Below are positions 1-64,000 of a stretch of DNA of 64,000 nt, in pieces. Origin of the DNA: Sphingomonas sp. (lineage in GTDB: Bacteria; Pseudomonadota; Alphaproteobacteria; Sphingomonadales; Sphingomonadaceae); the NCBI RefSeq assembly GCF_017745215.1, contig NZ_JAGHZV010000002.1, forward strand, positions 124,001 through 188,000. The letters run 5' to 3'. Every line of letters starts with the position of its first letter. Positions within the stretch are counted from its first letter, which is position 1. The notes under the pieces were generated by a model, which did not search any database, had not been told where the DNA came from, and worked only from the letters and a program-made list of their open reading frames with translations. Both the position numbers and the translations under genes were made by a program.

Positions 1-521
1 GGGGCGGGGGCCTCCTCGTCGCGCGGCATCAGCAGCTCGAGCGCCCAGAGCGCCGCCTGAAGCCGGATTCCGCCGCGCCCGGTATCAGGGAAGTGGCGCG
101 CATCGGCATCGACGTCCTGCGGATCGCCGCCGCGCTCGCAGCGCGCGAAGACCACCGTGCCTACCGGCTTCTTCTCGGTCCCGCCACCGGGGCCGGCGAT
201 TCCCGTGATCGCCACCGAGACATCGGCGTCCGAGCGCTCGATCGTGCGCTGCGCCATGCTCCAGGCGACCGCGATCGAGACGGCGCCGAAGGTCTCGAGC
301 ACTTCCTGGCTCACGCCGAGCGCGCTCACCTTGGCTTCGTTCGAATAGGTCACGAATCCGCATTCGAACACGTCGGACGAGCCCGGGATCTCGGTGAGCG
401 CGGCGGAAACGAGTCCTCCGGTGCAGCTCTCGGCGACGGCGATGCGGCGGTTGAGCGCGCGATTGGCGTCGACGACCTTGCGCGCGGCGTCGACGAGCTG
501 GGGAGGAAGTATGGTGTCCAT
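1..521 (-). CDS. CinA family nicotinamide-nucleotide amidohydrolase (C-terminal part cut by window edge)
   Basis: Translation from the ATG at 521 begins MDTILPPQLVDAARKV and runs open to the left edge, so the 3' end is missing. It carries the two hallmarks of the CinA C-terminal (PncC) amidase domain: AESCTGG near residue 30, with the catalytic Ser, and ITGIAGPGGGTEKKPVGTV near residue 110. The family deamidates nicotinamide mononucleotide to nicotinate mononucleotide in pyridine-nucleotide salvage. There is no room for the N-terminal molybdopterin-binding-like domain of full CinA, so this is the stand-alone amidase form. It is the last of three minus-strand genes after ispDF and a small secreted protein, and starts 4 bases after the stop of the latter, so co-transcription is likely. 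Confidence 0.9.
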   Translation of the reverse strand, partial: MDTILPPQLVDAARKVVDANRALNRRIAVAESCTGGLVSAALTEIPGSSDVFECGFVTYSNEAKVSALGVSQEVLETFGAVSIAVAWSMAQRTIERSDADVSVAITGIAGPGGGTEKKPVGTVVFARCERGGDPQDVDADARHFPDTGRGGIRLQAALWALELLMPRDEEAPA

Positions 522-525
522 GCGC

Positions 526-1062
526 CTAGTTCCCGTCGGGCTTGCAGATCGCGACCGGAGTCTTGTTCTTTTCGCTGCCCATCGCTTCGAAGATCAGCGT
601 GAAGATGCCGACGAAATTCTCGGGCGGCAGCGGCTCGAGCAGGCCGAGCAGCCGGTCGATGAAGGTGCAGGTCTTGGCATCGACCTTGCCCAGCTTCGAG
701 CCGAGCATCGGCTCGATGATCGCTTCGATGTCCGATTGCCTGGTGAAGGTGCCGGGCGCCTGCGTCGCCTTGGCGAAGGCGTCGGGAGATTGTTCGAACG
801 CCTTGGCGCCGGCGTCCTCGTAGCGCTCGATCATCGCCTTGCCCCTGGCGCTGAGCAGGAAGGCGTCGTCCTTGAGCATCGGCCGGCAGCTCTGCTCGAC
901 GACGTGGAACACCGCGGGCGCGGCGGCGAGTAGCCCGGCTTTGGCGACGTCGGCCGAGACGCAGGGGGGCGCGGCGCTCTGCGCGGCCGTCTGCGCCTGG
1001 GCGCTGTACGAAGCGAGCAGCGCGCAAAACGCTCCCACGGTGCGAACGCTGGTGCCCCTCAT
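526..1062 (-). CDS. Small secreted protein of unknown function
   Basis: A 178-residue protein with an N-terminal signal peptide (hydrophobic run about 8-20, cleavage probably after AQA near residue 23). The mature part is mostly helical by composition and holds four cysteines, which could pair in the periplasm. I recognise no family. The ATG at 1062 overlaps the ispDF stop by 4 bases (ATGA), which supports both the start and translational coupling. Its place between ispDF and the CinA-type amidase gives no functional clue, because neither neighbour is periplasmic. Confidence 0.75.
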   Translation of the reverse strand: MRGTSVRTVGAFCALLASYSAQAQTAAQSAAPPCVSADVAKAGLLAAAPAVFHVVEQSCRPMLKDDAFLLSARGKAMIERYEDAGAKAFEQSPDAFAKATQAPGTFTRQSDIEAIIEPMLGSKLGKVDAKTCTFIDRLLGLLEPLPPENFVGIFTLIFEAMGSEKNKTPVAICKPDGN

Positions 1063-2234
1063 GCTTCGGTCTCCGCTATCCTGATCGTCGCGACGGCTTG
1101 CGCTGCCATGCCTTCGCCGCGTCCGGTGAAGCCAAGCCGTTCGGTGGTGGTCGCCTTGATGCTAATCCTCGACTCGGGCAGCCGCAACAAGCCGGCGATG
1201 CTGGCGCGGATCGCGGCGCGGTGCGGCCCGATCTTGGGAGCCTCGCAGATCAAGGTGAGGTCGATGAAGTCGATCGTGCCGCCGGCCGCCGCGACGAGGC
1301 TTGCGGCATGCTGTAGGAACTGTGCCGAAGCGGCGCCGCGCCACTGCGGATCGCTCGGCGGGAAGTGCATGCCGATGTCGCCCGCGCCGATCGTGCCGAG
1401 CAGCGCATCGGTGATCGCATGGAGCGCGACATCGGCGTCGCTGTGGCCCGAGAGCCCGCGATCGTGGGGGATGCGCACGCCGCCCAGCCACAATTCCTCG
1501 CCCGTAGCGAAGCGGTGGACGTCGAACCCCATGGCAGTGCGGACGTGCATGCGGGCCCCCAGCCTGGCTTCGGCGAGCGGCAGATCGCCCGGCCATGTGA
1601 TCTTGTCGAGCAGCGCATCGCCGACGACCATCGCCACGCTTTGTCCCGCGCGACGCAGCACCTGGGCGTCGTCGGTCGCTTCGAGGCTGGCAGGCCAGGC
1701 GCGGTGCGCGGCGAGGATCGCGGCGAAGTCGAACACCTGGGGCGTCTGGACGCGCACGAGCTGCGACCGGTCGACCGTGTCGCCGAGCGTCGCAGCGCCT
1801 TCGCCGGCGATGTGGCCATGGGCGAGCGTGTCGGCGACCATCTCGACCGGGACGGCTCCGGGTGCAGTGTCGAGCGCGGCGAGCAGCCGGTCGACCACCG
1901 CGGCGGGAACGAAGGGGCGCGCGGCGTCATGGATCAACACCCGGTCGACGCCGCCCTCGGCGGCGAGTCGCTCGAGCCCGGCGAGCACCGAGTCGCGCCT
2001 TGCCGCACCGCCGGTGACGAAGGGCGCGTCACCCAGCGCCTCGACGAAGCGCGTTTGCTGGCCTTCGCCGATCACGGTGAGCACGCGATCGATCCGCGCA
2101 TGCGCCGAGAGCGCGCGGTGGCTGTGCCACAGCACCGGCCGCCCGCCGAGCGGCAGATATTGCTTGGGCGTCCCGCCGATCCGTGTGCCGCTGCCGGCGG
2201 CGACGATCAGCGCGACGGTTCGAATGTCCCCCAT
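1059..2234 (-). CDS. ispDF: Bifunctional IspD/IspF isoprenoid enzyme
   Basis: A 391-residue fusion of two steps of the non-mevalonate (MEP) pathway. Residues 1 to about 225 are IspD (2-C-methyl-D-erythritol 4-phosphate cytidylyltransferase), with the nucleotide-binding start ALIVAAGSGTRIGG and the lysine of PKQY. Residues from about 233 are IspF (MECDP synthase), with the metal ligands in GFDVHRF and the GHSDADV motif. The fused form is common in Alpha- and Epsilonproteobacteria. The pathway enzyme Dxr is also in this window (32093-33250), but in a different operon. The gene is divergent from dusB across a repeat-rich spacer. Confidence 0.97.
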   Translation of the reverse strand: MGDIRTVALIVAAGSGTRIGGTPKQYLPLGGRPVLWHSHRALSAHARIDRVLTVIGEGQQTRFVEALGDAPFVTGGAARRDSVLAGLERLAAEGGVDRVLIHDAARPFVPAAVVDRLLAALDTAPGAVPVEMVADTLAHGHIAGEGAATLGDTVDRSQLVRVQTPQVFDFAAILAAHRAWPASLEATDDAQVLRRAGQSVAMVVGDALLDKITWPGDLPLAEARLGARMHVRTAMGFDVHRFATGEELWLGGVRIPHDRGLSGHSDADVALHAITDALLGTIGAGDIGMHFPPSDPQWRGAASAQFLQHAASLVAAAGGTIDFIDLTLICEAPKIGPHRAAIRASIAGLLRLPESRISIKATTTERLGFTGRGEGMAAQAVATIRIAETEA

Positions 2235-2325
2235 CGCGCGGCGCCCTAGCTCAAGTCGCGGGGGGAGGGTAGGGGGCGATGACGGAAAGCCTCTCTGCCT
2301 TTGTCGACCACCGCCTGAGAATAGC

Positions 2326-2519
2326 CGTCATGCTGAACTTGGACGTGTCATCACTTTGCGAGACGGGATTGGGCACTCTCCAACCGTCATCCCGGCGAAA
2401 GCCGGGACCCAGGGCAGCATAGGACGTGGCCCGTGGCCCTGGGTCCCGGCTTTCGCCGGGATGACGGCTGAGGGGCGAGGGTCGCCCGCCATTGATGACA
2501 CGCCCGAGTTCAGGGTGAC
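2326..2519. repeat. Nested palindromic element (outer arms around a REP palindrome)
   Basis: Outer arms at 2326-2353 and 2493-2519 are near inverted repeats of each other (left CGTCATGCTGAACTTGGACG..., right ...GAGTTCAGGGTGAC). Between them lies a full REP palindrome (2384-2467). The same two-layer arrangement recurs at 41181-41394. The element fills most of the 372-base spacer between the divergent genes ispDF and dusB, so it sits in or near both promoters. I saw no coding potential in the spacer. Confidence 0.7.
2384..2467. repeat. REP-like palindrome, copy 1
   Basis: An almost perfect 84-base palindrome opening CCGTCATCCCGGCGAAAG and closing with its complement. Each arm is itself a short hairpin, CCCGGC-GAAA-GCCGGG, and the inner part reads GACCCAGGGC/GCCCTGGGTC. 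Further copies are at 9876, 18566, 34783, 36649, 41254, 44954 and 61978. Confidence 0.85.
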
Positions 2520-2606
2520 AATGGAGGACGAGAGGCGAGCGAGATCCCCGACTTGCCATTCTCCGCTTGTGAAGCTACGGGCGCCTGCCTATTTTTTCGG
2601 CAGGAT

Positions 2607-3605
2607 ATGACGATACTCGCGCCCATCCGCATCGGCAACGTCACCGTCGAGCAGCCCGTGCTGCTCGCGCCGATGACGGGCGTGACCGACCTGCCGTTCC
2701 GCCGCGCGGTGCGCCGCTACGGCTCGGGGCTCAACGTCACCGAGATGATCGCGAGCCAGGCGGCGATCCGCGAGACGCGCCAGTCGATCCAGAAGGCGGC
2801 GTGGGACCCGATCGAGGAGCCCGTGTCGATGCAGCTCGTCGGCTGCACGCCCTATGAGATGGGCGAGGCGGCCAAGCTCAACGAGGACCGCGGCGCCGCG
2901 ATCATCGACATCAACATGGGCTGCCCGGTCCGCAAGGTCACCAACGGCGACGCCGGCTCGGCGCTGATGCGCGACCTCAAGAACGCCGCCGCGATCATCG
3001 AGGCGTGCGTGAAGGCCGTCCAGGTGCCGGTCACGCTCAAGATGCGCATGGGCTGGGACCATTCGAGCCTCAACGCCCCCGAACTCGCGCGCATCGCCGA
3101 GGACATCGGCGTCAAGATGGTCACCGTCCACGGCCGCACGCGCAACCAGATGTACAAGGGCAGCGCCGACTGGGGCTTCGTCCGCAGGGTGAAGGACGCG
3201 GTGTCGGTGCCCGTCATCGTCAACGGCGACATCTGCACGATCGACGACGCGCGCGAGGCGCTCGGCCAGTCGGGCGCCGACGGGGTGATGATCGGCCGCG
3301 GCGCCTATGGCCGGCCGTGGGTGCTCCGCCAGGTGATGGACGCGCTGACGGGTGGGGCGGTGCGCGCCGATCCGGGGATCGACGAACAATATCGCGTGAT
3401 CGTCGATCATTACACCGAGTCGCTCAGCCACTATGGCAACGAGACCGGCGTCAACATGATGCGCAAGCATATCGGCTGGTACACGCGCGGGCTGCACGGC
3501 TCGGCCGAGTTCCGCAACAGCTTCAACCGCGTCGCCGATCCCGACGAGGCACTGGCGATGCTCGCCGCCTTCTACGCGCCATGGCTCTCGCGCGCGGCGG
3601 CGTGA
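2607..3605 (+). CDS. dusB: tRNA-dihydrouridine synthase DusB (NifR3 family)
   Basis: A 332-residue flavoenzyme that reduces uridines in the tRNA D-loop with NADPH. Family features are [13 protein letters not shown] near residue 20 (FMN binding), [20 protein letters not shown] near residue 100 (catalytic Cys), and [16 protein letters not shown] near residue 235 (phosphate binding). I chose the ATG at 2607 because family members begin just before the first beta strand ([10 protein letters not shown]); an in-frame start at 2553 would add 18 residues unlike the family. It is the first gene of dusB-ntrB-ntrC, the classical nifR3-ntrB-ntrC order of alphaproteobacteria, and its stop overlaps the ntrB start. 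Confidence 0.95.
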
Positions 3606-4677
3606 AGCGCGCCAAGCCGGTGCCGGCGAGCGGACCCGGCTTTGCCGAGACCTTCGCCACGCTGCCGGTCGCGGTGCTCGTGCTCGATCCCGACGGCCGC
3701 GTCGCGCATGCCAACGCCGCCTGCGAGCTGCTGCTCAACCACAGCGAGACCTCGATGATCGGCCAGCCGTACGACGCGGTGCTGCTGCCGCCCGACGACT
3801 ATGCCGAGCGCCGCGACGGCCATGGCTTCGCCGCGTTCGACACCGAGATCGAAGCCGTGCGCGGCCAGCGCATCCGCGTCGACTTCCTCGAGACGCAGGT
3901 GCCCGACCACCCCGGCTGGCGGATCGTCACGCTCCACCATGCCCCGCACGCCAAGCGGATGAACCAGGGCGAGCGCTCGGCAGGCGCGCGCGCGGCGGTG
4001 GGCGCGGCGGCGATGCTCGCGCACGAGATCAAGAACCCGCTCTCTGGCATCCGCGGCGCGGCGCAGCTGCTCGGCACCGGCGAGACCGTCGACCCGGCGC
4101 TCACCACGCTGATCACCACCGAAGTCGACCGCATCGCCGCGCTGATCGACCGGATGCAGGACTTCACCGACACGCGGCCGCTGAAGCTCGAGCCGACCAA
4201 CGTCTACCCGCTGCTCGACCATGCCCGGCGCGTCGCGCTCGCGGGGTTCGCGCGCGGGATGGTGATCGAGGAACGGTTCGATCCCTCGCTGCCGCCCGTG
4301 CTCGTCGATCCCGATGCCTTCCAGCAGGTGCTGATGAACCTCATCAAGAATGCCGCCGAAGCGCTCGGCGGGCTTGCCCAGCCGCGCATCGTGCTGACGA
4401 CCGCCTATAAGCACGGCATGTCGATGAGCACCGGGGCAGGGCGCCCGCGCCGGCCCCTGCCGATCGAGATCTGCGTGATCGACAACGGCCCCGGCGCGCC
4501 CGAGGACATCGCCGAGCACCTGTTCGAGCCCTTCGTCTCGGGCAAGCCCGAGGGCAAGGGCCTCGGCCTGCCGCTGGTCGAGAAGCTGGTCCGCGACATG
4601 GGCGGGATCGTCCAATATGCCCGCGAGCGGCACCCCGACGTCACCGTCTTCCGCCTGCTCCTCCCGCGAGCGGCGGC

Positions 4678-4681
<4 letters not shown>
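3602..4681 (+). CDS. ntrB: Nitrogen regulation sensor kinase NtrB
   Basis: A soluble histidine kinase of 359 residues that phosphorylates NtrC according to nitrogen status, under PII control. An N-terminal PAS domain (about 12-115, [20 protein letters not shown]) is followed by the phospho-acceptor helix [18 protein letters not shown] with His141, then a HATPase domain with the N-box [10 protein letters not shown] and G-boxes DNGPGAP and GKGLGLPLV. No membrane segments are present. The GTG at 3602 overlaps the dusB stop as GTGA; an ATG at 3581 is an alternative. The stop overlaps ntrC by 4 bases. Confidence 0.93.
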
Positions 4682-6141
<1,460 letters not shown>

Positions 6142-6201
6142 CGACAGGTTGATGCGGATTCTGTGTTTTCCGGGCAACGCCGGCGTTGTATCCCGGCAAC
6201 G

Positions 6202-8465
6202 ATGGATGCCGTGACCGCTCTGGACGCGACCGCGCCGCCGCCGCGCCGGCGGAGGTTCGCGGTCACGCCCGCGGTAGAGCTCGGCGTGCTCGGCATCACT
6301 GCCGCCACGCTGTTCTCGACCTACAGCTACATGAGCGGGGAGGGTGCGCAGGGCGAACTGCTCAGCCCGGTGCTCGCTGCCTCGCTGCTGCTCGCGAACC
6401 TGCTGCCGGCGGTCATCCTGATCGTGTTGCTGGGCCGCCGGATCGCGCGCCACCGCGCCGCCAAGGCCGCGCTCGCCGGGGGCGGGCGGATGCACGTGCG
6501 GCTGGTGGCGCTGTTCTCGCTCGTCGCCAGCGTGCCGATCATCCTCACGGTGATCGCGGCTTCGGTGCTCTTCCAGTCGGGCGTGCAGCTCTGGGGGTCG
6601 AAGCGTTCGCAGGCGGCGTTCGAATCGACGATCGCGATCGCCAAGGAAGGCCAGAAGGTCGTCACCGATCGCTGGACCGGCGAGGCGCGCACGATGGCCC
6701 GCGACCTGCTGCGTTTCTTCCCCGATCTGCCCCGCCGCTCTCCCGAGCTCGAGCGGCTGCTCCTCGAGCAGACCTACCAGCGCAACCTCTATCAGTCGGT
6801 GCTGTTCGAAGTGGTCGACGGGAAGACGATCGAGCCGCTCTACGCCTATGAGCCTCCGACCGAGCAGGAATTCAGGACACGCGTCACCGGCGAGGTGCTC
6901 AACATCCTCACCGTCAACGGGAAGACCTTCATCAACTTCAACGAGAAGGTGGTTTGGGTGGTGACCCCGGTCGATCGCGGGCGCAACATCTTCCTCTATG
7001 TCGGCACGCCGGTGAACGCCGACTTCCTCGTCCGCCAGACCGATTCGGCGCGCGAGATCCTGAGCGAATATCAGGCGCTGCAGGCACGCGCGCGAACGCT
7101 GCAGATCACCTTCAATGCCGCGCTCTATGGCGTCGCGCTGTTCATCATCGGCCTCGCGATGTGGATCGCGATCATCGTCGCCGACCGGCTCGTCCAGCCC
7201 GTCGACCGGCTGGTGATCGCTTCGCGGCGCGTCTCCGAGGGCGATTTCTCCGCACGCGTGACGCCGCCGGCGAGCGACGACGAGATTGCAACGCTGGGCC
7301 GCGCCTTCAACACCATGACCGAGCGGCTTCAGATCCAGACCAATGCCCTCGTCACCGCCAACGTCCAGCTCGAGAGCCGTCGCGCGCTGATCGAGGCCGT
7401 GATGTCGGGCGTCACCGCGGGCGTCATTTCGATCGATCGCGAACGCACGATACGCCTGATCAACGCCTCGGCCGCCGCGCTGCTGCGCCAGGGCGAGCAG
7501 GATCCGGTCGGTAAGCCCCTGCATGACGTCGCGCCCGAGCTCGACGCGCTGCTCGACAGCGGCGAGACCGAGGCCGTGGTGCAGACGCCCGTCGACGGCG
7601 CCGAGGCGCGCACGCTCGCGGTAAAGGTGACGAGCGGCGAGGACGGACAGGTGCTCACCTTCGACGACATCACCCAGCAGCAGCTCGACCAGCGCCGCGC
7701 CGCCTGGTCCGACGTCGCGCGCCGAATCGCGCACGAGATCAAGAACCCGCTCACCCCGATCCAGCTCGCCGCCGAGCGGCTCCAGCGGCGCTACGGCAAG
7801 AATGAGGACGGCGTCTTCTCGCAGCTCACCAGCACGATCGTGCGCCAGGTGGGCGACCTCCGGCGGATGGTCGACGAATTCTCCTCCTTCGCGCGCATGC
7901 CCAAGCCGCTGTTCCGCGCCGAATCGCTGCTCGACATCGCGCGCCAGTCGATGTTCCTCCACGAAGTCGCGCACCCCGCGATCCGCTTCGCGATGCAGGT
8001 GCCCGACGGGCCGGTGCCGCTGGTCTGCGATCGCCGCCAGCTCGGCCAGGCGCTCACCAACGTCGTCAAGAACGCCGTCGAGGCGATCGAGGCCCGGCCT
8101 GCCAGCCTCGACGAACCGCTGCCCCAGGGCGAAGTGGTCCTGACCCTCGCGCCCGAGGGCGACCGCCGCATCCTGCTCACCGTCGCCGACAACGGCATCG
8201 GCCTGCCCGTCGAGCGCGACCGCATCGCAGAGCCCTATATGACCACGCGCGCCCGCGGCACCGGCCTGGGGCTCGCGATCGTCAAGAAGATCGTCGAGGA
8301 GCATTTCGGCTCGATCGCGTTCGGCGACCGCCCCGGCGGCGGCACGATCGTGACGATCTGCTTCGACGCAGAGCAGCTCGCCGCACTCGCCGGTGCGGGC
8401 GAGAGCCCCGACACCGATGGCGCCGAGCCCCGGCCGGCCGCCCTTACTCGAACCGGACTGAAGGC

Positions 8466-8469
<4 letters not shown>
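6202..8469 (+). CDS. ntrY: Transmembrane sensor kinase NtrY
   Basis: A 755-residue membrane kinase that pairs with NtrX. Hydrophobic segments near residues 25-45, 55-80 and 105-130 precede a periplasmic region; another segment near 305-330 leads into a HAMP linker (ADRLVQPVDRLVIASRRVSEGDF). A PAS domain, the acceptor helix [20 protein letters not shown] near residue 510 and a HATPase domain (NVVKNAVEAIE, DNGIGLP, GTGLGLAIVKKI) follow. I prefer the ATG at 6202; a GTG at 6163 would add 13 residues. It begins 60 bases after ntrC and overlaps ntrX by 4 bases, so kinase and regulator are coupled. Confidence 0.93.
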
Positions 8470-9845
<1,376 letters not shown>

Positions 9846-9875
9846 GGGGAGGAGCCTTCCTCCAAACCCCCTCAA

Positions 9876-9958
9876 CCGTCATTCCTGCGGAAGCCGGGAT
9901 CCAGGGCAGCAAGCGACATCGCCCGTGACTCCGGTCCCGGCTTTCGCCGGGATGACGG
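9876..9958. repeat. REP-like palindrome, copy 2
   Basis: Same family as 2384-2467, with several mismatches in the left arm (TCATTCCTGCGGAAGCCGGG) while the right arm is canonical. It lies 31 bases after the ntrX stop, in the spacer before hfq, where its hairpin could act as a 3' end or mRNA-stabilising element. The rest of this spacer (9959-10141) should hold the hfq promoter; I cannot name -35/-10 boxes with confidence. Confidence 0.8.
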
Positions 9959-10141
9959 GAAGGGGGGGCGAAGGGGATAACGGGAACGACGTGAATCCCC
10001 CAATCGAGTTGGGACAGGGATATTTACGTTCCGGTTCGAAACCCTTAGATCGGAAACAATCGCGCCATGTGGGCGCGGTACGCCGACGCCGGGAACGGCG
10101 CGACGCGGGACAGACCCCGCCAAGAACAAAGGAGCCCAAGC

Positions 10142-10633
10142 ATGGCCGACAAACAGACGTCGCTTCAGGACCTGTTCCTGAACTCGCTTCGCCGGTCCAA
10201 AGTCCCCGTCACGATGTTCCTGGTCAAGGGCGTCAAGCTGCAGGGCATCGTCACCTGGTTCGATAATTTCTCGGTCCTTCTGCGCCGCGATGGCCAGTCG
10301 CAGCTGATCTACAAGCATGCGATCTCGACGATCATGCCCTCGGGCCCGGTCGACCTCGCGTCGATCCTCGCGACGATGGGCGATGCCGGCCCGCGCAACC
10401 CGGTGCTTCAGGAGATCTTCCTCAGCGCGGTGCGCCGCCAGCAGGAGAATGTCACGATGTTCCTCGTGAACGGCGTGATGCTTCAGGGCCAGATCGCTGC
10501 GTTCGACCTGTTCTGCATGCTGCTCCAGCGCGAGGGCATGTCGCAGCTCGTCTACAAGCACGCCGTCTCGACGATCCAGCCCGCGCATCCGCTCAACCTC
10601 GCCGAGGAAACGACCGGCACCGGCGACGAGTGA
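10142..10633 (+). CDS. hfq: RNA chaperone Hfq with two tandem Sm domains
   Basis: A 163-residue protein in which the Hfq fold occurs twice: residues about 7-66 ([20 protein letters not shown] ... YKHAIST) and about 87-146 ([20 protein letters not shown] ... YKHAVST). Each copy has both Sm motifs. YKH is at 57-59 and 138-140, and the proximal-face Phe is at 43 and 124. The copies differ at RNA-contact positions: Q9-D10 against Q90-E91, rim RRSK against RRQQ, and Lys32 against Met113 on the distal face. Ordinary Hfq is one domain in a hexamer, so three of these chains would make a ring. The ATG at 10142 follows AAAGGAG with 7 bases between. hflX follows after 7 bases, the usual hfq-hflX pair. 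Confidence 0.95.
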
Positions 10634-10640
10634 TCCGTAC

Positions 10641-11936
10641 GTGACCACCGGCTTCGAGCGCGACCCCGACGATTTCGCACGCGGGGCGAGGGCGGCTATC
10701 GTCTATCCGGACCTCGGCGGCAGCACCCGCGATGCCGAGGCCCGGCTGGAGGAGACCGCGGGCCTCGCGCTGGCGATCGGCGTCGACGTGGTCGAGAAGG
10801 TCAGCTTCCGACTCCGTCAGCCCAAGCCCGGCACGCTGATCGGCTCGGGCCAGGTCGAGGCGCTGGCCGAGACGGTGCGCGACAAGGAGCTCCAGCTCGC
10901 CGTGTTCGACGCGGCGCTCACCCCCGTGCAGCAGCGCAACCTCGAGAAGGCGCTGGAATGCAAGGTGATCGACCGCACCGGGCTGATCCTCGAGATTTTC
11001 GGCGAGCGCGCGCGCACCGCCGAGGGCCGGCTCCAGGTCGAGCTCGCGCACCTCGATTACCAGGCCGGGCGGCTGGTGCGCAGCTGGACCCACCTCGAGC
11101 GCCAGCGCGGCGGCTTCGGCTTCCTCGGCGGCCCGGGCGAGACCCAAATCGAAGCCGACCGCCGGCTGATCCGCGACCGGATGGCGCGCCTCAAGCGCGA
11201 GCTCGACCAGGTCAGCCGCACCCGCGGCCTCCACCGCGAGCGGCGCCAGCGCGCGCCTTGGCCGGTGATCGCGCTGGTCGGCTATACCAACGCAGGAAAG
11301 TCGACGCTTTTCAATCGTTTGACTGGCGCTGACGTCATGGCGGAGAACCTCCTCTTCGCGACGCTCGACCCGACCCTGCGCCAGGTCTCGCTGCCGGGGA
11401 TCGACAAGGCGATCCTCTCGGACACGGTGGGCTTCGTCTCCGAACTGCCGACCCAGCTCGTCGCGGCGTTCAAGGCGACGCTCGAGGAAGTGATCTCGGC
11501 CGACCTGCTGATCCACGTCCGCGACATCGCGCATCCCGACAGCGAAGCGCAGCGCGCCGATGTCGAAAAGGTGCTCGGCGAGATCGGCGTCGCAGTGGAG
11601 ACGCCGCGCTTCGAGGCGTGGAACAAGCTCGACCTGCTCGACGAGGAGCGCCGCGAGGCCGTGTTGGCGGTGGCCGCCGAACGCGCGGACGTCATGCCGG
11701 TGTCCGCGGTGACGGGGGAGGGCGTGGAGGCGCTGGTCGACGCGGTGGCGGCGCAGCTCACCGCGGGGCACCGGCGCTACACGATCGCGCTCGATCCGGC
11801 CGACGGCGCAGGGGCGGCGTGGCTCCACCAGCACGGCGAAGTGCTCGACCAGCGCGTGGAGGGGGACGAGGTGGTGTACGAAGTGCGGATGGCGCCTCGG
11901 GATTATGAGCGGTTCGAGGTGAGGGCGGGCGGCTAA
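10641..11936 (+). CDS. hflX: Ribosome-associated GTPase HflX
   Basis: A 431-residue GTPase that binds 50S and stalled 70S ribosomes and helps split them under stress. The N-terminal HflX domain (about 20-205) includes GTLIGSGQ and the glycine-rich GGFGFLGGPGETQIEADRR segment. The G domain starts at P-loop GYTNAGKS (214-221), followed by DTVGFVSELP (G3) and NKLD (G4). The GTG at 10641 is 7 bases after the hfq stop, so the two are probably co-transcribed. The stop codon overlaps by 3 bases the stop of the convergent minus-strand phosphatase gene, leaving no room for a separate terminator. Confidence 0.95.
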   Translation: MTTGFERDPDDFARGARAAIVYPDLGGSTRDAEARLEETAGLALAIGVDVVEKVSFRLRQPKPGTLIGSGQVEALAETVRDKELQLAVFDAALTPVQQRNLEKALECKVIDRTGLILEIFGERARTAEGRLQVELAHLDYQAGRLVRSWTHLERQRGGFGFLGGPGETQIEADRRLIRDRMARLKRELDQVSRTRGLHRERRQRAPWPVIALVGYTNAGKSTLFNRLTGADVMAENLLFATLDPTLRQVSLPGIDKAILSDTVGFVSELPTQLVAAFKATLEEVISADLLIHVRDIAHPDSEAQRADVEKVLGEIGVAVETPRFEAWNKLDLLDEERREAVLAVAAERADVMPVSAVTGEGVEALVDAVAAQLTAGHRRYTIALDPADGAGAAWLHQHGEVLDQRVEGDEVVYEVRMAPRDYERFEVRAGG

Positions 11937-12274
11937 CTCGTTGCTTCCGCAGGCGGCAGGTACCGCGCCATCCGGGCCTTTAGCAGCGCGACCAGGTCCG
12001 GATCCATGAACGCATAGTCGTCCGGAATATCGAGCACGACGATTCGCTTGCCGTTGAGCGCCGATCGAAAGCGCTTCTGCAGCTTGTTGCGGTGCGTGCG
12101 CTCCATCGCAAAGATCAGGTCGGCCCATTCGATCAGTTCGTGGCTGAGCGGATTGTCGGCGTCATGATTGGTTCCGGCAGAGCCGACCTCGATGCCCGGA
12201 TGATCGGCGAAGACCTGCTCCGCCGTCGGGCTGCGAAGGCGATTCTGGCTGCAGACGAAGAGGATGTTCTTCAA
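11933..12274 (-). CDS. Small predicted protein tyrosine phosphatase (LMW-PTP-like, COG4551 type)
   Basis: A 113-residue protein starting MKNILFVCSQNRLRSPTAEQ, with the P-loop nucleophile signature C-X5-R (Cys8 to Arg14) of low-molecular-weight phosphotyrosine phosphatases. A conserved DIPDDYAFMDP segment near residue 90 may supply the acid. It is shorter than classical LMW-PTPs (about 150 residues) and fits the COG4551 subgroup, whose substrate is not established. I chose the TTG at 12274 because it overlaps the mazG stop (TTGA) and directly precedes the first beta strand; a TTG at 12307 would lie inside mazG. Confidence 0.75.
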   Translation of the reverse strand: MKNILFVCSQNRLRSPTAEQVFADHPGIEVGSAGTNHDADNPLSHELIEWADLIFAMERTHRNKLQKRFRSALNGKRIVVLDIPDDYAFMDPDLVALLKARMARYLPPAEATS

Positions 12275-13023
12275 GCTTCCGCCGCGGCGGCTTTCACCCG
12301 CTGCCAAAGCGCCTCCTGCGCCTCAAGGTCGAGCGACGCGAAATTCTCGTCCGCCGCTTCCATCGCCCGAAATCGTCGCTCGAACTTCGCATTCGCCCGC
12401 CGCAGCGCCGCCTCAGGATCGATCCCCAGCTTGCGCGCCCAATTGGCCACGGAGAAGAGCAAGTCTCCGATTTCCTCCTCAACTTCCTGTTCCGGCGCGC
12501 TTTCCACCTCGAGCAGCTCCTCGTCGATCTTCGCCCGCGCGCCGCTCGGATCGGGCCAGTCGAAGCCGGTGCGGGCGGCGCGCTTCTGGAGCTTTTCGGC
12601 GCGGAGCAGGGCAGGGAGGCCCAGCGCGACGCCGTCCATCGCGCTCGCATGCCCCTTGGCGCCGCGCTCCTCGGACTTGATCTGCTCCCAGAGGTGATGC
12701 CCGCCGGCCTCGGCGCCGAGGAAGATGTGCGGGTGGCGGCGCTCCATCTTGTCGCTGATTGCGTGGATCACGTCGGCGAGCGCGAAATCGCCGGCCTCCT
12801 CGGCCATGCGCGAATGGAAGACGACCTGGAGCAGCAAGTCGCCGAGCTCGTCCTTGAGGTCGGCCATGTCGCCGCGCGCGATCGCATCGGCGACTTCATA
12901 GGCTTCCTCGATCGTATAGGGCGCGATCGTCTCGAAGGTCTGGACCGTGTCCCATTCGCAGCCGGTCCTGGGATCGCGCAGCCGCGCCATGATCGTCACG
13001 AGCCGGTCGATGGGAATGGTCAC
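12271..13023 (-). CDS. mazG: Nucleoside triphosphate pyrophosphohydrolase MazG
   Basis: A 250-residue all-alpha NTP pyrophosphatase that hydrolyses (d)NTPs to NMP and pyrophosphate, a house-cleaning enzyme. The N-terminal repeat carries the metal-binding helices with IEEAYEVADAI and LKDELGDLLLQVVFHSR, and the second repeat has EEEIGDLLFSVANWARKLGI. Length and two-repeat form match the E. coli type. It is followed by the overlapping small phosphatase gene on the same strand. The only start that keeps the conserved N-terminus (RLVTIMARLRDPRTGCEWD) is the ATG at 13023. Confidence 0.94.
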   Translation of the reverse strand: MTIPIDRLVTIMARLRDPRTGCEWDTVQTFETIAPYTIEEAYEVADAIARGDMADLKDELGDLLLQVVFHSRMAEEAGDFALADVIHAISDKMERRHPHIFLGAEAGGHHLWEQIKSEERGAKGHASAMDGVALGLPALLRAEKLQKRAARTGFDWPDPSGARAKIDEELLEVESAPEQEVEEEIGDLLFSVANWARKLGIDPEAALRRANAKFERRFRAMEAADENFASLDLEAQEALWQRVKAAAAEA

Positions 13024-13059
13024 GCAGGCGAGTCCTTTGCTGGCAAGGGCAGCCCAGCC

Positions 13060-13524
13060 TTAGGTGCAATCGGCGAAGGCCGCCAGCACGGCCGCGCCGA
13101 GCTCGGCATCGCCGGGGGCACGGAGCTCGCGCGCCTGGTCCGGCAGATGCGCGAAGCCGCGCGCGCCCTGGTTGTCGGTCGGGGTCAGGGTGATCCGCTG
13201 CCCGCGCTGATACACCGAGACGGTCTGCGCCGCCGCCATGAACGCGCGGAACGATCGCAACCCCGAGATCGCCAGCGTCGGAAAGCGCGTGGGGTGCCGA
13301 CGCTCGTCCTCGGAAAGCCGCACACCGTTGCGCGACTCGCTCAGCGCACGATGCAGCGCGGCGCCGATCGCAATCGGATCGCCAGGGTCCTCGATCCGCC
13401 AGGCGCGCCGCTCGATCGATGGGCCGCGGCGGACGTCGTCATGCGACGAGACGATCATGCGATCGGGCAGCAGCACCACCGCACCGCTGCGCGCCCGCGG
13501 CGCGAGGAAGCCGAGCAGCCGCAT
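13060..13524 (-). CDS. Unknown protein, 154 residues
   Basis: I recognise no family. The chain has no signal peptide or membrane span; it is Arg-rich and predicted soluble, with one Cys near the C-terminus. The start MRLLGFLAPRARSG at 13524 is the first ATG. The stop is 37 bases before mazG, so it may lead the mazG-phosphatase unit. The 138 bases upstream contain an unusually AT-rich patch (about 13585-13615, AATATACATTATGTAAAA) that is a plausible promoter for it. Codon use resembles the neighbours. Confidence 0.6.
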   Translation of the reverse strand: MRLLGFLAPRARSGAVVLLPDRMIVSSHDDVRRGPSIERRAWRIEDPGDPIAIGAALHRALSESRNGVRLSEDERRHPTRFPTLAISGLRSFRAFMAAAQTVSVYQRGQRITLTPTDNQGARGFAHLPDQARELRAPGDAELGAAVLAAFADCT

Positions 13525-13662
13525 CAGCCCCGCTGCATCCCGTCAGGGGAAGCCGGGACCCTCGCCACGCCTCACCGATCCTTGAGAACGATAATATACA
13601 TTATGTAAAAAACATTCTTGGTTGCGGGCGCCCCGCCGGGGCCCCTCGCAGGCGGCATCCCT

Positions 13663-14268
13663 TCAATTCGGCCCGTCCTGAGGCTCGAGCACCAGGACAT
13701 TCTGCTCGACGCGCCAGGATTTGAGCCGCGACAGGAAGTTCATGCCCAGCGCATCGCCGTCGCCGAAGTTCGGCGCGACGACGACGTCGAGGTCCTGCGT
13801 GCGGATCGAGCCGAGCGCCACCGCACGGGCGCTGCCGCGCTTGGCGAAGATCGTGCCGTTCGCGGTGTCGAGCATCGTCGGCATTCCGCCGGTCTGGATC
13901 CCCGCGAGCCGCGCGGTTTCCTCCGAAAGCGCCGTCGTCGTCGCGCCGCTGTCGATCAGCATCGGCCGCTCGACACCATTGATCGAGACGCGCGCCCAGA
14001 AATGCCCGTCGGGACTCTGACGGATGCGCATCGTGCCGCCGGCCGACTGCTGCTCGTCGAGCCCGAGCATCGCGGTGGCGCGCCCGAACGCCGCGCCGAT
14101 CTCGTAGCGGTGCACGACGATCAGCGTCACGACCAGCGCCACGGCCGCCCAGCCGAGAACGCCGCGCACCACCGTCTTCAGCCCGATGTCGCGCCCGCGC
14201 AACGACGCGGCCGCGAGCACCAGCGCGACGCTGAGCCACGCGAGGTTCGCCAGCGCGTCACCGCTCAC
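13663..14268 (-). CDS. Membrane-anchored retropepsin-like aspartic protease (TIGR02281 type)
   Basis: A 201-residue protein with two N-terminal membrane segments (about 8-22 and 36-52) and a C-terminal pepsin-like half domain. The active-site motif is LIDSGATTTALS near residue 115, and the second conserved element is DALGMNFLSRLKSWRVE near residue 175. These match the clan AA family common in alphaproteobacteria. Single-domain members work as dimers, like retroviral proteases; the substrate is unknown. The ATG at 14268 overlaps the stop of the MBL hydrolase gene by 4 bases, so it is the last gene of the metG-tatD-MBL series. Confidence 0.85.
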   Translation of the reverse strand: MSGDALANLAWLSVALVLAAASLRGRDIGLKTVVRGVLGWAAVALVVTLIVVHRYEIGAAFGRATAMLGLDEQQSAGGTMRIRQSPDGHFWARVSINGVERPMLIDSGATTTALSEETARLAGIQTGGMPTMLDTANGTIFAKRGSARAVALGSIRTQDLDVVVAPNFGDGDALGMNFLSRLKSWRVEQNVLVLEPQDGPN

Positions 14269-15029
14269 GGCGCGATCTCCAACCCGTCATGGCCCGGCTT
14301 GATTCCCTCCGGAAGTTCGGCGGCGAGGGTCGCATAGTCCATCGAATTGTCCATATGGACCAGCGCCGCCCTCCCCACCTCCAGCTCGGCGATCCAGCCG
14401 AGCGTCGAGGCGAGGTTGGGGTGCGTCGGATGCGGCGCACGGCGCAGCGCATCGACGATCCACAGGTCGACGCCAGCGAAGAGCGCACGCATCGCGTTCG
14501 TCATTTCATGGAAGTCTGTCGAATAAGCTATTGATTTTCCGTTATGTTCGAAGCGCAATCCGGCCGAGGTGATGCCGCCGTGCGGCTGGTCGACGGTGCG
14601 GATCGTGATGTCGCCGATCGTCAGCGCGTTGGGCAATTCCTCGCCGGCGACGGTGGGGTGATAGCCCGCGCGGCCGTAGAAGGCATAGGCGAAGCGCTGC
14701 TGGAGCTGCTCGAGCGCGAACGGCCGCGCGAGCCCGCGGACCGGCGCGCCGCGGACGTGCATGATCTGGCGGAGATCGTCGATGCCGTGGCAATGATCGG
14801 CGTGGTCGTGCGTCCAGATCACTGCGTCGACATCGTCCACCCCAGCGGCGAGCAGCTGCTCGCGCATGTCCGGGCTGGTGTCGACGAGGATGCGCGTCGT
14901 CTCGGTCCACACCAGGATCGAGGCGCGCGTGCGGCGGTTGCGCGGCTCGGCGGGATCGCAGTCGCCCCAGTCGTTCCCGATCCGCGGCACGCCCGAGGAC
15001 GTCCCCGAACCGAGGATGCGGACCTTCAC
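14265..15029 (-). CDS. MBL-fold metallo-hydrolase (PhnP/RNase Z-like)
   Basis: A 254-residue metallo-beta-lactamase-fold hydrolase. The N-terminal strand VRILGSGTSSGVPRIGNDWG is followed by the metal-binding motif THDHADHCHGID near residue 75, a later YSTDFHEM Asp ligand and a C-terminal HMDNSMD His. The GTSSG start places it with the PhnP-like phosphodiesterases found after tatD in most alphaproteobacteria. The true substrate is not established. The GTG at 15029 overlaps the tatD stop (GTGA). Position after metG and tatD is conserved across the class. Confidence 0.9.
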   Translation of the reverse strand: MKVRILGSGTSSGVPRIGNDWGDCDPAEPRNRRTRASILVWTETTRILVDTSPDMREQLLAAGVDDVDAVIWTHDHADHCHGIDDLRQIMHVRGAPVRGLARPFALEQLQQRFAYAFYGRAGYHPTVAGEELPNALTIGDITIRTVDQPHGGITSAGLRFEHNGKSIAYSTDFHEMTNAMRALFAGVDLWIVDALRRAPHPTHPNLASTLGWIAELEVGRAALVHMDNSMDYATLAAELPEGIKPGHDGLEIAP

Positions 15030-15808
15030 GCGCTTACCGTCTTGGCGAACAGCGTATGGAAATTGGCGCGCGTCGCTTCCGCCAGCGCCTCGGGTTCCTG
15101 CCCGCGCAGCCCGGCGAGAAACCTGCAGGTGTCCGCGACGAACGCCGGCTCGCCGGTTCTGCCGCGATGGGGGACGGGAGCGAGGAAGGGCGCGTCGGTC
15201 TCGATCAGCAGCCGGTCGAGCGGAAGCTTCGACGCCGTCGCCTGCAGGTCGTGCGCGTTCTTGAAGGTCACGATCCCCGAGATCGAGATATAGAAGCCCA
15301 GTTCCAGGGCCTTGTGGGCGAAGTCTTCGCTCGCGGTGAAGCAATGGATCACGCCGGGGAAGGCCCCCTTCCCCATCTCGTCGCGCAGGATTTCGGCAGT
15401 ATCATCCTCGGCGTCGCGGGTGTGGACGATCAGCGGCAGGCCGGTCGCGCGCGAGGCGGCGATATGCGCGCGGAAGCTCGCGCGCTGGCGGTCGCGGTCC
15501 GAATGGTCGTAATAATAGTCGAGCCCGGTCTCGCCGATTCCCACGACGCGGGGATGCCGCGCGCGATCGATCAGCAGCGAGGTGCCGACGTCGGGGTGTT
15601 CGTCCGCCTCATGCGGGTGGATGCCGACCGAGGCCCAGACGTCGCTTTCGCGCTCGGCGACGGCGAGGACGTCGTCCCACTCGCTCTGCCGCGTCGCGAT
15701 GTTGAGCATCGCCACCACGCCGGTCTCGCGAGCGCGCGCAAGCACTTGCGGCTGGTCCTCGGCCAGCCCCTTGTAGTTCAGGTGGCAATGGCTGTCGGCG
15801 AGCCTCAT
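15026..15808 (-). CDS. TatD family metal-dependent DNase
   Basis: A 260-residue TIM-barrel hydrolase with the family's metal ligands: DSHCHLN at the N-terminus, VGIGETGLDYY near residue 95, PLIVHTRDAEDD near 130, VIHCFTAS near 155 and LLIETDAP near 210. TatD proteins are 3'-5' exonucleases on DNA and RNA linked to repair. The length is standard. The ATG at 15808 overlaps the metG stop (ATGA), giving a tightly coupled metG-tatD-MBL series. Confidence 0.93.
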   Translation of the reverse strand: MRLADSHCHLNYKGLAEDQPQVLARARETGVVAMLNIATRQSEWDDVLAVAERESDVWASVGIHPHEADEHPDVGTSLLIDRARHPRVVGIGETGLDYYYDHSDRDRQRASFRAHIAASRATGLPLIVHTRDAEDDTAEILRDEMGKGAFPGVIHCFTASEDFAHKALELGFYISISGIVTFKNAHDLQATASKLPLDRLLIETDAPFLAPVPHRGRTGEPAFVADTCRFLAGLRGQEPEALAEATRANFHTLFAKTVSA

Positions 15809-17370
15809 GCCGGGCTCTCCTCGGCGGAAAGCTCGAGCCGCGGGAACAGCGCGACCGGCTGATCGATCCGGAAGTCGCTCTCGGCGAGCGGCGAATACCA
15901 GTGCGAGCCGATCCCCGCAGGCGTGCGCAGCTCGGGCGCGACACCCATCCGGTCGAGCAGCTTGGTCGCGCTGCCCGGCACCACCGGCAGGATGCCGACC
16001 GCGAGCTGGGCGATGCAGATGTAGAGCGTCGCGAGCACGGTGTTCATCCGCACGGGATCGGTCTTGCGCAGCGCCCAGGGCGCCTGCTCGTCGATATAGG
16101 CGTTGCACGCGAACACGGCCTGCATCCACGCCTCGACCGCCTGCGACAGCGCCAGCTCCTCGAAGGCGCGGGGCATCGTCTCTCGCACGGTCTTGCCGAC
16201 CAGCTCGAACAGCGCGTCGTCGCTGGCGTCATGGCCCTGGATCGCGGGGAGCGCGGCGTCGCAATTCTTGAAGATCTGCGCGAGCGTGCGCTGGGCGAGA
16301 TTGCCGAAGCTGTTGGCGAGGTCGGCATTGGCGCGCGTTACGATCGCTTCGTCGCTGAACGTGCCGTCCTGGCCGAAGCTCACATCGCGCAGCAGGAAAT
16401 AGCGCAGCGCATCGACGCCGTAGAGCCCGGCGAGCGCCACCGGATCGACGACATTGCCGACCGACTTGGACATCTTCTCCCCGCGGTTGAGCAGGAAGCC
16501 GTGGCCGAACACCTGCTTCGGCAGCGCGATCCCCGCCGACATCAGGAAGGCCGGCCAATAGACCGCGTGGAAGCGGACGATGTCCTTGCCGATCAGGTGG
16601 ATGTCGGCGGGCCAGTAGCGCGCGAAGCGCTCGGCGTCGTCGGGATAGCCGGCTCCGGTGATATAGTTGGTCAGCGCGTCGACCCAGACGTACATCACAT
16701 GGCCGGGCGATCCGGGCACGGGCACGCCCCAGTCGAAGCTGGTGCGGCTGACCGAGAGGTCGACCAGCCCGCCCTCGACGAAGCGCAGGATCTCGTTGCG
16801 CCGCGCCTCGGGGCGGATGAACTCGGGGTTGGCGGCATAGAGGTCGAGCAGCGGCTGCTGATATCTGGAGAGGCGGAAGAACCAGGTCTCCTCCTTGGTC
16901 CATTCGACCGGCGTACCCTGGGGGGAAAACTTCTCACCCCCCTCGCCTTCGGTCAGTTCCTTCTCCTCGTAAAAGGCTTCGTCGCGGACCGAATACCAGC
17001 CCTCGTAGCGATCGAGGTACAAGTCGCCGGCGGCTTCCATCGCCTTCCAGATCGCCTGGCTGGCAGCGTGGTGCGCAGGCTCGCTGGTGCGGATGAAGCG
17101 GTCGCACGAGATGTCGAGAAGCTCGGCCAGCTCGCTGAAATGGGAGGACATTTCGTCCGCCAGCTCGCGCGCGGTGATGCCGCGGGCGCGCGCGGTCTGC
17201 ACCATCTTGAGGCCGTGCTCGTCGGTGCCGGTCTGGAAGAAGACGTCGCGCCCCTGCTGCCGCTGGAACCGCGCGATCGCATCGGCCGCGATCATCTCAT
17301 AGGCATGGCCGATGTGCGGCCGGCCATTGGGGTAGTGGATCGCGGTGGTGATGTAGAAAGGCTCGGACAT
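15805..17370 (-). CDS. metG: Methionyl-tRNA synthetase
   Basis: A 521-residue class I aminoacyl-tRNA synthetase. The HIGH motif appears as PNGRPHIGHAYE near residue 15 and the KMSKS motif as RGEKMSKSVGNVVDP near residue 295. It is the short form: no C-terminal tRNA-binding (Trbp111) domain and no cysteine-rich zinc knuckle in the connective region. It charges elongator and initiator tRNA with methionine. The 188 bases upstream, before holB, hold no gene I can see; a small palindrome (GGTATCGAGATACC near 17421) is the only structure noted. Confidence 0.97.
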   Translation of the reverse strand: MSEPFYITTAIHYPNGRPHIGHAYEMIAADAIARFQRQQGRDVFFQTGTDEHGLKMVQTARARGITARELADEMSSHFSELAELLDISCDRFIRTSEPAHHAASQAIWKAMEAAGDLYLDRYEGWYSVRDEAFYEEKELTEGEGGEKFSPQGTPVEWTKEETWFFRLSRYQQPLLDLYAANPEFIRPEARRNEILRFVEGGLVDLSVSRTSFDWGVPVPGSPGHVMYVWVDALTNYITGAGYPDDAERFARYWPADIHLIGKDIVRFHAVYWPAFLMSAGIALPKQVFGHGFLLNRGEKMSKSVGNVVDPVALAGLYGVDALRYFLLRDVSFGQDGTFSDEAIVTRANADLANSFGNLAQRTLAQIFKNCDAALPAIQGHDASDDALFELVGKTVRETMPRAFEELALSQAVEAWMQAVFACNAYIDEQAPWALRKTDPVRMNTVLATLYICIAQLAVGILPVVPGSATKLLDRMGVAPELRTPAGIGSHWYSPLAESDFRIDQPVALFPRLELSAEESPA

Positions 17371-17558
17371 GCGCGGCCTTTAGGGGGATTTCGCCGGAGC
17401 GTGAAGGGCCGCCGAGTCGCCGGTATCGAGATACCGAAGAGTCACAAGAGTCACGACGCGTCGCGGCGAATTGGACCTTCGGGCTTCACCAGGTTCAAAG
17501 AGCGGCCGGACAAATCCAGCCGCGCCAGCCAAGCAGGCCAAATCCTACATTGCAATCG

Positions 17559-18536
17559 TCAGCGCGCCGAGAGCCGCGCGATCAGGCCGCCCATCTCGAA
17601 CACCGTCGCGCTGGCGTCGAGCGTCAGGCCGAGCGCGGCGGTGGCGAGCTCGCGCGCGGCGGTGTGCGCGTCGAGCGCGATGCGGAGCGGCTCGCCCGAG
17701 AGCGTGCGGGCGCGGCTGGCGATGAAGCTGGGCGCACGCTCGAGGAACGCCTCGTAGCGCGGCTGGGCGGCCTTGGCGCCGAGCAGCCTGGCGAGGCGCG
17801 AGCGGATCGCGTTGGAAGCGTCGCCATCCTCGGCGATCGCAGCCATGTCGGCTTCGAGCGCGGCGATGTCGAGCCCGGCGAAGCCGAGCGCGCGGCCCGG
17901 CGAGCCCTCGCCTGCCCGCACCAGCGCGTCGATCTCGCTCGCGGTGGTGTCGGGCAGTTCCTCGCGGAGCACGGTCGCGACCTGCGCGTCGCTCAGCGGG
18001 TCGAAGCGGAGCAGCCGGCAGCGCGAGCGGATCGTGGGGAGCAGCCGGCCGGGGGTATGGCTGACGAGCAGGAAGATCGTACCCGCGGGCGGCTCCTCGA
18101 GGCTCTTGAGCAGCGCATTGGCGCCGGCGCGCTCGAGGTCGTCGATCGCGTCGATCACGACGAGGCGGCGCGGCGAGAGCGAGGGCTTGGTCGCGAACAG
18201 GGGGCCAAGCGCTCGGACCTGCGCGATCGTAATCGAGCGCGCGAGATTCTCCTCGGGCTTGTCGGGGTCCTTGGGGAGGCGCGCGAGCTCGCGGTAATCG
18301 GGATGCGCGCCGGCGGCGATCAGATGGCGGGTACGCGACTCCTCGGGGAGCTCGAGGCCGGGCCGTAGCGGCTCGCCCGCGGCCTCGGCGAGCATGCGCG
18401 CGGCGGCGGCGCGGGCGAAGCGGCCCTTCCCCACCCCCTCGGGCCCGGCGAGCAGCCAGGCATGGTGCATCGTGCCGCTCGCCATGGCGGCGAGCAGCGC
18501 GGCGCGTGCGGGTTCGTTGCCGAGGAGGTCGGGCAT
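17559..18536 (-). CDS. holB: DNA polymerase III delta' subunit
   Basis: A 325-residue clamp-loader subunit. It begins with a AAA+ fold: P-loop LAGPEGVGKGRFARAAAARM near residue 30, SLSPRRLVVIDAIDDL near 120 (Walker B-like), EEPPAGTIFLLVSHTPGRLLPTIRSRC near 145 with the SRC sensor motif, and a C-terminal helical collar region. The zinc-binding cysteines of E. coli HolB are not visible. In most alphaproteobacteria thymidylate kinase (tmk) lies directly before holB; here only a REP palindrome lies between dacA and holB. Confidence 0.9.
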   Translation of the reverse strand: MPDLLGNEPARAALLAAMASGTMHHAWLLAGPEGVGKGRFARAAAARMLAEAAGEPLRPGLELPEESRTRHLIAAGAHPDYRELARLPKDPDKPEENLARSITIAQVRALGPLFATKPSLSPRRLVVIDAIDDLERAGANALLKSLEEPPAGTIFLLVSHTPGRLLPTIRSRCRLLRFDPLSDAQVATVLREELPDTTASEIDALVRAGEGSPGRALGFAGLDIAALEADMAAIAEDGDASNAIRSRLARLLGAKAAQPRYEAFLERAPSFIASRARTLSGEPLRIALDAHTAARELATAALGLTLDASATVFEMGGLIARLSAR

Positions 18537-18565
18537 GCGACTAGTCCTAGGGACTTAAACTCCGA

Positions 18566-18649
18566 CCGTCATCCCGGCGAAAGCCGGGACCCAGGGCCGC
18601 GAGCGATGTCCTCTGTAACCCTGGGTCCCGGCTTTCGCCGGGATGACGG
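18566..18649. repeat. REP-like palindrome, copy 3
   Basis: Near-perfect copy (CCGTCATCCCGGCGAAAG ... CGGGATGACGG) filling about half of the 160-base gap between dacA (ending 18697) and holB (starting 18536), both on the minus strand. It could separate or stabilise the two parts of a shared transcript. Confidence 0.85.
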
Positions 18650-18696
18650 TTGTAGGCATTGGGATGAGGTCGTGCGGATTGGAGACCAGCCCCCGA

Positions 18697-19875
18697 TCAC
18701 ATCCCGAACAGCGACCAGAAGCCCAGCCAGATCCGCCGGAAGAAGCCCGCCGGCGCGACGTCGGTCTCGGCCACCAGCGGCAGCGTCTGCACGCCGGCAT
18801 CCGGGGTCTGGACGATGAGGTCGGCGATATGGTCGCCGGCCTTGATGCCGTTGGCGCCCGGATCGATCGGGCCGTTGTAGACGATCTTGGCCTGCTTTGA
18901 CGGCGTCGTGCCCGAAGGCACGGTGATTCCCAGGTCGGTCGGCGCGACCAGGCCGACGCGGCTCACGCTGCCGTTCTGCACATCGGCCTCGCCGACGCGG
19001 CGGCCCTTCTTGACCAGGGGCTCGAGCGTCCAGGCGCGGAAGCCCCAGTTCATGAACTTGACCGATTCATCGGCGCGGAGGTTGTAGGTCTCGAGCCCCG
19101 CGACCACCATCACCAGTCGGCGGCCGTTCTGCTCGGCCGAGCCGGTGAAGCCATATTTCGCTTCGTCGGTATGGCCGGTCTTGAGCCCGTCGGCGCCCGC
19201 GACGCGGCCGAGCAGCGGATCGCGGTTGTTCTGCGTGATGGCGTCGCCGCTGCCGATCTGCTTGCCCCAGGTGAAGCTCGGCAGCGAGTAGAACTTCTTG
19301 TAGAGGTCCGGATAGTCGCGGATCGTCGCGGCGGCGAGCTTGGCGAGGTCGCGCGCGGTGACATAGGTCACGCCATTGTCCGGCCAGCCGTTCGAGGTGC
19401 CGAAATGGCTGTTGCTGAGCCCGAGCTTCGCCGCCTGCTGGTTCATCAGCGACGTGAAGGCCTGTTCGGTCCCCGCGATCCCCTCGGCGAGCACCACGCA
19501 GGCGTCGTTCCCCGAGAGGGTGACGATGCCCTTCAGCAGGTTCTCGACGCTCACGCTCGAATTGACTTCGAGGAACATCAGCGAACCCGCTTCGGTGCCA
19601 TGCCATTTGCGCCACGTGTCAGGGCTCACCGTGTACATGGTGTCGAGCTTGATCTTGCCCTGCCTGATCAGCGTGAAGGCGACGTAGACCGTCATCATCT
19701 TCGCCATCGAGGCGGGCGGCATCCGCCTATCGGCGTCGCGCTGGAACAGCACGGCGCCGGTGTTCATGTCCTCCATGTAAGCGATCGGCGCGGTGCCGTC
19801 GAAGGTCGGCGCGGCGGCGGTGGCGGGCGTGGCGAGCAGTGCGGCGATGAGCGTGGCGGCTGGCAGCTTCTTCAT
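18697..19875 (-). CDS. dacA: D-alanyl-D-alanine carboxypeptidase (PBP5/DacA type)
   Basis: A 392-residue periplasmic serine peptidase that trims the terminal D-Ala of peptidoglycan stem peptides. A signal peptide (1 to about 21, cleaved near ATA/AAP) precedes the catalytic domain with SxxK (Ser56-Lys59, PASMAKM), SGN (121-123) and KTG (232-234). A C-terminal beta domain follows (about 270-370), and the last residues (RRIWLGFWSLFG) form the amphipathic helix used by PBP5 proteins as a membrane anchor. The ATG at 19875 is preceded by an AGGGAAG ribosome site. It lies downstream of the SPOR lipoprotein and lytic transglycosylase, forming a wall-remodelling cluster. Confidence 0.95.
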   Translation of the reverse strand: MKKLPAATLIAALLATPATAAAPTFDGTAPIAYMEDMNTGAVLFQRDADRRMPPASMAKMMTVYVAFTLIRQGKIKLDTMYTVSPDTWRKWHGTEAGSLMFLEVNSSVSVENLLKGIVTLSGNDACVVLAEGIAGTEQAFTSLMNQQAAKLGLSNSHFGTSNGWPDNGVTYVTARDLAKLAAATIRDYPDLYKKFYSLPSFTWGKQIGSGDAITQNNRDPLLGRVAGADGLKTGHTDEAKYGFTGSAEQNGRRLVMVVAGLETYNLRADESVKFMNWGFRAWTLEPLVKKGRRVGEADVQNGSVSRVGLVAPTDLGITVPSGTTPSKQAKIVYNGPIDPGANGIKAGDHIADLIVQTPDAGVQTLPLVAETDVAPAGFFRRIWLGFWSLFGM

Positions 19876-19906
19876 GACTTCCCTGGATGCGCTGAGGTTC
19901 GTCGAA

Positions 19907-20926
19907 TCAGTTCGACAGGACTCTAGCATCTCCATAGCCATGTGCAGCCGCCTTGGCACGCGCCGCCTGGGCTTCGCCCGCCGAGCGATACGGACCCATC
20001 TGGACGCGGTAGAAGCCGCCGCCGGCCTTGACGAACCCGCCGAGGCTGCGCGCGAGCGACTGGGCATTGGCGGCGTTCGAGAGCGCGGCGACCTGCACGA
20101 CATAGCCGGGCCCCGTCGCCGCGGGGCGTGTCGGCGCCGGCCGCGTCGGGCGCGAAGGCGCGGTGTAGCTGGGGCGCGGTGCCGGATCGGTGTCGGCCGT
20201 GGCGGGTGCGCCGGGCAGATGGCGGCGCAGTGCGTTGAGCAGCACCGGCGGGGTGTCGGCGCGCGGCTGGGCGGCCTGGCCGGCACGCAGCGCCGCGAGG
20301 TCCTGCGCCGAGGGGTTCACGGTGCGGACTCGGACGGGAATCGCGCTGCTCGTCGCTTCGAGCTGGCGCGCGGCGGCGGGCGAGAGGTCGAGCGGATGGT
20401 CTGCGTCGGCTTCCATCGCGCCGGTGACGAGCACGAGGATCGTCCGCCCGGTCTCGAGCGACGTGACTTCGAGCACACTGCCCGGCGCCGCGGTGCGCGC
20501 GACCGCGACCACCGCGCCGCCGTTCTCCGCCCCGTCGACGCCGCGGACGCCGGCATAGCCGACCTCGTCGTAGCGCGCTTCGCCCGCACCCGGCTGTGAC
20601 GAGCCGCGCGGGCCCTGCACCCCGGCGCTGGGATCATCCAGCGCGATCGGCGCAGGGGGTGAAGTGCGTTCCCCGGGGGGTGAATAGCTCGCCCCCGGCG
20701 CCGAATCCTCGGGCTGGGGCGCCGAATAGGCGTCCTGCGCGCCGCCACCATAAGCAAGGCGCGGCGGCTGCTGACGCGACTCGGGAGCGCTATAGGGATC
20801 GGATCCCATGTCGCGCATGCCGGCGACGGGCGCGGCGCTCGTTCCGAGTTCCGAATAGCCGTGGTGGCCGCTCACGCATCCGGTGAGCAGCAGCAATGCG
20901 GCACTAAGGCTGGCGTTCCACCTCAT
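19907..20926 (-). CDS. SPOR-domain lipoprotein, RlpA-like with degenerate catalytic region
   Basis: A 339-residue lipoprotein: signal peptide with lipobox LLTGC (Cys at 17), then a long low-complexity Pro/Ser/Ala region (about 25-130), a remnant of the RlpA double-psi beta-barrel (GSVLEVTSLETGRTILVLV ... LDLSPAAARQL, about 148-190), and a C-terminal SPOR domain (about 262-337) that binds denuded glycan at the septum. RlpA enzymes normally have an NDRGP motif holding the catalytic Asp; here that stretch reads VTGAMEADADHP, so lytic transglycosylase activity is doubtful. It sits between the MltB-type gene (23-base overlap) and dacA, the usual RlpA position. Confidence 0.8.
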   Translation of the reverse strand: MRWNASLSAALLLLTGCVSGHHGYSELGTSAAPVAGMRDMGSDPYSAPESRQQPPRLAYGGGAQDAYSAPQPEDSAPGASYSPPGERTSPPAPIALDDPSAGVQGPRGSSQPGAGEARYDEVGYAGVRGVDGAENGGAVVAVARTAAPGSVLEVTSLETGRTILVLVTGAMEADADHPLDLSPAAARQLEATSSAIPVRVRTVNPSAQDLAALRAGQAAQPRADTPPVLLNALRRHLPGAPATADTDPAPRPSYTAPSRPTRPAPTRPAATGPGYVVQVAALSNAANAQSLARSLGGFVKAGGGFYRVQMGPYRSAGEAQAARAKAAAHGYGDARVLSN

Positions 20927-21956
20927 CGGCGAGCAGGCCTACCGACAAAGCGTAAAAATTTGAGCAATTATAATCGAGGATCACGCGATAATTGCTCGTG
21001 AGGAGGTAGCCGGTCTTCCCCGGGCCGTCGGGCTCTAGCAGCGTCGCCTGGATGTTGTCGCCCGGCCAGGCACGTGTCTGCGGCACGAGCCCGAGCGCGC
21101 GCCACTCGGCCATCGACTTCCACTGGCTGTGCCGGCCGTAGACGCGCGGGCAGCGCGGCGCGGTGGTGCGGCTGGCGATCGCATTGCGGTCTAGGCTCGT
21201 CGGCACGCTCACCGCAAAGCCCCAGGGCTGGCCCGGGCGCCAGCCGGCATCGACGAAATAGGCGGCGATCGAAGTCAGCGTGTCGGCCTCGCTGCTCCAG
21301 ATGTCGGCGACGCCGTCGCCGTCGCCGTCGCGCGCGAGGCGGAGATAGACCGAGGGAAGGAACTGCGGCCCGCCGAACGCTCCCGCCCAGCTCCCCACCA
21401 GCTTCTCGCGCGGCACGCCGCGGTCGATCATCTTGAGCGTCGCGATGAACTCGCTCGCGAACAGGTCGCGCCGCCGCCCCTCATAGGCGAGCGTGGCGAG
21501 GCTGCGCGGCAGGTCGAACCCGCCCATCACGGTGCCGTAGTTGGTCTCATGGCCCCAGATCGCGACCATGATCGATTCGGGCACGCCGGTCTGCGCCTCG
21601 ATCTTCTGCAGCCGCCAGCGCTCGCGCTGATAGGCGGCGCGGCCGCGCGCGATGCGCTGCGCGTCGACATGGTCGCGGCGATAGGGCTCGAAGGCAGGGA
21701 TCGGCGCGTTGGGCGAGGCTTCGGGCTGCTGCCGGTCGAGCTCGATCACGCGCGGGTTGTAGGTGAGCGACGGGATCACCGCGGCGATCGTCTCGCGGCG
21801 CACGCCCGCCTCGGCGGCCTGGCGGCTGAGGATCTCGAGATAGGATTGGAAGCCCTGCGCATCCTGCGCGAGCAAGGGGGCGCTCACCGGCGAGGCCGCC
21901 GCCAACGCCACCGTCACCGCGCCTCCCCAGCGCAACGCCTTACCCAGTCCCCACAT
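20904..21956 (-). CDS. Lytic murein transglycosylase, MltB family
   Basis: About 350 residues with an N-terminal signal peptide and the MltB fold. The catalytic Glu is in VAIWGHETNYG near residue 125, followed by LATLAYEGRRRDLFASEFIA, GSWAGAFGGPQFLPSVYLRL and a DGDGDGVADIW segment resembling the EF-hand-like calcium loop of Slt35. These enzymes cleave MurNAc-GlcNAc bonds with formation of 1,6-anhydroMurNAc. I prefer the ATG at 21956, which puts the signal peptide at the N-terminus; an in-frame start at 21998 would add 14 residues. Confidence 0.92.
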   Translation of the reverse strand: MWGLGKALRWGGAVTVALAAASPVSAPLLAQDAQGFQSYLEILSRQAAEAGVRRETIAAVIPSLTYNPRVIELDRQQPEASPNAPIPAFEPYRRDHVDAQRIARGRAAYQRERWRLQKIEAQTGVPESIMVAIWGHETNYGTVMGGFDLPRSLATLAYEGRRRDLFASEFIATLKMIDRGVPREKLVGSWAGAFGGPQFLPSVYLRLARDGDGDGVADIWSSEADTLTSIAAYFVDAGWRPGQPWGFAVSVPTSLDRNAIASRTTAPRCPRVYGRHSQWKSMAEWRALGLVPQTRAWPGDNIQATLLEPDGPGKTGYLLTSNYRVILDYNCSNFYALSVGLLADEVERQP

Positions 21957-22106
21957 GCCGCGAATGTGCCACAAGGCAGGCGGGCGGACAAACCCCAAGC
22001 GGCCGATTCACGACGAACCCCGGGGAATTTCGGGACTTTCGGACGAGGCGAGGCTTTCCCTCCCCTTGCGCTCGGCGGCCGGGCCACGCTAGCGCAGGCG
22101 CGATCC

Positions 22107-22196
<90 letters not shown>

Positions 22197-22465
22197 TCCT
22201 TTCGGCCCACGCGGCAGGCGCGCCGCCGCCGACTTGCGCCAAAGCGGCACTCTTTGCTTCTGCCGTGCGTTAAACACGGGCGCTCATATCTGCGATGGAT
22301 TTTCGTGCCAAAATGGGCGAGCATTATCTCGGGGCCAGTAACTAACCCGAGTCATGATGGTGAAGCATTCGATCGATCGCCGACCGATGCGGCGTGTGCG
22401 CCGCGTGCCGGAAGCCTTTGAACTCCGGTCCCTGATCGTGTCCGCTTCCCGACGGGCCTTCCGAC

Positions 22466-23026
22466 ATGGCTGAGGCCGATCCCGCGGTGGAACGCGCACG
22501 CCGCGCCGTCTCGCCGCTCAGCGATACGCAAAGGGCCTGCCTGCGCCTCGTCGCGCGCGGCTACCAGACCAAGGAAGTCGCGCGCGAACTGGGGATCAGC
22601 CCGCTCCGCGCCGGCAAGCACATCCAGGCCGCGATGGAAAAGCTGGGAGTCAGCAGCCGCAGACTCGCCGCGCAACTCCTTGTCCAGGCTGAGCAAGGGG
22701 GGGTGAACGATTCACCCGGGCAGGAATCCACCCTGCCCGGCCCCGCCGAACCAGTGCCATTCGTCATTCCGGCAGAGCGCCAGGAGCGGCAGCCGAGTGG
22801 GTTCAGGGAAGCGCGAGCGGAGTTCGTCTTCGACTATGCGCCAAGCCCGGATCCCAGGCTTCCGCTCCGCGAACCGGGGAGTATCCGGAACGATCTGAGC
22901 TTGTGGCACCGCGTGTTCCACATCCTCTTCTTGGCCACGGTTTTCATGGCCGCGTTCGGGATATTGGCGATGGGCCTCGGTTCGTTCCACGGCCAGGCGA
23001 GAACGGAGCAATCCCAGTCTCGCTGA
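22466..23026 (+). CDS. LuxR-type helix-turn-helix protein with C-terminal membrane segment
   Basis: A 186-residue protein. Residues about 14-72 form a GerE/LuxR-like DNA-binding domain (LSDTQRACLRLVARGYQTKE, with ELGISPLRAGKHIQAAMEKLG as turn and recognition helix). The middle (75-140) is loose and Pro/Glu-rich, and one strong hydrophobic span (about 150-172, VFHILFLATVFMAAFGILAM) follows. No receiver or ligand domain is present. The layout suggests a membrane-tethered regulator, but neither target nor signal is visible. It starts the run 22466-23918 of three short plus-strand genes with small gaps. Confidence 0.75.
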   Translation: MAEADPAVERARRAVSPLSDTQRACLRLVARGYQTKEVARELGISPLRAGKHIQAAMEKLGVSSRRLAAQLLVQAEQGGVNDSPGQESTLPGPAEPVPFVIPAERQERQPSGFREARAEFVFDYAPSPDPRLPLREPGSIRNDLSLWHRVFHILFLATVFMAAFGILAMGLGSFHGQARTEQSQSR

Positions 23027-23062
23027 CATCACGTGCGCTCTGCGTGATGATGGAGTGAGGCA

Positions 23063-23416
23063 ATGAACCGGAAGATCAAGGCTGGCCAGCGGGTCGCGGA
23101 ACGGCTGTTCCCCGCTGAAAATTCGATCGACGACGCGATCCTGCAGAATGCGGCGCTGATGATCGCACTTATCAACGGGCGCAAGGAAGCGCAGCTTCCC
23201 GCAACCGAGATCCAGGACATGCTCCGCAACACCGCGAAGGGGATCGCGACGTTGATCGAGGGGCGCGGCGCGATCTGCGTCACGCACAGCGGCATCGTCG
23301 AGCTTCGCGACCGGCACGGGCTGCCGACGCGTGGCTTCGGCTGCGAGAGCCCCTGCCCCACCGAGGTGATGCCGGGCGTCTCCGGCGAGCAGCAGGGGCT
23401 TTCCGTCGTCGCCTGA
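23063..23416 (+). CDS. Unknown protein, 117 residues, next to membrane HTH gene
   Basis: No family recognised. The N-terminal 80 residues are likely helical (KAGQRVAERLFPAENSIDDA ... NTAKGIATLIEGRGA), with three Cys in the C-terminal half. A good ribosome site (GGAGTGAGG) precedes the ATG at 23063. It lies 36 bases after the HTH protein, so the two are probably co-expressed; partnership with that regulator is only an inference. Confidence 0.65.
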   Translation: MNRKIKAGQRVAERLFPAENSIDDAILQNAALMIALINGRKEAQLPATEIQDMLRNTAKGIATLIEGRGAICVTHSGIVELRDRHGLPTRGFGCESPCPTEVMPGVSGEQQGLSVVA

Positions 23417-23459
23417 GCCATGGACTTGACCGGACCGCCTTCCGGTGGTCCGGTTGGCC

Positions 23460-23918
23460 ATGGTCTTGTGGGTGATCTTCTTCAATCTGCTTCTGCTTGG
23501 AGTCTGCGGCTACGCCGGGCTCCGCGGCGGCGCTCCCGAACGCATCGTCGCGGCGCTGCTCTTCGGCAGCGCGGTGGCCACCGTGGTGGTCCAGCAGATG
23601 CATGCGCAGTTCGAGGATACGGAGGTCGGCACGCTCGTCGTGGACGCGCTCCTCCTCGCGGGTCTCGTCGCCGTGGCACTGCAGGCAAACCGGTATTGGC
23701 CGATATGGATGACCGCCATTCACACGATTGCCGTCGCCGTGCACGGTGCCAAGATCGCGGTGCCGTCGCTTTTGCCGATGATCTACTCGGTCGCGGCGGC
23801 GCTCTCGGCCTTCCCGATCCTGGCGCTGCTTGCGATCGGGACCTGGCGGCACCGGCGGCGCCTGAACGAGAGCGGGATCGATCCGTCCTGGAACGCCTCC
23901 TTGCGCCCCTCGGCCTAG
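23460..23918 (+). CDS. Small integral membrane protein of unknown function
   Basis: A 152-residue protein with about four hydrophobic spans (near 2-20, 30-46, 60-75 and 100-125), no signal peptide, and a basic C-terminal tail. Start taken at the ATG at 23460; a GTG at 23445 is possible. Its 3' end abuts radC, whose conserved reading frame may begin inside this gene. No function can be assigned. Confidence 0.6.
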   Translation: MVLWVIFFNLLLLGVCGYAGLRGGAPERIVAALLFGSAVATVVVQQMHAQFEDTEVGTLVVDALLLAGLVAVALQANRYWPIWMTAIHTIAVAVHGAKIAVPSLLPMIYSVAAALSAFPILALLAIGTWRHRRRLNESGIDPSWNASLRPSA

Positions 23919-23929
23919 GCGCGGCGCGC

Positions 23930-24469
23930 ATGTCGGCCGAGCGGCTGGTCGGCGAGTTCGGCTCGCTGGGCCGTGTCCTCGCCGCCTCGCCCGAGGCACG
24001 CACGCGCGCCTGTGGGTCGCGCGCCGCGGCCGACCAGCTCAGCGTCGTCGGAGAGGCGATCCTGTGCGTGGTGCGCGAGGAAGCCGAGGACGCGATGCTG
24101 CTCGGCTCGTCGAGTGCCGTGATCGCCTATCTCCGCGCGCGCCATGCGCATTCGGGGATCGAGATCGGCACCGTGCTCTTCCTCAATGCACGCAATCGGC
24201 TGCTCAAGGATGAGATGATCTCGGCAGGAACGGTCGAAGAAACCAGCTTCTGGCCGCGGGAAATCATCAAACGTGCGCTCGAACTCGATGCCAGTGGCGT
24301 CATTTTGGCACATAATCATCCGTCGGGTGATGCACAGCCGAGCAAGCAGGACATCGAAGTCACGCGTACGATGTCCCGCCAATGCCGTATCTTCGACATT
24401 GTTTTGCACGATCATCTCGTGCTTTCGCCTTCGGGTCACAGCAGCATGCGAGCGCTTGGATTATTGTAA
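23930..24469 (+). CDS. radC: RadC family JAB-domain protein
   Basis: A 179-residue protein with the JAMM metal motif in VILAHNHPSGDAQPSKQD near residue 120 and the preceding GTVLFLNARNRLL and SFWPREIIKRAL segments of the RadC core. RadC was once linked to recombination repair, but its biochemical role is still unclear. The usual family length is about 220-230. The frame remains open upstream (SVLERLLAPLGLGAARM) and reads like more RadC helix-hairpin-helix sequence, but no ATG or GTG is present there, so the first usable start is the ATG at 23930 unless an unusual start inside the preceding gene is used. Confidence 0.88.
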   Translation: MSAERLVGEFGSLGRVLAASPEARTRACGSRAAADQLSVVGEAILCVVREEAEDAMLLGSSSAVIAYLRARHAHSGIEIGTVLFLNARNRLLKDEMISAGTVEETSFWPREIIKRALELDASGVILAHNHPSGDAQPSKQDIEVTRTMSRQCRIFDIVLHDHLVLSPSGHSSMRALGLL

Positions 24470-24506
24470 CATGATTGGACCAATTAACCGCGAACTAACC
24501 CTTCCC

Positions 24507-25397
24507 ATGACTGCCGCGCCCGCTTATCCAAGCGCCAAGGTGGTGGAAATGTTCGGTACCGATTCCGATACAACCTATCAGCGGAGCCTTCGCGCGCTGA
24601 TCGTGTCGGACAGCGCCCAGGATCCTGAGCTCGAGGAGGCGCTGCGGCTCGCAGGCGTGTCCGTGGCCAGCGTGGTGTCGATCGAGGATGCGATCGGACG
24701 GCTCGATTCGCTTGCCTATACCGACCTGCTGCTGCTCGAGTGCAGCGATACGCCTTCGCCGCTGCTCGATCCGCTGCTCCGCGAAGCCGCGGGGCTGATC
24801 GCCTCGGGCGACGCGGTGATCATCACCACGGTCTCGCTCAAGCAGCTCGACCTCGCCTCGGACCACCTCGGCGTGAGCTCGCGGCTGCTTTGCCAGCCCA
24901 GCCTCGACGAGCGCGCGACGGCGATCCTCGAGGCCTCGCAGCGCGAGCTTTCACGCGTGCACGACACCAGCCGCGAGGGGCGGCTGCGCCAGGTCGGCCA
25001 GGACCTGCGACGGATCTCGGAGACGCTTGCCGGGCTCGCACACGAGCGCGGCGGCCCGGCCGGCCCGCCGGCGACCGCGGCGGACGTCCGCGCCATCCTG
25101 CGCGCGCGGCGGATGCGCGACGAATTCTTCCCCGCGGGCCTGTTTCCGGATCCGGCGTGGGACATGCTGCTCGACCTCTACGCGACGCATCTCGAGGAGG
25201 CCAAGGTGACGGTCTCGGCGCTGTGCATCGCGTCGGCGGTGCCCGCGACCACGGCGCTGCGCTGGCTGGAGATCCTCGAGAGCGAAGGCCTGGTGGTGCG
25301 CAACCCGGACACCAAGGACCGTCGGCGCATCCACGTCTCGCTGAGCGACGACGGGCTTGCGCGCATGCGGGACTATCTGGCCGCCGGTATCCGCTGA
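24507..25397 (+). CDS. Winged-helix (MarR-like) regulator with N-terminal receiver-like half
   Basis: A 296-residue protein. The N-terminal half (about 30-135) resembles a degenerate receiver or Rossmann fold (RSLRALIVSDSAQDPELEEA ... YTDLLLLECSD). A middle helical region follows, and then a C-terminal winged helix (about 205-290) with VTVSALCIASAVPATTALRW as HTH and a wing ending NPDTKDRRRIHVSLSDDG, typical of MarR proteins. Target unknown. Start taken at the ATG at 24507; an ATG at 24471, directly after radC, would add 12 residues. Confidence 0.75.
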   Translation: MTAAPAYPSAKVVEMFGTDSDTTYQRSLRALIVSDSAQDPELEEALRLAGVSVASVVSIEDAIGRLDSLAYTDLLLLECSDTPSPLLDPLLREAAGLIASGDAVIITTVSLKQLDLASDHLGVSSRLLCQPSLDERATAILEASQRELSRVHDTSREGRLRQVGQDLRRISETLAGLAHERGGPAGPPATAADVRAILRARRMRDEFFPAGLFPDPAWDMLLDLYATHLEEAKVTVSALCIASAVPATTALRWLEILESEGLVVRNPDTKDRRRIHVSLSDDGLARMRDYLAAGIR

Positions 25398-25407
25398 GGC
25401 AGCCGCC

Positions 25408-25977
25408 TCATTCGCCTTTGGGAATCGCTCGCCAGATCGGGCCGGCGACGCCCCCGCCGACGCTGAGCGCGGGGCTGTCGCTGCGTCCGTCGAGCCGCAG
25501 GACCAGTCCGGCATCGAGCAGCCGCTCGCGGCGCACGCGCCAGCCGTTGACGGCCTGGCCGACCACCGCGCGGCCGCCGTCGTTGTCGCCGGTCCGCCGC
25601 GATTGCGGCGCACGCTCCCAGGCGGCGTAAAGGCTGAAGCCCGGCCGTGCGTCGGCACCGGCGCCGGCCGCGGGTGTCGGGGACCTTGCGACCGACGCGA
25701 TCAGCGCAACGTCCAGGTCGTCGAAGCCGGCGAGATCGACAGGACCGGGGCGGCCGAGTTCGCCGACAGAGCGATCGCGCATGTCGTAGCGCACGGTGAC
25801 GATCGACGGGGCGGCAGGCGCGGTGCGATAAGTGATCCGCGCATCGTCCAGCAGCAAGGCCAGCCCGTCGGCGTCAAGGACAGCGGCAGCGGGTCCGGTA
25901 TCGCGATCGCCGTCGCGAGCGACCGCGGGCGTCGCCGCCGCCAGCGCCATCAAACAAAGGAAGAGCCTCTCCATCAT
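25408..25977 (-). CDS. Secreted protein of unknown function
   Basis: A 189-residue protein with a signal peptide (MMERLFLCLMALAAATPAVA, cleavage near residue 20). The mature chain is Asp/Gly/Ala-rich and ends in a predicted beta-rich region (LVLRLDGRSDSPALSVGGGV). I recognise no family. The ATG at 25977 puts the signal peptide at the start; a TTG further upstream would overlap the PilZ gene stop. It is convergent with the winged-helix gene across only 10 bases. Confidence 0.65.
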   Translation of the reverse strand: MMERLFLCLMALAAATPAVARDGDRDTGPAAAVLDADGLALLLDDARITYRTAPAAPSIVTVRYDMRDRSVGELGRPGPVDLAGFDDLDVALIASVARSPTPAAGAGADARPGFSLYAAWERAPQSRRTGDNDGGRAVVGQAVNGWRVRRERLLDAGLVLRLDGRSDSPALSVGGGVAGPIWRAIPKGE

Positions 25978-26054
25978 CCCCGCCCCCCAGCGAAGGTAAG
26001 GAAGGTGGCCGATCTCGATGGTTAACGCAATGGCTGCTATCAATCGCAGGCAAG

Positions 26055-26384
26055 TCAATCCGAGGTGAGCATCTCGAATTCGTCTTCGCGGAGCGGCATC
26101 ACGAATTCGAGCCCGGCCTCGAAGCCATCGGCCCAGGCCACGCGCGCCGCGCGCTGTCCTAATTTGGGAATTGAGAGCCAGATGTGGCTGCCGCCGACGA
26201 GCTCCGAATAGCTCCGGAGGCGTGCGCCGTGGAGCGAAAGGTCGACGATGCGGCAGAGCGCGCGGTCGAGCCCGCCCCTGCCCACGCGCGCGTCGAGCGA
26301 CACCGGCGCACGAACCGAACGCCGCCGGCCGAGTGCGGCCGCGGGTTCATATTCGGCAGCGAGCGCGCCTTTTGCCTGGGCCAT
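26055..26384 (-). CDS. PilZ-domain protein (predicted cyclic-di-GMP receptor)
   Basis: A 109-residue single-domain protein. The two c-di-GMP motifs are visible: an RxxxR-type start (RRRSVR, about 20-25) and the DLSLHGARL segment (about 48-56), matching D/N-x-S-x-x-G. The barrel then continues with HIWLSIPKLGQRAARVAW and GLEFVMP. Such short PilZ proteins relay c-di-GMP levels to motility or exopolysaccharide machinery. No effector lies nearby, so the output is unknown. Confidence 0.85.
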   Translation of the reverse strand: MAQAKGALAAEYEPAAALGRRRSVRAPVSLDARVGRGGLDRALCRIVDLSLHGARLRSYSELVGGSHIWLSIPKLGQRAARVAWADGFEAGLEFVMPLREDEFEMLTSD

Positions 26385-26493
26385 GCGCCGAGGCTAGGCA
26401 TCGATGGTCAGCGCCGCGTTAACGGCACCGTCCGTGGCCGATGCTGCTGCGGGCAGCGAACGGGCCCGGCGCAGTGCCAGGCCCCGAACGCGC

Positions 26494-26724
26494 TTACTTC
26501 TTGCCGAGCGTGAGGCCGCCGAAGCGCTTGTTGAAGCGCGCGACCTGGCCGCCGGCGTCGAGAAGCTGGCCGCGGCCGCCGGTCCAGGCCGGATGCGACA
26601 GCGGGTCGATCTCGAGCGTCATCGTGTCGCCTTCCTTGCCCCAGGTGGAGCGGGTCTCGTACACGGTGCCGTCGGTCATCTGCACCTTGATGGTGTGATA
26701 ATCGGGGTGCGTTTCTTTCTTCAC
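26494..26724 (-). CDS. rpmE: 50S ribosomal protein L31 (zinc-free form)
   Basis: A 76-residue L31: [20 protein letters not shown] ... [27 protein letters not shown]. It has no cysteines, so it is the C-minus type that does not bind zinc, usual in alphaproteobacteria. It links the 50S central protuberance with the 30S head. It stands alone, 163 bases from fabZ. Confidence 0.96.
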
Positions 26725-26815
26725 GGCGAATTCCTTGGGAAAGGCCGCTGGTTTCCGACCAGCAGCGGACGGGCGCGCCTAGCAGAGCGGCCCCGGGAGT
26801 GCAACCTCGGGCTTG

Positions 26816-26891
26816 CTCAGAGGCCGTTTGGAAATGCGCCTGACGGCGCCTTGAAATTCGCTCTTTTGCAAGTTTCCAAACAGGCTCTCAG
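26816..26891. repeat. Inverted repeat with GTTTGGAAA/TTTCCAAAC arms, copy 1
   Basis: Imperfect arms CTCAGAGGCCGTTTGGAAA (26816-26834) and TTTCCAAACAGGCTCTCAG (26873-26891), with a smaller hairpin (GGCGCCTGACGGCGCC-like) between them. The right arm ends at the fabZ stop codon, so it may serve as the fabZ 3' end. A tighter relative lies at 61916-61957. Confidence 0.7.
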
Positions 26892-27367
26892 GCGGCGGGC
26901 GGGTCCGCGATCATCGCGGTGAACTCGCATTCGGCCGCGAGTTCGTCGCCGATCTTCGCCTTGCCGGCGAACTTGCAGACGCGCGCGCGCTTTTGCACGA
27001 ACTCGACTTCGAGGCGGAGCAGCACGCCGGGCTCGACCGGCTTGCGGAACTTCACGCCGTCGATGCTCATGAAATAGACGAGCTTGCCCGAGCCCGCGAG
27101 GCCGAGCGTCTCGACCGCGAGCACGCCCGCCGCCTGCGCCAGCGCCTCGACGATCAGCACGCCGGGCATGATCGGGCGACCGGGGAAATGCCCCTGGAAG
27201 AAGCCCTCGTTGAACGTCACCGCCTTGATGCCGGTGATCGACTGGCCGACGATCAGCGATTCGACGCGGTCGACCAGCAGGATCGGATAGCGATGCGGCA
27301 GCGCCGCCATCACCCGGCCGATGTCGAGGGGACCGATCTCGGTCCCCTCCGTCACCGTCTCGCTCAC
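26888..27367 (-). CDS. fabZ: 3-hydroxyacyl-ACP dehydratase FabZ
   Basis: A 159-residue hot-dog-fold enzyme of fatty-acid elongation. The catalytic His is in [13 protein letters not shown] near residue 25 and the Glu in [13 protein letters not shown] near residue 70; [12 protein letters not shown] is the family signature. It overlaps skp by 4 bases. In most Gram-negative bacteria fabZ sits between lpxD and lpxA; here skp precedes it directly and rpmE follows, with no lpx genes. Confidence 0.96.
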
Positions 27368-28110
27368 CGGCTCTGCGGCTTCGCCGCGGGCTTGGCGGCC
27401 GCGGCGGCCGGCGCAGGCGCCGCACCTGCCGGAGCCGGCGCCGCGCCACCCGCCTGGCGGGCCTGGGCGGCGGCGATGGCGAGCTTGTACTGCTGGATGC
27501 GCTGGACGCGCTGCAGGACCTGGAGCGTCTCGTCGGTCGGGTTCCAGTTCTGCGGCGCGGTGATCGGCACGCTCGGCACCAGCGTGTCGAGCGCGGTGGT
27601 GATCGCACCGGTCACGTCGGCACCCTCGGGCGCATAGACGAAGGCGTCGGGCGAAAGGATCACGCTGATCTTCTTGGCCGCGACGACCGACTTCTGCGCG
27701 TCCGAATAGCGCTGCAGGATCATCTCGACCGCAAAGGCCTGGGCGCGCAGCACCGGCGCGGTCAGCTTGTTGCCGTCCGATTCGAGCTGGTTGAGCTGGG
27801 CGAGCGCCGGGTTCTTCTGCTGCTCGGCCGCGGCGAGCTCGGCGTCGTCGACCTGCTTGTCGCCATTCTTGTCGAGCTGGGCCAGTACCTTCTGGCGCTC
27901 GGTCTGGTTGGCTTCGATCTTCGCCAGCGCGTCCTTGAAGGTCGTGCGGATCTGGTCGTTCGCGGCGGCGAGCGCCTTCGAATTGGCGACGACGACGGTG
28001 GGGTCTGCCGTGGCGATGCCGCCGGCGGCCTGCGCCATCGCGGGCGCGGCGAATCCCATCGTCGCGGCGCCTGCGAACGCCGCGGCGAGGATGAGCTTCT
28101 TGGTGATCAT
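27364..28110 (-). CDS. skp: OmpH/Skp-family periplasmic chaperone with an EF-hand-like loop
   Basis: A 248-residue protein with a signal peptide (1-27, cleaved after AMAQ) and the Skp arrangement: beta strand, long helical arms, then [16 protein letters not shown]. It holds outer-membrane proteins on their way to BamA, encoded just upstream. It is longer than E. coli Skp (about 160). The extra parts are an Ala/Pro-rich C-terminal tail (about 218-248) and, in the arm region, [12 protein letters not shown] at residues 80-91, which fits the 12-position EF-hand calcium loop (ligands D, N, D, Q and a final E). The TGATG junction with bamA implies coupling. Confidence 0.88.
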
Positions 28111-30893
28111 CAGAATGCGGTCCCTACGTTGAAAGTGAAGAGCTTAGGATCGTCGCCCTTGGCAGTGATGAGGGCTTTCGAAATGTCGAGGCGGAGCGGC
28201 CCGAAGGGCGAGTTCCAGTTCACGCCGAAGCCGACCGCGATGCGCGGCTTGGGCGTATCGCCCACGAAACGCTCGATGAACGGCTGGGTGGGAACGTTGT
28301 ACGGCGCGTTGATCGACGTGCCCGAGCACGGGCTGGCGGTGCTCGACGAAAAGCCGATCGCGCAAGTGGTCAGCGAACCGGCGTTGACCCCGTCGCTGGC
28401 GCTCACGACATAATATTGGTTGCCGTTCGCGTCCTTGATGAAATTGTCCTTCGCGAGCAGCGAAGGCGAGCCGTCGGCGTTGAACAACAGGTTGCCGCTG
28501 CCGTCCTTGGCCTGATCGAAGGTCATTGTCTTCGCCGGCTTGGCGATGCCCCAGAGCGCGCCCATCTGGACGAAGATCGACGGACGCAGGCCCAGTTCGG
28601 CCGCCCCCGCGCCCAGCGGGATCTCGAGCTCGGCCTTGCCGAGATAGTAATATTTGCCGCCCAGCGAATCGTCGAGGAACTGGTCCTTGCCGGTGATCAG
28701 CGCCTGGGTGCCGCTCGCCACGTCGCCCGAGAAGGAATAGCGCTGGACGCGCGGGCCGATGCCGCGGATGTCGAAGCCGCGGAACTGCGGTTCGCCCAGG
28801 TAGAAACGGTCGGTGATGCGCACCGTGTCGACGCCCGCGCCACGCGACGATTCGAGCGACTTGATCGCGCCGCCCTCGGCCGAGAGCGAGAAGATGAAGC
28901 CGCCGAGCACGCGCCAATATTTGTCGGCATCAATGCGCGTGCGGACGTAGCGCACGTCACCGCCGAGGCCCGCGACGTCCACGCCCGCGACCAGGCGCTG
29001 GCCGCGCGTCGGGCGCAGGCGGCTGTTGAGGCTGTCGTAGATCAGCGACAGGCCCACCGCCGAAGTCAGGCGGTTGCCCACCGCCTCGCAATAATAGCGA
29101 CCGGCCTTGAGCGGATCGCACTGGCCGCCGGTATAGAAGGTCGCCTGGTCGAGCGAGACATCGTCTTCGGAGAGCGTGTAGCGGCCCGAGAAGGTCCAAT
29201 ATTCGGTCAGCGGGATGCCGGTGACGAGCTGGAAGCCGGTCGAGACCTGGCTGTAGGTCGTCTGGCGATCCTGGCCGAGATAGTTGAACGAATTCAAGTC
29301 GCGCCGGAAGATCGTCCCGCCGAGCGCGATGTTCTTGTCGAACAGATAGGGCTCGGTGAAACCCAGCTCGACCGACTTGGAATAGGTCGAATAATCGACC
29401 GAGGCCGAGAGCACCTGCCCCTTGCCGCGGAAATTGCGCTGCTGGATCGAGGTCTGGATGATGAAGCGCTCAAGGCTCGAGAAGCCCGCCGAAAGCGAGA
29501 GCGAGCCGGTCGGCTTCTCCTCCACGTTGGCGGCGAGCACGATGCGGTCGGGCGACGAGCCTTCCTTGCGCTCGATCTCGAACTTGTCCTGGAAGAAGTC
29601 GAGGCTGTTGATGCGGTCCTGCGAGCGCTTGACCAGGAAGGTGTTGAAGGCGTCGCCTTCGGCCACGCGCATCTCGCGGCGGATCACCTTTTCCTGCGTC
29701 TGCGTGTTGCCGGTGATCTCGATCCGCTCGACGTAGGTGCGGTTCGCTTCGGCGATGTGGAAGTTGATCCCCATCGTCAGCGCTTCCTTGTCGCGCTGGT
29801 ACTCGGGGCGCACGTCGGCGAAGGCATAGCCGTAGAGGCCTGCGGTTTCGCTCAGCGAATCGATCGCATCCTCGGCCAGCTTGGCATTGTACCAGTCGCC
29901 CTTCTTGATCATCAGCCGCTCGGCGAGCTTCTTGTCGTCGAAGTCGCGGATCGCGCTGTCGACGGTGATGTCGCCGAACTTGTAGCGGGGGCCTTCCTCC
30001 ACCTTGTAGGTGATGATGAAGTCCTTCTTGTCCGGCGTCAGCTCGGCCACCGCCGAGACGACGCGGAAGTCCGCATAGCCCTCGGTCAGGTAGAATTGGC
30101 GCAGCTTCTGCTGGTCATAGGCCAGACGATCCTGGTCGTAGCTGGTATTCGAACTGAAGATCGTGGTGAGGCGCGCTTCCTTGGTCGCCATCTCGCCGCG
30201 CAGCTTGCCGTCGGAGAACACCTCGTTGCCGATGATGTTGATCTGGCGGACCTTGGACTTCGCGCCCTCGTGGATCTCGAAGATCACGTCGACGCGGTTC
30301 TGGTCGAGGCTGACCATCTTGGGCTCGACCGTGGCGGCGAAACGGCCCTGGCGGCGATAGAGCTCGATGATGCGCGCGACATCGGCGCGGACCGCGGTGC
30401 GCGTGAAGATCTGGCGGGGCCGGAGCTTGACCTCCTTGTCGATCTTGTCCTGCTTGAGGCGCTTGTTGCCCTCGAAGATCACCCGGTTGATCACCGGGTT
30501 CTCGCGGATCTTGATGACGAGGTTGCCGTCCTCGACGCCGGTGATCTCCACGTCGGCCAGCAGGTCGGAGGCGTAGAGGTCCTTGATCGCCTGGTCGACG
30601 CTCTCGTTGGTGTAGGTGTCGCCGACGCGGAGCTTGGTGTAGCTCAGCACCGTCTCGGGCTCGATGCGCTGCGAGCCCTCGACGCGCAGCGTCTTCACCA
30701 CGCGCGTCTGCTGCGCGACCGGCACGGGCACGACCGTCGTCGTCGACGGTGCGGCCGGAGTCGGCGTGGCGGCAGGCGCCGGAGCGGCCTGCTGCGCCAT
30801 CACCGGCGCGGCGATCCCCGCGGAGAGAACGGTTCCCGCGAGCAGGGTTGCCGTGGCGCGCGCGCCCAAATTGCTATTCTTCGCAGTCACCAT
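28110..30893 (-). CDS. bamA: Outer-membrane protein assembly factor BamA
   Basis: A protein of about 927 residues: signal peptide (1 to about 34, ending PVMAQQ), Pro/Ala-rich linker, five POTRA repeats (about 60-430, for example [20 protein letters not shown]), and a 16-strand barrel with [12 protein letters not shown] (the VRGF/Y loop-6 motif) and a C-terminal NVGTAF ending in Phe. It inserts beta-barrel proteins into the outer membrane. It is larger than E. coli BamA (810), partly through a long loop near residues 790-870. Start set at the ATG at 30893; another at 30917 adds 8 residues. rseP lies upstream, skp downstream. Confidence 0.96.
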
Positions 30894-30962
30894 CCCACCC
30901 CAGTCGGAAGCCATCATTCTCGGTTGCGTGCCTCGGCGCCGAAACGCCCTGCCTCAACCGCA

Positions 30963-32096
30963 TCAGCCGATCAACCCGGCCAGATTTTTCCATACGCCGA
31001 ACGCGCCAAGATCGTTGAGCGTCACGAACAGCATCAACGCCAGTATCGCCGCGAGCCCGCCGCGGAACGCCCACTCCATCACCTGCGGCTCCACCGGCCG
31101 GCGCCGCACTGCCTCGATCGCATAGAACAGCAGATGGCCGCCATCCAGCACGGGGACTGGCAATAGGTTGATGAATCCCAGATTAATCGAAATGAGCGCA
31201 ATCAGGAACACGAACTGCTCGGGTCCCATCGCGAGACTCTGTCCCGAAACCTGCGCGATCTTGAGCGGGCCGCCGAGCTCGCTCACCGAGCGGCGCCCGG
31301 TGAGGATCTGGCCGAGCCCGTCGATCGTCATGCGGACGATCTCGCCGGTCTGGCGCAGACCGACCAGCGGCGCCTCGATCAGGCTCACCTGCCTGAGCAC
31401 CGGCCTGGAGGCGTGGATGCCCAGCTGGCCGATCTTGTAGACGTTGCCGAAATTGTCGCGCTCGACGCGCGTGCCGATCGTCGCCTGGAGCTGCATCGGC
31501 GCGCCGCCCCGCACCAGGTCGACCGTCACCGTCTCGCCGGGGCGCAGCTGGGTGAAGCGGACCATGTCGCCATAAGTCTCGACCCCGCGCCCGCCGAGCG
31601 CGGTGATCTGATCGCCCGGCTTGAGCCCGGCCGCCGCCGCGCCGCTGCCCGGCTCGATCTTGCCGACCATCGAGGGCGTGCCGTTGATGCCATAAGCGAA
31701 GGCGAAGCCCGCGAGGATCAGGATCGCGACGAGGAAGTTGGTGACCGGCCCCGCCGCGACGATGATCGCGCGCTGCCAGAGCGGCTTGGCCTGGAAGGTC
31801 TTCGCCCGCTCCTCGGCGGGCAGCGCCATCCATTCGGCCGAGGGCTGGCCCGCGGGGTTCATGTCGCCGGCGAACTTCACATAGCCGCCGAGCGGCAGCC
31901 AGGCGAACTTCCAGCGCGTGCCGCGCTTGTCGGTGATGCCCGCCACCTCGCGGCCGAAGCCGATCGAGAATTCGTCTGCCTTCACGCCGAACAGCCGGCC
32001 GGCGAGGTAATGGCCCAGCTCATGGACGAAGACGAGCGGCCCGATCACCAGCGCGAACGCCAGGATCGTGAGGAAAAGGCCGGGGGAATTGCTCAA
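30963..32096 (-). CDS. rseP: Site-2 metalloprotease RseP
   Basis: A 377-residue intramembrane zinc protease. HExxH appears as FVHELGHYLAG near residue 23, the second motif as NLLPVPVLDGGHLLFY near residue 310, and one PDZ domain lies in the middle (about 130-210, KIEPGSGAAAAGLKPGDQIT). E. coli RseP has two PDZ domains and 450 residues, so this is the shorter alphaproteobacterial form. It cleaves membrane-spanning anti-sigma factors and signal-peptide remnants. It overlaps dxr by 4 bases. Confidence 0.95.
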   Translation of the reverse strand: MSNSPGLFLTILAFALVIGPLVFVHELGHYLAGRLFGVKADEFSIGFGREVAGITDKRGTRWKFAWLPLGGYVKFAGDMNPAGQPSAEWMALPAEERAKTFQAKPLWQRAIIVAAGPVTNFLVAILILAGFAFAYGINGTPSMVGKIEPGSGAAAAGLKPGDQITALGGRGVETYGDMVRFTQLRPGETVTVDLVRGGAPMQLQATIGTRVERDNFGNVYKIGQLGIHASRPVLRQVSLIEAPLVGLRQTGEIVRMTIDGLGQILTGRRSVSELGGPLKIAQVSGQSLAMGPEQFVFLIALISINLGFINLLPVPVLDGGHLLFYAIEAVRRRPVEPQVMEWAFRGGLAAILALMLFVTLNDLGAFGVWKNLAGLIG

Positions 32097-33250
32097 ACTA
32101 CGCAGTCCTTCACTCGCTCGCCTGCGATCCGCCGGGTTTCCGCGTCGATCGCCAGCACTGCATCGAGGCTTTCCGGAGCGGCCGGGTCATAGCGAGCCAG
32201 CGTATCGGCAACGATTGCGGCAATTTCAAGAAAGTTGAGCCGGCCCGAAAGGAAGGCTGCGACGGCCACCTCGTTCGCGGCGTTGAGGATCGCCGGGCGC
32301 GCCCCGCCCGCCGCCAGCGCGTCCTTCGCGAGCGCGAGCGCCGGGAAGCGGACGAAGTCGGGCGCCTCGAAGTCGAGCCGGCCCACCGCCACGAGGTCGA
32401 GCGGCTCGCACGGCGTCGCCATCCGCTCGGGCCAGGCAAGCGTGTGCGCGATCGGGGTGCGCATGTCGGGCGTGCCAAGCTGGGCGAGCACCGAGCCGTC
32501 GATATATTCGACCATCGAATGGATCACCGACTGGCGATGGACCAGCACGTCGAGCTGGTCGGGGCGCACCGCGAACAGGTGCAGCGCCTCGATCAGCTCG
32601 AGCCCCTTGTTCATCATCGTCGCCGAATCGACCGAGATCTTGGCGCCCATCGACCAGTTCGGATGCGCCACCGCCTGCGCCGGCGTGATGGTGCGCATCG
32701 CGTCGAGGGGAGTCTCGCGGAACGGGCCGCCGCTCGCAGTGAGGATGATCCTCCGCACGCCTTTCGGAGCGGTGCGGTCGAGGCATTGGAACACGGCATT
32801 GTGTTCCGAATCGACCGGGAGCAGCGTCGTACCGTGCTCGCGCGCGGCGGCGGTCATCACCGCGCCGGCCGAGACCAGCGCTTCCTTGTTGGCCAGCGCC
32901 ACCGTTCCGCCGCATTCGAGCGCGGCCATCACCGGCTCGAGCCCGGCGGTGCCGACGATCGCCGCCATCGTCCAGTCGGCGCCGAGCCGCGCCGCCTCGC
33001 ACACCGCGTCGGGACCTGCGGCGGTCTTGATCCCCGTCCCCGCCAGCCGCTCGCTCAGCGCGGCATGGCAGGTCGGGTCGGCGACCACCGCGAGCCGGGC
33101 GTTGGTGCGGATCGCCGCGGCGGCGAGCTTGTCGACGTCGCAGTTCGCGGTGAGCGCGATCACGTCGAACGCTTCGGGCCGGCGCTCGACCAGGTCGAGC
33201 GTCGAGCTGCCGACCGAGCCCGTCGCTCCGAGAATCGTCACGCGTTTCAC
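32093..33250 (-). CDS. dxr: 1-deoxy-D-xylulose 5-phosphate reductoisomerase
   Basis: A 385-residue enzyme of the MEP pathway that converts DXP to MEP with NADPH. The N-terminal Rossmann motif is ILGATGSVGSSTLDLV; ALANKEALVSAG near residue 125 and PVDSEHNAVFQCL near 150 (metal ligands Asp and Glu) are characteristic, as is SASGGPFR-like TASGGPFRE. The GTG at 33250 overlaps the cdsA stop (GTGA). Its upstream pathway partner IspDF is in another operon in this window. Confidence 0.96.
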   Translation of the reverse strand: MKRVTILGATGSVGSSTLDLVERRPEAFDVIALTANCDVDKLAAAAIRTNARLAVVADPTCHAALSERLAGTGIKTAAGPDAVCEAARLGADWTMAAIVGTAGLEPVMAALECGGTVALANKEALVSAGAVMTAAAREHGTTLLPVDSEHNAVFQCLDRTAPKGVRRIILTASGGPFRETPLDAMRTITPAQAVAHPNWSMGAKISVDSATMMNKGLELIEALHLFAVRPDQLDVLVHRQSVIHSMVEYIDGSVLAQLGTPDMRTPIAHTLAWPERMATPCEPLDLVAVGRLDFEAPDFVRFPALALAKDALAAGGARPAILNAANEVAVAAFLSGRLNFLEIAAIVADTLARYDPAAPESLDAVLAIDAETRRIAGERVKDCVV

Positions 33251-34017
33251 GCGAACACCAATACCAGAAGTGCCGCCGCCGGCGCGACTGCGACGAGCCC
33301 GTCGAGCCGGTCCATCAGCCCGCCATGGCCGGGGAGGAGGTTGCCGCTGTCCTTGACGCCCGCGAGGCGCTTCAGATGGCTCTCGTAGAGGTCGCCGAGC
33401 TGGGCGAGCACTGCGAGGAAGGGCGTCGCGACCGCGAGCGCCACCGGCAGCGCGAAGAGCAGCACCAGCGCGAAGGCGAACACCGTCGCCGAGACCACGC
33501 CGCCGATGAATCCCGCCCAGGTCTTGTTCGGGCTGATCTGCGGCGCGAGCTTGGCTCCGCCGATCGCGCGGCCGGCGAAATAGGCGCCGCTGTCGCACGC
33601 CCAGACCAGCGCCATCGCCCAGAAGGTGAGCAGCAGCCCATTGGGATGGCTGCGCAGCAGCACCAGCGCGATCACCGGCAGCCCGACATAGGCGACGCCC
33701 CAGGCGAGCCGCCCGCGCCGTGTCACCGCGCCGGTGAACGCCACTGCCGCGCCGAGCAGCCCGAGCACGAAGAAGCTCGGCCCCGCCGCCGCGGGCGCGA
33801 GCAGCGCGAAGGGCACGGTCACCGCATATTGCGCGATCTGCCGCTGCGCCTGGTCGGCGCCGACGATGTCGCCCCATTCGACGAGCATCAGGATGCCGAC
33901 CGCCGAGATCAGCCCCCAGAAGATCCACCCGCCGAACCAGAGCGCGGCAAAGGCCAGCGCGATCAGCGCGAAGGCGACTCCGAGACGCGTCGCGAGGTCC
34001 GACGGCTTCTTGCTCAC
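33247..34017 (-). CDS. cdsA: Phosphatidate cytidylyltransferase
   Basis: A 256-residue polytopic membrane enzyme (about 7-8 spans) that makes CDP-diacylglycerol from phosphatidate and CTP. The CDS signature runs near residues 190-240: SPNKTWAGFIGG followed by GDLYESHLKRLAGVKDSGNLLPGHGGLMDRLDG (split here only by description). The GTG at 34017 overlaps the uppS stop. Its product feeds PssA, encoded at 39134-39964. Confidence 0.94.
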   Translation of the reverse strand: MSKKPSDLATRLGVAFALIALAFAALWFGGWIFWGLISAVGILMLVEWGDIVGADQAQRQIAQYAVTVPFALLAPAAAGPSFFVLGLLGAAVAFTGAVTRRGRLAWGVAYVGLPVIALVLLRSHPNGLLLTFWAMALVWACDSGAYFAGRAIGGAKLAPQISPNKTWAGFIGGVVSATVFAFALVLLFALPVALAVATPFLAVLAQLGDLYESHLKRLAGVKDSGNLLPGHGGLMDRLDGLVAVAPAAALLVLVFA

Positions 34018-34745
34018 AACCCTCCGAAGCGGCGCTGGCGGCGGGCATATTGCTCGAGCGCCTCGCCCAGCTTGGCCTCGTCGAAATCGGGCCAGAGCGC
34101 GTCGACGAACAGCAGCTCGGCATAGGCGGCCTGCCAGAGCAGGAAGTTGGAGAGGCGCTGCTCGCCCGAGGTGCGGATCAGCAGGTCGAGCGGCGGCAGG
34201 CCCTGCGTCTCGAGCGCAGCCTCGAAGCGAGCCTCGTCGATGTCGGCGGGGTCGATCTCGCCCCTGCGCGCCTGTTCGGCGAGCGCCTGCGTCGCGGCGA
34301 TGATCTCGGCCTGGCCGCCATAGTTGAGCGCGATCACCAGGGTCGGCCCCGGATTGTCCGCTGTCCGCGCCATCGCGCCCTCGAGCTGCGCGACGATGTC
34401 GGGCGAAAGCATCCGCCACCCGCCGATGATCTTGAGCTTCACCCCTTCGGACACCAGCTCGTCGAGCTCGGCGGCGAGGAAGTGGCGGAGCAGGCCCATC
34501 AGGTCGCGGACCTCTTCCTCAGGCCGCCGCCAATTCTCCGAGGAGAAGGCGTAGAGCGTCAGCACTTCGATCCCGAAGCTGCGCGCCGCGCGGCTGATGC
34601 GCCGCACCGCCTCGACACCCTGCCTGTGCCCGGCGATCCGCGGCAGGAAGCGAGCCTTCGCCCAGCGGCCGTTGCCGTCCATGATGATCGCGACGTGGCG
34701 CGGCACCACGCTGGGCACCGGCACGGGCTTGGCCTTGGCCGCCAT
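34014..34745 (-). CDS. uppS: Undecaprenyl diphosphate synthase
   Basis: A 243-residue cis-prenyltransferase that builds the C55 lipid carrier for wall and surface polysaccharides. The catalytic Asp is in AIIMDGNGRWAK near residue 23; FSSENWRRPEEEV near 70 and LIRTSGEQRLSNFLLWQAAYAE near 195 are signatures. It overlaps cdsA by 4 bases. A REP palindrome separates it from frr upstream. Confidence 0.96.
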   Translation of the reverse strand: MAAKAKPVPVPSVVPRHVAIIMDGNGRWAKARFLPRIAGHRQGVEAVRRISRAARSFGIEVLTLYAFSSENWRRPEEEVRDLMGLLRHFLAAELDELVSEGVKLKIIGGWRMLSPDIVAQLEGAMARTADNPGPTLVIALNYGGQAEIIAATQALAEQARRGEIDPADIDEARFEAALETQGLPPLDLLIRTSGEQRLSNFLLWQAAYAELLFVDALWPDFDEAKLGEALEQYARRQRRFGGL

Positions 34746-34782
34746 GGTCAGCAGGCTCCCCTGGCGCGCATCAAAAACCAGT

Positions 34783-34865
34783 CGTCATCCCGGCGAAAGC
34801 CGGGATCCAGGGCAGCAAGCTGCGTCGCCCGTGGCCCTGGGCCCCGGCTTTCGCCGGGGTGACGG
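34783..34865. repeat. REP-like palindrome, copy 4
   Basis: A full copy (CGTCATCCCGGCGAAAG ... CGCCGGGGTGACGG) in the 145-base gap between frr and uppS, inside what is otherwise a continuous minus-strand gene series. It may attenuate or process the transcript between the translation genes and the envelope genes. Confidence 0.85.
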
Positions 34866-34890
34866 GCAGGATTGAAGGGCGACGCATGCG

Positions 34891-35454
34891 TCACTTGCCG
34901 AGGATTTCCTTTTCCTTCGCCGACGCCGCCGCATCGATCTCGGCGATCGTCGAATCGGTGAGCTTCTGCACCTCGGTCTCGGCGCGCTTGCGCTCGTCCT
35001 CGCTGATCAGGTGCTTCTTCTCGTCGGTCTTGAGATTGTCGTTGCCGTCGCGGCGCACGTTGCGCACCGCGATCCGCGCCTTCTCGGCATATTGGCTCGC
35101 GAGCTTCGCCAGCTCCTTGCGGCGCTCCTCGGTCAGGTCGGGGATCGGCAGGCGCAGCGTCTGGCCGTCCATGATCGGGTTGAGCCCGAGGCCCGCCGAG
35201 CGGATCGCCTTGTCGACCGAACCGACGTTCGACTTGTCCCACACCTGCACCGAGAGCATCCGCGGCTCGGGCGCCGACACGGTCGCGACCTGGTTGATCG
35301 GCATCTGCGAGCCATAGACCTCGACCGTCACCGGATCGAGCAGCGAGATGTTGGCGCGGCCGGTGCGCAGGCCGCCGAGATCGTGCTTCAATGCCTCGAC
35401 CGCACCGTGCATGCGGCGCTCGAGGTCGGCCTTGTCATAGGTAGGGGCGGCCAT
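34891..35454 (-). CDS. frr: Ribosome recycling factor
   Basis: A 187-residue tRNA-mimic that, with EF-G, splits post-termination ribosomes. Signatures are [27 protein letters not shown] near the N-terminus (described in two parts because of length) and the conserved C-terminal helix with [18 protein letters not shown]. Standard length. It lies 39 bases after pyrH on the minus strand, the common pyrH-frr pair. Confidence 0.97.
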
Positions 35455-35493
35455 TTTCCGGCTCTCCTTTCTCTTCCTGCGTTCGCCCGTTGG

Positions 35494-36225
35494 TCAGGCG
35501 TGTTCGAGTTCGTTCTGGACGATCGTGGACGTGCCTTCGCCGCGCAGCACCGACTGGAGGTTGCCGGGCTCGCGGATGTTGAACACGACGATCGGAATGT
35601 CGTTGTCGCGGCAGAGGGCGACCGCGGAGGCGTCCATCACCTTGAGGTTGTCGGCAAGCACGCGATCGAAGCTCAGCGTGTCGTAGCGTTTCGCGCTCGC
35701 CACCTTCTTGGGATCGGCATCATAGACGCCGTCGACCGAGGTGCCCTTGAACAGCGCGTCGCAATTCATCTCGGCCGCCCGCAATGCAGCCGTGGTGTCC
35801 GTGGTGAAGAACGGGAGCCCCGTGCCGGCGGCGAAGATCACCACGCGGCCCTTCTCCATGTGCCGCATCGCCCGGCGGCGGACATAAGGCTCGCACACGC
35901 TCGCCATCGGGATCGCCGACTGGACGCGCGTCTGCACGCCGATCTTCTCGAGCACGTTCTGCATCGCGATCGCGTTCATCACGGTGGCGAGCATGCCCAT
36001 GTAATCGGCCGAGGCGCGCTCGATTCCCTGCGCCGCGCCGGCGAGCCCGCGGAAGATGTTGCCCCCGCCCACGACCATGCAGATCTCGAGGCCGCCGTCA
36101 TGCGCCGCCTTGATCTCGCCGGCGATGCGCTCGCACGTGTCGAGGTCGATGCCGAACTGGCCCTGCCCCATCAGGACCTCGCCCGAGAGCTTGAGGAGAA
36201 TGCGTTTGAAGCTTGGGAAAGTCAT
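35494..36225 (-). CDS. pyrH: UMP kinase
   Basis: A 243-residue amino-acid-kinase-fold enzyme that phosphorylates UMP to UDP. Motifs: [13 protein letters not shown] at the N-terminus, [10 protein letters not shown] near residue 55 and [20 protein letters not shown] near residue 140. The ATG at 36225 is used because it directly precedes the first strand. Order tsf-pyrH-frr is conserved, although here a small plus-strand gene and a terminator lie between tsf and pyrH. Confidence 0.96.
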
Positions 36226-36421
36226 CGAGCCAACTTGCGGGTGTGGGGAAGCGGCCGGGACCTTAGAGGCGCGGCACTGCGATGCCAAGCGCGGAAGCTT
36301 CGAAGTGCCGGTGGTTTTTCGATGCAGTCCCGCGGTTTCGCACGGCAGGATCGTACCGCCGCGGCACTTCGGCGCCGATCCTCACGGTTGCATGAACGGA
36401 AGGGGACGGCAGTATGTCGGC

Positions 36422-36622
36422 ATGACCAGCAATGTCGAACTCGCCGCCCGCCTGCTCCATGATGCCGCGACCTTCTTCCGCAACGTCGCCGAACAGAACC
36501 CCGCGCTCGGCGAGCAGATGCGCGACAATGCCAAGGTGTACGACCATGTCGCCGAACTGGTCGAGCGCGATCCGTTCGGGACGATCGATATCGACGGGCC
36601 CGAGCGGACCGAGCTGCATTGA
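36422..36622 (+). CDS. Small unknown protein, 66 residues
   Basis: A short, probably all-helical acidic protein (MTSNVELAARLLHDAATFFR ... DHVAELVERDPFGTIDID) without signal or membrane span. It is inserted on the plus strand between the minus-strand genes tsf and pyrH. I recognise no family. Start set at the ATG at 36422; upstream open frame has no sensible start. A perfect REP-type hairpin follows its stop by 26 bases and may be its terminator. Confidence 0.6.
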   Translation: MTSNVELAARLLHDAATFFRNVAEQNPALGEQMRDNAKVYDHVAELVERDPFGTIDIDGPERTELH

Positions 36623-36648
36623 GGGCACAGGCCCTCGCCTGCTCCCCT

Positions 36649-36684
36649 CAGCCGCCATCCCGGCGAAAGCCGGGATGGCGGCTG
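36649..36684. repeat. Short perfect REP-type hairpin, copy 5
   Basis: Two perfect 16-base arms (CAGCCGCCATCCCGGC / GCCGGGATGGCGGCTG) around a GAAA loop, the same hairpin unit that forms one arm of the longer REP elements. It lies between the convergent ends of the 66-residue gene and tsf. Confidence 0.85.
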
Positions 36685-36711
36685 ATAGGTGGTCGAGGTT
36701 TACCCGAGAAC

Positions 36712-36747
36712 GAAAACGGGCGCGGCCACCGAAGCGACCGCGCCCGT
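36712..36747 (-). terminator. Rho-independent terminator after tsf
   Basis: Stem ACGGGCGCGG (36716-36725) / CCGCGCCCGT (36738-36747). Read on the minus strand it is followed by TTTTC, and it lies 25 bases after the tsf stop, so it should end the rpsB-tsf transcript. Confidence 0.8.
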
Positions 36748-36771
36748 CTTATATCCCGAAGGAACCGAAGC

Positions 36772-37701
36772 TTACTTCTTCAGCCCCGCCGTCGCAGCGA
36801 CTTCCGCCGCGAAGTCGCTCTCTTCCTTCTCGATGCCTTCGCCGAGCTGGAAGCGGACATAGTCCTTGATCACGATCGGCGAACCCGCGTCCTTGCCCGC
36901 TTTGGCGACGACGTCGGCGACCGGGGTCTTGCCGTCGATCACGAAGGGCTGGCTCAGCAGCGCATTCTCCTTGGCGAACTTCTTCACCGCGCCGTCGACC
37001 ATCTTCTCGATGATCTCGGCCGGCTTGCCGCTCTCGGCCGCCTTCTCGGTGGCGATCGCGCGCTCGCGCTCGAGCACCTGCGGGTCGAGGCCGGTCTCGT
37101 CGAGCGCCAGCGGGAACTGCGCGGCGATGTGCATCGCGATCTGCTTGCCCAGCGGCTCGAGCACGTCGACGCCCGCGTCCGATTCGAGCGCGACGAGCAC
37201 GCCGATCTTGCCGAGGCCGGGGGCCGCGGCGTTATGGACATAAGGGATCACCGCGCCGTTCGCGACCGAGACGGCCTTGGCGCGGCGGAGCACCTGGTTC
37301 TCGCCGATCGTCGCGATGTTCGAAGTCAGCACCTCTTCCACCGTGCCGCCCTGCGCCATCGGGGTCGCCTTGAGCGCGTCGATGTCGTCGCCCTTCTCGA
37401 GCGCCAGCGCGGTCACGTCGCGGACGAACGACTGGAACTGCTCGTTCTTGGCGACGAAGTCGGTCTGCGAGTTGACTTCGACCGCGACGCCCTTGGTGCC
37501 CGCGACGGCGACGCCGACCAGGCCCTCGGCGGCGGTGCGGCTCGACTTCTTGGCGGCGGCGGCGAGGCCCTTGGTGCGCAGCCAGTCGACCGCCGCTTCC
37601 ATCTCGCCGTCGGTCTCGATCAGCGCCTTCTTGCAGTCCATCATGCCCGCGCCGGAGCGCTCGCGCAGTTCCTTCACGGCGGATGCAGTGATCTCGGCCA
37701 T
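36772..37701 (-). CDS. tsf: Translation elongation factor Ts
   Basis: A 309-residue nucleotide-exchange factor for EF-Tu. It starts [20 protein letters not shown], with the UBA-like N-terminal domain and the MDCKKAL signature; [16 protein letters not shown] near residue 75 is the second EF-Ts signature. Length is normal. It follows rpsB by 80 bases. Confidence 0.98.
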
Positions 37702-37781
37702 TTCTCTATTCCTCAGTCAAAAGGTCGGGCGGAGCAGTGCGATTTGCCCTGCCCCGCCCCGATTACGAGTTCGTGACGGAA

Positions 37782-38648
37782 TCAGGCGTCGAGCTGGCGC
37801 TCGCCTTCCTCGGCCGTCTCGGGCTCGGTCGCCGCGGCCGGCGCCTCAGGCTCCGCAGCCGCGGCCGGAGCCGGGGCTTCGGCGACAGGAGCCGGAGCCT
37901 CGAACGCTTCCTCGACCGGCGGCTGCTCGGCCGCGCCGAAGTCCGCGCCGCTCATGTAGCGCGCTTCGTTGCCGCCGCGGGTCGCGGCGATCGCGATGGC
38001 TTCGCAATAGAGGCGGATCGCGCGGCTCGCGTCGTCGTTCGCGGGGACCGGGAAGGCGATGCCGTCCGGCGACACGTTCGAATCGAGGATCGCGACGACG
38101 GGGATTCCCAGCGTGTTGGCTTCCTTGATCGCCAGCTCTTCCTTGTTCGCGTCGATCACGAACATGATGTCGGGCACGCCGCCCATGTCGCGGATGCCGC
38201 CCAGCGAGAGCTTGAGCTTGTCCAGTTCGCGGGTGAGGTTCAGCACTTCCTTCTTGGTAAGGCCGTGCGTGTCGCCCGAGAGCTGCTCCTCTAGCGCCTT
38301 GAGGCGCTTGATCGACTGCGAGATCGTCTTCCAGTTGGTGAGCATGCCGCCCAGCCAGCGGTGGTTGACATAGTGCTGGCCCGCGCGCGACGCGGCCTCG
38401 GCGATCGCTTCCTGCGCCTGGCGCTTGGTGCCGACGAACAGCACCTTGCCGCCCGCGGCGACGGTGTCGCTGACGAACTGGAGCGCGCGCGCGAACAGCG
38501 GCACGGTCTGCGACAGGTCGATGATGTGGACGCCGTTGCGGTCGCCGAAGATGTAGGGCTTCATCTTCGGGTTCCAGCGATGGGTCTGGTGACCGAAGTG
38601 CGCGCCCGATTCGAGCAGCTGCTGCATGGTGACGACGGGTGCCGCCAT
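37782..38648 (-). CDS. rpsB: 30S ribosomal protein S2 with acidic C-terminal tail
   Basis: A 288-residue S2. The core ([20 protein letters not shown] ... [13 protein letters not shown] ... [19 protein letters not shown]) ends near residue 230; about 55 extra residues rich in Ala, Pro and Glu follow, not present in E. coli S2 (241 residues). The ATG at 38648 has an AAGGAG site 8 bases upstream. It heads the rpsB-tsf operon. Confidence 0.97.
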
Positions 38649-38880
38649 AGGGATAACTCCTTCCGGTTGTGCCTTTGGGAAGCGGGAATTCCGTGCGCCG
38701 CTCAGCGGCCGGAACACCGGGTTATGATGCTTCCCATGCGGGTTGAGGGCGCGCCGTTAGCGCCGGTCGACGCAAAAGGCAAGAGCCCGTGATGCGGGAT
38801 GTGGCGTGGGGACGACCGCGGTTCAAGGACTGCGAAATCGCGGTGATGGCGGAATATTCGTTTTTTGTTCCGCTTCTGTC
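38649..38880. other. rpsB upstream region, no gene seen
   Basis: Spacer of about 230 bases before the LexA-type promoter. It should contain the rpsB promoter and leader on the minus strand, but I could not identify convincing -35/-10 boxes or a recognised S2 autoregulatory leader. A T-run (TTTTTTG, 38861-38867) is the only low-complexity feature. Confidence 0.4.
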
Positions 38881-38910
38881 TTGACAGTTGGAACATGAAC
38901 GGAACATAAA
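38881..38910 (+). promoter_or_regulatory. Predicted promoter with LexA (SOS) box
   Basis: A consensus -35 TTGACA (38881-38886) and a -10-like CATAAA (38905-38910), 18 bases apart. Between them lies GAAC-N7-GAAC (38891-38905), the reverse complement of the alphaproteobacterial LexA operator GTTC-N7-GTTC. The operator fills the space between the two promoter elements, the ideal place for repression. The following gene starts at 38962. Confidence 0.75.
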
Positions 38911-38961
38911 CGGTCCATCGGCGGACGATCGACGTCTGTTGGATTTGATGGAGCCAGGGCG

Positions 38962-39183
38962 ATGGCGGCGATTGCGGGAACGATGTTCTTCCTCACGGTG
39001 CTGGGCTTCGCGCTCTGGACGATGTTCGCAACGATCCGGCCGAGGCTCGGGCGGATCGCCTTCCTGCTCGGCTATGACTCGGCGATCGGTGCCGAGCTGC
39101 CGCCCAGGCCCCGCGCCGGCGCGCGGAGCGTTCCTACTCCGGCGGCGGGCCAGGGTCGCCCGTCGCTCCGGATTGCCGCCTGA
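38962..39183 (+). CDS. Predicted SOS-controlled single-span membrane protein, 73 residues
   Basis: A short protein: N-terminal membrane segment (about 3-25, IAGTMFFLTVLGFALWTMF), then a basic soluble tail (RPRLGRIAFLLGYDSAIGAE and a Pro/Arg-rich end). A GGAG site lies 8 bases before the ATG. It follows a promoter with an exact LexA box. In Caulobacter the SOS-induced division inhibitors SidA and DidA are likewise small single-span membrane proteins, without wide sequence conservation. A similar role here is inference from promoter and topology only. Its last 50 bases overlap the convergent pssA 3' end. Confidence 0.6.
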   Translation: MAAIAGTMFFLTVLGFALWTMFATIRPRLGRIAFLLGYDSAIGAELPPRPRAGARSVPTPAAGQGRPSLRIAA

Positions 39184-39964
39184 CGCGGCGATAGGCGCGG
39201 ACGCTGAGCGGGATCGTCGCGAGGTAGAGCAGCGAAGCGACCGCGAGCGTCGGCCAGGGCGCCGAGACGATCGCGGCGGCGACCACCACCAGCACCGCGA
39301 CTGCCTCGAAGCGGATGCGCTGGCGGAGGCGAAGCGACGCGGCGGACCAGGTCGCGAAGCTCGAGATCATCAGGATCGCCGTGAAGGCGATCCACGGCGC
39401 GACGAGCAGCGGATCGCGGAACTCGGGCCGGCCGGTCCAGATCCAGAAGTAGATCGGCGTCATCGCGGTCAGCGCGCCGAGCGGTGCGGGAACTCCGGTG
39501 AGGAAGCCCGCCGACTTGTGCGGCTGGTGATCGAGGTCGATCTGGGCGTTGAAGCGCGCGAGGCGGAGCGCGCAGAATAGCGCATGGACGAGCGCAAGCA
39601 GCCAGCCGAGCCGCGGCACGCTCTCGAGCGACCAGAGGTAGAGCACCATCGCGGGGGCCACGCCGAAGGCGATCGCGTCGGACAGGCTGTCCAGCTCGGC
39701 GCCGAAGCGGCTCTCGCCGTGCATCATCCGCGCGATGCGGCCGTCGATCCCGTCGAGCACGCCGGCGATGAGGATCATCAGCACCGCGGTCTGCCACTCG
39801 CCGGCGATGGCGAAGCGGATCGCGGTGAGCCCGGCGCAGAGCGCGAGCGCGGTCACGAGGTTGGGCGCGATCGCGCGCAGCGGGATCCCGCGCTCGCCGC
39901 GGCGCCTGAACCGGCGGCGGCGGTCGACAGGGCTTGGGCGTCTCATCGAGGTCGTCTCACCCAA
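39134..39964 (-). CDS. pssA: CDP-diacylglycerol-serine phosphatidyltransferase
   Basis: A 276-residue polytopic membrane enzyme that joins CDP-diacylglycerol and serine into phosphatidylserine. The CDP-alcohol phosphotransferase motif is DGIDGRIARMMHGESRFGAE followed by LDSLSD near residues 70-95. A basic N-terminus (RRRRFRRRGER) precedes about eight spans. It starts 18 bases after psd, giving a psd-pssA pair for phosphatidylethanolamine synthesis. Confidence 0.93.
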   Translation of the reverse strand: MGETTSMRRPSPVDRRRRFRRRGERGIPLRAIAPNLVTALALCAGLTAIRFAIAGEWQTAVLMILIAGVLDGIDGRIARMMHGESRFGAELDSLSDAIAFGVAPAMVLYLWSLESVPRLGWLLALVHALFCALRLARFNAQIDLDHQPHKSAGFLTGVPAPLGALTAMTPIYFWIWTGRPEFRDPLLVAPWIAFTAILMISSFATWSAASLRLRQRIRFEAVAVLVVVAAAIVSAPWPTLAVASLLYLATIPLSVRAYRRVRRQSGATGDPGPPPE

Positions 39965-39982
39965 GGCCCCGCATTCCGCACC

Positions 39983-40711
39983 TCACTGCGCGACGCCGCC
40001 GACGTTCGCCGCGCCCTTGGCGGCGATCACCGTCTCGCCAGCGAGTGTGCGCTGGCCGAGCGCGACCTGGCAGCCATAGCCTTCGGGCAGATAGACATCG
40101 AGCCGGCTGCCGAAGCGGATCAGGCCGATGCGCTGGCCGCGCACCACCATGTCGCCCGCCTTGACGAAGCTCAGGATTCGCCGCGCGACCAGCCCTGCGA
40201 TCTGGGTGAAGCCGATACGGAGGCCGTTCTTGTCCTCGACGACGAAATATTGCCGCTCATTCTCCTCGCTCGCCTTGTCCAGATCGGCGTTGAGGAACTT
40301 GCCCGAGACGTAGATCACATGGCGGATCGTGCCGCTGATCGGGGTGCGGTTGATGTGGACGTCGAACACGCTCATGAAGATCGAAACGCGCACGCGCGGC
40401 TTATCGCCCAATGCATGGTCGCCGGCGAGCTCGCGCGGCAGTGCGACGCGCTCGATCATCGTCACGAGCCCGTCGGCGGGCGCGATGATCAGCCCCTCGC
40501 CCGTCGGCGTCACGCGCACCGGATCGCGGAAGAAGGCGGCGACCCAGATCGTCAGCCCGATCAGCGGCCAGGTGATGAAATCCCACACGAACAGGCTGGC
40601 CAGGGCGATCGCTGCAGCGATCATGACGTATTTGCGCCCTTCGGTGTGCACTTCGGGGAAGCGCCACTTGACCGTCGAAGTGCCGACGGGGGGCTTGTCG
40701 ATCGATGCCAT
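39983..40711 (-). CDS. psd: Phosphatidylserine decarboxylase proenzyme
   Basis: A 242-residue short-form (PSD-A) enzyme that makes phosphatidylethanolamine. Two membrane spans lie near residues 28-65, followed by [23 protein letters not shown] [16 protein letters not shown] and the self-cleavage site [11 protein letters not shown] near residue 205, where Gly-Ser cleavage yields the pyruvoyl group. Transcribed ahead of pssA. Confidence 0.95.
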
Positions 40712-40794
40712 CGCGCGGCTCTAGCCGTGTCCTGCTTGCAACACAATTGGACCGGGCCGATGATCGAGTCCGCAATCGAGGCGAGGACGAAGGC

Positions 40795-41033
40795 ATGGCA
40801 TTGCGATGGGCGGACCTGGCGTTCGAGCTCGACGAGACGCCGCCGGCAAGCGGCCGGGGCCCGGGCAATGCTATGCCGCGACGATCCTGCCGGTGTTCGA
40901 GGGCGGCACCTATGACGTCGACAATCTCTGGGTAGCGCCGTCGCGCGAATGGCTGGGGATGACCGGTTCGATCCACCAGCAGTTGCAAGACGTGGGCGAC
41001 GGGGAGCAAGTCGTGTTCCGCATCGGCGAATAG
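40795..41033 (+). pseudogene. Frameshifted small gene of unknown function
   Basis: Two frames join into one plausible protein of about 80 residues. The first runs from the ATG at 40795 (MALRWADLAFELDETPPASG); the second runs to the stop at 41031-41033 (QCYAATILPVFEGGTYDVDN ... EQVVFRIGE). They meet inside a GC palindrome (GGGGCCCGGG, about 40857-40866), where one extra G would restore a single frame. This is either a true one-base deletion or a sequencing error in a difficult run. The family is not recognised. Confidence 0.55.
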
Positions 41034-41180
41034 GGCCTGTCGGACTTTCAACGGCGAAAGCCGGCTGCTTTGGCGTGGCGATCTTCGGGTTGAAGGCGCG
41101 CGCAACTCGAGGAACCTCCACCCCGAACTTGTTTCAGGCTCCAACTCGCCGCGGGCGACATCGCCCGGAGGAAAGGTTGG

Positions 41181-41394
41181 ATGCTGAAGCAAGGGCGTGT
41201 CATCAGGGACGCTCTCTGAAAAGCGGGCCGCGAGGGAGGAGCGCCTCCTGAATCGTCACCCCGGCGAAAGCCGGGACCCAGAGCCGCAAGCGACGTCCTT
41301 CGTAACCCTGGGTCCCGGCTTTCGCCGGGATGACAGCCGCAGGAAGCAGCGAAACCCGTTCGGCACTTGATGGCACGCCCAAGTTCAGCATGAC
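41181..41394. repeat. Nested palindromic element, second copy
   Basis: Outer arms at 41181-41205 (ATGCTGAAGCAAGGGCGTGT...) and 41368-41394 (...CACGCCCAAGTTCAGCAT...) flank a REP palindrome at 41254-41335, the same design as at 2326-2519. The preceding bases (about 41100-41180) hold another weaker palindrome (CGAACTTGTTTCAG-like arm). No coding region is seen in 41034-41445. Confidence 0.65.
41254..41335. repeat. REP-like palindrome, copy 6
   Basis: A full copy with canonical inner part (GGGACCCAGAGC ... CCTGGGTCCCGG) and slightly altered outer ends, inside the nested element 41181-41394. Confidence 0.85.
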
Positions 41395-41445
41395 GGGCTA
41401 TGCTGGCGGCAGAGCGGAAAAAACGCGGTCGATGCGATTCGACCC

Positions 41446-42315
41446 CTAAGCCACTCCGATCGTGCCCGACAGGAAGCGCAGCAGCCGCGCGCCATAGTCG
41501 GGCGTGCCGGTCGCCGAGATACCGCGATGGTCCAGCCCCGGCACCAGCCACAGCGACTTGGGGCCCGGCGCGGCGTCGAGCATCGCGCGCGTCTCTTCCG
41601 GCAGGGTGTAGCGATCCGCCCCGCCGCCAATAACCAGCACCGGCCCGTGGTACCGCCGTAGCGCCTCGAGCGGCGAGATCCGCGCCGGCCATACGCCATA
41701 GCGCGGCAGCGACTGGTAGCTGAGCAGCGGCTCGCCCGCCCAGCCCGCGAACCCGCCGGCGATCGCGGCGATGCGGTTGCGGATCGCATGGCGGATGTCC
41801 GGATAGACCGCCTGGAGCACCAGCGCGTCGGCGGGAAGCGGGCCCGCGTCGCCCAGCAGGCTCGCCGCGCCGCCGAGCGAGATGCCGATCACCGCGACCT
41901 TCGCGCCACGCTGGCGCTGCTTGAGCCAGGCGAAGGCAGCCGCGGCATCGCGGCTCTCGAACAGACCGAAGCTCTTCCGATGCGGGCTCGACTGGCCGTG
42001 GCCGCGGAAGTCGATCGTCAGCACGGCATAGCCCTGCCTCGCAAGCCACTCGGCGTTCCGCGCCACCGAGCCGCGCGATGCGCCATTGCCGTGGAGGATC
42101 AGCACCCCCGGCGCGTCGGGCCGCCGCCCGGGCCGATAGGTCGCGGCGATCGAGACGCCGTCCGACGCGGTCAGCTTGAAGTCGCGCGCCGGCGGGTCGG
42201 CCGGGGCGACTTCGGCCATCGTCGGCCGCACGGTCATCTCGCCGAACGCCCAGGCACCCGCGAGCACCAATGCCGCCAGCCCCAACGCGCCGAACCCGTA
42301 CCACCGCTTCCGCAC
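41446..42315 (-). CDS. Alpha/beta hydrolase, membrane-anchored or secreted
   Basis: A 289-residue hydrolase. An N-terminal hydrophobic segment (about 8-26) acts as signal or anchor. The fold shows the oxyanion strand VLILHGNGASRGS near residue 70, the nucleophile elbow GISLGGA near residue 145 (Ser), a late Asp in VIGGGADRYTLP and the His in VPGLDHRGI near residue 265, so the triad is complete. Substrate unknown; it resembles BEM46/YtpA-like hydrolases that read as thioesterases or lysophospholipases. Confidence 0.85.
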   Translation of the reverse strand: MRKRWYGFGALGLAALVLAGAWAFGEMTVRPTMAEVAPADPPARDFKLTASDGVSIAATYRPGRRPDAPGVLILHGNGASRGSVARNAEWLARQGYAVLTIDFRGHGQSSPHRKSFGLFESRDAAAAFAWLKQRQRGAKVAVIGISLGGAASLLGDAGPLPADALVLQAVYPDIRHAIRNRIAAIAGGFAGWAGEPLLSYQSLPRYGVWPARISPLEALRRYHGPVLVIGGGADRYTLPEETRAMLDAAPGPKSLWLVPGLDHRGISATGTPDYGARLLRFLSGTIGVA

Positions 42316-42379
42316 GATTCCCTCCCGCGCCGCCTTACTCGTCTAGCCATGGCGCCTTCGCCTTCCTAGACGTCGGCGC

Positions 42380-42823
42380 ATGGACATCGCCCCCGCCACA
42401 CCCGCAGACCTCGACGACTGGGCGCGTATGCGCCACGCGCTCTGGGGCGACGAAGCCTCGGCCGAGGACCTTCGCGACGAAGCGGCGGAAGCGCTCGGTG
42501 CGCCCGACACGCTGGTGCTGATCGCTCGCGCCGCGGACGGCAGCGCGGCCGGCTTCGCCGAAGCCGCGATCCGCCGCGACTATGTCAACGGCTGCGACAC
42601 CTCGCCGGTCGCCTTCCTCGAAGGCATCCATGTCGAGCCCGCGCATCGCCGCCAGGGCCTCGCCTCCGCGCTGGTCGACGGGGTCGCTGTCTGGGGCCGT
42701 GCGCAGGGCTGCATCGAATTCGCCTCGGACGCGCTGGTCGAGGATGTCGAAAGCCACCGCTTCCACGCCGCCGCCGGCTTCGAGGAGACCGAGCGCGTCG
42801 TCTATTTCCGCAAAGCTCTCTGA
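42380..42823 (+). CDS. GNAT acetyltransferase close to aminoglycoside 6'-N-acetyltransferase AAC(6')-I
   Basis: A 147-residue GNAT protein. The features match chromosomal AAC(6')-I enzymes of Acinetobacter type along the chain: an N-terminal DLDDWARMRHALWGDE, then RRDYVNGCDTSPVAFLEGIH (66-84), PAHRRQGLASAL (88-98, acetyl-CoA pyrophosphate loop), EFASDALVEDVESHRFH (113-129) and GFEETERVVYF (133-143). These enzymes acetylate the 6'-amino group of tobramycin, amikacin and relatives. Whether this one confers resistance or acts on another amine cannot be told. It has its own start, divergent from the hydrolase gene. Confidence 0.85.
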   Translation: MDIAPATPADLDDWARMRHALWGDEASAEDLRDEAAEALGAPDTLVLIARAADGSAAGFAEAAIRRDYVNGCDTSPVAFLEGIHVEPAHRRQGLASALVDGVAVWGRAQGCIEFASDALVEDVESHRFHAAAGFEETERVVYFRKAL

Positions 42824-42827
42824 CCGC

Positions 42828-43310
42828 TCAGCGCCACCATCGCCACCACGGGCGCCGGGCGCGCGCGGGCGGCGGCGCCTCGGGGTAGCCGGTGCCCGAG
42901 ACGACATGCTGATAGACGCCCGGCATCGGCTCGCTCAGCCCCTCGGGCTTTGGAAAGGGCTTGCCCTCGCGCAGCAGCAGGTTGGCGATCAGGAAGTCGA
43001 GCAGCCGCGCCTCATAGGCCAGGTCCTCGGCCGGCGGATCGGCCATGCGCCAGGCCGCGACCACTTCGGCGCCATCGCCCACCGGCGCCAGGTCGACGCG
43101 GAACACCCCGAGCCCGGTCCAGCTGCGGTGGAGGAACAGGCTCGGCGCGTCCCAATAGATGAACCATTTATCCTCCATCGCCTCGGGCACCAGCCCCGTT
43201 TCGAGCCGCACGCGCTCGGCCGCGGTGAAGCTGCGCCGCCAGTCGATCGGCACCAGCTCGCCGAAGGGAAGCGTCTTCCAGCTGTCGGCACGTGCAATTG
43301 CGTTCGTCAT
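42828..43310 (-). CDS. Conserved-looking soluble protein of unknown function
   Basis: A 160-residue protein starting MTNAIARADSWKTLPFGELV, rich in Trp and aromatic residues (DKWFIYWDAPSLFLHRSWTG), with a basic Trp-rich end (ARRPWWRWWR). I recognise no family by name. The ATG at 43310 is preferred over 43364, because the extra N-terminus looks like translated promoter of icd. It is divergent from icd, and convergent with the acetyltransferase gene across 4 bases. Confidence 0.65.
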   Translation of the reverse strand: MTNAIARADSWKTLPFGELVPIDWRRSFTAAERVRLETGLVPEAMEDKWFIYWDAPSLFLHRSWTGLGVFRVDLAPVGDGAEVVAAWRMADPPAEDLAYEARLLDFLIANLLLREGKPFPKPEGLSEPMPGVYQHVVSGTGYPEAPPPARARRPWWRWWR

Positions 43311-43392
43311 TGCCGCTTCACCCTGTTGACCCCCCTCGCCCCTTGCCCCTAGAGGCACCGGCAAACCCCTCCCCTCTCACGGAAGCGAGCAT

Positions 43393-44613
43393 ATGGCGAA
43401 GATCAAGGTAGCGACCCCGGTCGTCGAAATCGACGGCGACGAGATGACCCGGATCATCTGGGAATGGATTCGCGAACGCCTGATCCTCCCCTATCTCGAC
43501 ATCGACCTCAAATATTACGACCTCGGCATCGAGAAGCGCGACGAGACCAACGACCAGATCACGATCGATTCGGCGAACGCGATCAAGGAATATGGCGTCG
43601 GCGTGAAGTGCGCGACGATCACGCCCGACGAGGCGCGCGTCGAGGAATTCGGGCTCAAGGAGATGTGGAAGTCGCCCAACGGCACGATCCGCAACATCCT
43701 GGGCGGCACGATCTTCCGCGAGCCGATCGTGATCTCGAACGTGCCCCGGCTGATCCCGGGCTGGACCAAGCCGATCGTCGTCGGCCGCCACGCATTCGGC
43801 GACCAGTATCGCGCGACCGACTTCAAGGTGCCCGGCGCGGGCAAGCTCCGCCTCGTCTGGGAAGGCGACAACGGCGAGACGATCGACCGCGAAGTCTACA
43901 AGTTCAAGGACGCCGGCGTGGCGCTCGCGATGTACAACCTCGACGAGTCGATCCGCGACTTCGCGCGCTCGAGTATGAACTACGGCCTCAACCTCGGCTG
44001 GCCGGTGTATCTCTCGACCAAGAACACGATCCTCAAGGCCTATGACGGCCGTTTCAAGGACATCTTCGAGGAGGTCTACCAGACCGAGTTCAAGGACCAG
44101 TTCAAGGAAGCCGGCATCGTCTACGAGCACCGCCTGATCGACGACATGGTCGCCTCGGCGCTCAAGTGGCACGGCGAGTTCGTCTGGGCCTGCAAGAACT
44201 ATGACGGCGACGTCCAGTCGGATCAGGTGGCGCAGGGCTTCGGCAGCCTCGGCCTGATGACCTCGGTGCTGATGTCGCCCGACGGCAAGACGATCGAGGC
44301 GGAGGCGGCGCACGGCACCGTCACGCGCCACTATCGCCAGCACCAGCAGGGCAAGGCGACCTCGACCAATCCGATCGCGTCGATCTTCGCCTGGACCGGC
44401 GGCCTCAAGTATCGCGGCAAGTTCGACGGCACGCCCGACGTGACGCGCTTCGCCGAGACGCTGGAGAAGGTCTGCGTCGAGACCGTCGAGAGCGGCAAGA
44501 TGACCAAGGATCTCGCGCTGCTGATCGGGCCCGAACAGGCCTGGATGACCACCGAGCAGTTCTTCGAGGCGATCCGCGAGAACCTCGAGACCGCGATGGG
44601 CAGCTGGCAGTAA
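43393..44613 (+). CDS. icd: NADP-dependent isocitrate dehydrogenase
   Basis: A 406-residue TCA-cycle enzyme of the eukaryote-like, homodimeric subfamily [22 protein letters not shown] at the N-terminus, [19 protein letters not shown] for substrate binding and [20 protein letters not shown] near residue 305 for NADP. It produces 2-oxoglutarate, the carbon skeleton that NtrBC signalling balances against nitrogen. A GGAAGCGAG site precedes the ATG. Confidence 0.97.
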
Positions 44614-44940
44614 TGACGTCGCGCTGGCGGCGCATCGGCTCGGCGGCCCTGCTCGGAGCCGTCGCCTGCGTCGCCAACGTCTCTACACGCCCCGGCTGCC
44701 GGCCTTTCGCCATCAGGCCGCGATCGGGCGGTACCAGCTCTATTCCGAAACGCCGATCCCGGTGGCGACGGGCGCGCGATGCTCGCCAAGGCCGATGCAC
44801 GGCTTGCGACGAGCCGGCTCGATCGGCCGGACGGGCGGTTGCATCCCGCCAAGGCCAGAAGGCGCTGGCGGCTGCTGACCCGAACTCGAGCTGTACCTCG
44901 GGGCGGACGCGCTGCTCGGGCGTCAGGGCGACAGCCTCTT
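44613..44940 (+). pseudogene. Decayed gene with at least two frameshifts
   Basis: An ATG overlaps the icd stop (TAATG) and opens [20 protein letters not shown], a signal-anchor-like segment. The protein-like sequence then continues in other frames: LYTPRLPAFRHQAAIGRYQL (about 44679-44738), then MLAKADARLATSRLDRPDGR (about 44779-44838), then a Trp-rich RRWRLL and an ELYLGADALLGRQGDSLL end near 44940. Together they suggest a membrane-anchored protein of about 110 or more residues that has lost its frame. The family is not recognised. The region from 44941 to 45220 has a REP copy and presumably the antiporter promoter. Confidence 0.55.
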
Positions 44941-44953
44941 GAACCAATCCATC

Positions 44954-45036
44954 CCGTCATCCCGGCGAGAGTCCGGACCCAGGGCTGCGGGCGACGTCCT
45001 CCGCAGCTTTGCTTCCCGGCTTTTGCAGGGTGCCGG
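44954..45036. repeat. REP-like palindrome, copy 7 (degenerate)
   Basis: The left arm is near canonical (CCGTCATCCCGGCGAGAG); the right arm has decayed (TTCCCGGCTTTTGCAGGGTG). It follows the decayed gene 44613-44940, and both appear to be eroding. Confidence 0.7.
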
Positions 45037-45220
45037 TTCGGGGGTAGCGATCACCCGCCGCTCAGCGACCGAAACCGCGCGCCATCTTAGGTCCGCTGCA
45101 TTGCCGCGCTCGAGCGGATGGCGTCCAAGCCTCGCGCCGGCCGGCCGGCGACGATGCAAACTTGGGTCTTTGTCACATCTACCCCATGACATTCGCGTCC
45201 CGAGCCGCTTTAATGCCGTC

Positions 45221-47008
45221 ATGCCGACACTAGCAAACAGTGGATTCAGCGACGCCCTGGTGATTCTGGGCGCCGCGGGAATCGTCATCCCGGCCTTCGC
45301 ACGCTTCCGGATCAGCCCGGTGATCGGGTTCATCCTGGTCGGCGCGCTGGTCGGGCCCGCCGGGCTGGGGTCGCTGGTGAGCCACGCGCCCTGGCTCTAT
45401 TACGTCACCATCTCGGACCCGCATTCGATCGAGCCCTTCGCCGAATTCGGCATCATCCTGCTGCTCTTTTCGATCGGGCTCGAGCTGTCGTTCAAGCGGC
45501 TCTGGTCGATGCGAACGCTGGTGTTCGGGGTCGGCGCGGCGGAACTGTTCGGCGCGGGGCTGATCCTAGCCGCGACGCTCTACCTCACCGGCCTGAGCGC
45601 CGGCGGGGCGTTCGGGCTCGGCATCGCGCTGGCACTCTCCTCGACTGCGTTGGTGGTGCCGATCGCCGGGACCGAGAGCCCGGTCGGCCGCGCCGCCTTC
45701 TCGATGCTGCTGTTCGAGGACCTCGCACTGGTGCCGATCATCTTCGTGCTCGGCGCGATGGGACCCGGCAGCAACGGCGGGTTCGGCCAACTGGGCCTGA
45801 CCGCGCTGACGGGGATCGCGACGGTGGCGGTGCTCTACGTCGGCGGGCGCTTCCTGCTGCCGAAGATGTTCGCCCAGGCGGCGCGCACCAAGAGCCCCGA
45901 GCTGTTCCTCGCCGCCAGCCTGCTCGCCGTGATCGTCGCGAGCCTGGCAACGAGCGCCGCGGGCCTCTCGCCGATCGTCGGCGCGCTGATTGCCGGGCTG
46001 CTGATCGCCGAGACCGAGTACCACAGCGAAGTCGACGTGATCACCAAGCCCTTCCAGGGACTCGCGCTCGGCGTGTTCCTCATCACCGTGGGCATGCGGC
46101 TCGACCTCAACATGGTGCTCAAGGAATGGGGGGCGCTGCTCGGCGCCACGGTGCTGGTGATGGCGGTGAAGGCGGGCGTGACGATGACGCTGCTCCGCCT
46201 CTCCGGTGCACGCGCCGGCACAGCGGCGGAGACGGGCGTGCTGATGGCGAGCCCGTCGGAGACCACGCTGATCGTGCTTGGCGTCGCGGGCGCGGTGGGG
46301 CTGATCGTGCCCGGCACCGTCGCTTTCTGGACCACGGTGACGGCGATCGGGCTCACCGCCACGCCGCTGCTCGCCACCGCGGGCCGGCTGATCTCGCGCC
46401 GGATCGAGCGAAACGAGGGCGAACAGCCTGGCGAGACCGAGCCAGGCCGCGAGAGCCTGGGCACCGTCGTCATCGGCTTCGGCCGCGTCGGCCGCACCGT
46501 CGCCGACATGCTCAAGCGCCATGGCCTGCCCTATCTCGGCGTCGACGCCGATATCGACAACGTCAACGCCGCGCGGCGCGAAGGCTATAGCGTGCTGTTC
46601 GGCGACGTGACGCGCAGCGAACTTGTCGACCGGCTCAACCTCGGCCATGCCAAGGCGCTGATCCTGACGATGGACGATCCCGTGCTAACCGTGCGGCTGA
46701 CGCGGCGCGTGCGCGGCTGGGTGCCGCACATCCCGATCATCGCCCGCGCGCGCGATACCGCCCATGCCGCCGAGCTCTACAAGGCCGGCGCGACCGATGC
46801 GGTGCCCGAGACGCTGGAGAGCGCGCTCCAGCTCTCCGAGGCGCTGCTCGTGGACCTCGGAATCGCGGTGGGTCCGGTGATCGCCTCGATCCATGAAGAG
46901 CGCGACGCGATGCGCAAGACGATCAAGGAAGCCGCGAATCTCGAGCGCGAGCCGCGATTCCGCCGTGTTCGTCAGGCAGAGCCGATCGCCGAAGGAGAGA
47001 CCCCATGA
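45221..47008 (+). CDS. Cation:proton antiporter of KefB type (CPA2) with TrkA-N domain
   Basis: A 595-residue protein. About 12 membrane spans (1-400) form the CPA2 transporter (FAEFGIILLLFSIGLELSFK, ALSSTALVVP, SPIVGALIAGLLIAETEY). A cytoplasmic RCK_N/TrkA-N domain follows from about 430 (TVVIGFGRVGRTVADMLKRH, DADIDNVNAARREGYSVLFG). This layout is that of K+/H+ antiporters such as KefB and KefC; no ancillary KefF/KefG oxidoreductase is nearby. The ATG at 45221 is chosen because upstream sequence is repeat-derived. The stop overlaps the next gene by 4 bases. Confidence 0.9.
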   Translation: MPTLANSGFSDALVILGAAGIVIPAFARFRISPVIGFILVGALVGPAGLGSLVSHAPWLYYVTISDPHSIEPFAEFGIILLLFSIGLELSFKRLWSMRTLVFGVGAAELFGAGLILAATLYLTGLSAGGAFGLGIALALSSTALVVPIAGTESPVGRAAFSMLLFEDLALVPIIFVLGAMGPGSNGGFGQLGLTALTGIATVAVLYVGGRFLLPKMFAQAARTKSPELFLAASLLAVIVASLATSAAGLSPIVGALIAGLLIAETEYHSEVDVITKPFQGLALGVFLITVGMRLDLNMVLKEWGALLGATVLVMAVKAGVTMTLLRLSGARAGTAAETGVLMASPSETTLIVLGVAGAVGLIVPGTVAFWTTVTAIGLTATPLLATAGRLISRRIERNEGEQPGETEPGRESLGTVVIGFGRVGRTVADMLKRHGLPYLGVDADIDNVNAARREGYSVLFGDVTRSELVDRLNLGHAKALILTMDDPVLTVRLTRRVRGWVPHIPIIARARDTAHAAELYKAGATDAVPETLESALQLSEALLVDLGIAVGPVIASIHEERDAMRKTIKEAANLEREPRFRRVRQAEPIAEGETP

Positions 47009-47517
47009 TCGAAGCCCTGCTGCTGCTCGCCGCCGGTGCCGCCGCGCCCGCCGACGATCCCTACGCCCCTGCCCGCGCCGGCCAGCTCCAGTGCGTCCGC
47101 CCCAATGTCGAGAAGAAGACCTGCGCGGCGATGACCCGCTACAGCTTCGGCGCGGGCGGCAAGGTGACGAGCGTCTCGACCCAGATGATCGCGCCCCAGC
47201 CGCTGATCACGATGGAGATCACCGACGACGAGAGCTTCGAAGGCAAGGCGCTCTGCTCGGTCGTGAAGGCAGAGACCTTCGACAACGCGGTGTTCAAGCT
47301 CGACGGCAATCCCGCCCCCGCCGATGTCGAGGGCGCGATCCGGCCGCAGCTCAACGGCTTCGTCGCGCCGCTGTTCGGCAAGAAGGCGTGCAGCCTGCTG
47401 GTGCCCGAGGGCGACCATTTGCTCAGCCAGGTGACGATGGACGGCGCCCCGATGGAGCAGCTCAACCAGCCGCTGATCTGGGTGAAACCCGAGGACGGCT
47501 ATACGCTGGGGATGTAA
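47005..47517 (+). CDS. Small secreted protein, first of two tandem paralogues
   Basis: A 170-residue protein with a short signal peptide (MIEALLLLAAGAAAPA). It shares with the next gene the layout DPYAPARAGQLQCVRPNV ... C ... RYSFGAGGKVTS ... ALCSVV ... KKACSLLVPEG ... WVKPEDGY: four matching cysteines, probably two disulfides. Function unknown. Its ATG overlaps the antiporter stop, so all three genes probably share a transcript. Confidence 0.7.
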   Translation: MIEALLLLAAGAAAPADDPYAPARAGQLQCVRPNVEKKTCAAMTRYSFGAGGKVTSVSTQMIAPQPLITMEITDDESFEGKALCSVVKAETFDNAVFKLDGNPAPADVEGAIRPQLNGFVAPLFGKKACSLLVPEGDHLLSQVTMDGAPMEQLNQPLIWVKPEDGYTLGM

Positions 47518-47541
47518 GCCGTTGAGCGAGGGGATGATGTG

Positions 47542-48060
47542 ATGTTCGAAGCGTTCGCAATGCTCGCCGCCGCCGCGCTCCAGACCGCCGACGCGCCGAC
47601 GGACGACCCGCTCGCCCCCGCGCGCGCGGGGAGGGTCCGCTGCATCGATCCCGATGTCGCGCGGCACAATTGCAGCTCGATCGTCCGCTTCAGGGTGCAG
47701 GACGACGGCCGCTTCGAGGCGACCGTCTCGGGGATCATCGAGCCGCGCGTGATGATCGTCTACAAGATCAGCGGCGAGGTACAGGGCAATGCGGTCTGCT
47801 CGATCGTGCGGGTCGACGACTTCCTTGCGGGCAAGCTCTATGTCGAGGACAAACCCGCCACCGCGCTAGAGGCCAACGCCATCCGCGGGCGGCTGGTCAC
47901 GCGGCTGAGCGAGCTCTCGGGCAAACGCCGCTGCTTCATCGATGGGACCGAAGGCCCCGGCGTCACGGCGAACGTGACGGTCAACGGGCTGTTGCACCCG
48001 GAGATGAAGCAGAGCGTCGCCTGGGTCTCGCCCACTGATGGCTATGCTGTGGCCGAATAG
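47542..48060 (+). CDS. Small secreted protein, second tandem paralogue
   Basis: A 172-residue protein with a signal peptide (MFEAFAMLAAAALQTADA) and the same pattern as its neighbour: DPLAPARAGRVRCIDPDVAR ... C ... RFRVQDDGRFEA ... AVCSIV ... KRRCFIDGTEG ... WVSPTDGYAVAE. The four cysteines align. Sequence identity is moderate, so the duplication is old. The ATG at 47542 follows GAGGGGATG; a GTG directly before it is also possible. Its stop lies 3 bases from the end of the convergent pit gene. Confidence 0.7.
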   Translation: MFEAFAMLAAAALQTADAPTDDPLAPARAGRVRCIDPDVARHNCSSIVRFRVQDDGRFEATVSGIIEPRVMIVYKISGEVQGNAVCSIVRVDDFLAGKLYVEDKPATALEANAIRGRLVTRLSELSGKRRCFIDGTEGPGVTANVTVNGLLHPEMKQSVAWVSPTDGYAVAE

Positions 48061-48063
48061 GCC

Positions 48064-49701
48064 TCAGTGCCCGCTGAGCTGCACCAGCGTGAGCATCAGC
48101 CAGTAGAGCCCGCCCGAGAGCGCCATCGCCACCGGCAGCGTGAGCAGCCAGGCCGCGGCGAGCTGGAGCACGGTTCGACCCTGCAGTCCCGCGCCACTCG
48201 CGACGGAGGCGCCCGCGACGCCCGAGGAGAGGATGTGCGTGGTCGACACCGGCAGGCCGAACTGGTCGGCCGCCAGGATGGTCCCCGCCGCGACCAGCTC
48301 GGCCGAAGCGCCCATGCCATAGGTCATGTGCTGCTTGCCGATCCGCTCGCCGACCGTGACGACGATCCGCTTCCAGCCGATCATCGTGCCCAGCCCCAGC
48401 GCCAGCGCCACCACGATCTTCACCCATTGCGGGATGAAGCGCGTGCCCGCCTCGAGCTTGCCCTGGTAATCCTTGAGCGCCGCGCTCTCGGCGTCGTCGA
48501 AGGTGCCCGGGTTCTTGGTGGCGAGCCGCATCGTGTCGAGCACGAGGTACATGTCGTTGCGCACGTTCGAAGTCGCCTCGGCCGGCACTGCCCTGAGCGA
48601 GCCATAGCCTTCGACGCGCTTCGACAGATCGGCCGACAGCGCCCCCATCGCACCGATCGCCTGCGCGCTTTCGGCCTTGCGCTGCTGCAGGGCGCCCTTG
48701 AGCACGGTCCGCGCGGCATCGGGCGTCATCGTCACGCCCGGCGCATGCGCCTGGAAGGCGGCGTTGGCGCTGCTCGCGCTTGCAACGAAGGCCGGCGTGG
48801 CGCTCGCGGGCAGCGTGCGGTTGAGCGCATAGGCGGTCGGCGCGCAGCCGATCAGGATCAGCATGATCAGCCCCATGCCCTTCTGTCCGTCGTTCGAGCC
48901 GTGGCTGAACGAAACGGCGGTGCAGGTGAAGATCAAGAGCGAACGGATGCCGGTCGGCGGCGGCGTGTTGGGCATCGGCGCCTGGTAAAGCCTGGGATTG
49001 CGCAGCACGACGCGCATCACCAACAGCAGGAGCAGCGCAGCGAAGAAGCCGATCAGCGGCGCCATCCAGAGGCCGGTGAGGATCTTGGTCGCCTGGCTCC
49101 AGTCGACGCCCGCGGTGCCGCCGCGCGATCCTGCGGTTAGCAGCTGGTTGGCGAAGCCGACGCCCAGCACCGAGCCGATCAGCGTGTGGCTAGAGCTGTT
49201 GGGCAGGCCGACGTACCAGGTCGCGAGGTTCCAAAGCACTGCCGCGAGGAGCAGCGCGAAGATCATCGCGAAGCCGGCGCCCGAGCCGACGTTGAGGATC
49301 AGGTCCACCGGCAGCAGCGTGATGATCGAATAGGCGACCGCGCCACTCGACACCATCACGCCGAGGAAGTTGAAGAAGCCCGACCAGACCACGGCGAAAT
49401 GCGCGGGCATCGAATTGGTGTAGATCACCGTCGCCACGGCATTGGCGGTGTCGTGGAAGCCGTTCACGAACTCGAAGCCCAGCGCGATCATCAGCGCGAG
49501 CGCGAGGAAGGCGAAGACACCCACCGCCAGCTGCTCGCCGACCCCTGCGGTGTCGGTCATCACGCTCCAGCCGGCGAACGCCAGCCCGCCGATCAGGATC
49601 AGCGCGAAGAGCAGTTTTGCGAGAGGATGAGTCCGATATTCGAAGCGGGGGCTGCTCGTCGGTTCTCCCGACGGCGCCTGGTCCAGTGCTAGGGTCGCCA
49701 T
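48064..49701 (-). CDS. Low-affinity inorganic phosphate transporter, Pit family
   Basis: A 545-residue transporter. The two PHO4 repeats are visible: FVNGFHDTANAVATVIYTNS near residue 78 and ADQFGLPVSTTHILSSGVAG near residue 500, with ATWYVGLPNSSSHTLIGSVLG for the first half. A hydrophilic insert of about 130 residues (about 300-425) lies between the halves, making it longer than E. coli PitA (499). It moves phosphate with protons. The DUF47/PhoU-like partner often found before pit is absent. A Pho-box-like site lies upstream. Confidence 0.92.
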   Translation of the reverse strand: MATLALDQAPSGEPTSSPRFEYRTHPLAKLLFALILIGGLAFAGWSVMTDTAGVGEQLAVGVFAFLALALMIALGFEFVNGFHDTANAVATVIYTNSMPAHFAVVWSGFFNFLGVMVSSGAVAYSIITLLPVDLILNVGSGAGFAMIFALLLAAVLWNLATWYVGLPNSSSHTLIGSVLGVGFANQLLTAGSRGGTAGVDWSQATKILTGLWMAPLIGFFAALLLLLVMRVVLRNPRLYQAPMPNTPPPTGIRSLLIFTCTAVSFSHGSNDGQKGMGLIMLILIGCAPTAYALNRTLPASATPAFVASASSANAAFQAHAPGVTMTPDAARTVLKGALQQRKAESAQAIGAMGALSADLSKRVEGYGSLRAVPAEATSNVRNDMYLVLDTMRLATKNPGTFDDAESAALKDYQGKLEAGTRFIPQWVKIVVALALGLGTMIGWKRIVVTVGERIGKQHMTYGMGASAELVAAGTILAADQFGLPVSTTHILSSGVAGASVASGAGLQGRTVLQLAAAWLLTLPVAMALSGGLYWLMLTLVQLSGH

Positions 49702-49727
49702 GACATCGCCGCACCTGCCCGTCAGGT

Positions 49728-49745
49728 GTGACAGGTTGATGACAT
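49728..49745 (-). promoter_or_regulatory. Possible Pho box upstream of the Pit transporter
   Basis: On the minus strand the site reads ATGTCAT-CAAC-CTGTCAC: two 7-base half-sites spaced as in PhoB boxes (11-base period, TGTCA core in both). It ends 27 bases before the start codon. In Sinorhizobium meliloti PhoB represses a pit operon through such a site; the same sign of control is possible here. Confidence 0.6.
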
Positions 49746-49784
49746 TTCCATTACGGTCGCGATCTCATCGTCATCGATCGTCGG

Positions 49785-51281
49785 TCAATATTGTCCGTAG
49801 CGCCCGCTGACGCTCGCGAGCAACGCTGCAGGGTCGTAGCCGACGCCGTCCTTGAACACCGTGACGACATTGGCGATATCGCCGATCTGCTTCGAGGGGT
49901 CGCCGCGCACGAGCACCAGATCGGCATCCTTGCCCGGCGCGATCGAGCCGATCCGCGCATCGAGCCCTAAATAGGTCGCGCCGTTGAGCGTGCCGATGCG
50001 GATCGCCTCCAGCGGCGTGAAACCCGCCTCGACAAGCAGGATGATCGCGCGCTGGTCGCCGAAGCCGGGGAGGACGTTGCCCGCGCCGGTGGGGTCCGGC
50101 CCGGCGATCAGCAGGCCGCCGGCATCGACGAAGGCGCGCTCCATCGCCAGCTCGTTGGCCCAGAGCGCCGCGCGCTCGGCCTTGCGCACAGGCGACGCGT
50201 TCATCTGGAGCGTGCGGACGTAGAAATAGTCGGCACGCGCCTCGGGCGACATCAAGGCGAGCTGCTGCGGCGGCAGCGTCCGGTAGTTAGGCGAGCTCGT
50301 CTCGAACACCGGCAGCGTCGAGGTCACCGCCACCTTGTGCGCCACCAATATGGCGATCAGTTCCTTGGCCGCGTCGCTCCCGGGTGTCATCGCCTTGAGC
50401 GTCGGCCCGCCGTCGCTCTCCGGGCAGACATCGGGCTGCTTGCCGGGGTCGAGGCTGGTGTTGACCCAGAAGCCGTGCTCGAGATTGTCGATCCCCAGCG
50501 CCGCCGCCTCGGGATAGGTCACCGAGCAGAGGTGGCCGGTCACCTTGATCCCGCGCACATGCGCCGCATCGATCGCGGCCTTCAGCTGGGCGCGGGTGAT
50601 GTTCATATAGGCCTTGAACGACGTCACGCCCTGGTCCGCCCAGAAGTCGACCGTGCGCCGCGCGTCCTCGGCGTCCTTGAGCGGATGCATCTGGAGGAAG
50701 GGGCTGCCCGAGCCTTCGAGATAGGGACCGGTGACGTCCATGTGCGGGCCGGGAAGCTCGCCGCGGTCGATCGCCGCCTTCATGTTGAGGTCGGTATAGG
50801 GCTCGACGCTGCCGGTGGTGCGCAAGGTCGTAACGCCGCCGGCGAGATAGAGCCGCGGCGAGCTGAACGCCATCTGCGGCACCATCAGCGGCGGCTCGCT
50901 GTGCCCCGCGGCGTCGAGGTTGGGCCGGGCGATGTAATATTGGTGGTCGTGCATGCCGACGATGCCGGGCATCAGCGTCATGCCCGTGCCGTTGATCGCC
51001 TGGACGTCATGCGGCAGCGGCACTTCGGCGCCGCCCACCGCGGCGATCCTGCCCGCGGCGATCAGCACCGTCCGGTCCTCGAGCGGCGCGGCGCCGGTTC
51101 CGTCGATCACGCGCACGTGAAGGATGGCGACGCTGCGGTGATCCACCTTGACGAAGGGCTTCACCGCCTCGCCGGGCGTGGCCGGTGCCGGTAGGATGCG
51201 CGCCGCCATGTCGACCTTGTCGGGCCCCGCCGCGCACAGCAGTGCCGCCGCGCCCGCCAACCCCATCGCCCGCATCCGCAT
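49785..51281 (-). CDS. Secreted amidohydrolase (imidazolonepropionase/prolidase-like)
   Basis: A 498-residue metal-dependent hydrolase with signal peptide (1 to about 18). It shows the amidohydrolase pattern: LMPGIVGMHDHQYY near residue 110 (HxH), TSFKAYMN near 220 (carboxylated Lys), VTGHLCSVTYPEA near 245 and DNLEHGFW near 265 (His ligands), AGPDPTGAGN near 400 (Asp), and the C-terminal beta domain GSIAPGKDADLVLVRGDP. Such periplasmic enzymes often act on acyl-dipeptides or lactones; the substrate is not predictable. It is divergent from uvrD. Confidence 0.87.
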   Translation of the reverse strand: MRMRAMGLAGAAALLCAAGPDKVDMAARILPAPATPGEAVKPFVKVDHRSVAILHVRVIDGTGAAPLEDRTVLIAAGRIAAVGGAEVPLPHDVQAINGTGMTLMPGIVGMHDHQYYIARPNLDAAGHSEPPLMVPQMAFSSPRLYLAGGVTTLRTTGSVEPYTDLNMKAAIDRGELPGPHMDVTGPYLEGSGSPFLQMHPLKDAEDARRTVDFWADQGVTSFKAYMNITRAQLKAAIDAAHVRGIKVTGHLCSVTYPEAAALGIDNLEHGFWVNTSLDPGKQPDVCPESDGGPTLKAMTPGSDAAKELIAILVAHKVAVTSTLPVFETSSPNYRTLPPQQLALMSPEARADYFYVRTLQMNASPVRKAERAALWANELAMERAFVDAGGLLIAGPDPTGAGNVLPGFGDQRAIILLVEAGFTPLEAIRIGTLNGATYLGLDARIGSIAPGKDADLVLVRGDPSKQIGDIANVVTVFKDGVGYDPAALLASVSGRYGQY

Positions 51282-51366
51282 CGCCCACTCCCCTGTTGCC
51301 GCACGGGACCATGCCCAGAACGCCGCCGCCGGGCAACCGGCCTTGGCGCTTGCCCCTGACGCGCAC

Positions 51367-51381
51367 GTTCCCTAACTGTTC
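51367..51381 (+). promoter_or_regulatory. LexA (SOS) box at uvrD
   Basis: An exact GTTC-CCTAACT-GTTC, the alphaproteobacterial LexA operator. It ends 4 bases before the uvrD ATG (51386), so it covers the position where a promoter for a leaderless or near-leaderless transcript would lie. No Shine-Dalgarno sequence is visible between the box and the ATG. Confidence 0.65.
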
Positions 51382-51385
51382 GCAG

Positions 51386-53698
51386 ATGTCCGAGCCCGAA
51401 GTCCCCGTCTCCGACGCCCCCTATCTCCAGGGCCTCAACGCCCCCCAGCGCGACGCCGTGCTCACCGTCGACGGCCCGGTGCTCGTCCTCGCCGGCGCCG
51501 GCACGGGCAAGACCGCCGCGCTCACCGCGCGCCTCGCCCACCTGCTGTGGACGCGCCGCGCCTATCCGAGCGAGATCCTAGCGGTCACGTTCACCAACAA
51601 GGCCGCGCGCGAGATGCGCGAGCGCGTCGGTCGGCTCGTCGGCGATGCGGTGGAAGGCATGCCCTGGCTCGGCACCTTCCACGCGATCGGCGCCAAGATG
51701 CTCCGCCGCCATGCCGAGCTCGTCGGGCTGCAGTCGAACTTCACCATACTCGACACCGACGACCAGCTGCGGCTGCTCAAGCAGGTGATCACCGCCGCCG
51801 ACCTCGACGAGAAGCGCTGGCCCGCGCGCCAGCTGGGCGGCCTCATCGACGGCTGGAAGAACAAGGGCCAGACTCCCGCCGACCTCGACGCCGGCGACAA
51901 TGAGAGCTTCGCCAACGGCAAGGGCCGCGCGCTCTACGCGGCCTATCAGGAGCGACTGAAGGCGCTCAACGCCTGCGACTTCGGCGACCTTCTCCTCCAT
52001 GTCCTCACGATCCTGAAGGGCAATCGCGACGTCCTCCAGACCTACCAGCAGCGCTTCCGGTACATCATGGTGGACGAGTATCAGGACACCAACAGCGTCC
52101 AGTATCTCTGGCTCCGCCTGCTCGCGCAGGAGCGCAAGAACATCTGCTGCGTCGGCGACGACGACCAGTCGATCTACTCGTGGCGCGGCGCGCAGGTGGA
52201 GAATATCCTCAAGTTCGAGAAGGACTTCCCCGGCGCCAAGGTGATCCGGCTCGAGCAGAATTACCGCTCGACCCCGCACATCCTCGCCGCCGCCTCTGGG
52301 GTGATCGCCAACAACGCCGGTCGGCTCGGCAAGACGCTGTGGACCCAGCACGACCGGGGTGAGAAGGTCCGCGTGCTCGGCGTGTGGGACGGCCCCGAGG
52401 AAGCGCGTCGCGTCGGCGAGGAGATCGAGGGACTCCAGCGCGGCGGGATGAAGCTCGACAGGTTCGCGATCCTCGTGCGCGCGCAGCACCAGACGCGCGA
52501 GTTCGAGGACCGGTTCATCGCGATCGGCCTGCCCTATCGCATCGTCGGGGGCTTCCGCTTCTACGAGCGTCAGGAGATCCGCGATGCGCTCGCCTATCTC
52601 CGCGTCGTCGCCCAGCCGGCGGACGACCTCGCCTTCGAGCGGATCGTCAACGTCCCCAAGCGCGGGCTCGGCGACAAGGCGCTGGCGAAGGTCCACCAGC
52701 TTGCGCGCGCCGAGGGCGTGCCGCTCACCACCGCGAGCGCGCGCATCCTCGACACCGACGAGCTGACGCCCCAGGCGCGGCGTTCGCTCGGCAACCTCGT
52801 GATCGACATCGCGCGCTGGCGCGACATGGGCGAGAACCTCCCCCATCCCGAGCTCGCGCGCCAGATCCTCGACGAGAGCGGCTATACCGCGATGTGGCAG
52901 GCCGATCGCACCGCTGAGGCCGCGGGCCGGCTCGAGAACCTCAGCGAACTCGTCCGCGCAATGGAGGAATATGAGACGCTCGGCGCGTTCCTCGAGCACG
53001 TCAGCCTGGTGATGGACAACGACGCCAACGCCGACGAGCCCAAGGTGACGATCATGACGATCCACGCCGCCAAGGGGCTGGAGTTCGACACGGTGTTCCT
53101 AGCGGGATGGGAGGAAGGCATCTTCCCCTCGCAGCGTGCGCTCGACGAGGGCGGACTCGCGAGCCTCGAGGAGGAGCGTCGCCTCGCCTATGTCGCGATC
53201 ACTCGCGCGCGGCGGCAGGCGGTGATCCTCCACGCCGCCAACCGGCGCATCTACGGGCAATGGACCTCGTCGCTCCCCTCGCGCTTCATTGCCGAATTGC
53301 CGGGCGCACACATCGAGGAAGAGTCGACGATGTCGGGCGGCGAGAGCCTGTGGCGCGCGAACTGGTCCGAACGGGCGGACCCGTTCGCGGACGTGTCGCG
53401 CGGAACGGGCCGCGGCCCGGGCTGGCAACGCGCGGCGGGAGTGGACCTGAGCAACCCGGGCGGCGGCTATACGGCGCGGACCTTCTCGCGCGAGCCGGCG
53501 CGAGTGCTGGAGAGCCGCGCGAGTGCGGTGAGCTTCGGCGCCAAGCCGCGGAGCGACCTGTCGCTCGGCATGCGCGTGTTCCACCAGAAGTTCGGCTATG
53601 GCGAGATCGTCGAGATCGAAGGCAACAAGCTGGAGATCGAGTTCGAGACGGCCGGGCGGAAGCGGGTGATGGACAGTTTTGTGACGGTGGAGACTTAG
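51386..53698 (+). CDS. uvrD: UvrD/PcrA-type DNA helicase
   Basis: A 770-residue superfamily 1A 3'-5' helicase for nucleotide excision and mismatch repair. Motifs in order: QRDAVLTVDG (Q motif), VLAGAGTGKTAALTARLAHL (I), AVTFTNKAAREMRERV (Ia), IMVDEYQDTNSVQY (II), VGDDDQSIYSWRGA (III), LEQNYRS (IV), VTIMTIHAAKGLEFDTVFLA (V) and EERRLAYVAITRARR (VI). The C-terminal tail (about 695-770) is a Tudor-like RNA-polymerase-contact module (GMRVFHQKFGYGEIVEIEGN). The ATG at 51386 is used; a LexA box lies just upstream. Confidence 0.97.
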   Translation: MSEPEVPVSDAPYLQGLNAPQRDAVLTVDGPVLVLAGAGTGKTAALTARLAHLLWTRRAYPSEILAVTFTNKAAREMRERVGRLVGDAVEGMPWLGTFHAIGAKMLRRHAELVGLQSNFTILDTDDQLRLLKQVITAADLDEKRWPARQLGGLIDGWKNKGQTPADLDAGDNESFANGKGRALYAAYQERLKALNACDFGDLLLHVLTILKGNRDVLQTYQQRFRYIMVDEYQDTNSVQYLWLRLLAQERKNICCVGDDDQSIYSWRGAQVENILKFEKDFPGAKVIRLEQNYRSTPHILAAASGVIANNAGRLGKTLWTQHDRGEKVRVLGVWDGPEEARRVGEEIEGLQRGGMKLDRFAILVRAQHQTREFEDRFIAIGLPYRIVGGFRFYERQEIRDALAYLRVVAQPADDLAFERIVNVPKRGLGDKALAKVHQLARAEGVPLTTASARILDTDELTPQARRSLGNLVIDIARWRDMGENLPHPELARQILDESGYTAMWQADRTAEAAGRLENLSELVRAMEEYETLGAFLEHVSLVMDNDANADEPKVTIMTIHAAKGLEFDTVFLAGWEEGIFPSQRALDEGGLASLEEERRLAYVAITRARRQAVILHAANRRIYGQWTSSLPSRFIAELPGAHIEEESTMSGGESLWRANWSERADPFADVSRGTGRGPGWQRAAGVDLSNPGGGYTARTFSREPARVLESRASAVSFGAKPRSDLSLGMRVFHQKFGYGEIVEIEGNKLEIEFETAGRKRVMDSFVTVET

Positions 53699-54034
53699 CT
53701 ATACGTCGCGTTCCACCATCAGCGCGCCGATGTCCCGACCGCCATAGAATATGCCAAGGATGGCAACGTCCGGTTCCTGCACGACATAGACGATCGTCAC
53801 CGATCGGCGAAAAGGGATAGTTCGGACGCCCGCCCGGATATCGTCGCGGGGCGCTCCACGAAGCGGGAAATAGTCGAGCTCGAAGCATCGCTCGACGATT
53901 GCCTCAGCGAAGCTTTCGGCGATATCTGCCGACGACTGCTCCGCAATATAGGCTTCGATTGATTCAAGATCATCGACCGCCGCTGAGCGGAGGTCACGCG
54001 ATATTGTTTCACGCTTTGGCTTGGCCGCGTTCAC
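53699..54034 (-). CDS. ParE/RelE-type toxin
   Basis: A 111-residue toxin of the ParE/RelE fold: DLESIEAYIAEQSSADIAES, CFELDYFPLRGAPRDDIRAG, VRTIPFRRSVTIVYVVQEPD and AILGIFYGGRDI. The FP-x-x-G and R-x-x-x-Y elements are typical of ParE, which targets gyrase in known cases. The GTG at 54034 lies inside the antitoxin gene (26-base overlap), the common antitoxin-first order. Confidence 0.85.
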   Translation of the reverse strand: MNAAKPKRETISRDLRSAAVDDLESIEAYIAEQSSADIAESFAEAIVERCFELDYFPLRGAPRDDIRAGVRTIPFRRSVTIVYVVQEPDVAILGIFYGGRDIGALMVERDV

Positions 54035-54317
54035 GTCCTTGCCGGAGGGTTTCGCGCACTTCCTCTATCGTAATCCCGCCCGAAGGATTTGCCTTCCACT
54101 CGTCATAGACTGCCGCGACCTTGGTCCGTAGCCAATGCTCGACATCTTCATGGATATCTTCGTCGAGCGCAGCATCCGCCTCCTCCACGGCCAGCGCCAT
54201 AAGCCCGGCCAGGATCACTTCGCTCTCGTTGGCATAGCGCCCCGAAGCCACCCGCACCTGCACAGCCTCGGCCATTTCATCCGGCAATTCGATGCTCAGC
54301 CGCTTGAATTCGCCCAT
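54009..54317 (-). CDS. ParD/CopG-type antitoxin
   Basis: A 102-residue protein. The N-terminal ribbon-helix-helix DNA-binding domain (KRLSIELPDEMAEAVQVRVA ... YANESEVILAGLMALA) is followed by an acidic, probably disordered toxin-neutralising region (EEADAALDEDIHEDVEHWL) and a KANPSGGITIEEVRETL end. It would bind and autoregulate the pair's promoter in the 240-base spacer upstream. Confidence 0.85.
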   Translation of the reverse strand: MGEFKRLSIELPDEMAEAVQVRVASGRYANESEVILAGLMALAVEEADAALDEDIHEDVEHWLRTKVAAVYDEWKANPSGGITIEEVRETLRQGRERGQAKA

Positions 54318-54558
54318 GAGATGCTCCCGTGAAGATACTCCAGACTAGGGAAACCTCCGAAACGGTTCAAGGAACCGAGGCCGCAACAGCCTTCAAGCCG
54401 ATCCATTCCGGGCCAGTCTACATTCCATCGCGTAATCCCTCCAAAGGGTCAATTGACCCGTCGTCATCCGGTCATTCAGAAACGCTTCAGCAACAATGAC
54501 GGAACCGGGGCACACCCCGGCGCGTCATCCTGTGCCGAACCCAAAGAGGAGAACTCCA

Positions 54559-55143
54559 ATGAAACGCTTCCCCGCCCTCACCGCCGCGGCGCTGGCTGCC
54601 GCGAGTGCGCTCGTGGCCGCGACGCCTGCCGCTGCCCAGCGCGGCGACTATCGCTACGTCGCGCCCGAGGAACAGCGCTTCTACGACGCGCAGGCGCGGT
54701 TCGAGCGCGAGTACGAGATCTTCCAGCAGGAGTTCGACCGCTACCGCGCCTGGCGTGCGCAGAACCCCGGCCCGCGCCCCGGCTATCCTGGTCCGGGCGG
54801 CTACCAGGGTCCCGGCGGCTATAACGGCGGCCCCGGCGGCTATTACGACGACCGCGACGAAGGCAGCTACGACCCCAGCCGCTACTATCGCACCGGCCCA
54901 CAGTACCAGGAGCGCGTGCTCGGCGCCGACGATCGCGTCTACCGCGGCCGCGACGGCCAATATTATTGCAAGCGCTCGGACGGCACCACCGGCCTGATCG
55001 TCGGCGGCGCGACCGGCGCGGTGCTCGGCAACGTCATCGACGGCGGCCATTCGCGGGCGGTCGGCACGATCCTCGGCGCGGCGATCGGCGCGGTGGTCGG
55101 CAAGTCGGTCGAGCAGAACCAGAACCAGGTCCGCTGCCGCTAA
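54559..55143 (+). CDS. Glycine-zipper 2TM-domain envelope protein
   Basis: A 194-residue protein with a signal peptide (1-26, cleaved after AAAQ), a coiled-coil-like charged segment (EEQRFYDAQARFEREYEIFQ, 34-53), a Gly/Pro/Tyr-rich linker with GGY repeats (about 75-105), and a C-terminal glycine zipper (GLIVGGATGAVLGNVIDGGH, VGTILGAAIGAVVGKSVE, about 150-185). Related 17-kDa-antigen-like proteins sit in the outer membrane. The ATG has an AGAGGAG site 7 bases upstream. A GGAAC-N17-CGTC match at 54501-54526 resembles a general-stress sigma (EcfG) promoter. Confidence 0.8.
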   Translation: MKRFPALTAAALAAASALVAATPAAAQRGDYRYVAPEEQRFYDAQARFEREYEIFQQEFDRYRAWRAQNPGPRPGYPGPGGYQGPGGYNGGPGGYYDDRDEGSYDPSRYYRTGPQYQERVLGADDRVYRGRDGQYYCKRSDGTTGLIVGGATGAVLGNVIDGGHSRAVGTILGAAIGAVVGKSVEQNQNQVRCR

Positions 55144-55162
55144 ACGGGCCGGAACACGGGAG

Positions 55163-55199
55163 CGCCGCGCGGGGAAACCCGCGCGGCGTTTCGCTTTTT
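55163..55199 (+). terminator. Rho-independent terminator after the glycine-zipper gene
   Basis: A strong GC hairpin (CGCCGCGCGGG / CCCGCGCGGCG around GAAA) followed by TTTCGCTTTTT, beginning 20 bases after the stop at 55143. Confidence 0.85.
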
Positions 55200-55543
55200 C
55201 AGGCCTCGGCGGCGATCAGCGTGGAGTCGGCGAAGCGCGGGTCGCGCGGGTCGAACAACGGGCTGCGGCCGAAGATCCGCTCGGAGATCTTGAGGTCGAC
55301 GAGGCCATCGAGCTTGAAGATGCCGATCTTCTCCTCGCGCGGGGGATTGCCGTCGCGCTCGATCGTGATCGCGCCGGCGAACAGGTCGCCATGGCGCACG
55401 AAGGCGACGTGCGGCGCGAGCACGACATGCCCGCCATTGTAGGTCGCCTCCACGCAACGCTTCGTGGCGATGGCCTCGAAGAGCAAGGGCGCGGGGCCGG
55501 TCGGTGCGGTCATGGTCTCGGTCGTCGGATCACTGCGGTACAT
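55199..55543 (-). CDS. Unknown protein, 114 residues (weak resemblance to WYL-type folds)
   Basis: A short protein starting MYRSDPTTETMTAPTGPAPL, followed by LLFEAIATKRCVEATYNGGH and LAPHVAFVRHGDLFAGAITI, an opening that loosely recalls the WYL-domain pattern, and ISERIFGRSPLFDPRDPRF near the end. No HTH is present. Alternative start at 55513 (MTAPTG). Function unknown. Confidence 0.6.
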   Translation of the reverse strand: MYRSDPTTETMTAPTGPAPLLFEAIATKRCVEATYNGGHVVLAPHVAFVRHGDLFAGAITIERDGNPPREEKIGIFKLDGLVDLKISERIFGRSPLFDPRDPRFADSTLIAAEA

Positions 55544-55639
55544 GATCCGATCATAGGATGCATGGTGCGGTGCAGCAAGGGCGTTGACCGGCTTTTCCTT
55601 TCCCCTTTCGGGTCGAAAAGCCGGCCGCAACGCCTTGAT

Positions 55640-55717
55640 CAATGCCAGAAGATCAGGAGCAGGATGATCAGCGGGATCGGCACGCCGATCAGCCAAAGCA
55701 GGATTCCCTTACCCATG
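55640..55717 (-). CDS. 25-residue single-span membrane peptide
   Basis: The minus strand reads MGKGILLWLIGVPIPLIILL followed by LIFWH and a TGA stop. The ATG at 55717 has a GGAGAG ribosome site 7 bases upstream. The peptide is almost wholly hydrophobic with a central Pro pair, like the tiny conserved hydrophobic proteins seen in many alphaproteobacteria. It sits alone between two unrelated genes, after the terminator at 55749-55778, so it should have its own promoter. Confidence 0.7.
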
Positions 55718-55748
55718 ACACACTCTCCATACGGTTGATTTCGTACCC

Positions 55749-55778
55749 GAAAGAAACCCGCGAGCGCGCCCGCGGGTT
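55749..55778 (-). terminator. Rho-independent terminator after the DUF885 gene
   Basis: Stem AACCCGCG (55755-55762) / CGCGGGTT (55771-55778). On the minus strand it is followed by TCTTTCGGG, a modest T-tract, 36 bases beyond the stop at 55814. Confidence 0.65.
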
Positions 55779-55813
55779 CCTTGAATGCGATCAATCGAAG
55801 GAGCCGGGCTTCC

Positions 55814-57511
55814 CTAGAACACCGCCTTGGGCGTCGCCTCCCGCATCATCTGCTGGCGGACCAGCGGGATCGGCGGGCCGCCATAGCTCAGGAACTGGTC
55901 GTGGAACGCCTTCCAGCCCTGGCGCCCGCCGTGCTGCGCGGTCCAGTCCTCGCGCAGTTTGCGGATCATCAGCTTGCCCATCGTATAGTTGAGATAGGCC
56001 GGATCATAGGTGCCGCGCCCGGCCTGTTGCTCGGCATTGCCCTCGTCCTGATAACATTGCTCGCGGAACATCTTCACCGATTGCTCGAGCGTCATGCCCT
56101 GGGTGTGCAGCCCGATCGCCGAGAGGAAGCGGCAGTCGCGCAGCAGCGCCTCGGAGATCTGGCCGATGTGCATCGCCGGATTGCCTGCGTCGAGCCCGGC
56201 CTCCCACATCATCTCCTCGCTGTAATGCGCCCAGCCCTCGGCATAGGCATAGCCGACGAAGATGCGGCCGATCGGGAACTTCGAACGGTTCGAATGGAGG
56301 AACTGGAGGAAATGCCCCGGCATCACTTCGTGCACGGTGGTGAAGAGCAGGCTGGGTTCGGAGGGGATATAGGCGAGCTGCTTCGCCGCATCCCAGCTCG
56401 GATCCGGCGGCGCGATATAGTAGATCGAGGGGATGCCCTTGTCGAAGGGTCCGGGCGGATCGATGTAGGCGCCGTTCGACCAGTTGAACGGCGGGCTCTC
56501 GCGCACCAGCGCCTGCTCGGTGCCGGGGATCGAGACGAGGTCGTGCTTGGTCACGAAGTCGCGCAGCTCGGGGATCTGCTGGGTCGCCGCGGCGACGGGC
56601 CCGCCCTTGGGCTTGAGCGCGTTCACCTGGTCGGTGCACTGGACGATCGTCTTGCCCCGCGCGAACTTGGCGCATTCGGCGGCGAGCGCGTCCTGGTTGC
56701 GCTTGAGATCGGCCTTGCCGACCGCCTCGAGTTGGTCGAGCGGCGTATCGACGCCTTCGGTCGCGAGCAGCATCCGCGAGAATTTCGCCGGCCCCAGCGC
56801 GAAGCCCTGGGTGGCGGTCTTCTCCTGCGACTTCAGCCAGGCCGAGAGGTCGGCCATCGCCTTGGCGGCGGCATCGGCGGCGGCCCTGAGGTCCTTCTGG
56901 AGCGCCTCGTCCTTCACTCCGGCGAACACCTTCACGGCGTCGCCCTTGTAGAAGTCGGCATAGCCATCGAAGCCGATCGTGCCGCGCTTGATGAAGCTCG
57001 CGGGCAGCGGGCTCTTCAGGTTCGCGCGGATCGCCGCGGCGGCCTGGGGCACCGCGCGGAAGAAGGCCGTGAGCGCCTTCGCCCGCACCTCGGGCGCGGC
57101 ATATTCGCGCGTGAGATAGGTGTTGGGATCGAGCGAGCCGAGGTAGAAGGCCGGGTTGTTGTGCGGCTGGTCGGCTTCCTCGAGCCAGAAGAGCTGCCCT
57201 TCCGCCACCTTCACCAGATAGTCGCGCTCGAAGGCATCGTCGGCGCTGAGGCCGTTGAACGCCTTGGCCTTGGTGACGAGGTTGTGGAGGAAGGTCGCGC
57301 GGGTCTTGAGCCCGACCTCGGTAAAGTCGGGCAGCTTGCCGTCGAAGTCGTGACGGCCCTGGTAGACCGCGAACTGCGGGTCGACCTGGAACCAGCCTTC
57401 GATCGCATGGTCGCGGAACACCGACCATTTGTCTTGCGGGCCGCTGCCGCCGCCGCCCGAACATCCCGCCAGCGCCACCAGCGCCGCACCCATCAGCAGA
57501 AGCCTACGCAT
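55814..57511 (-). CDS. DUF885-family lipoprotein, predicted zinc peptidase
   Basis: A 565-residue lipoprotein: signal peptide with lipobox ALAGC (Cys at 17), then the DUF885 fold. The zinc motif HExxH appears as TVHEVMPGHFLQF near residue 395, with YAYAEGWAHYSEEMMWEAGL near 430 as the third-ligand helix. The family is related to carboxypeptidase Taq/M32-like peptidases; substrates are unknown. The ATG at 57511 places the signal peptide at the start; longer open frame upstream runs antisense to the MFS gene and is not real. Confidence 0.9.
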   Translation of the reverse strand: MRRLLLMGAALVALAGCSGGGGSGPQDKWSVFRDHAIEGWFQVDPQFAVYQGRHDFDGKLPDFTEVGLKTRATFLHNLVTKAKAFNGLSADDAFERDYLVKVAEGQLFWLEEADQPHNNPAFYLGSLDPNTYLTREYAAPEVRAKALTAFFRAVPQAAAAIRANLKSPLPASFIKRGTIGFDGYADFYKGDAVKVFAGVKDEALQKDLRAAADAAAKAMADLSAWLKSQEKTATQGFALGPAKFSRMLLATEGVDTPLDQLEAVGKADLKRNQDALAAECAKFARGKTIVQCTDQVNALKPKGGPVAAATQQIPELRDFVTKHDLVSIPGTEQALVRESPPFNWSNGAYIDPPGPFDKGIPSIYYIAPPDPSWDAAKQLAYIPSEPSLLFTTVHEVMPGHFLQFLHSNRSKFPIGRIFVGYAYAEGWAHYSEEMMWEAGLDAGNPAMHIGQISEALLRDCRFLSAIGLHTQGMTLEQSVKMFREQCYQDEGNAEQQAGRGTYDPAYLNYTMGKLMIRKLREDWTAQHGGRQGWKAFHDQFLSYGGPPIPLVRQQMMREATPKAVF

Positions 57512-57619
57512 TCCTCTCACTCCCGAGTCGAATGCCTCGTGAATTGCACGAAAGTTTATTGCGCCAAAGCGCTTCCGCCATTGCGTGGGACGAAGCGGAG
57601 CGCCTAGAGCGCCCCGGAC

Positions 57620-58906
57620 ATGTCCGACACGTCGATCCACCCGTTCCGCATCGCCAATTTCCGCGCCTATTGGACGGCGCGTCTCGCGATGACGCTGGCG
57701 CAGAACGGCATGATCATCGTGATCGGCTGGCAGACCTACACGATCGCGCGCCAGACGATGCCGCCGCACCTCGCCGCGGCGCAGCTCGGGCTGATCGGGC
57801 TGCTCCAGTTCATCCCGCTGTTCCTCACCACGCCGATCACCGGCTATGTCGCCGACCGGTTCGACCGGCGCTGGATCACGCGCGTCACCGTGTCGCTCCA
57901 GCTTGCCTGCGCGCTGATCCTCGCACTGGTGACGCAAGCGGGTGCGATGTCGCTGCCGGTGCTGTTCGGCGTTGCGGTCCTCCTCGGCATCGGCCGTGCC
58001 TTTGCCGGCCCTGCGTTCGGCGCGCTCGCCCCCAATCTCGTGCCTCGGGAGAGCCTTCCCGCCGCGATCGCGCTCAGCGCCATTTCTTGGCAGGTCGGCT
58101 CGATCGTCGGCCAATCGGCCGCGGGTACCATCTACGCTCTGGCGCCGGCCACTCCCTATTTCGTCGCGACAGGGCTGTTTGGGATCGCGCTCGTTGCATT
58201 GGTCCTGATCGGCCCAGTGCCCCGCACTCATAATGCCGACACGCGGCACCCACTGCGCCAGATTGTCGACGGGCTCATCTACGTGTGGCAAAACAAGATG
58301 GTACTCGGCACGATCACGCTCGACTTGTTCGCTGTTTTCCTCGCTGGCACCAGCGCGCTGCTTCCAGTTTACGCGCATGACATCCTGAAGGTGGGGCCCT
58401 CGGAGTTCGGCATGCTCACCGCCGCACCCGGGGTTGGCGCGGGCATTGTGGCGCTGTTCTTCTCCTTCCGCCCGATCAAGACCCAGGTGGGACCCAAGAT
58501 GCTCGCCGCGGTGCTGGTCTACGGCGCCGCGACGGTGACCTTCGGTCTCTCCAGCTGGATGCCGCTCAGCCTCGCCGCGCTCGCGGTGGCGGGCGCGGCG
58601 GACATGTTCTCGGTCTATATCCGCCAGTCGCTCGTCCAGCTCTATACCCCCGATGCCATGCGCGGCCGCGTCGGCGCGGTGTCGCAGCTCACCATCTCCG
58701 CCTCGAACGAGCTGGGCGAAGCCGAATCGGGCTTCCTCGCCTCGGCCGCGGGCCTGGTCGGCGCGGTGCTGATCGGCGGCGGCGGCGCGATCCTGGTCAC
58801 GGTCCTCTGGACCTTCCTCTTCCCGGTGATCCGCCGGGCGAAGACATTCGATCCCCCCATGCTGCCCGAGGAACCGGGCCCAACCCACGAGAAGGAGGCT
58901 GCGTGA
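57620..58906 (+). CDS. MFS exporter of EntS-like type
   Basis: A 428-residue transporter with 12 predicted spans. It opens [20 protein letters not shown], and the conserved MFS loop is [14 protein letters not shown] between spans 2 and 3. It belongs to the group that includes the enterobactin exporter EntS and unassigned drug exporters. No siderophore genes are nearby. The stop overlaps the cysK start (TGATG), so the two may be co-expressed. Confidence 0.87.
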
Positions 58907-59826
58907 TGAAGGCGAACACGATTCTGGAGACGATCGGCAACACGCCCCACATCCGCATCGGCAAGATCTTCCCCGACGCCGAGGTGTGGATCAAGTCCGA
59001 GCGCTCCAATCCCGGCGGCTCGATCAAGGACCGCATCGCGCTGTCGATGATCGAGGCGGCGGAGAAGTCGGGCGACTTGAAGCCCGGCGGCTGCATCGTC
59101 GAGCCGACCAGCGGCAACACCGGCGTGGGCCTCGCGATGGTCGCGGCGGTCAAGGGCTACCGGCTCATTCTGGTGATGCCCGAGAGCATGTCGATCGAGC
59201 GCCGCCGGCTGATGCTCGCCTATGGCGCCACCTTCGACCTCACGCCGCGCGAGAAGGGGATGAAGGGCGCGATCGAGCGCGCGATGGAGATCGTCGCCTC
59301 CACCCCCGGCGCCTGGATGCCGCAGCAGTTCGACAATCCCGCGAACATCGACGTCCATGTCCGAACCACCGCGCAGGAGATCCTCGCCGACTTCGCCGGC
59401 ACGCCGATCGACGCGATCATCACCGGCGTCGGCACCGGCGGGCACATCACCGGCGTGGCGGAGACGCTCAAGAAGGTCTGGCCGGGGCTCAAGGTCTATG
59501 CGGTCGAGCCCGAGGCGTCGCCGGTGATCTCGGGCGGCCAGCCCTCGCCGCACCCGATCCAGGGCATCGGCGCAGGCTTCGTGCCGCGCAACCTCCACAC
59601 CGACGCGATCGACGGGGTAATCCGCGTCGATGCCGGCGCGGCCAAGGAGATGGCGCGCCGCGCCGCGCGCGAGGAAGGCATGCTGATCGGGATCAGCTCG
59701 GGCGCTACCCTGCAGGCGATTTCGCAGAAGCTTCCCGAGCTTCCCGAGGGCTCGCGCGTGCTCGGGTTCAATTATGATACAGGCGAGCGCTATTTGTCGG
59801 TTCCGGACTTCCTTCCGGAGAGCTGA
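58906..59826 (+). CDS. cysK: Cysteine synthase A
   Basis: A 306-residue PLP enzyme that makes cysteine from O-acetylserine and sulfide. PLP lysine Lys41 is in [21 protein letters not shown] near residue 66 binds the substrate carboxylate, and GTGGHITGV near 178 binds the PLP phosphate. The ATG at 58906 follows GAAGGAGG; a GTG one codon earlier is possible. Coupling to an exporter is unusual and may hint at export of cysteine or O-acetylserine. Confidence 0.94.
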
Positions 59827-59904
59827 ATCGCTGGCGCGCGTTCCTGATTCGGGTTAGACTTCGCGAGTCGGGGAAATTCACCGAGCTTTCCGGGGGGAAC
59901 TCAG

Positions 59905-60228
59905 GTGCGCAATGCGATGATTTGCGTCAGCGTGATGCTGGCGATCTTTCTTGGGTGGCCGCTGGCGTTTGGCGGCGGCTCGAACAGCGGCAACATCGAG
60001 AGCAAGTCCGGGGCCAAGGCAGCCACGGCCACCGTACCGGCCAAGCAGCAGATGCTGCAGGCGGTCCAGGCGGCGGTGCCCGCGGGCACGGTCGCGGTGG
60101 AGAGCTGCTACAAGCGCTACCAGCGCGAAGTGAAGCTGTGCAGCGGCACGTCGAGCGCGACGTGCCGGTTGAAGAGCTCGGACAATTGGGACCTGTGCGA
60201 AGCCACGGGGTTCTGGCCGGACAAGTAG
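59905..60228 (+). CDS. Small secreted protein of unknown function
   Basis: A 107-residue protein with GTG start after GGGGGGAAC and an N-terminal signal peptide (AMICVSVMLAIFLGWPLAFG). The C-terminal half holds four cysteines (SCYKRYQREVKLCSGTSSAT, CRLKSSDNWDLCEATGF), likely two disulfides. Family not recognised. A large hairpin follows its stop. Confidence 0.6.
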   Translation: MRNAMICVSVMLAIFLGWPLAFGGGSNSGNIESKSGAKAATATVPAKQQMLQAVQAAVPAGTVAVESCYKRYQREVKLCSGTSSATCRLKSSDNWDLCEATGFWPDK

Positions 60229-60249
60229 GCTCTACTTCTCTTACTTCTC

Positions 60250-60393
60250 CTGGCCCTCCCGCTTTTTCGCGGGAGAGGGTTGGGTGAGGATCTTCTTCTT
60301 TCTTCGGGCTTAGCCAGAAAGAAGAAGACCCTCACTTCCCACCGCCTCCGGCGGCGGGCCCCTCCTCTCCCGCGAAGGCGCGAGAGGGCCAGG
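60250..60393. repeat. Long imperfect hairpin region
   Basis: CTGGCCCTC (60250-60258) pairs with GAGGGCCAG (60384-60392). Inside, TCGCGGGAGAGG pairs with CCTCTCCCGCGA, and TCTTCTTCTTTCT pairs with AGAAAGAAGAAGA around a short loop near 60315. The right arm has about 25 extra bases (CCGCCTCCGGCGG hairpin). The element fills the gap between the small secreted protein and the SleB-type gene. Confidence 0.7.
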
Positions 60394-60488
60394 TTGGTGT
60401 CGCCTGTAGTTAATCACACCTGTCCCACACGCCGCGAACCACCATGGTTCCCACCCGCGCCGTTCTGCGTTATGGGCGGCGCCCTCCG

Positions 60489-61913
60489 ATGAACGCCTCG
60501 ACCACGCCTCCCGCCCGACTGGCCGCCTATCTGGCGCAGGTCCCGCAGCAGTTCCGCCGCGGCCTCGACGCCGTACGCCGGCTGCCGCGCGGCGTGCAGG
60601 TTGCGCTCGCGCTCATCGCCGTGCTCGCGATCGCGCTGCCGGTCGTGCTGGTCAACCGTGCCCCGCCCCCGGCCAGATACCGGTCGCGCATCGTCCTCCC
60701 GACCCGCGTCGTGCCCAAGACCGAGATCCCCACGGTCGAGCCCGTCCAGCTCCAGGCGGTCGACCCCGACGACGCGCGCGCGATCAACGCCTCGATCCCC
60801 TTCTCGACCGAGCCGAACCTTCCGGCGCGCGCCTTCAAGATCTTCGGCGAGGCCGACAGCCAGGCGCGCGCCACCGATTGCCTCGCCGCCGCGGTCTATT
60901 ACGAGGCGGGCGACGATGCCGAAGGCCAGCGCGCGGTCGCGCAGGTCGTGCTCAACCGCACCCGCCACCCCGCCTTCCCCAAGACCGTGTGCGGCGTCGT
61001 CTTCCAGGGCTCCGAGCGCACCACCGGCTGCCAGTTCACCTTCAGCTGCGACGGCTCGATGCTGCGCTACAGCCCCTCGCAGGCCGCCTGGGAACGCGCC
61101 CGCGCGGTCGCCCGGCTCGCGCTCAACGGTTCGGTCGACAAGGTCGTCGGTCTCGCGACGCACTACCACACCGACTGGGTGGTGCCCTATTGGAGCGCGA
61201 GCCTCGAGAAGATCAGCGCGGTGCACACGCATCTCTTCTTTCGCTGGACCGGCTGGTGGGGCACGCCCCCCGCCTTCACCCGCGCCTACACCGGCGAGGA
61301 GCCCAACGTCCCGCTGATGGCCAAGCTTTCGCCGAGCCATAGCGGCGATCCCGAGGCCCTGCTCGCCGCTGGTGCTGCAGCGACCGCTATCGATCCCGAA
61401 TCGATCCCCGACAGCGTCGTACCCAAGGCGACCGGTGCCGACGACGACAGCTTCCTCGTCACGCTGCCCAAGGGAATGAACGCCGAGAGCTTCGCCAGCC
61501 TCGCGGTGCGCACCTGCGGCGAGCGCGTGCGCTGCAAGTTCATGGCCTGGACCGAGAGCGCCAACACGCCCAACAAGCTGCCGCTCAACAGCTACCAGGT
61601 CGCGACGATGTCGTTCAGCTATCTGCGCGACCAGAACCAGGGCTTCGCCAAGGCGCTGTGGAACTGCGCGCTTTTCCCGCGCCCGAGCCCGGTCCAGTGC
61701 ATGCGCGCCCAGCCGCTCGCCGACGCCCAGTTGCCTCCGCGCCTCGCCGACGCGCCCAAGCCGCTGGCCGATTCGGAACCGAGCCCGCTCGCCGGCGTCC
61801 GCCGCAAGGGCGATCCCGCGCCATCGATGCCGTCGGTGGGACTCAAGGAACTCGGCGGCAAGCTGCCGACGCCCGCACCCAGCCCCAGGCCGACGCCGGT
61901 TCCGGCGGGCTAA
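60489..61913 (+). CDS. Cell wall hydrolase of SleB type
   Basis: A 474-residue protein: a membrane anchor (about 36-56, VQVALALIAVLAIALPVVLV), then the Hydrolase_2/SleB domain (about 130-250) with ATDCLAAAVYYEAGDDAEGQ, AVAQVVLNRTRHPAFPKTVC, CQFTFSCDGSM and ATHYHTDWVVPYW. The Glu in YYEAG is the expected catalytic residue. In spore formers SleB is a germination lytic enzyme; in Gram-negative bacteria this family is thought to cut peptidoglycan. The C-terminal part (about 380-474) is Pro/Ala-rich. Start chosen at the ATG at 60489. Confidence 0.88.
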   Translation: MNASTTPPARLAAYLAQVPQQFRRGLDAVRRLPRGVQVALALIAVLAIALPVVLVNRAPPPARYRSRIVLPTRVVPKTEIPTVEPVQLQAVDPDDARAINASIPFSTEPNLPARAFKIFGEADSQARATDCLAAAVYYEAGDDAEGQRAVAQVVLNRTRHPAFPKTVCGVVFQGSERTTGCQFTFSCDGSMLRYSPSQAAWERARAVARLALNGSVDKVVGLATHYHTDWVVPYWSASLEKISAVHTHLFFRWTGWWGTPPAFTRAYTGEEPNVPLMAKLSPSHSGDPEALLAAGAAATAIDPESIPDSVVPKATGADDDSFLVTLPKGMNAESFASLAVRTCGERVRCKFMAWTESANTPNKLPLNSYQVATMSFSYLRDQNQGFAKALWNCALFPRPSPVQCMRAQPLADAQLPPRLADAPKPLADSEPSPLAGVRRKGDPAPSMPSVGLKELGGKLPTPAPSPRPTPVPAG

Positions 61914-61915
61914 GA

Positions 61916-61957
61916 GCCCGTTTGGAAACTCGCGAACGAGCGAGTTTCCAAACGGGC
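61916..61957. repeat. Perfect inverted repeat with GTTTGGAAA/TTTCCAAAC arms, copy 2
   Basis: Two perfect 18-base arms (61916-61933 and 61940-61957) around a 6-base loop GAACGA, starting 3 bases after the SleB-type gene stop. It shares the GTTTGGAAA/TTTCCAAAC core with the element at 26816-26891. It can act as a bidirectional transcript end between convergent genes. Confidence 0.8.
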
Positions 61958-61977
61958 GATAAGTCCCCACGCCCGCG

Positions 61978-62048
61978 CCGTCATACCGGCGAAAGCCGGG
62001 ACCCAGGGTCAAGGCGGACGTCGCTCGTGGTTCTGAACCCCGGCTATG
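61978..62048. repeat. REP-like palindrome, copy 8 (right arm shortened)
   Basis: The left arm is canonical (CCGTCATACCGGCGAAAG); the right arm is altered and cut short (TTCTGAACCCCGGCTATG), 8 bases before the alaS stop codon. It lies between the convergent SleB-type gene and alaS. Confidence 0.75.
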
Positions 62049-62055
62049 GGTAGGT

Positions 62056-64000
62056 TCAAGCCGCGGCCGGTTGCGCTTCGAGCGCCTGGCGGATCGCCGC
62101 CAGCGCGTCCTGCGCCTTCTCGCCCTCGGGGCCGCCGCCCTGCGCCATGTCGGGCCGGCCGCCGCCGCCCTGGCCGCCGAGCGCTGCCACCGCCGTCTTG
62201 ACCAGCTCGACCGCGCTTCGCTCGCCGACCAGATCGTCGGTCACGCCGACCGCGACCGAAGCGCGGCCTTCGTTGACCGCGACCAGCGCCACGACACCCG
62301 AGCCGATCCGCGCCTTGGCCTCGTCGACCGCGCCGCGCAGTGCCTTGGCCTCGAGTCCGTCCAGCACCTGCCCCAGGAAGTTCACCCCCGCGACCTGCGC
62401 GGGGCCCGTGGCCGCGGCACCTGCACCGCCGCCCATCGCCAACGCCTTCTTCGCGTCGGCCAGCTCGCGCTCGAGCCGGCGCCGCTCCTCGACCAGCGCC
62501 GCGACGCGCGTGGGGACCTCGTCGGGCGAGGCCTTGAGCGCCGCTGCCGCTTCGCGCAGCCGCTCGTCACGCGCGACCAGCCAGAGGCGCGCGGCCTCGC
62601 CGGTCAATGCCTCGATCCGGCGCACGCCCGAGGATACCGCCGATTCCGAAACGATCTTGAACAGCGCGATGTCGCCCGTCGCCTCGACATGCGTGCCGCC
62701 GCAGAGCTCGACCGAATAGGATGCATCCTCGCCGACACCCATCGAGAGCACGCGGACCTCGTCGCCATATTTCTCGCCGAACAGCGCCATCGCCCCCGCG
62801 GCGACGGCGTCGTCGGGTGCCATCAGCCGCGTGGTCACGATCTCATTGTGGCGGATCTGCGCGTTCACCGCGACCTCGACGTCGGCGATCTCCTCAGGGC
62901 TGAGCGCCGAGGGATGCGAGAAATCGAAGCGAAAGCGGTCGGCGGCGACGAGGCTGCCCTTTTGCGTCACATGCCCGCCCAGCCGCGCGCGCAGCGCCGC
63001 ATGGACGAGGTGCGTCGCACTGTGGTTGGCGCGAATGCGGTCGCGGCGCTCGGCGTCGACGGTGAGGTGCACCGGATCGCCCACCGCGATCTCGCCCGTC
63101 TCGATCGCCGCATGGTGCGCATGCAGCCGGCCGAGCGGCTTCGACGTGTCGCTCACCACCGCGAGCAACCCCTTCTCCGTGGTGATCGTCCCCGCGTCGC
63201 CCATCTGGCCGCCGCTCTCGCCGTAGAAGGGCGTCTGGTTGGTGAGGATCACCACCTCGTCGCCCGCCGCCGCCTTCGCGACGCGCGCGCCGTCCTTGAC
63301 CAGCGCGAGCACCTGGCCCTCGCCTTCGGTCGAGACATAGCCGGTGAACTCGGTGCCACCGAATTCCTCGGCGATGTCGAACCAGACTTCCTCGCTCGCC
63401 TTGGCGCCCGATCCCTTCCAGGCGGCGCGGGCGTTGGCCTTCTGCTCGGCCATCGCCGCGTCGAAGCCGGCGCGGTCGACCTGCAGTCCGCGGGTGCGCA
63501 GGGCATCCTCGGTCAGGTCATAGGGAAAGCCGAAGGTGTCGTAGAGCTTGAACGCCGTAGCGCCTGGGAGCGTGTCGCCCTCGGCCATGCCGGCGGTGGC
63601 TTCGTCGAGTAGGCGGAGACCATTCGACAGCGTCTGGCGGAAGCGCGTCTCCTCCTGGAGCAAGGTCGCCTCGATCAGCGGCTGGGCGCGCTGGAGCTCG
63701 GGGAAGGCCTGGCCCATCTCGGAGACGAGGCTCGGCACCAGCCGGTGCATCAGCGGCTCCCTGGCGCCGAGCAGATGCGCGTGGCGCATCGCGCGGCGCA
63801 TGATCCGGCGGAGCACATAGCCGCGGCCCTCGTTCGCGGGCAGCACGCCGTCCGCCACCAGGAAACCCGAGGCGCGCAGGTGATCCGCGATCACGCGATG
63901 GCTCGCCTTGTGGTCGCCGTCGGTCGCGGTGCCGGTGAGCGAGCCCGACTGGGCGATCAGCGCCTTGAACGTGTCCGTATCATAATTGTCGTGGACGCCC
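62056..64000 (-). CDS. alaS: Alanyl-tRNA synthetase (N-terminus beyond window edge)
   Basis: The frame runs from the stop at 62056 through the right edge, about 648 residues of an enzyme of about 880. Visible: the end of the aminoacylation core ([35 protein letters not shown]), the editing domain with HxxxH as [14 protein letters not shown] and the downstream [13 protein letters not shown] motif that supplies Cys and His ligands, and the C-terminal C-Ala domain with a glycine-rich linker (GGGAGAAA). It charges tRNA-Ala and clears mischarged Ser and Gly. Confidence 0.97.

Follow-up and report, generated by a model that had tools for sequence, protein, structure and literature searches.

Layout of the locus

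The window, i.e., the whole stretch of DNA that was analyzed, comprises 64,000 nt of Sphingomonas sp. (GCF_017745215.1, contig NZ_JAGHZV010000002.1, positions 124,001–188,000 of the forward strand). Read rightwards, the locus consists of rpsB on the reverse strand, a TTGACA hexamer, an exact GAAC-N7-GAAC box, a CATAAA hexamer, a 73-codon frame on the forward strand, and a pssA-like gene on the reverse strand (Table 1). The small gene and the pssA-like gene overlap by 50 bases at their 3′ ends (39134–39183). An earlier reading made from the letters alone (hereafter the sequence-only reading) had placed an exact box between TTGACA and CATAAA, and both its coordinates and its sequence were borne out. 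The same reading had counted GTTC-N7-GTCT at 38867–38881 as a site with one mismatch, but by our count it has two. On the 3′ side of the promoter, at approximately 38912–38931 of the window and also in relatives, there is a weakly conserved element, G.tCa.aa.g.G..ca.gGaac, about 22–43 bases past the start of the box, where further GTTC/GAAC half-sites occur.

Table 1. Features of the small-gene locus, and the second exact box of the window (window coordinates).
Feature	Position	Strand	Details
rpsB, ribosomal protein S2, divergent upstream neighbor	37782–38645	−	PF00318, E 1.7e-93
LexA-like site, weaker, half-conserved	38856–38870	−	GAACAAAAAACGAAT, 1 mismatch
−35-like element	38881–38886	+	TTGACA
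Exact LexA box	38891–38905	+	GAACATGAACGGAAC, GAAC-N7-GAAC
LexA-like site	38897–38911		1 mismatch
−10-like element	38905–38910	+	CATAAA; one C common with the box; spacer to TTGACA 18 bases
Gene of the 73-residue protein (P0001)	38962–39183	+	ATG 38962, TGA 39183
Predicted helix, residues 2–37	38965–39072	+	AlphaFold2 and hydropathy; span approximately residues 4–24
C-terminal Arg-Ile-Ala-Ala, predicted protease signal	39169–39180	+	Ala end conserved
pssA-like CDP-alcohol phosphatidyltransferase gene, convergent	39134–39964	−	PF01066 and PF08009
Second exact box (no further ones in the window)	51367–51381	−	4 bases 5′ of the uvrD/pcrA-like start
uvrD/pcrA-like helicase gene	51386–53698		Likely start 51386; TIGR01073, 783 bits, curated cut-off of 911 not reached

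Conservation of the gene, its box and its surroundings

The first protein search returned seven relatives besides the window's own protein. A profile of these eight sequences matched 62 of 201 genomes of the genus at E 0.001. A profile of 67 sequences, with the threshold at E 0.01, matched 194 of the 201, including 178 of the 180 of good quality, and nearly all of the genus genomes searched thus carry the small gene; these hit counts are mutually dependent, because the profile was enlarged stepwise from its own hits (A1, A2, and A3). Seven of the 201 genomes gave no match to the 67-sequence profile at E 0.01, and one of these (G205) carries a boxed transmembrane (TM) ORF. Across the family, matches at E 0.001 came from 50 of 159 genomes, spread over 32 of 96 genera. 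The order-wide search with profile A2 found 18 of 147 genomes, and the sole match outside the family (G056) was judged to be false.

Homologous loci were compared in a set of 108. This set excludes L043, whose protein and box are identical to those of L013; L057, which lacks rpsB, pssA, and the box, and whose genome (G154) has a better hit; and L078 and L082, which both lack all three. It replaced the first-look loci L002–L012, among which L006 and L008–L010 were weak hits distant from rpsB. Two of the 62 genome hits (G002 and G030) lie outside the 108 loci, and the box, rpsB, and pssA are present in the corresponding first-look loci, L007 and L011. A script assigned the start codons; those of L119 and L129 were set by hand because the automatic starts were too far upstream.

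An exact box was found within 220 bases upstream of the gene in 104 of the 108 loci, and a box with one mismatch in the remaining four. The 220-base stretches preceding the ORF contained 135 exact boxes (23,760 bases in total), whereas the rest of the same strand of these loci contained 5 (324,063 bases), a 368-fold difference in density. At least two exact boxes preceded the gene in 31 loci. The promoter is conserved along with the box: TTGAC occurs 2–7 bases 5′ of an exact box in 100 of the 108 loci, and the ATA that follows the box carries 1.3–1.8 bits per base, compared with an average of 0.15 in the flanks, in an alignment of 85 loci that was anchored on the box, so that the box bases themselves are no evidence there. 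The combined pattern TTGAC-N4-GAAC-N7-GAACAT was found at 63 places in 61 of the 201 genus genomes, and the reversed control gave no tabulated match. The window falls outside these 61 because it has one more base in its spacing. Of the 63 places, at least two (G121:C4 and G096:C109) are away from the small gene.

The neighborhood is also shared. With tblastn, rpsB was present in 102 of the 108 loci and pssA in 100, and in 99 of those 100 the 3′ ends of pssA and the small gene overlap. A systematic sample of 20 weaker hits in the genus had the box, rpsB, and pssA in every case. The check that the sequence-only reading had proposed, namely whether box and reading frame recur in relatives, thus came out in its favor.

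Position was then used in place of homology. A search of the order with the rpsB model matched 66 of 70 genomes, and 20 of the loci were read. Eight of these came from family genomes in which the order-wide search with profile A2 had found no match. In seven of the eight, a TM ORF preceded by an exact box lies between rpsB and pssA; these seven ORFs encode 68–111 residues, and all end in Ala, six of them in AA. In the eighth (L174), there was no small gene beside rpsB. The remaining 12 loci, a sample of the 53 genomes of other families covered by the rpsB search, contained no boxed TM ORF between rpsB and the next gene. Based on seven of eight family loci vs. none of 12 outgroup loci, the gene appears to have arisen within the Sphingomonas family (Sphingomonadaceae). 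The gene had been suspected of being lineage-specific and hard to find by homology, and the same counts agree with both suspicions. Place and promoter can therefore locate such genes where a sequence search fails. A chance origin of the box was rejected on the basis of its 368-fold density and the boxed ORFs in the seven genomes missed by the profile. As a separate observation, dnaE lies upstream of rpsB in 11 of the 12 other-family loci (L176, L177, and L179–L187) but was not found next to rpsB in this family; this rearrangement goes together with the small gene.

LexA boxes elsewhere in the genome

By itself, the motif is near chance level in this genome and is not clearly enriched: with up to one mismatch, the window contains 35 matches vs. 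39.8 expected, and the genome (4.16 Mb) contains 70 exact boxes vs. 43 for the reversed-pattern control. We therefore rejected the motif alone as evidence, and the significance of the box at the small gene derives from its position and conservation.

An exact box lies 18 bases 5′ of the start of lexA (L105). Twenty regions, covering part of the 70 exact boxes, were fetched to read their contexts; here, exact boxes precede script-chosen starts by 7 bases at uvrA, 35 bases at recA, 15 bases at a rarA-like gene, 128 bases at an rmuC-like gene, and 25 bases at an imuA-like gene whose model score is below the cut-off. Several other exact boxes in the fetched regions are inside coding frames or 5′ of unrelated genes. 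The published Caulobacter LexA consensus, as it appears in an excerpt of its source, is the same motif on the opposite strand (PMC12700426). Two marks of an alphaproteobacterial SOS regulon are therefore present: the same operator stands at lexA and at core SOS genes, and GAAC-N7-GAAC lies in the promoter of the small gene and is conserved in its relatives. An exact, conserved box in this position implies that LexA would silence the gene until DNA damage occurs, and we consider LexA control of the small gene highly probable. The proposal of such control in the sequence-only reading gains support from the conserved box and from the same box at lexA, recA, and uvrA.

Two further exact boxes were noted in the fetched regions. 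One (L085:1536–1550; G000:C2, 8535–8549) lies 71 bases 5′ of an ORF (1622–2800) for a CBASS cGAMP synthase, which matches NF041078 with 251 bits, above the cut-off, as well as PF21654 and PF21713; this is possibly an SOS-controlled phage-defense operon. The other (L088:1520–1534; G000:C7:79319–79333) lies 197 bases 5′ of an mraZ-like gene, which belongs, with a score below the cut-off, to a family of regulators of the division/cell-wall cluster.

The protein and its possible role in the SOS response

In 26 non-overlapping pairs of relatives, substitutions at codon positions 1, 2, and 3 numbered 145, 77, and 329, counted over codons 2–45, which lie outside the usual overlap with pssA. This bias indicates that the frame is selected as a protein, and a spurious ORF was rejected on the same grounds. 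AlphaFold2 modeled a single helix with block-mean pLDDT values of 95, 98, 87, and 70 and a disordered tail (mean 73.0, pTM 0.44), and a membrane span was predicted from hydropathy in the 108 proteins. The protein is thus predicted to span the membrane once, as had been proposed from its sequence. Across the 108 proteins, the median net charge is 0 on the N-terminal side of the span and +7 on the C-terminal side, and the tail is more basic than the N-terminal flank in 107 of them. Under the positive-inside rule for the orientation of membrane proteins, a neutral N-flank and a basic tail predict an N-out/C-in orientation.

P0001 could be assigned to no known family: the best matches in Pfam (PF02285, E 0.036) and NCBIfam (NF005628, E 0.15) were only noise. 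In the PDB, one cytochrome trimer matched profile positions 22–40 weakly (E 0.0036), and this too was judged to be noise. Among the matches listed with a source name, the relatives are labeled “uncharacterized” or “hypothetical,” apart from a single stray label, “Glutaminase” (P0110).

The last residue is Ala in all 108 proteins, and the last two are AA in 103. Of the 100 loci with pssA, 99 have this end within pssA codons (overlap of 20–170 bases, usually approximately 40–80), so that part of its conservation may belong to pssA. Against this, the eight loci without a pssA hit all have the AA end, although close relatives are among them (L074/L136 and L075/L076). The degradation signal of CtrA is C-terminal and ends in two alanines. 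In a published table of ClpX signals, C-terminal poly-Ala is entered as a signal in Bacillus, and the CtrA signal, DPNEQVNAA, is called N-terminal (PMC8138137). By analogy, we predict that the alanine end is a protease signal and that the protein is short-lived.

Five known proteins offer the closest comparisons. TisB of Escherichia coli is a small, hydrophobic, SOS-controlled protein subject to antisense RNA control, and SulA of the same species is a soluble inhibitor of FtsZ. Excerpts of one study describe Caulobacter SidA as an SOS-induced, single-span inner-membrane protein of 29 aa that acts on FtsW, and DidA as a protein of 71 aa that is SOS-independent, activated by DriD, and acts via the periplasmic SPOR domain of FtsN (PMC4211646). 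The sequence-only reading had cited both as SOS inhibitors, which is right for SidA and wrong for DidA. YneA of Bacillus subtilis, again according to an excerpt, has a single TM segment, is induced by the SOS response, binds FtsW, and is rapidly degraded (PMC13396833).

The sphingomonad protein resembles SidA in that it is, by prediction from the box and the one helix, a LexA-controlled, small, single-span membrane protein of an alphaproteobacterium. It differs in its length of 73 residues, its long basic tail with a predicted C-in orientation, and its gene position beside rpsB and pssA and divergent from rpsB. With DidA it shares its length and single helix; however, its gene has a LexA box, which argues for SOS control, and its tail is predicted to be cytoplasmic, whereas the excerpt on DidA describes another orientation. 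YneA is likewise SOS-induced, single-TM, and short-lived, features that are predicted here, but it has an extracellular LysM domain, in contrast to the disordered basic tail of the sphingomonad protein, which gave no LysM match. The likeness to SulA concerns the role and the short life, both of which are proposed here, whereas P0001 is predicted to span the membrane and has no Pfam match. TisB is similar as a small hydrophobic protein with an SOS-type box, but the selected tail of the sphingomonad protein makes it much longer. The product of the small gene would belong with the small SOS-induced membrane effectors, as a variant.

Our leading explanation is a LexA-repressed, short-lived, single-span membrane protein that acts as a brake on division at the septal wall machinery, and we give the brake itself about an even chance. 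The promoter half of this mechanism draws on sequence evidence, and we infer the division half by analogy with SidA, DidA, and YneA. LexA bound between the −35 and −10 elements would block RNA polymerase, and RecA-driven loss of LexA after DNA damage would open the promoter. The product would then enter the membrane, where its helix could dock on the late divisome and stall septation; the precedents of SidA and YneA would make FtsW, FtsI, or FtsN the likeliest targets. The cytoplasmic alanine end might make the protein a substrate of ClpXP or a comparable protease, and once LexA returned, proteolysis would allow division to resume after repair. No match to the SulA domain (PF03846) was found in the window's own genome, in a search whose control matched E. 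coli only. To our knowledge, no gene for an SOS division brake is known in the sphingomonads, and the listings from a search of the open-licence literature contained no description of an SOS division inhibitor in this group.

More tentatively, and with somewhat less than even confidence, the gene may be a family-specific SOS checkpoint that arose independently of SulA, SidA, and YneA and holds the place beside rpsB that dnaE left, with a helix that stops septal synthesis and an alanine end that serves as a Clp timer. If so, fast evolution might have left only the place, the promoter, the helix, and the last residues recognizable. If the product is a division brake, an SOS membrane inhibitor would have been invented independently once more, and this large environmental group of bacteria would offer a checkpoint that can be tested directly.

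The promoter, conservation, and topology would fit equally well an SOS-induced single-span effector that acts elsewhere than on division, for instance on envelope, transport, or signaling proteins during repair, since only the analogy and the absence of SulA point to the divisome. Among small bitopic proteins induced by the SOS response, the two that have been studied best, SidA and YneA, nevertheless act on division according to the excerpts of their sources (PMC4211646, PMC13396833), and we regard such an effector as unlikely. A membrane-depolarizing toxin like TisB, which would slow the cell until repair is done, would account for the LexA box, the small size, and the single hydrophobic helix. 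We consider it improbable: a pore-forming helix would have no need of a 45-residue basic tail that is under selection and has a conserved end, and Rfam gave no match at the locus. A consensus fold of the leader RNA was empty for real and shuffled alignments alike, the alignment being too gappy. A link to phospholipids appears equally improbable. Here, SOS transcription into the convergent pssA, or binding to PssA, would slow membrane growth during repair, as the frequency of the convergent neighbor (100 of 108 loci) and of the 3′ overlap (99 of those) would suggest; however, eight of the 108 loci have the gene, with its box in all eight, but no nearby pssA hit, and the overlap is usually merely some 40–80 bases at the 3′ ends.

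The last alternative involves the rpsB–dnaE region; in Caulobacter, sidA lies next to dnaE. In other alphaproteobacterial orders, where 20 loci were read from 72 genomes with rpsB, dnaE lies upstream of rpsB in 16. The small gene lies beside rpsB and pssA rather than beside dnaE, and no box or TM micro-ORF was found within 900 bases upstream of dnaE in the window's own genome. A diverged and moved SidA, i.e., a LexA-controlled micro-ORF that kept the rpsB neighborhood when dnaE left, would accord with that bare dnaE and with the boxed TM micro-ORFs 5′ of dnaE in 3 of the 16 dnaE–rpsB loci, but it is very improbable, given the opposite orientation to rpsB, the approximately twofold length, the basic residues beyond the opposite end of the helix, the lack of visible similarity, and the absence of an intermediate in all 12 outgroup loci of the order. 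Because it differs from SidA in place, orientation, length, and the side of its basic residues, we did not file the sphingomonad protein as SidA, although as a division brake it may work like SidA. Among the loci of the other orders, L158 has a box 5′ of dnaE and no TM micro-ORF, and an exact box with a TM micro-ORF of 33–38 residues lies just 5′ of dnaE in L149 (approximately 4600–4753), L161 (approximately 4450–4607), and L165 (approximately 7029–7162); these three micro-ORFs are probable SidA-like genes.
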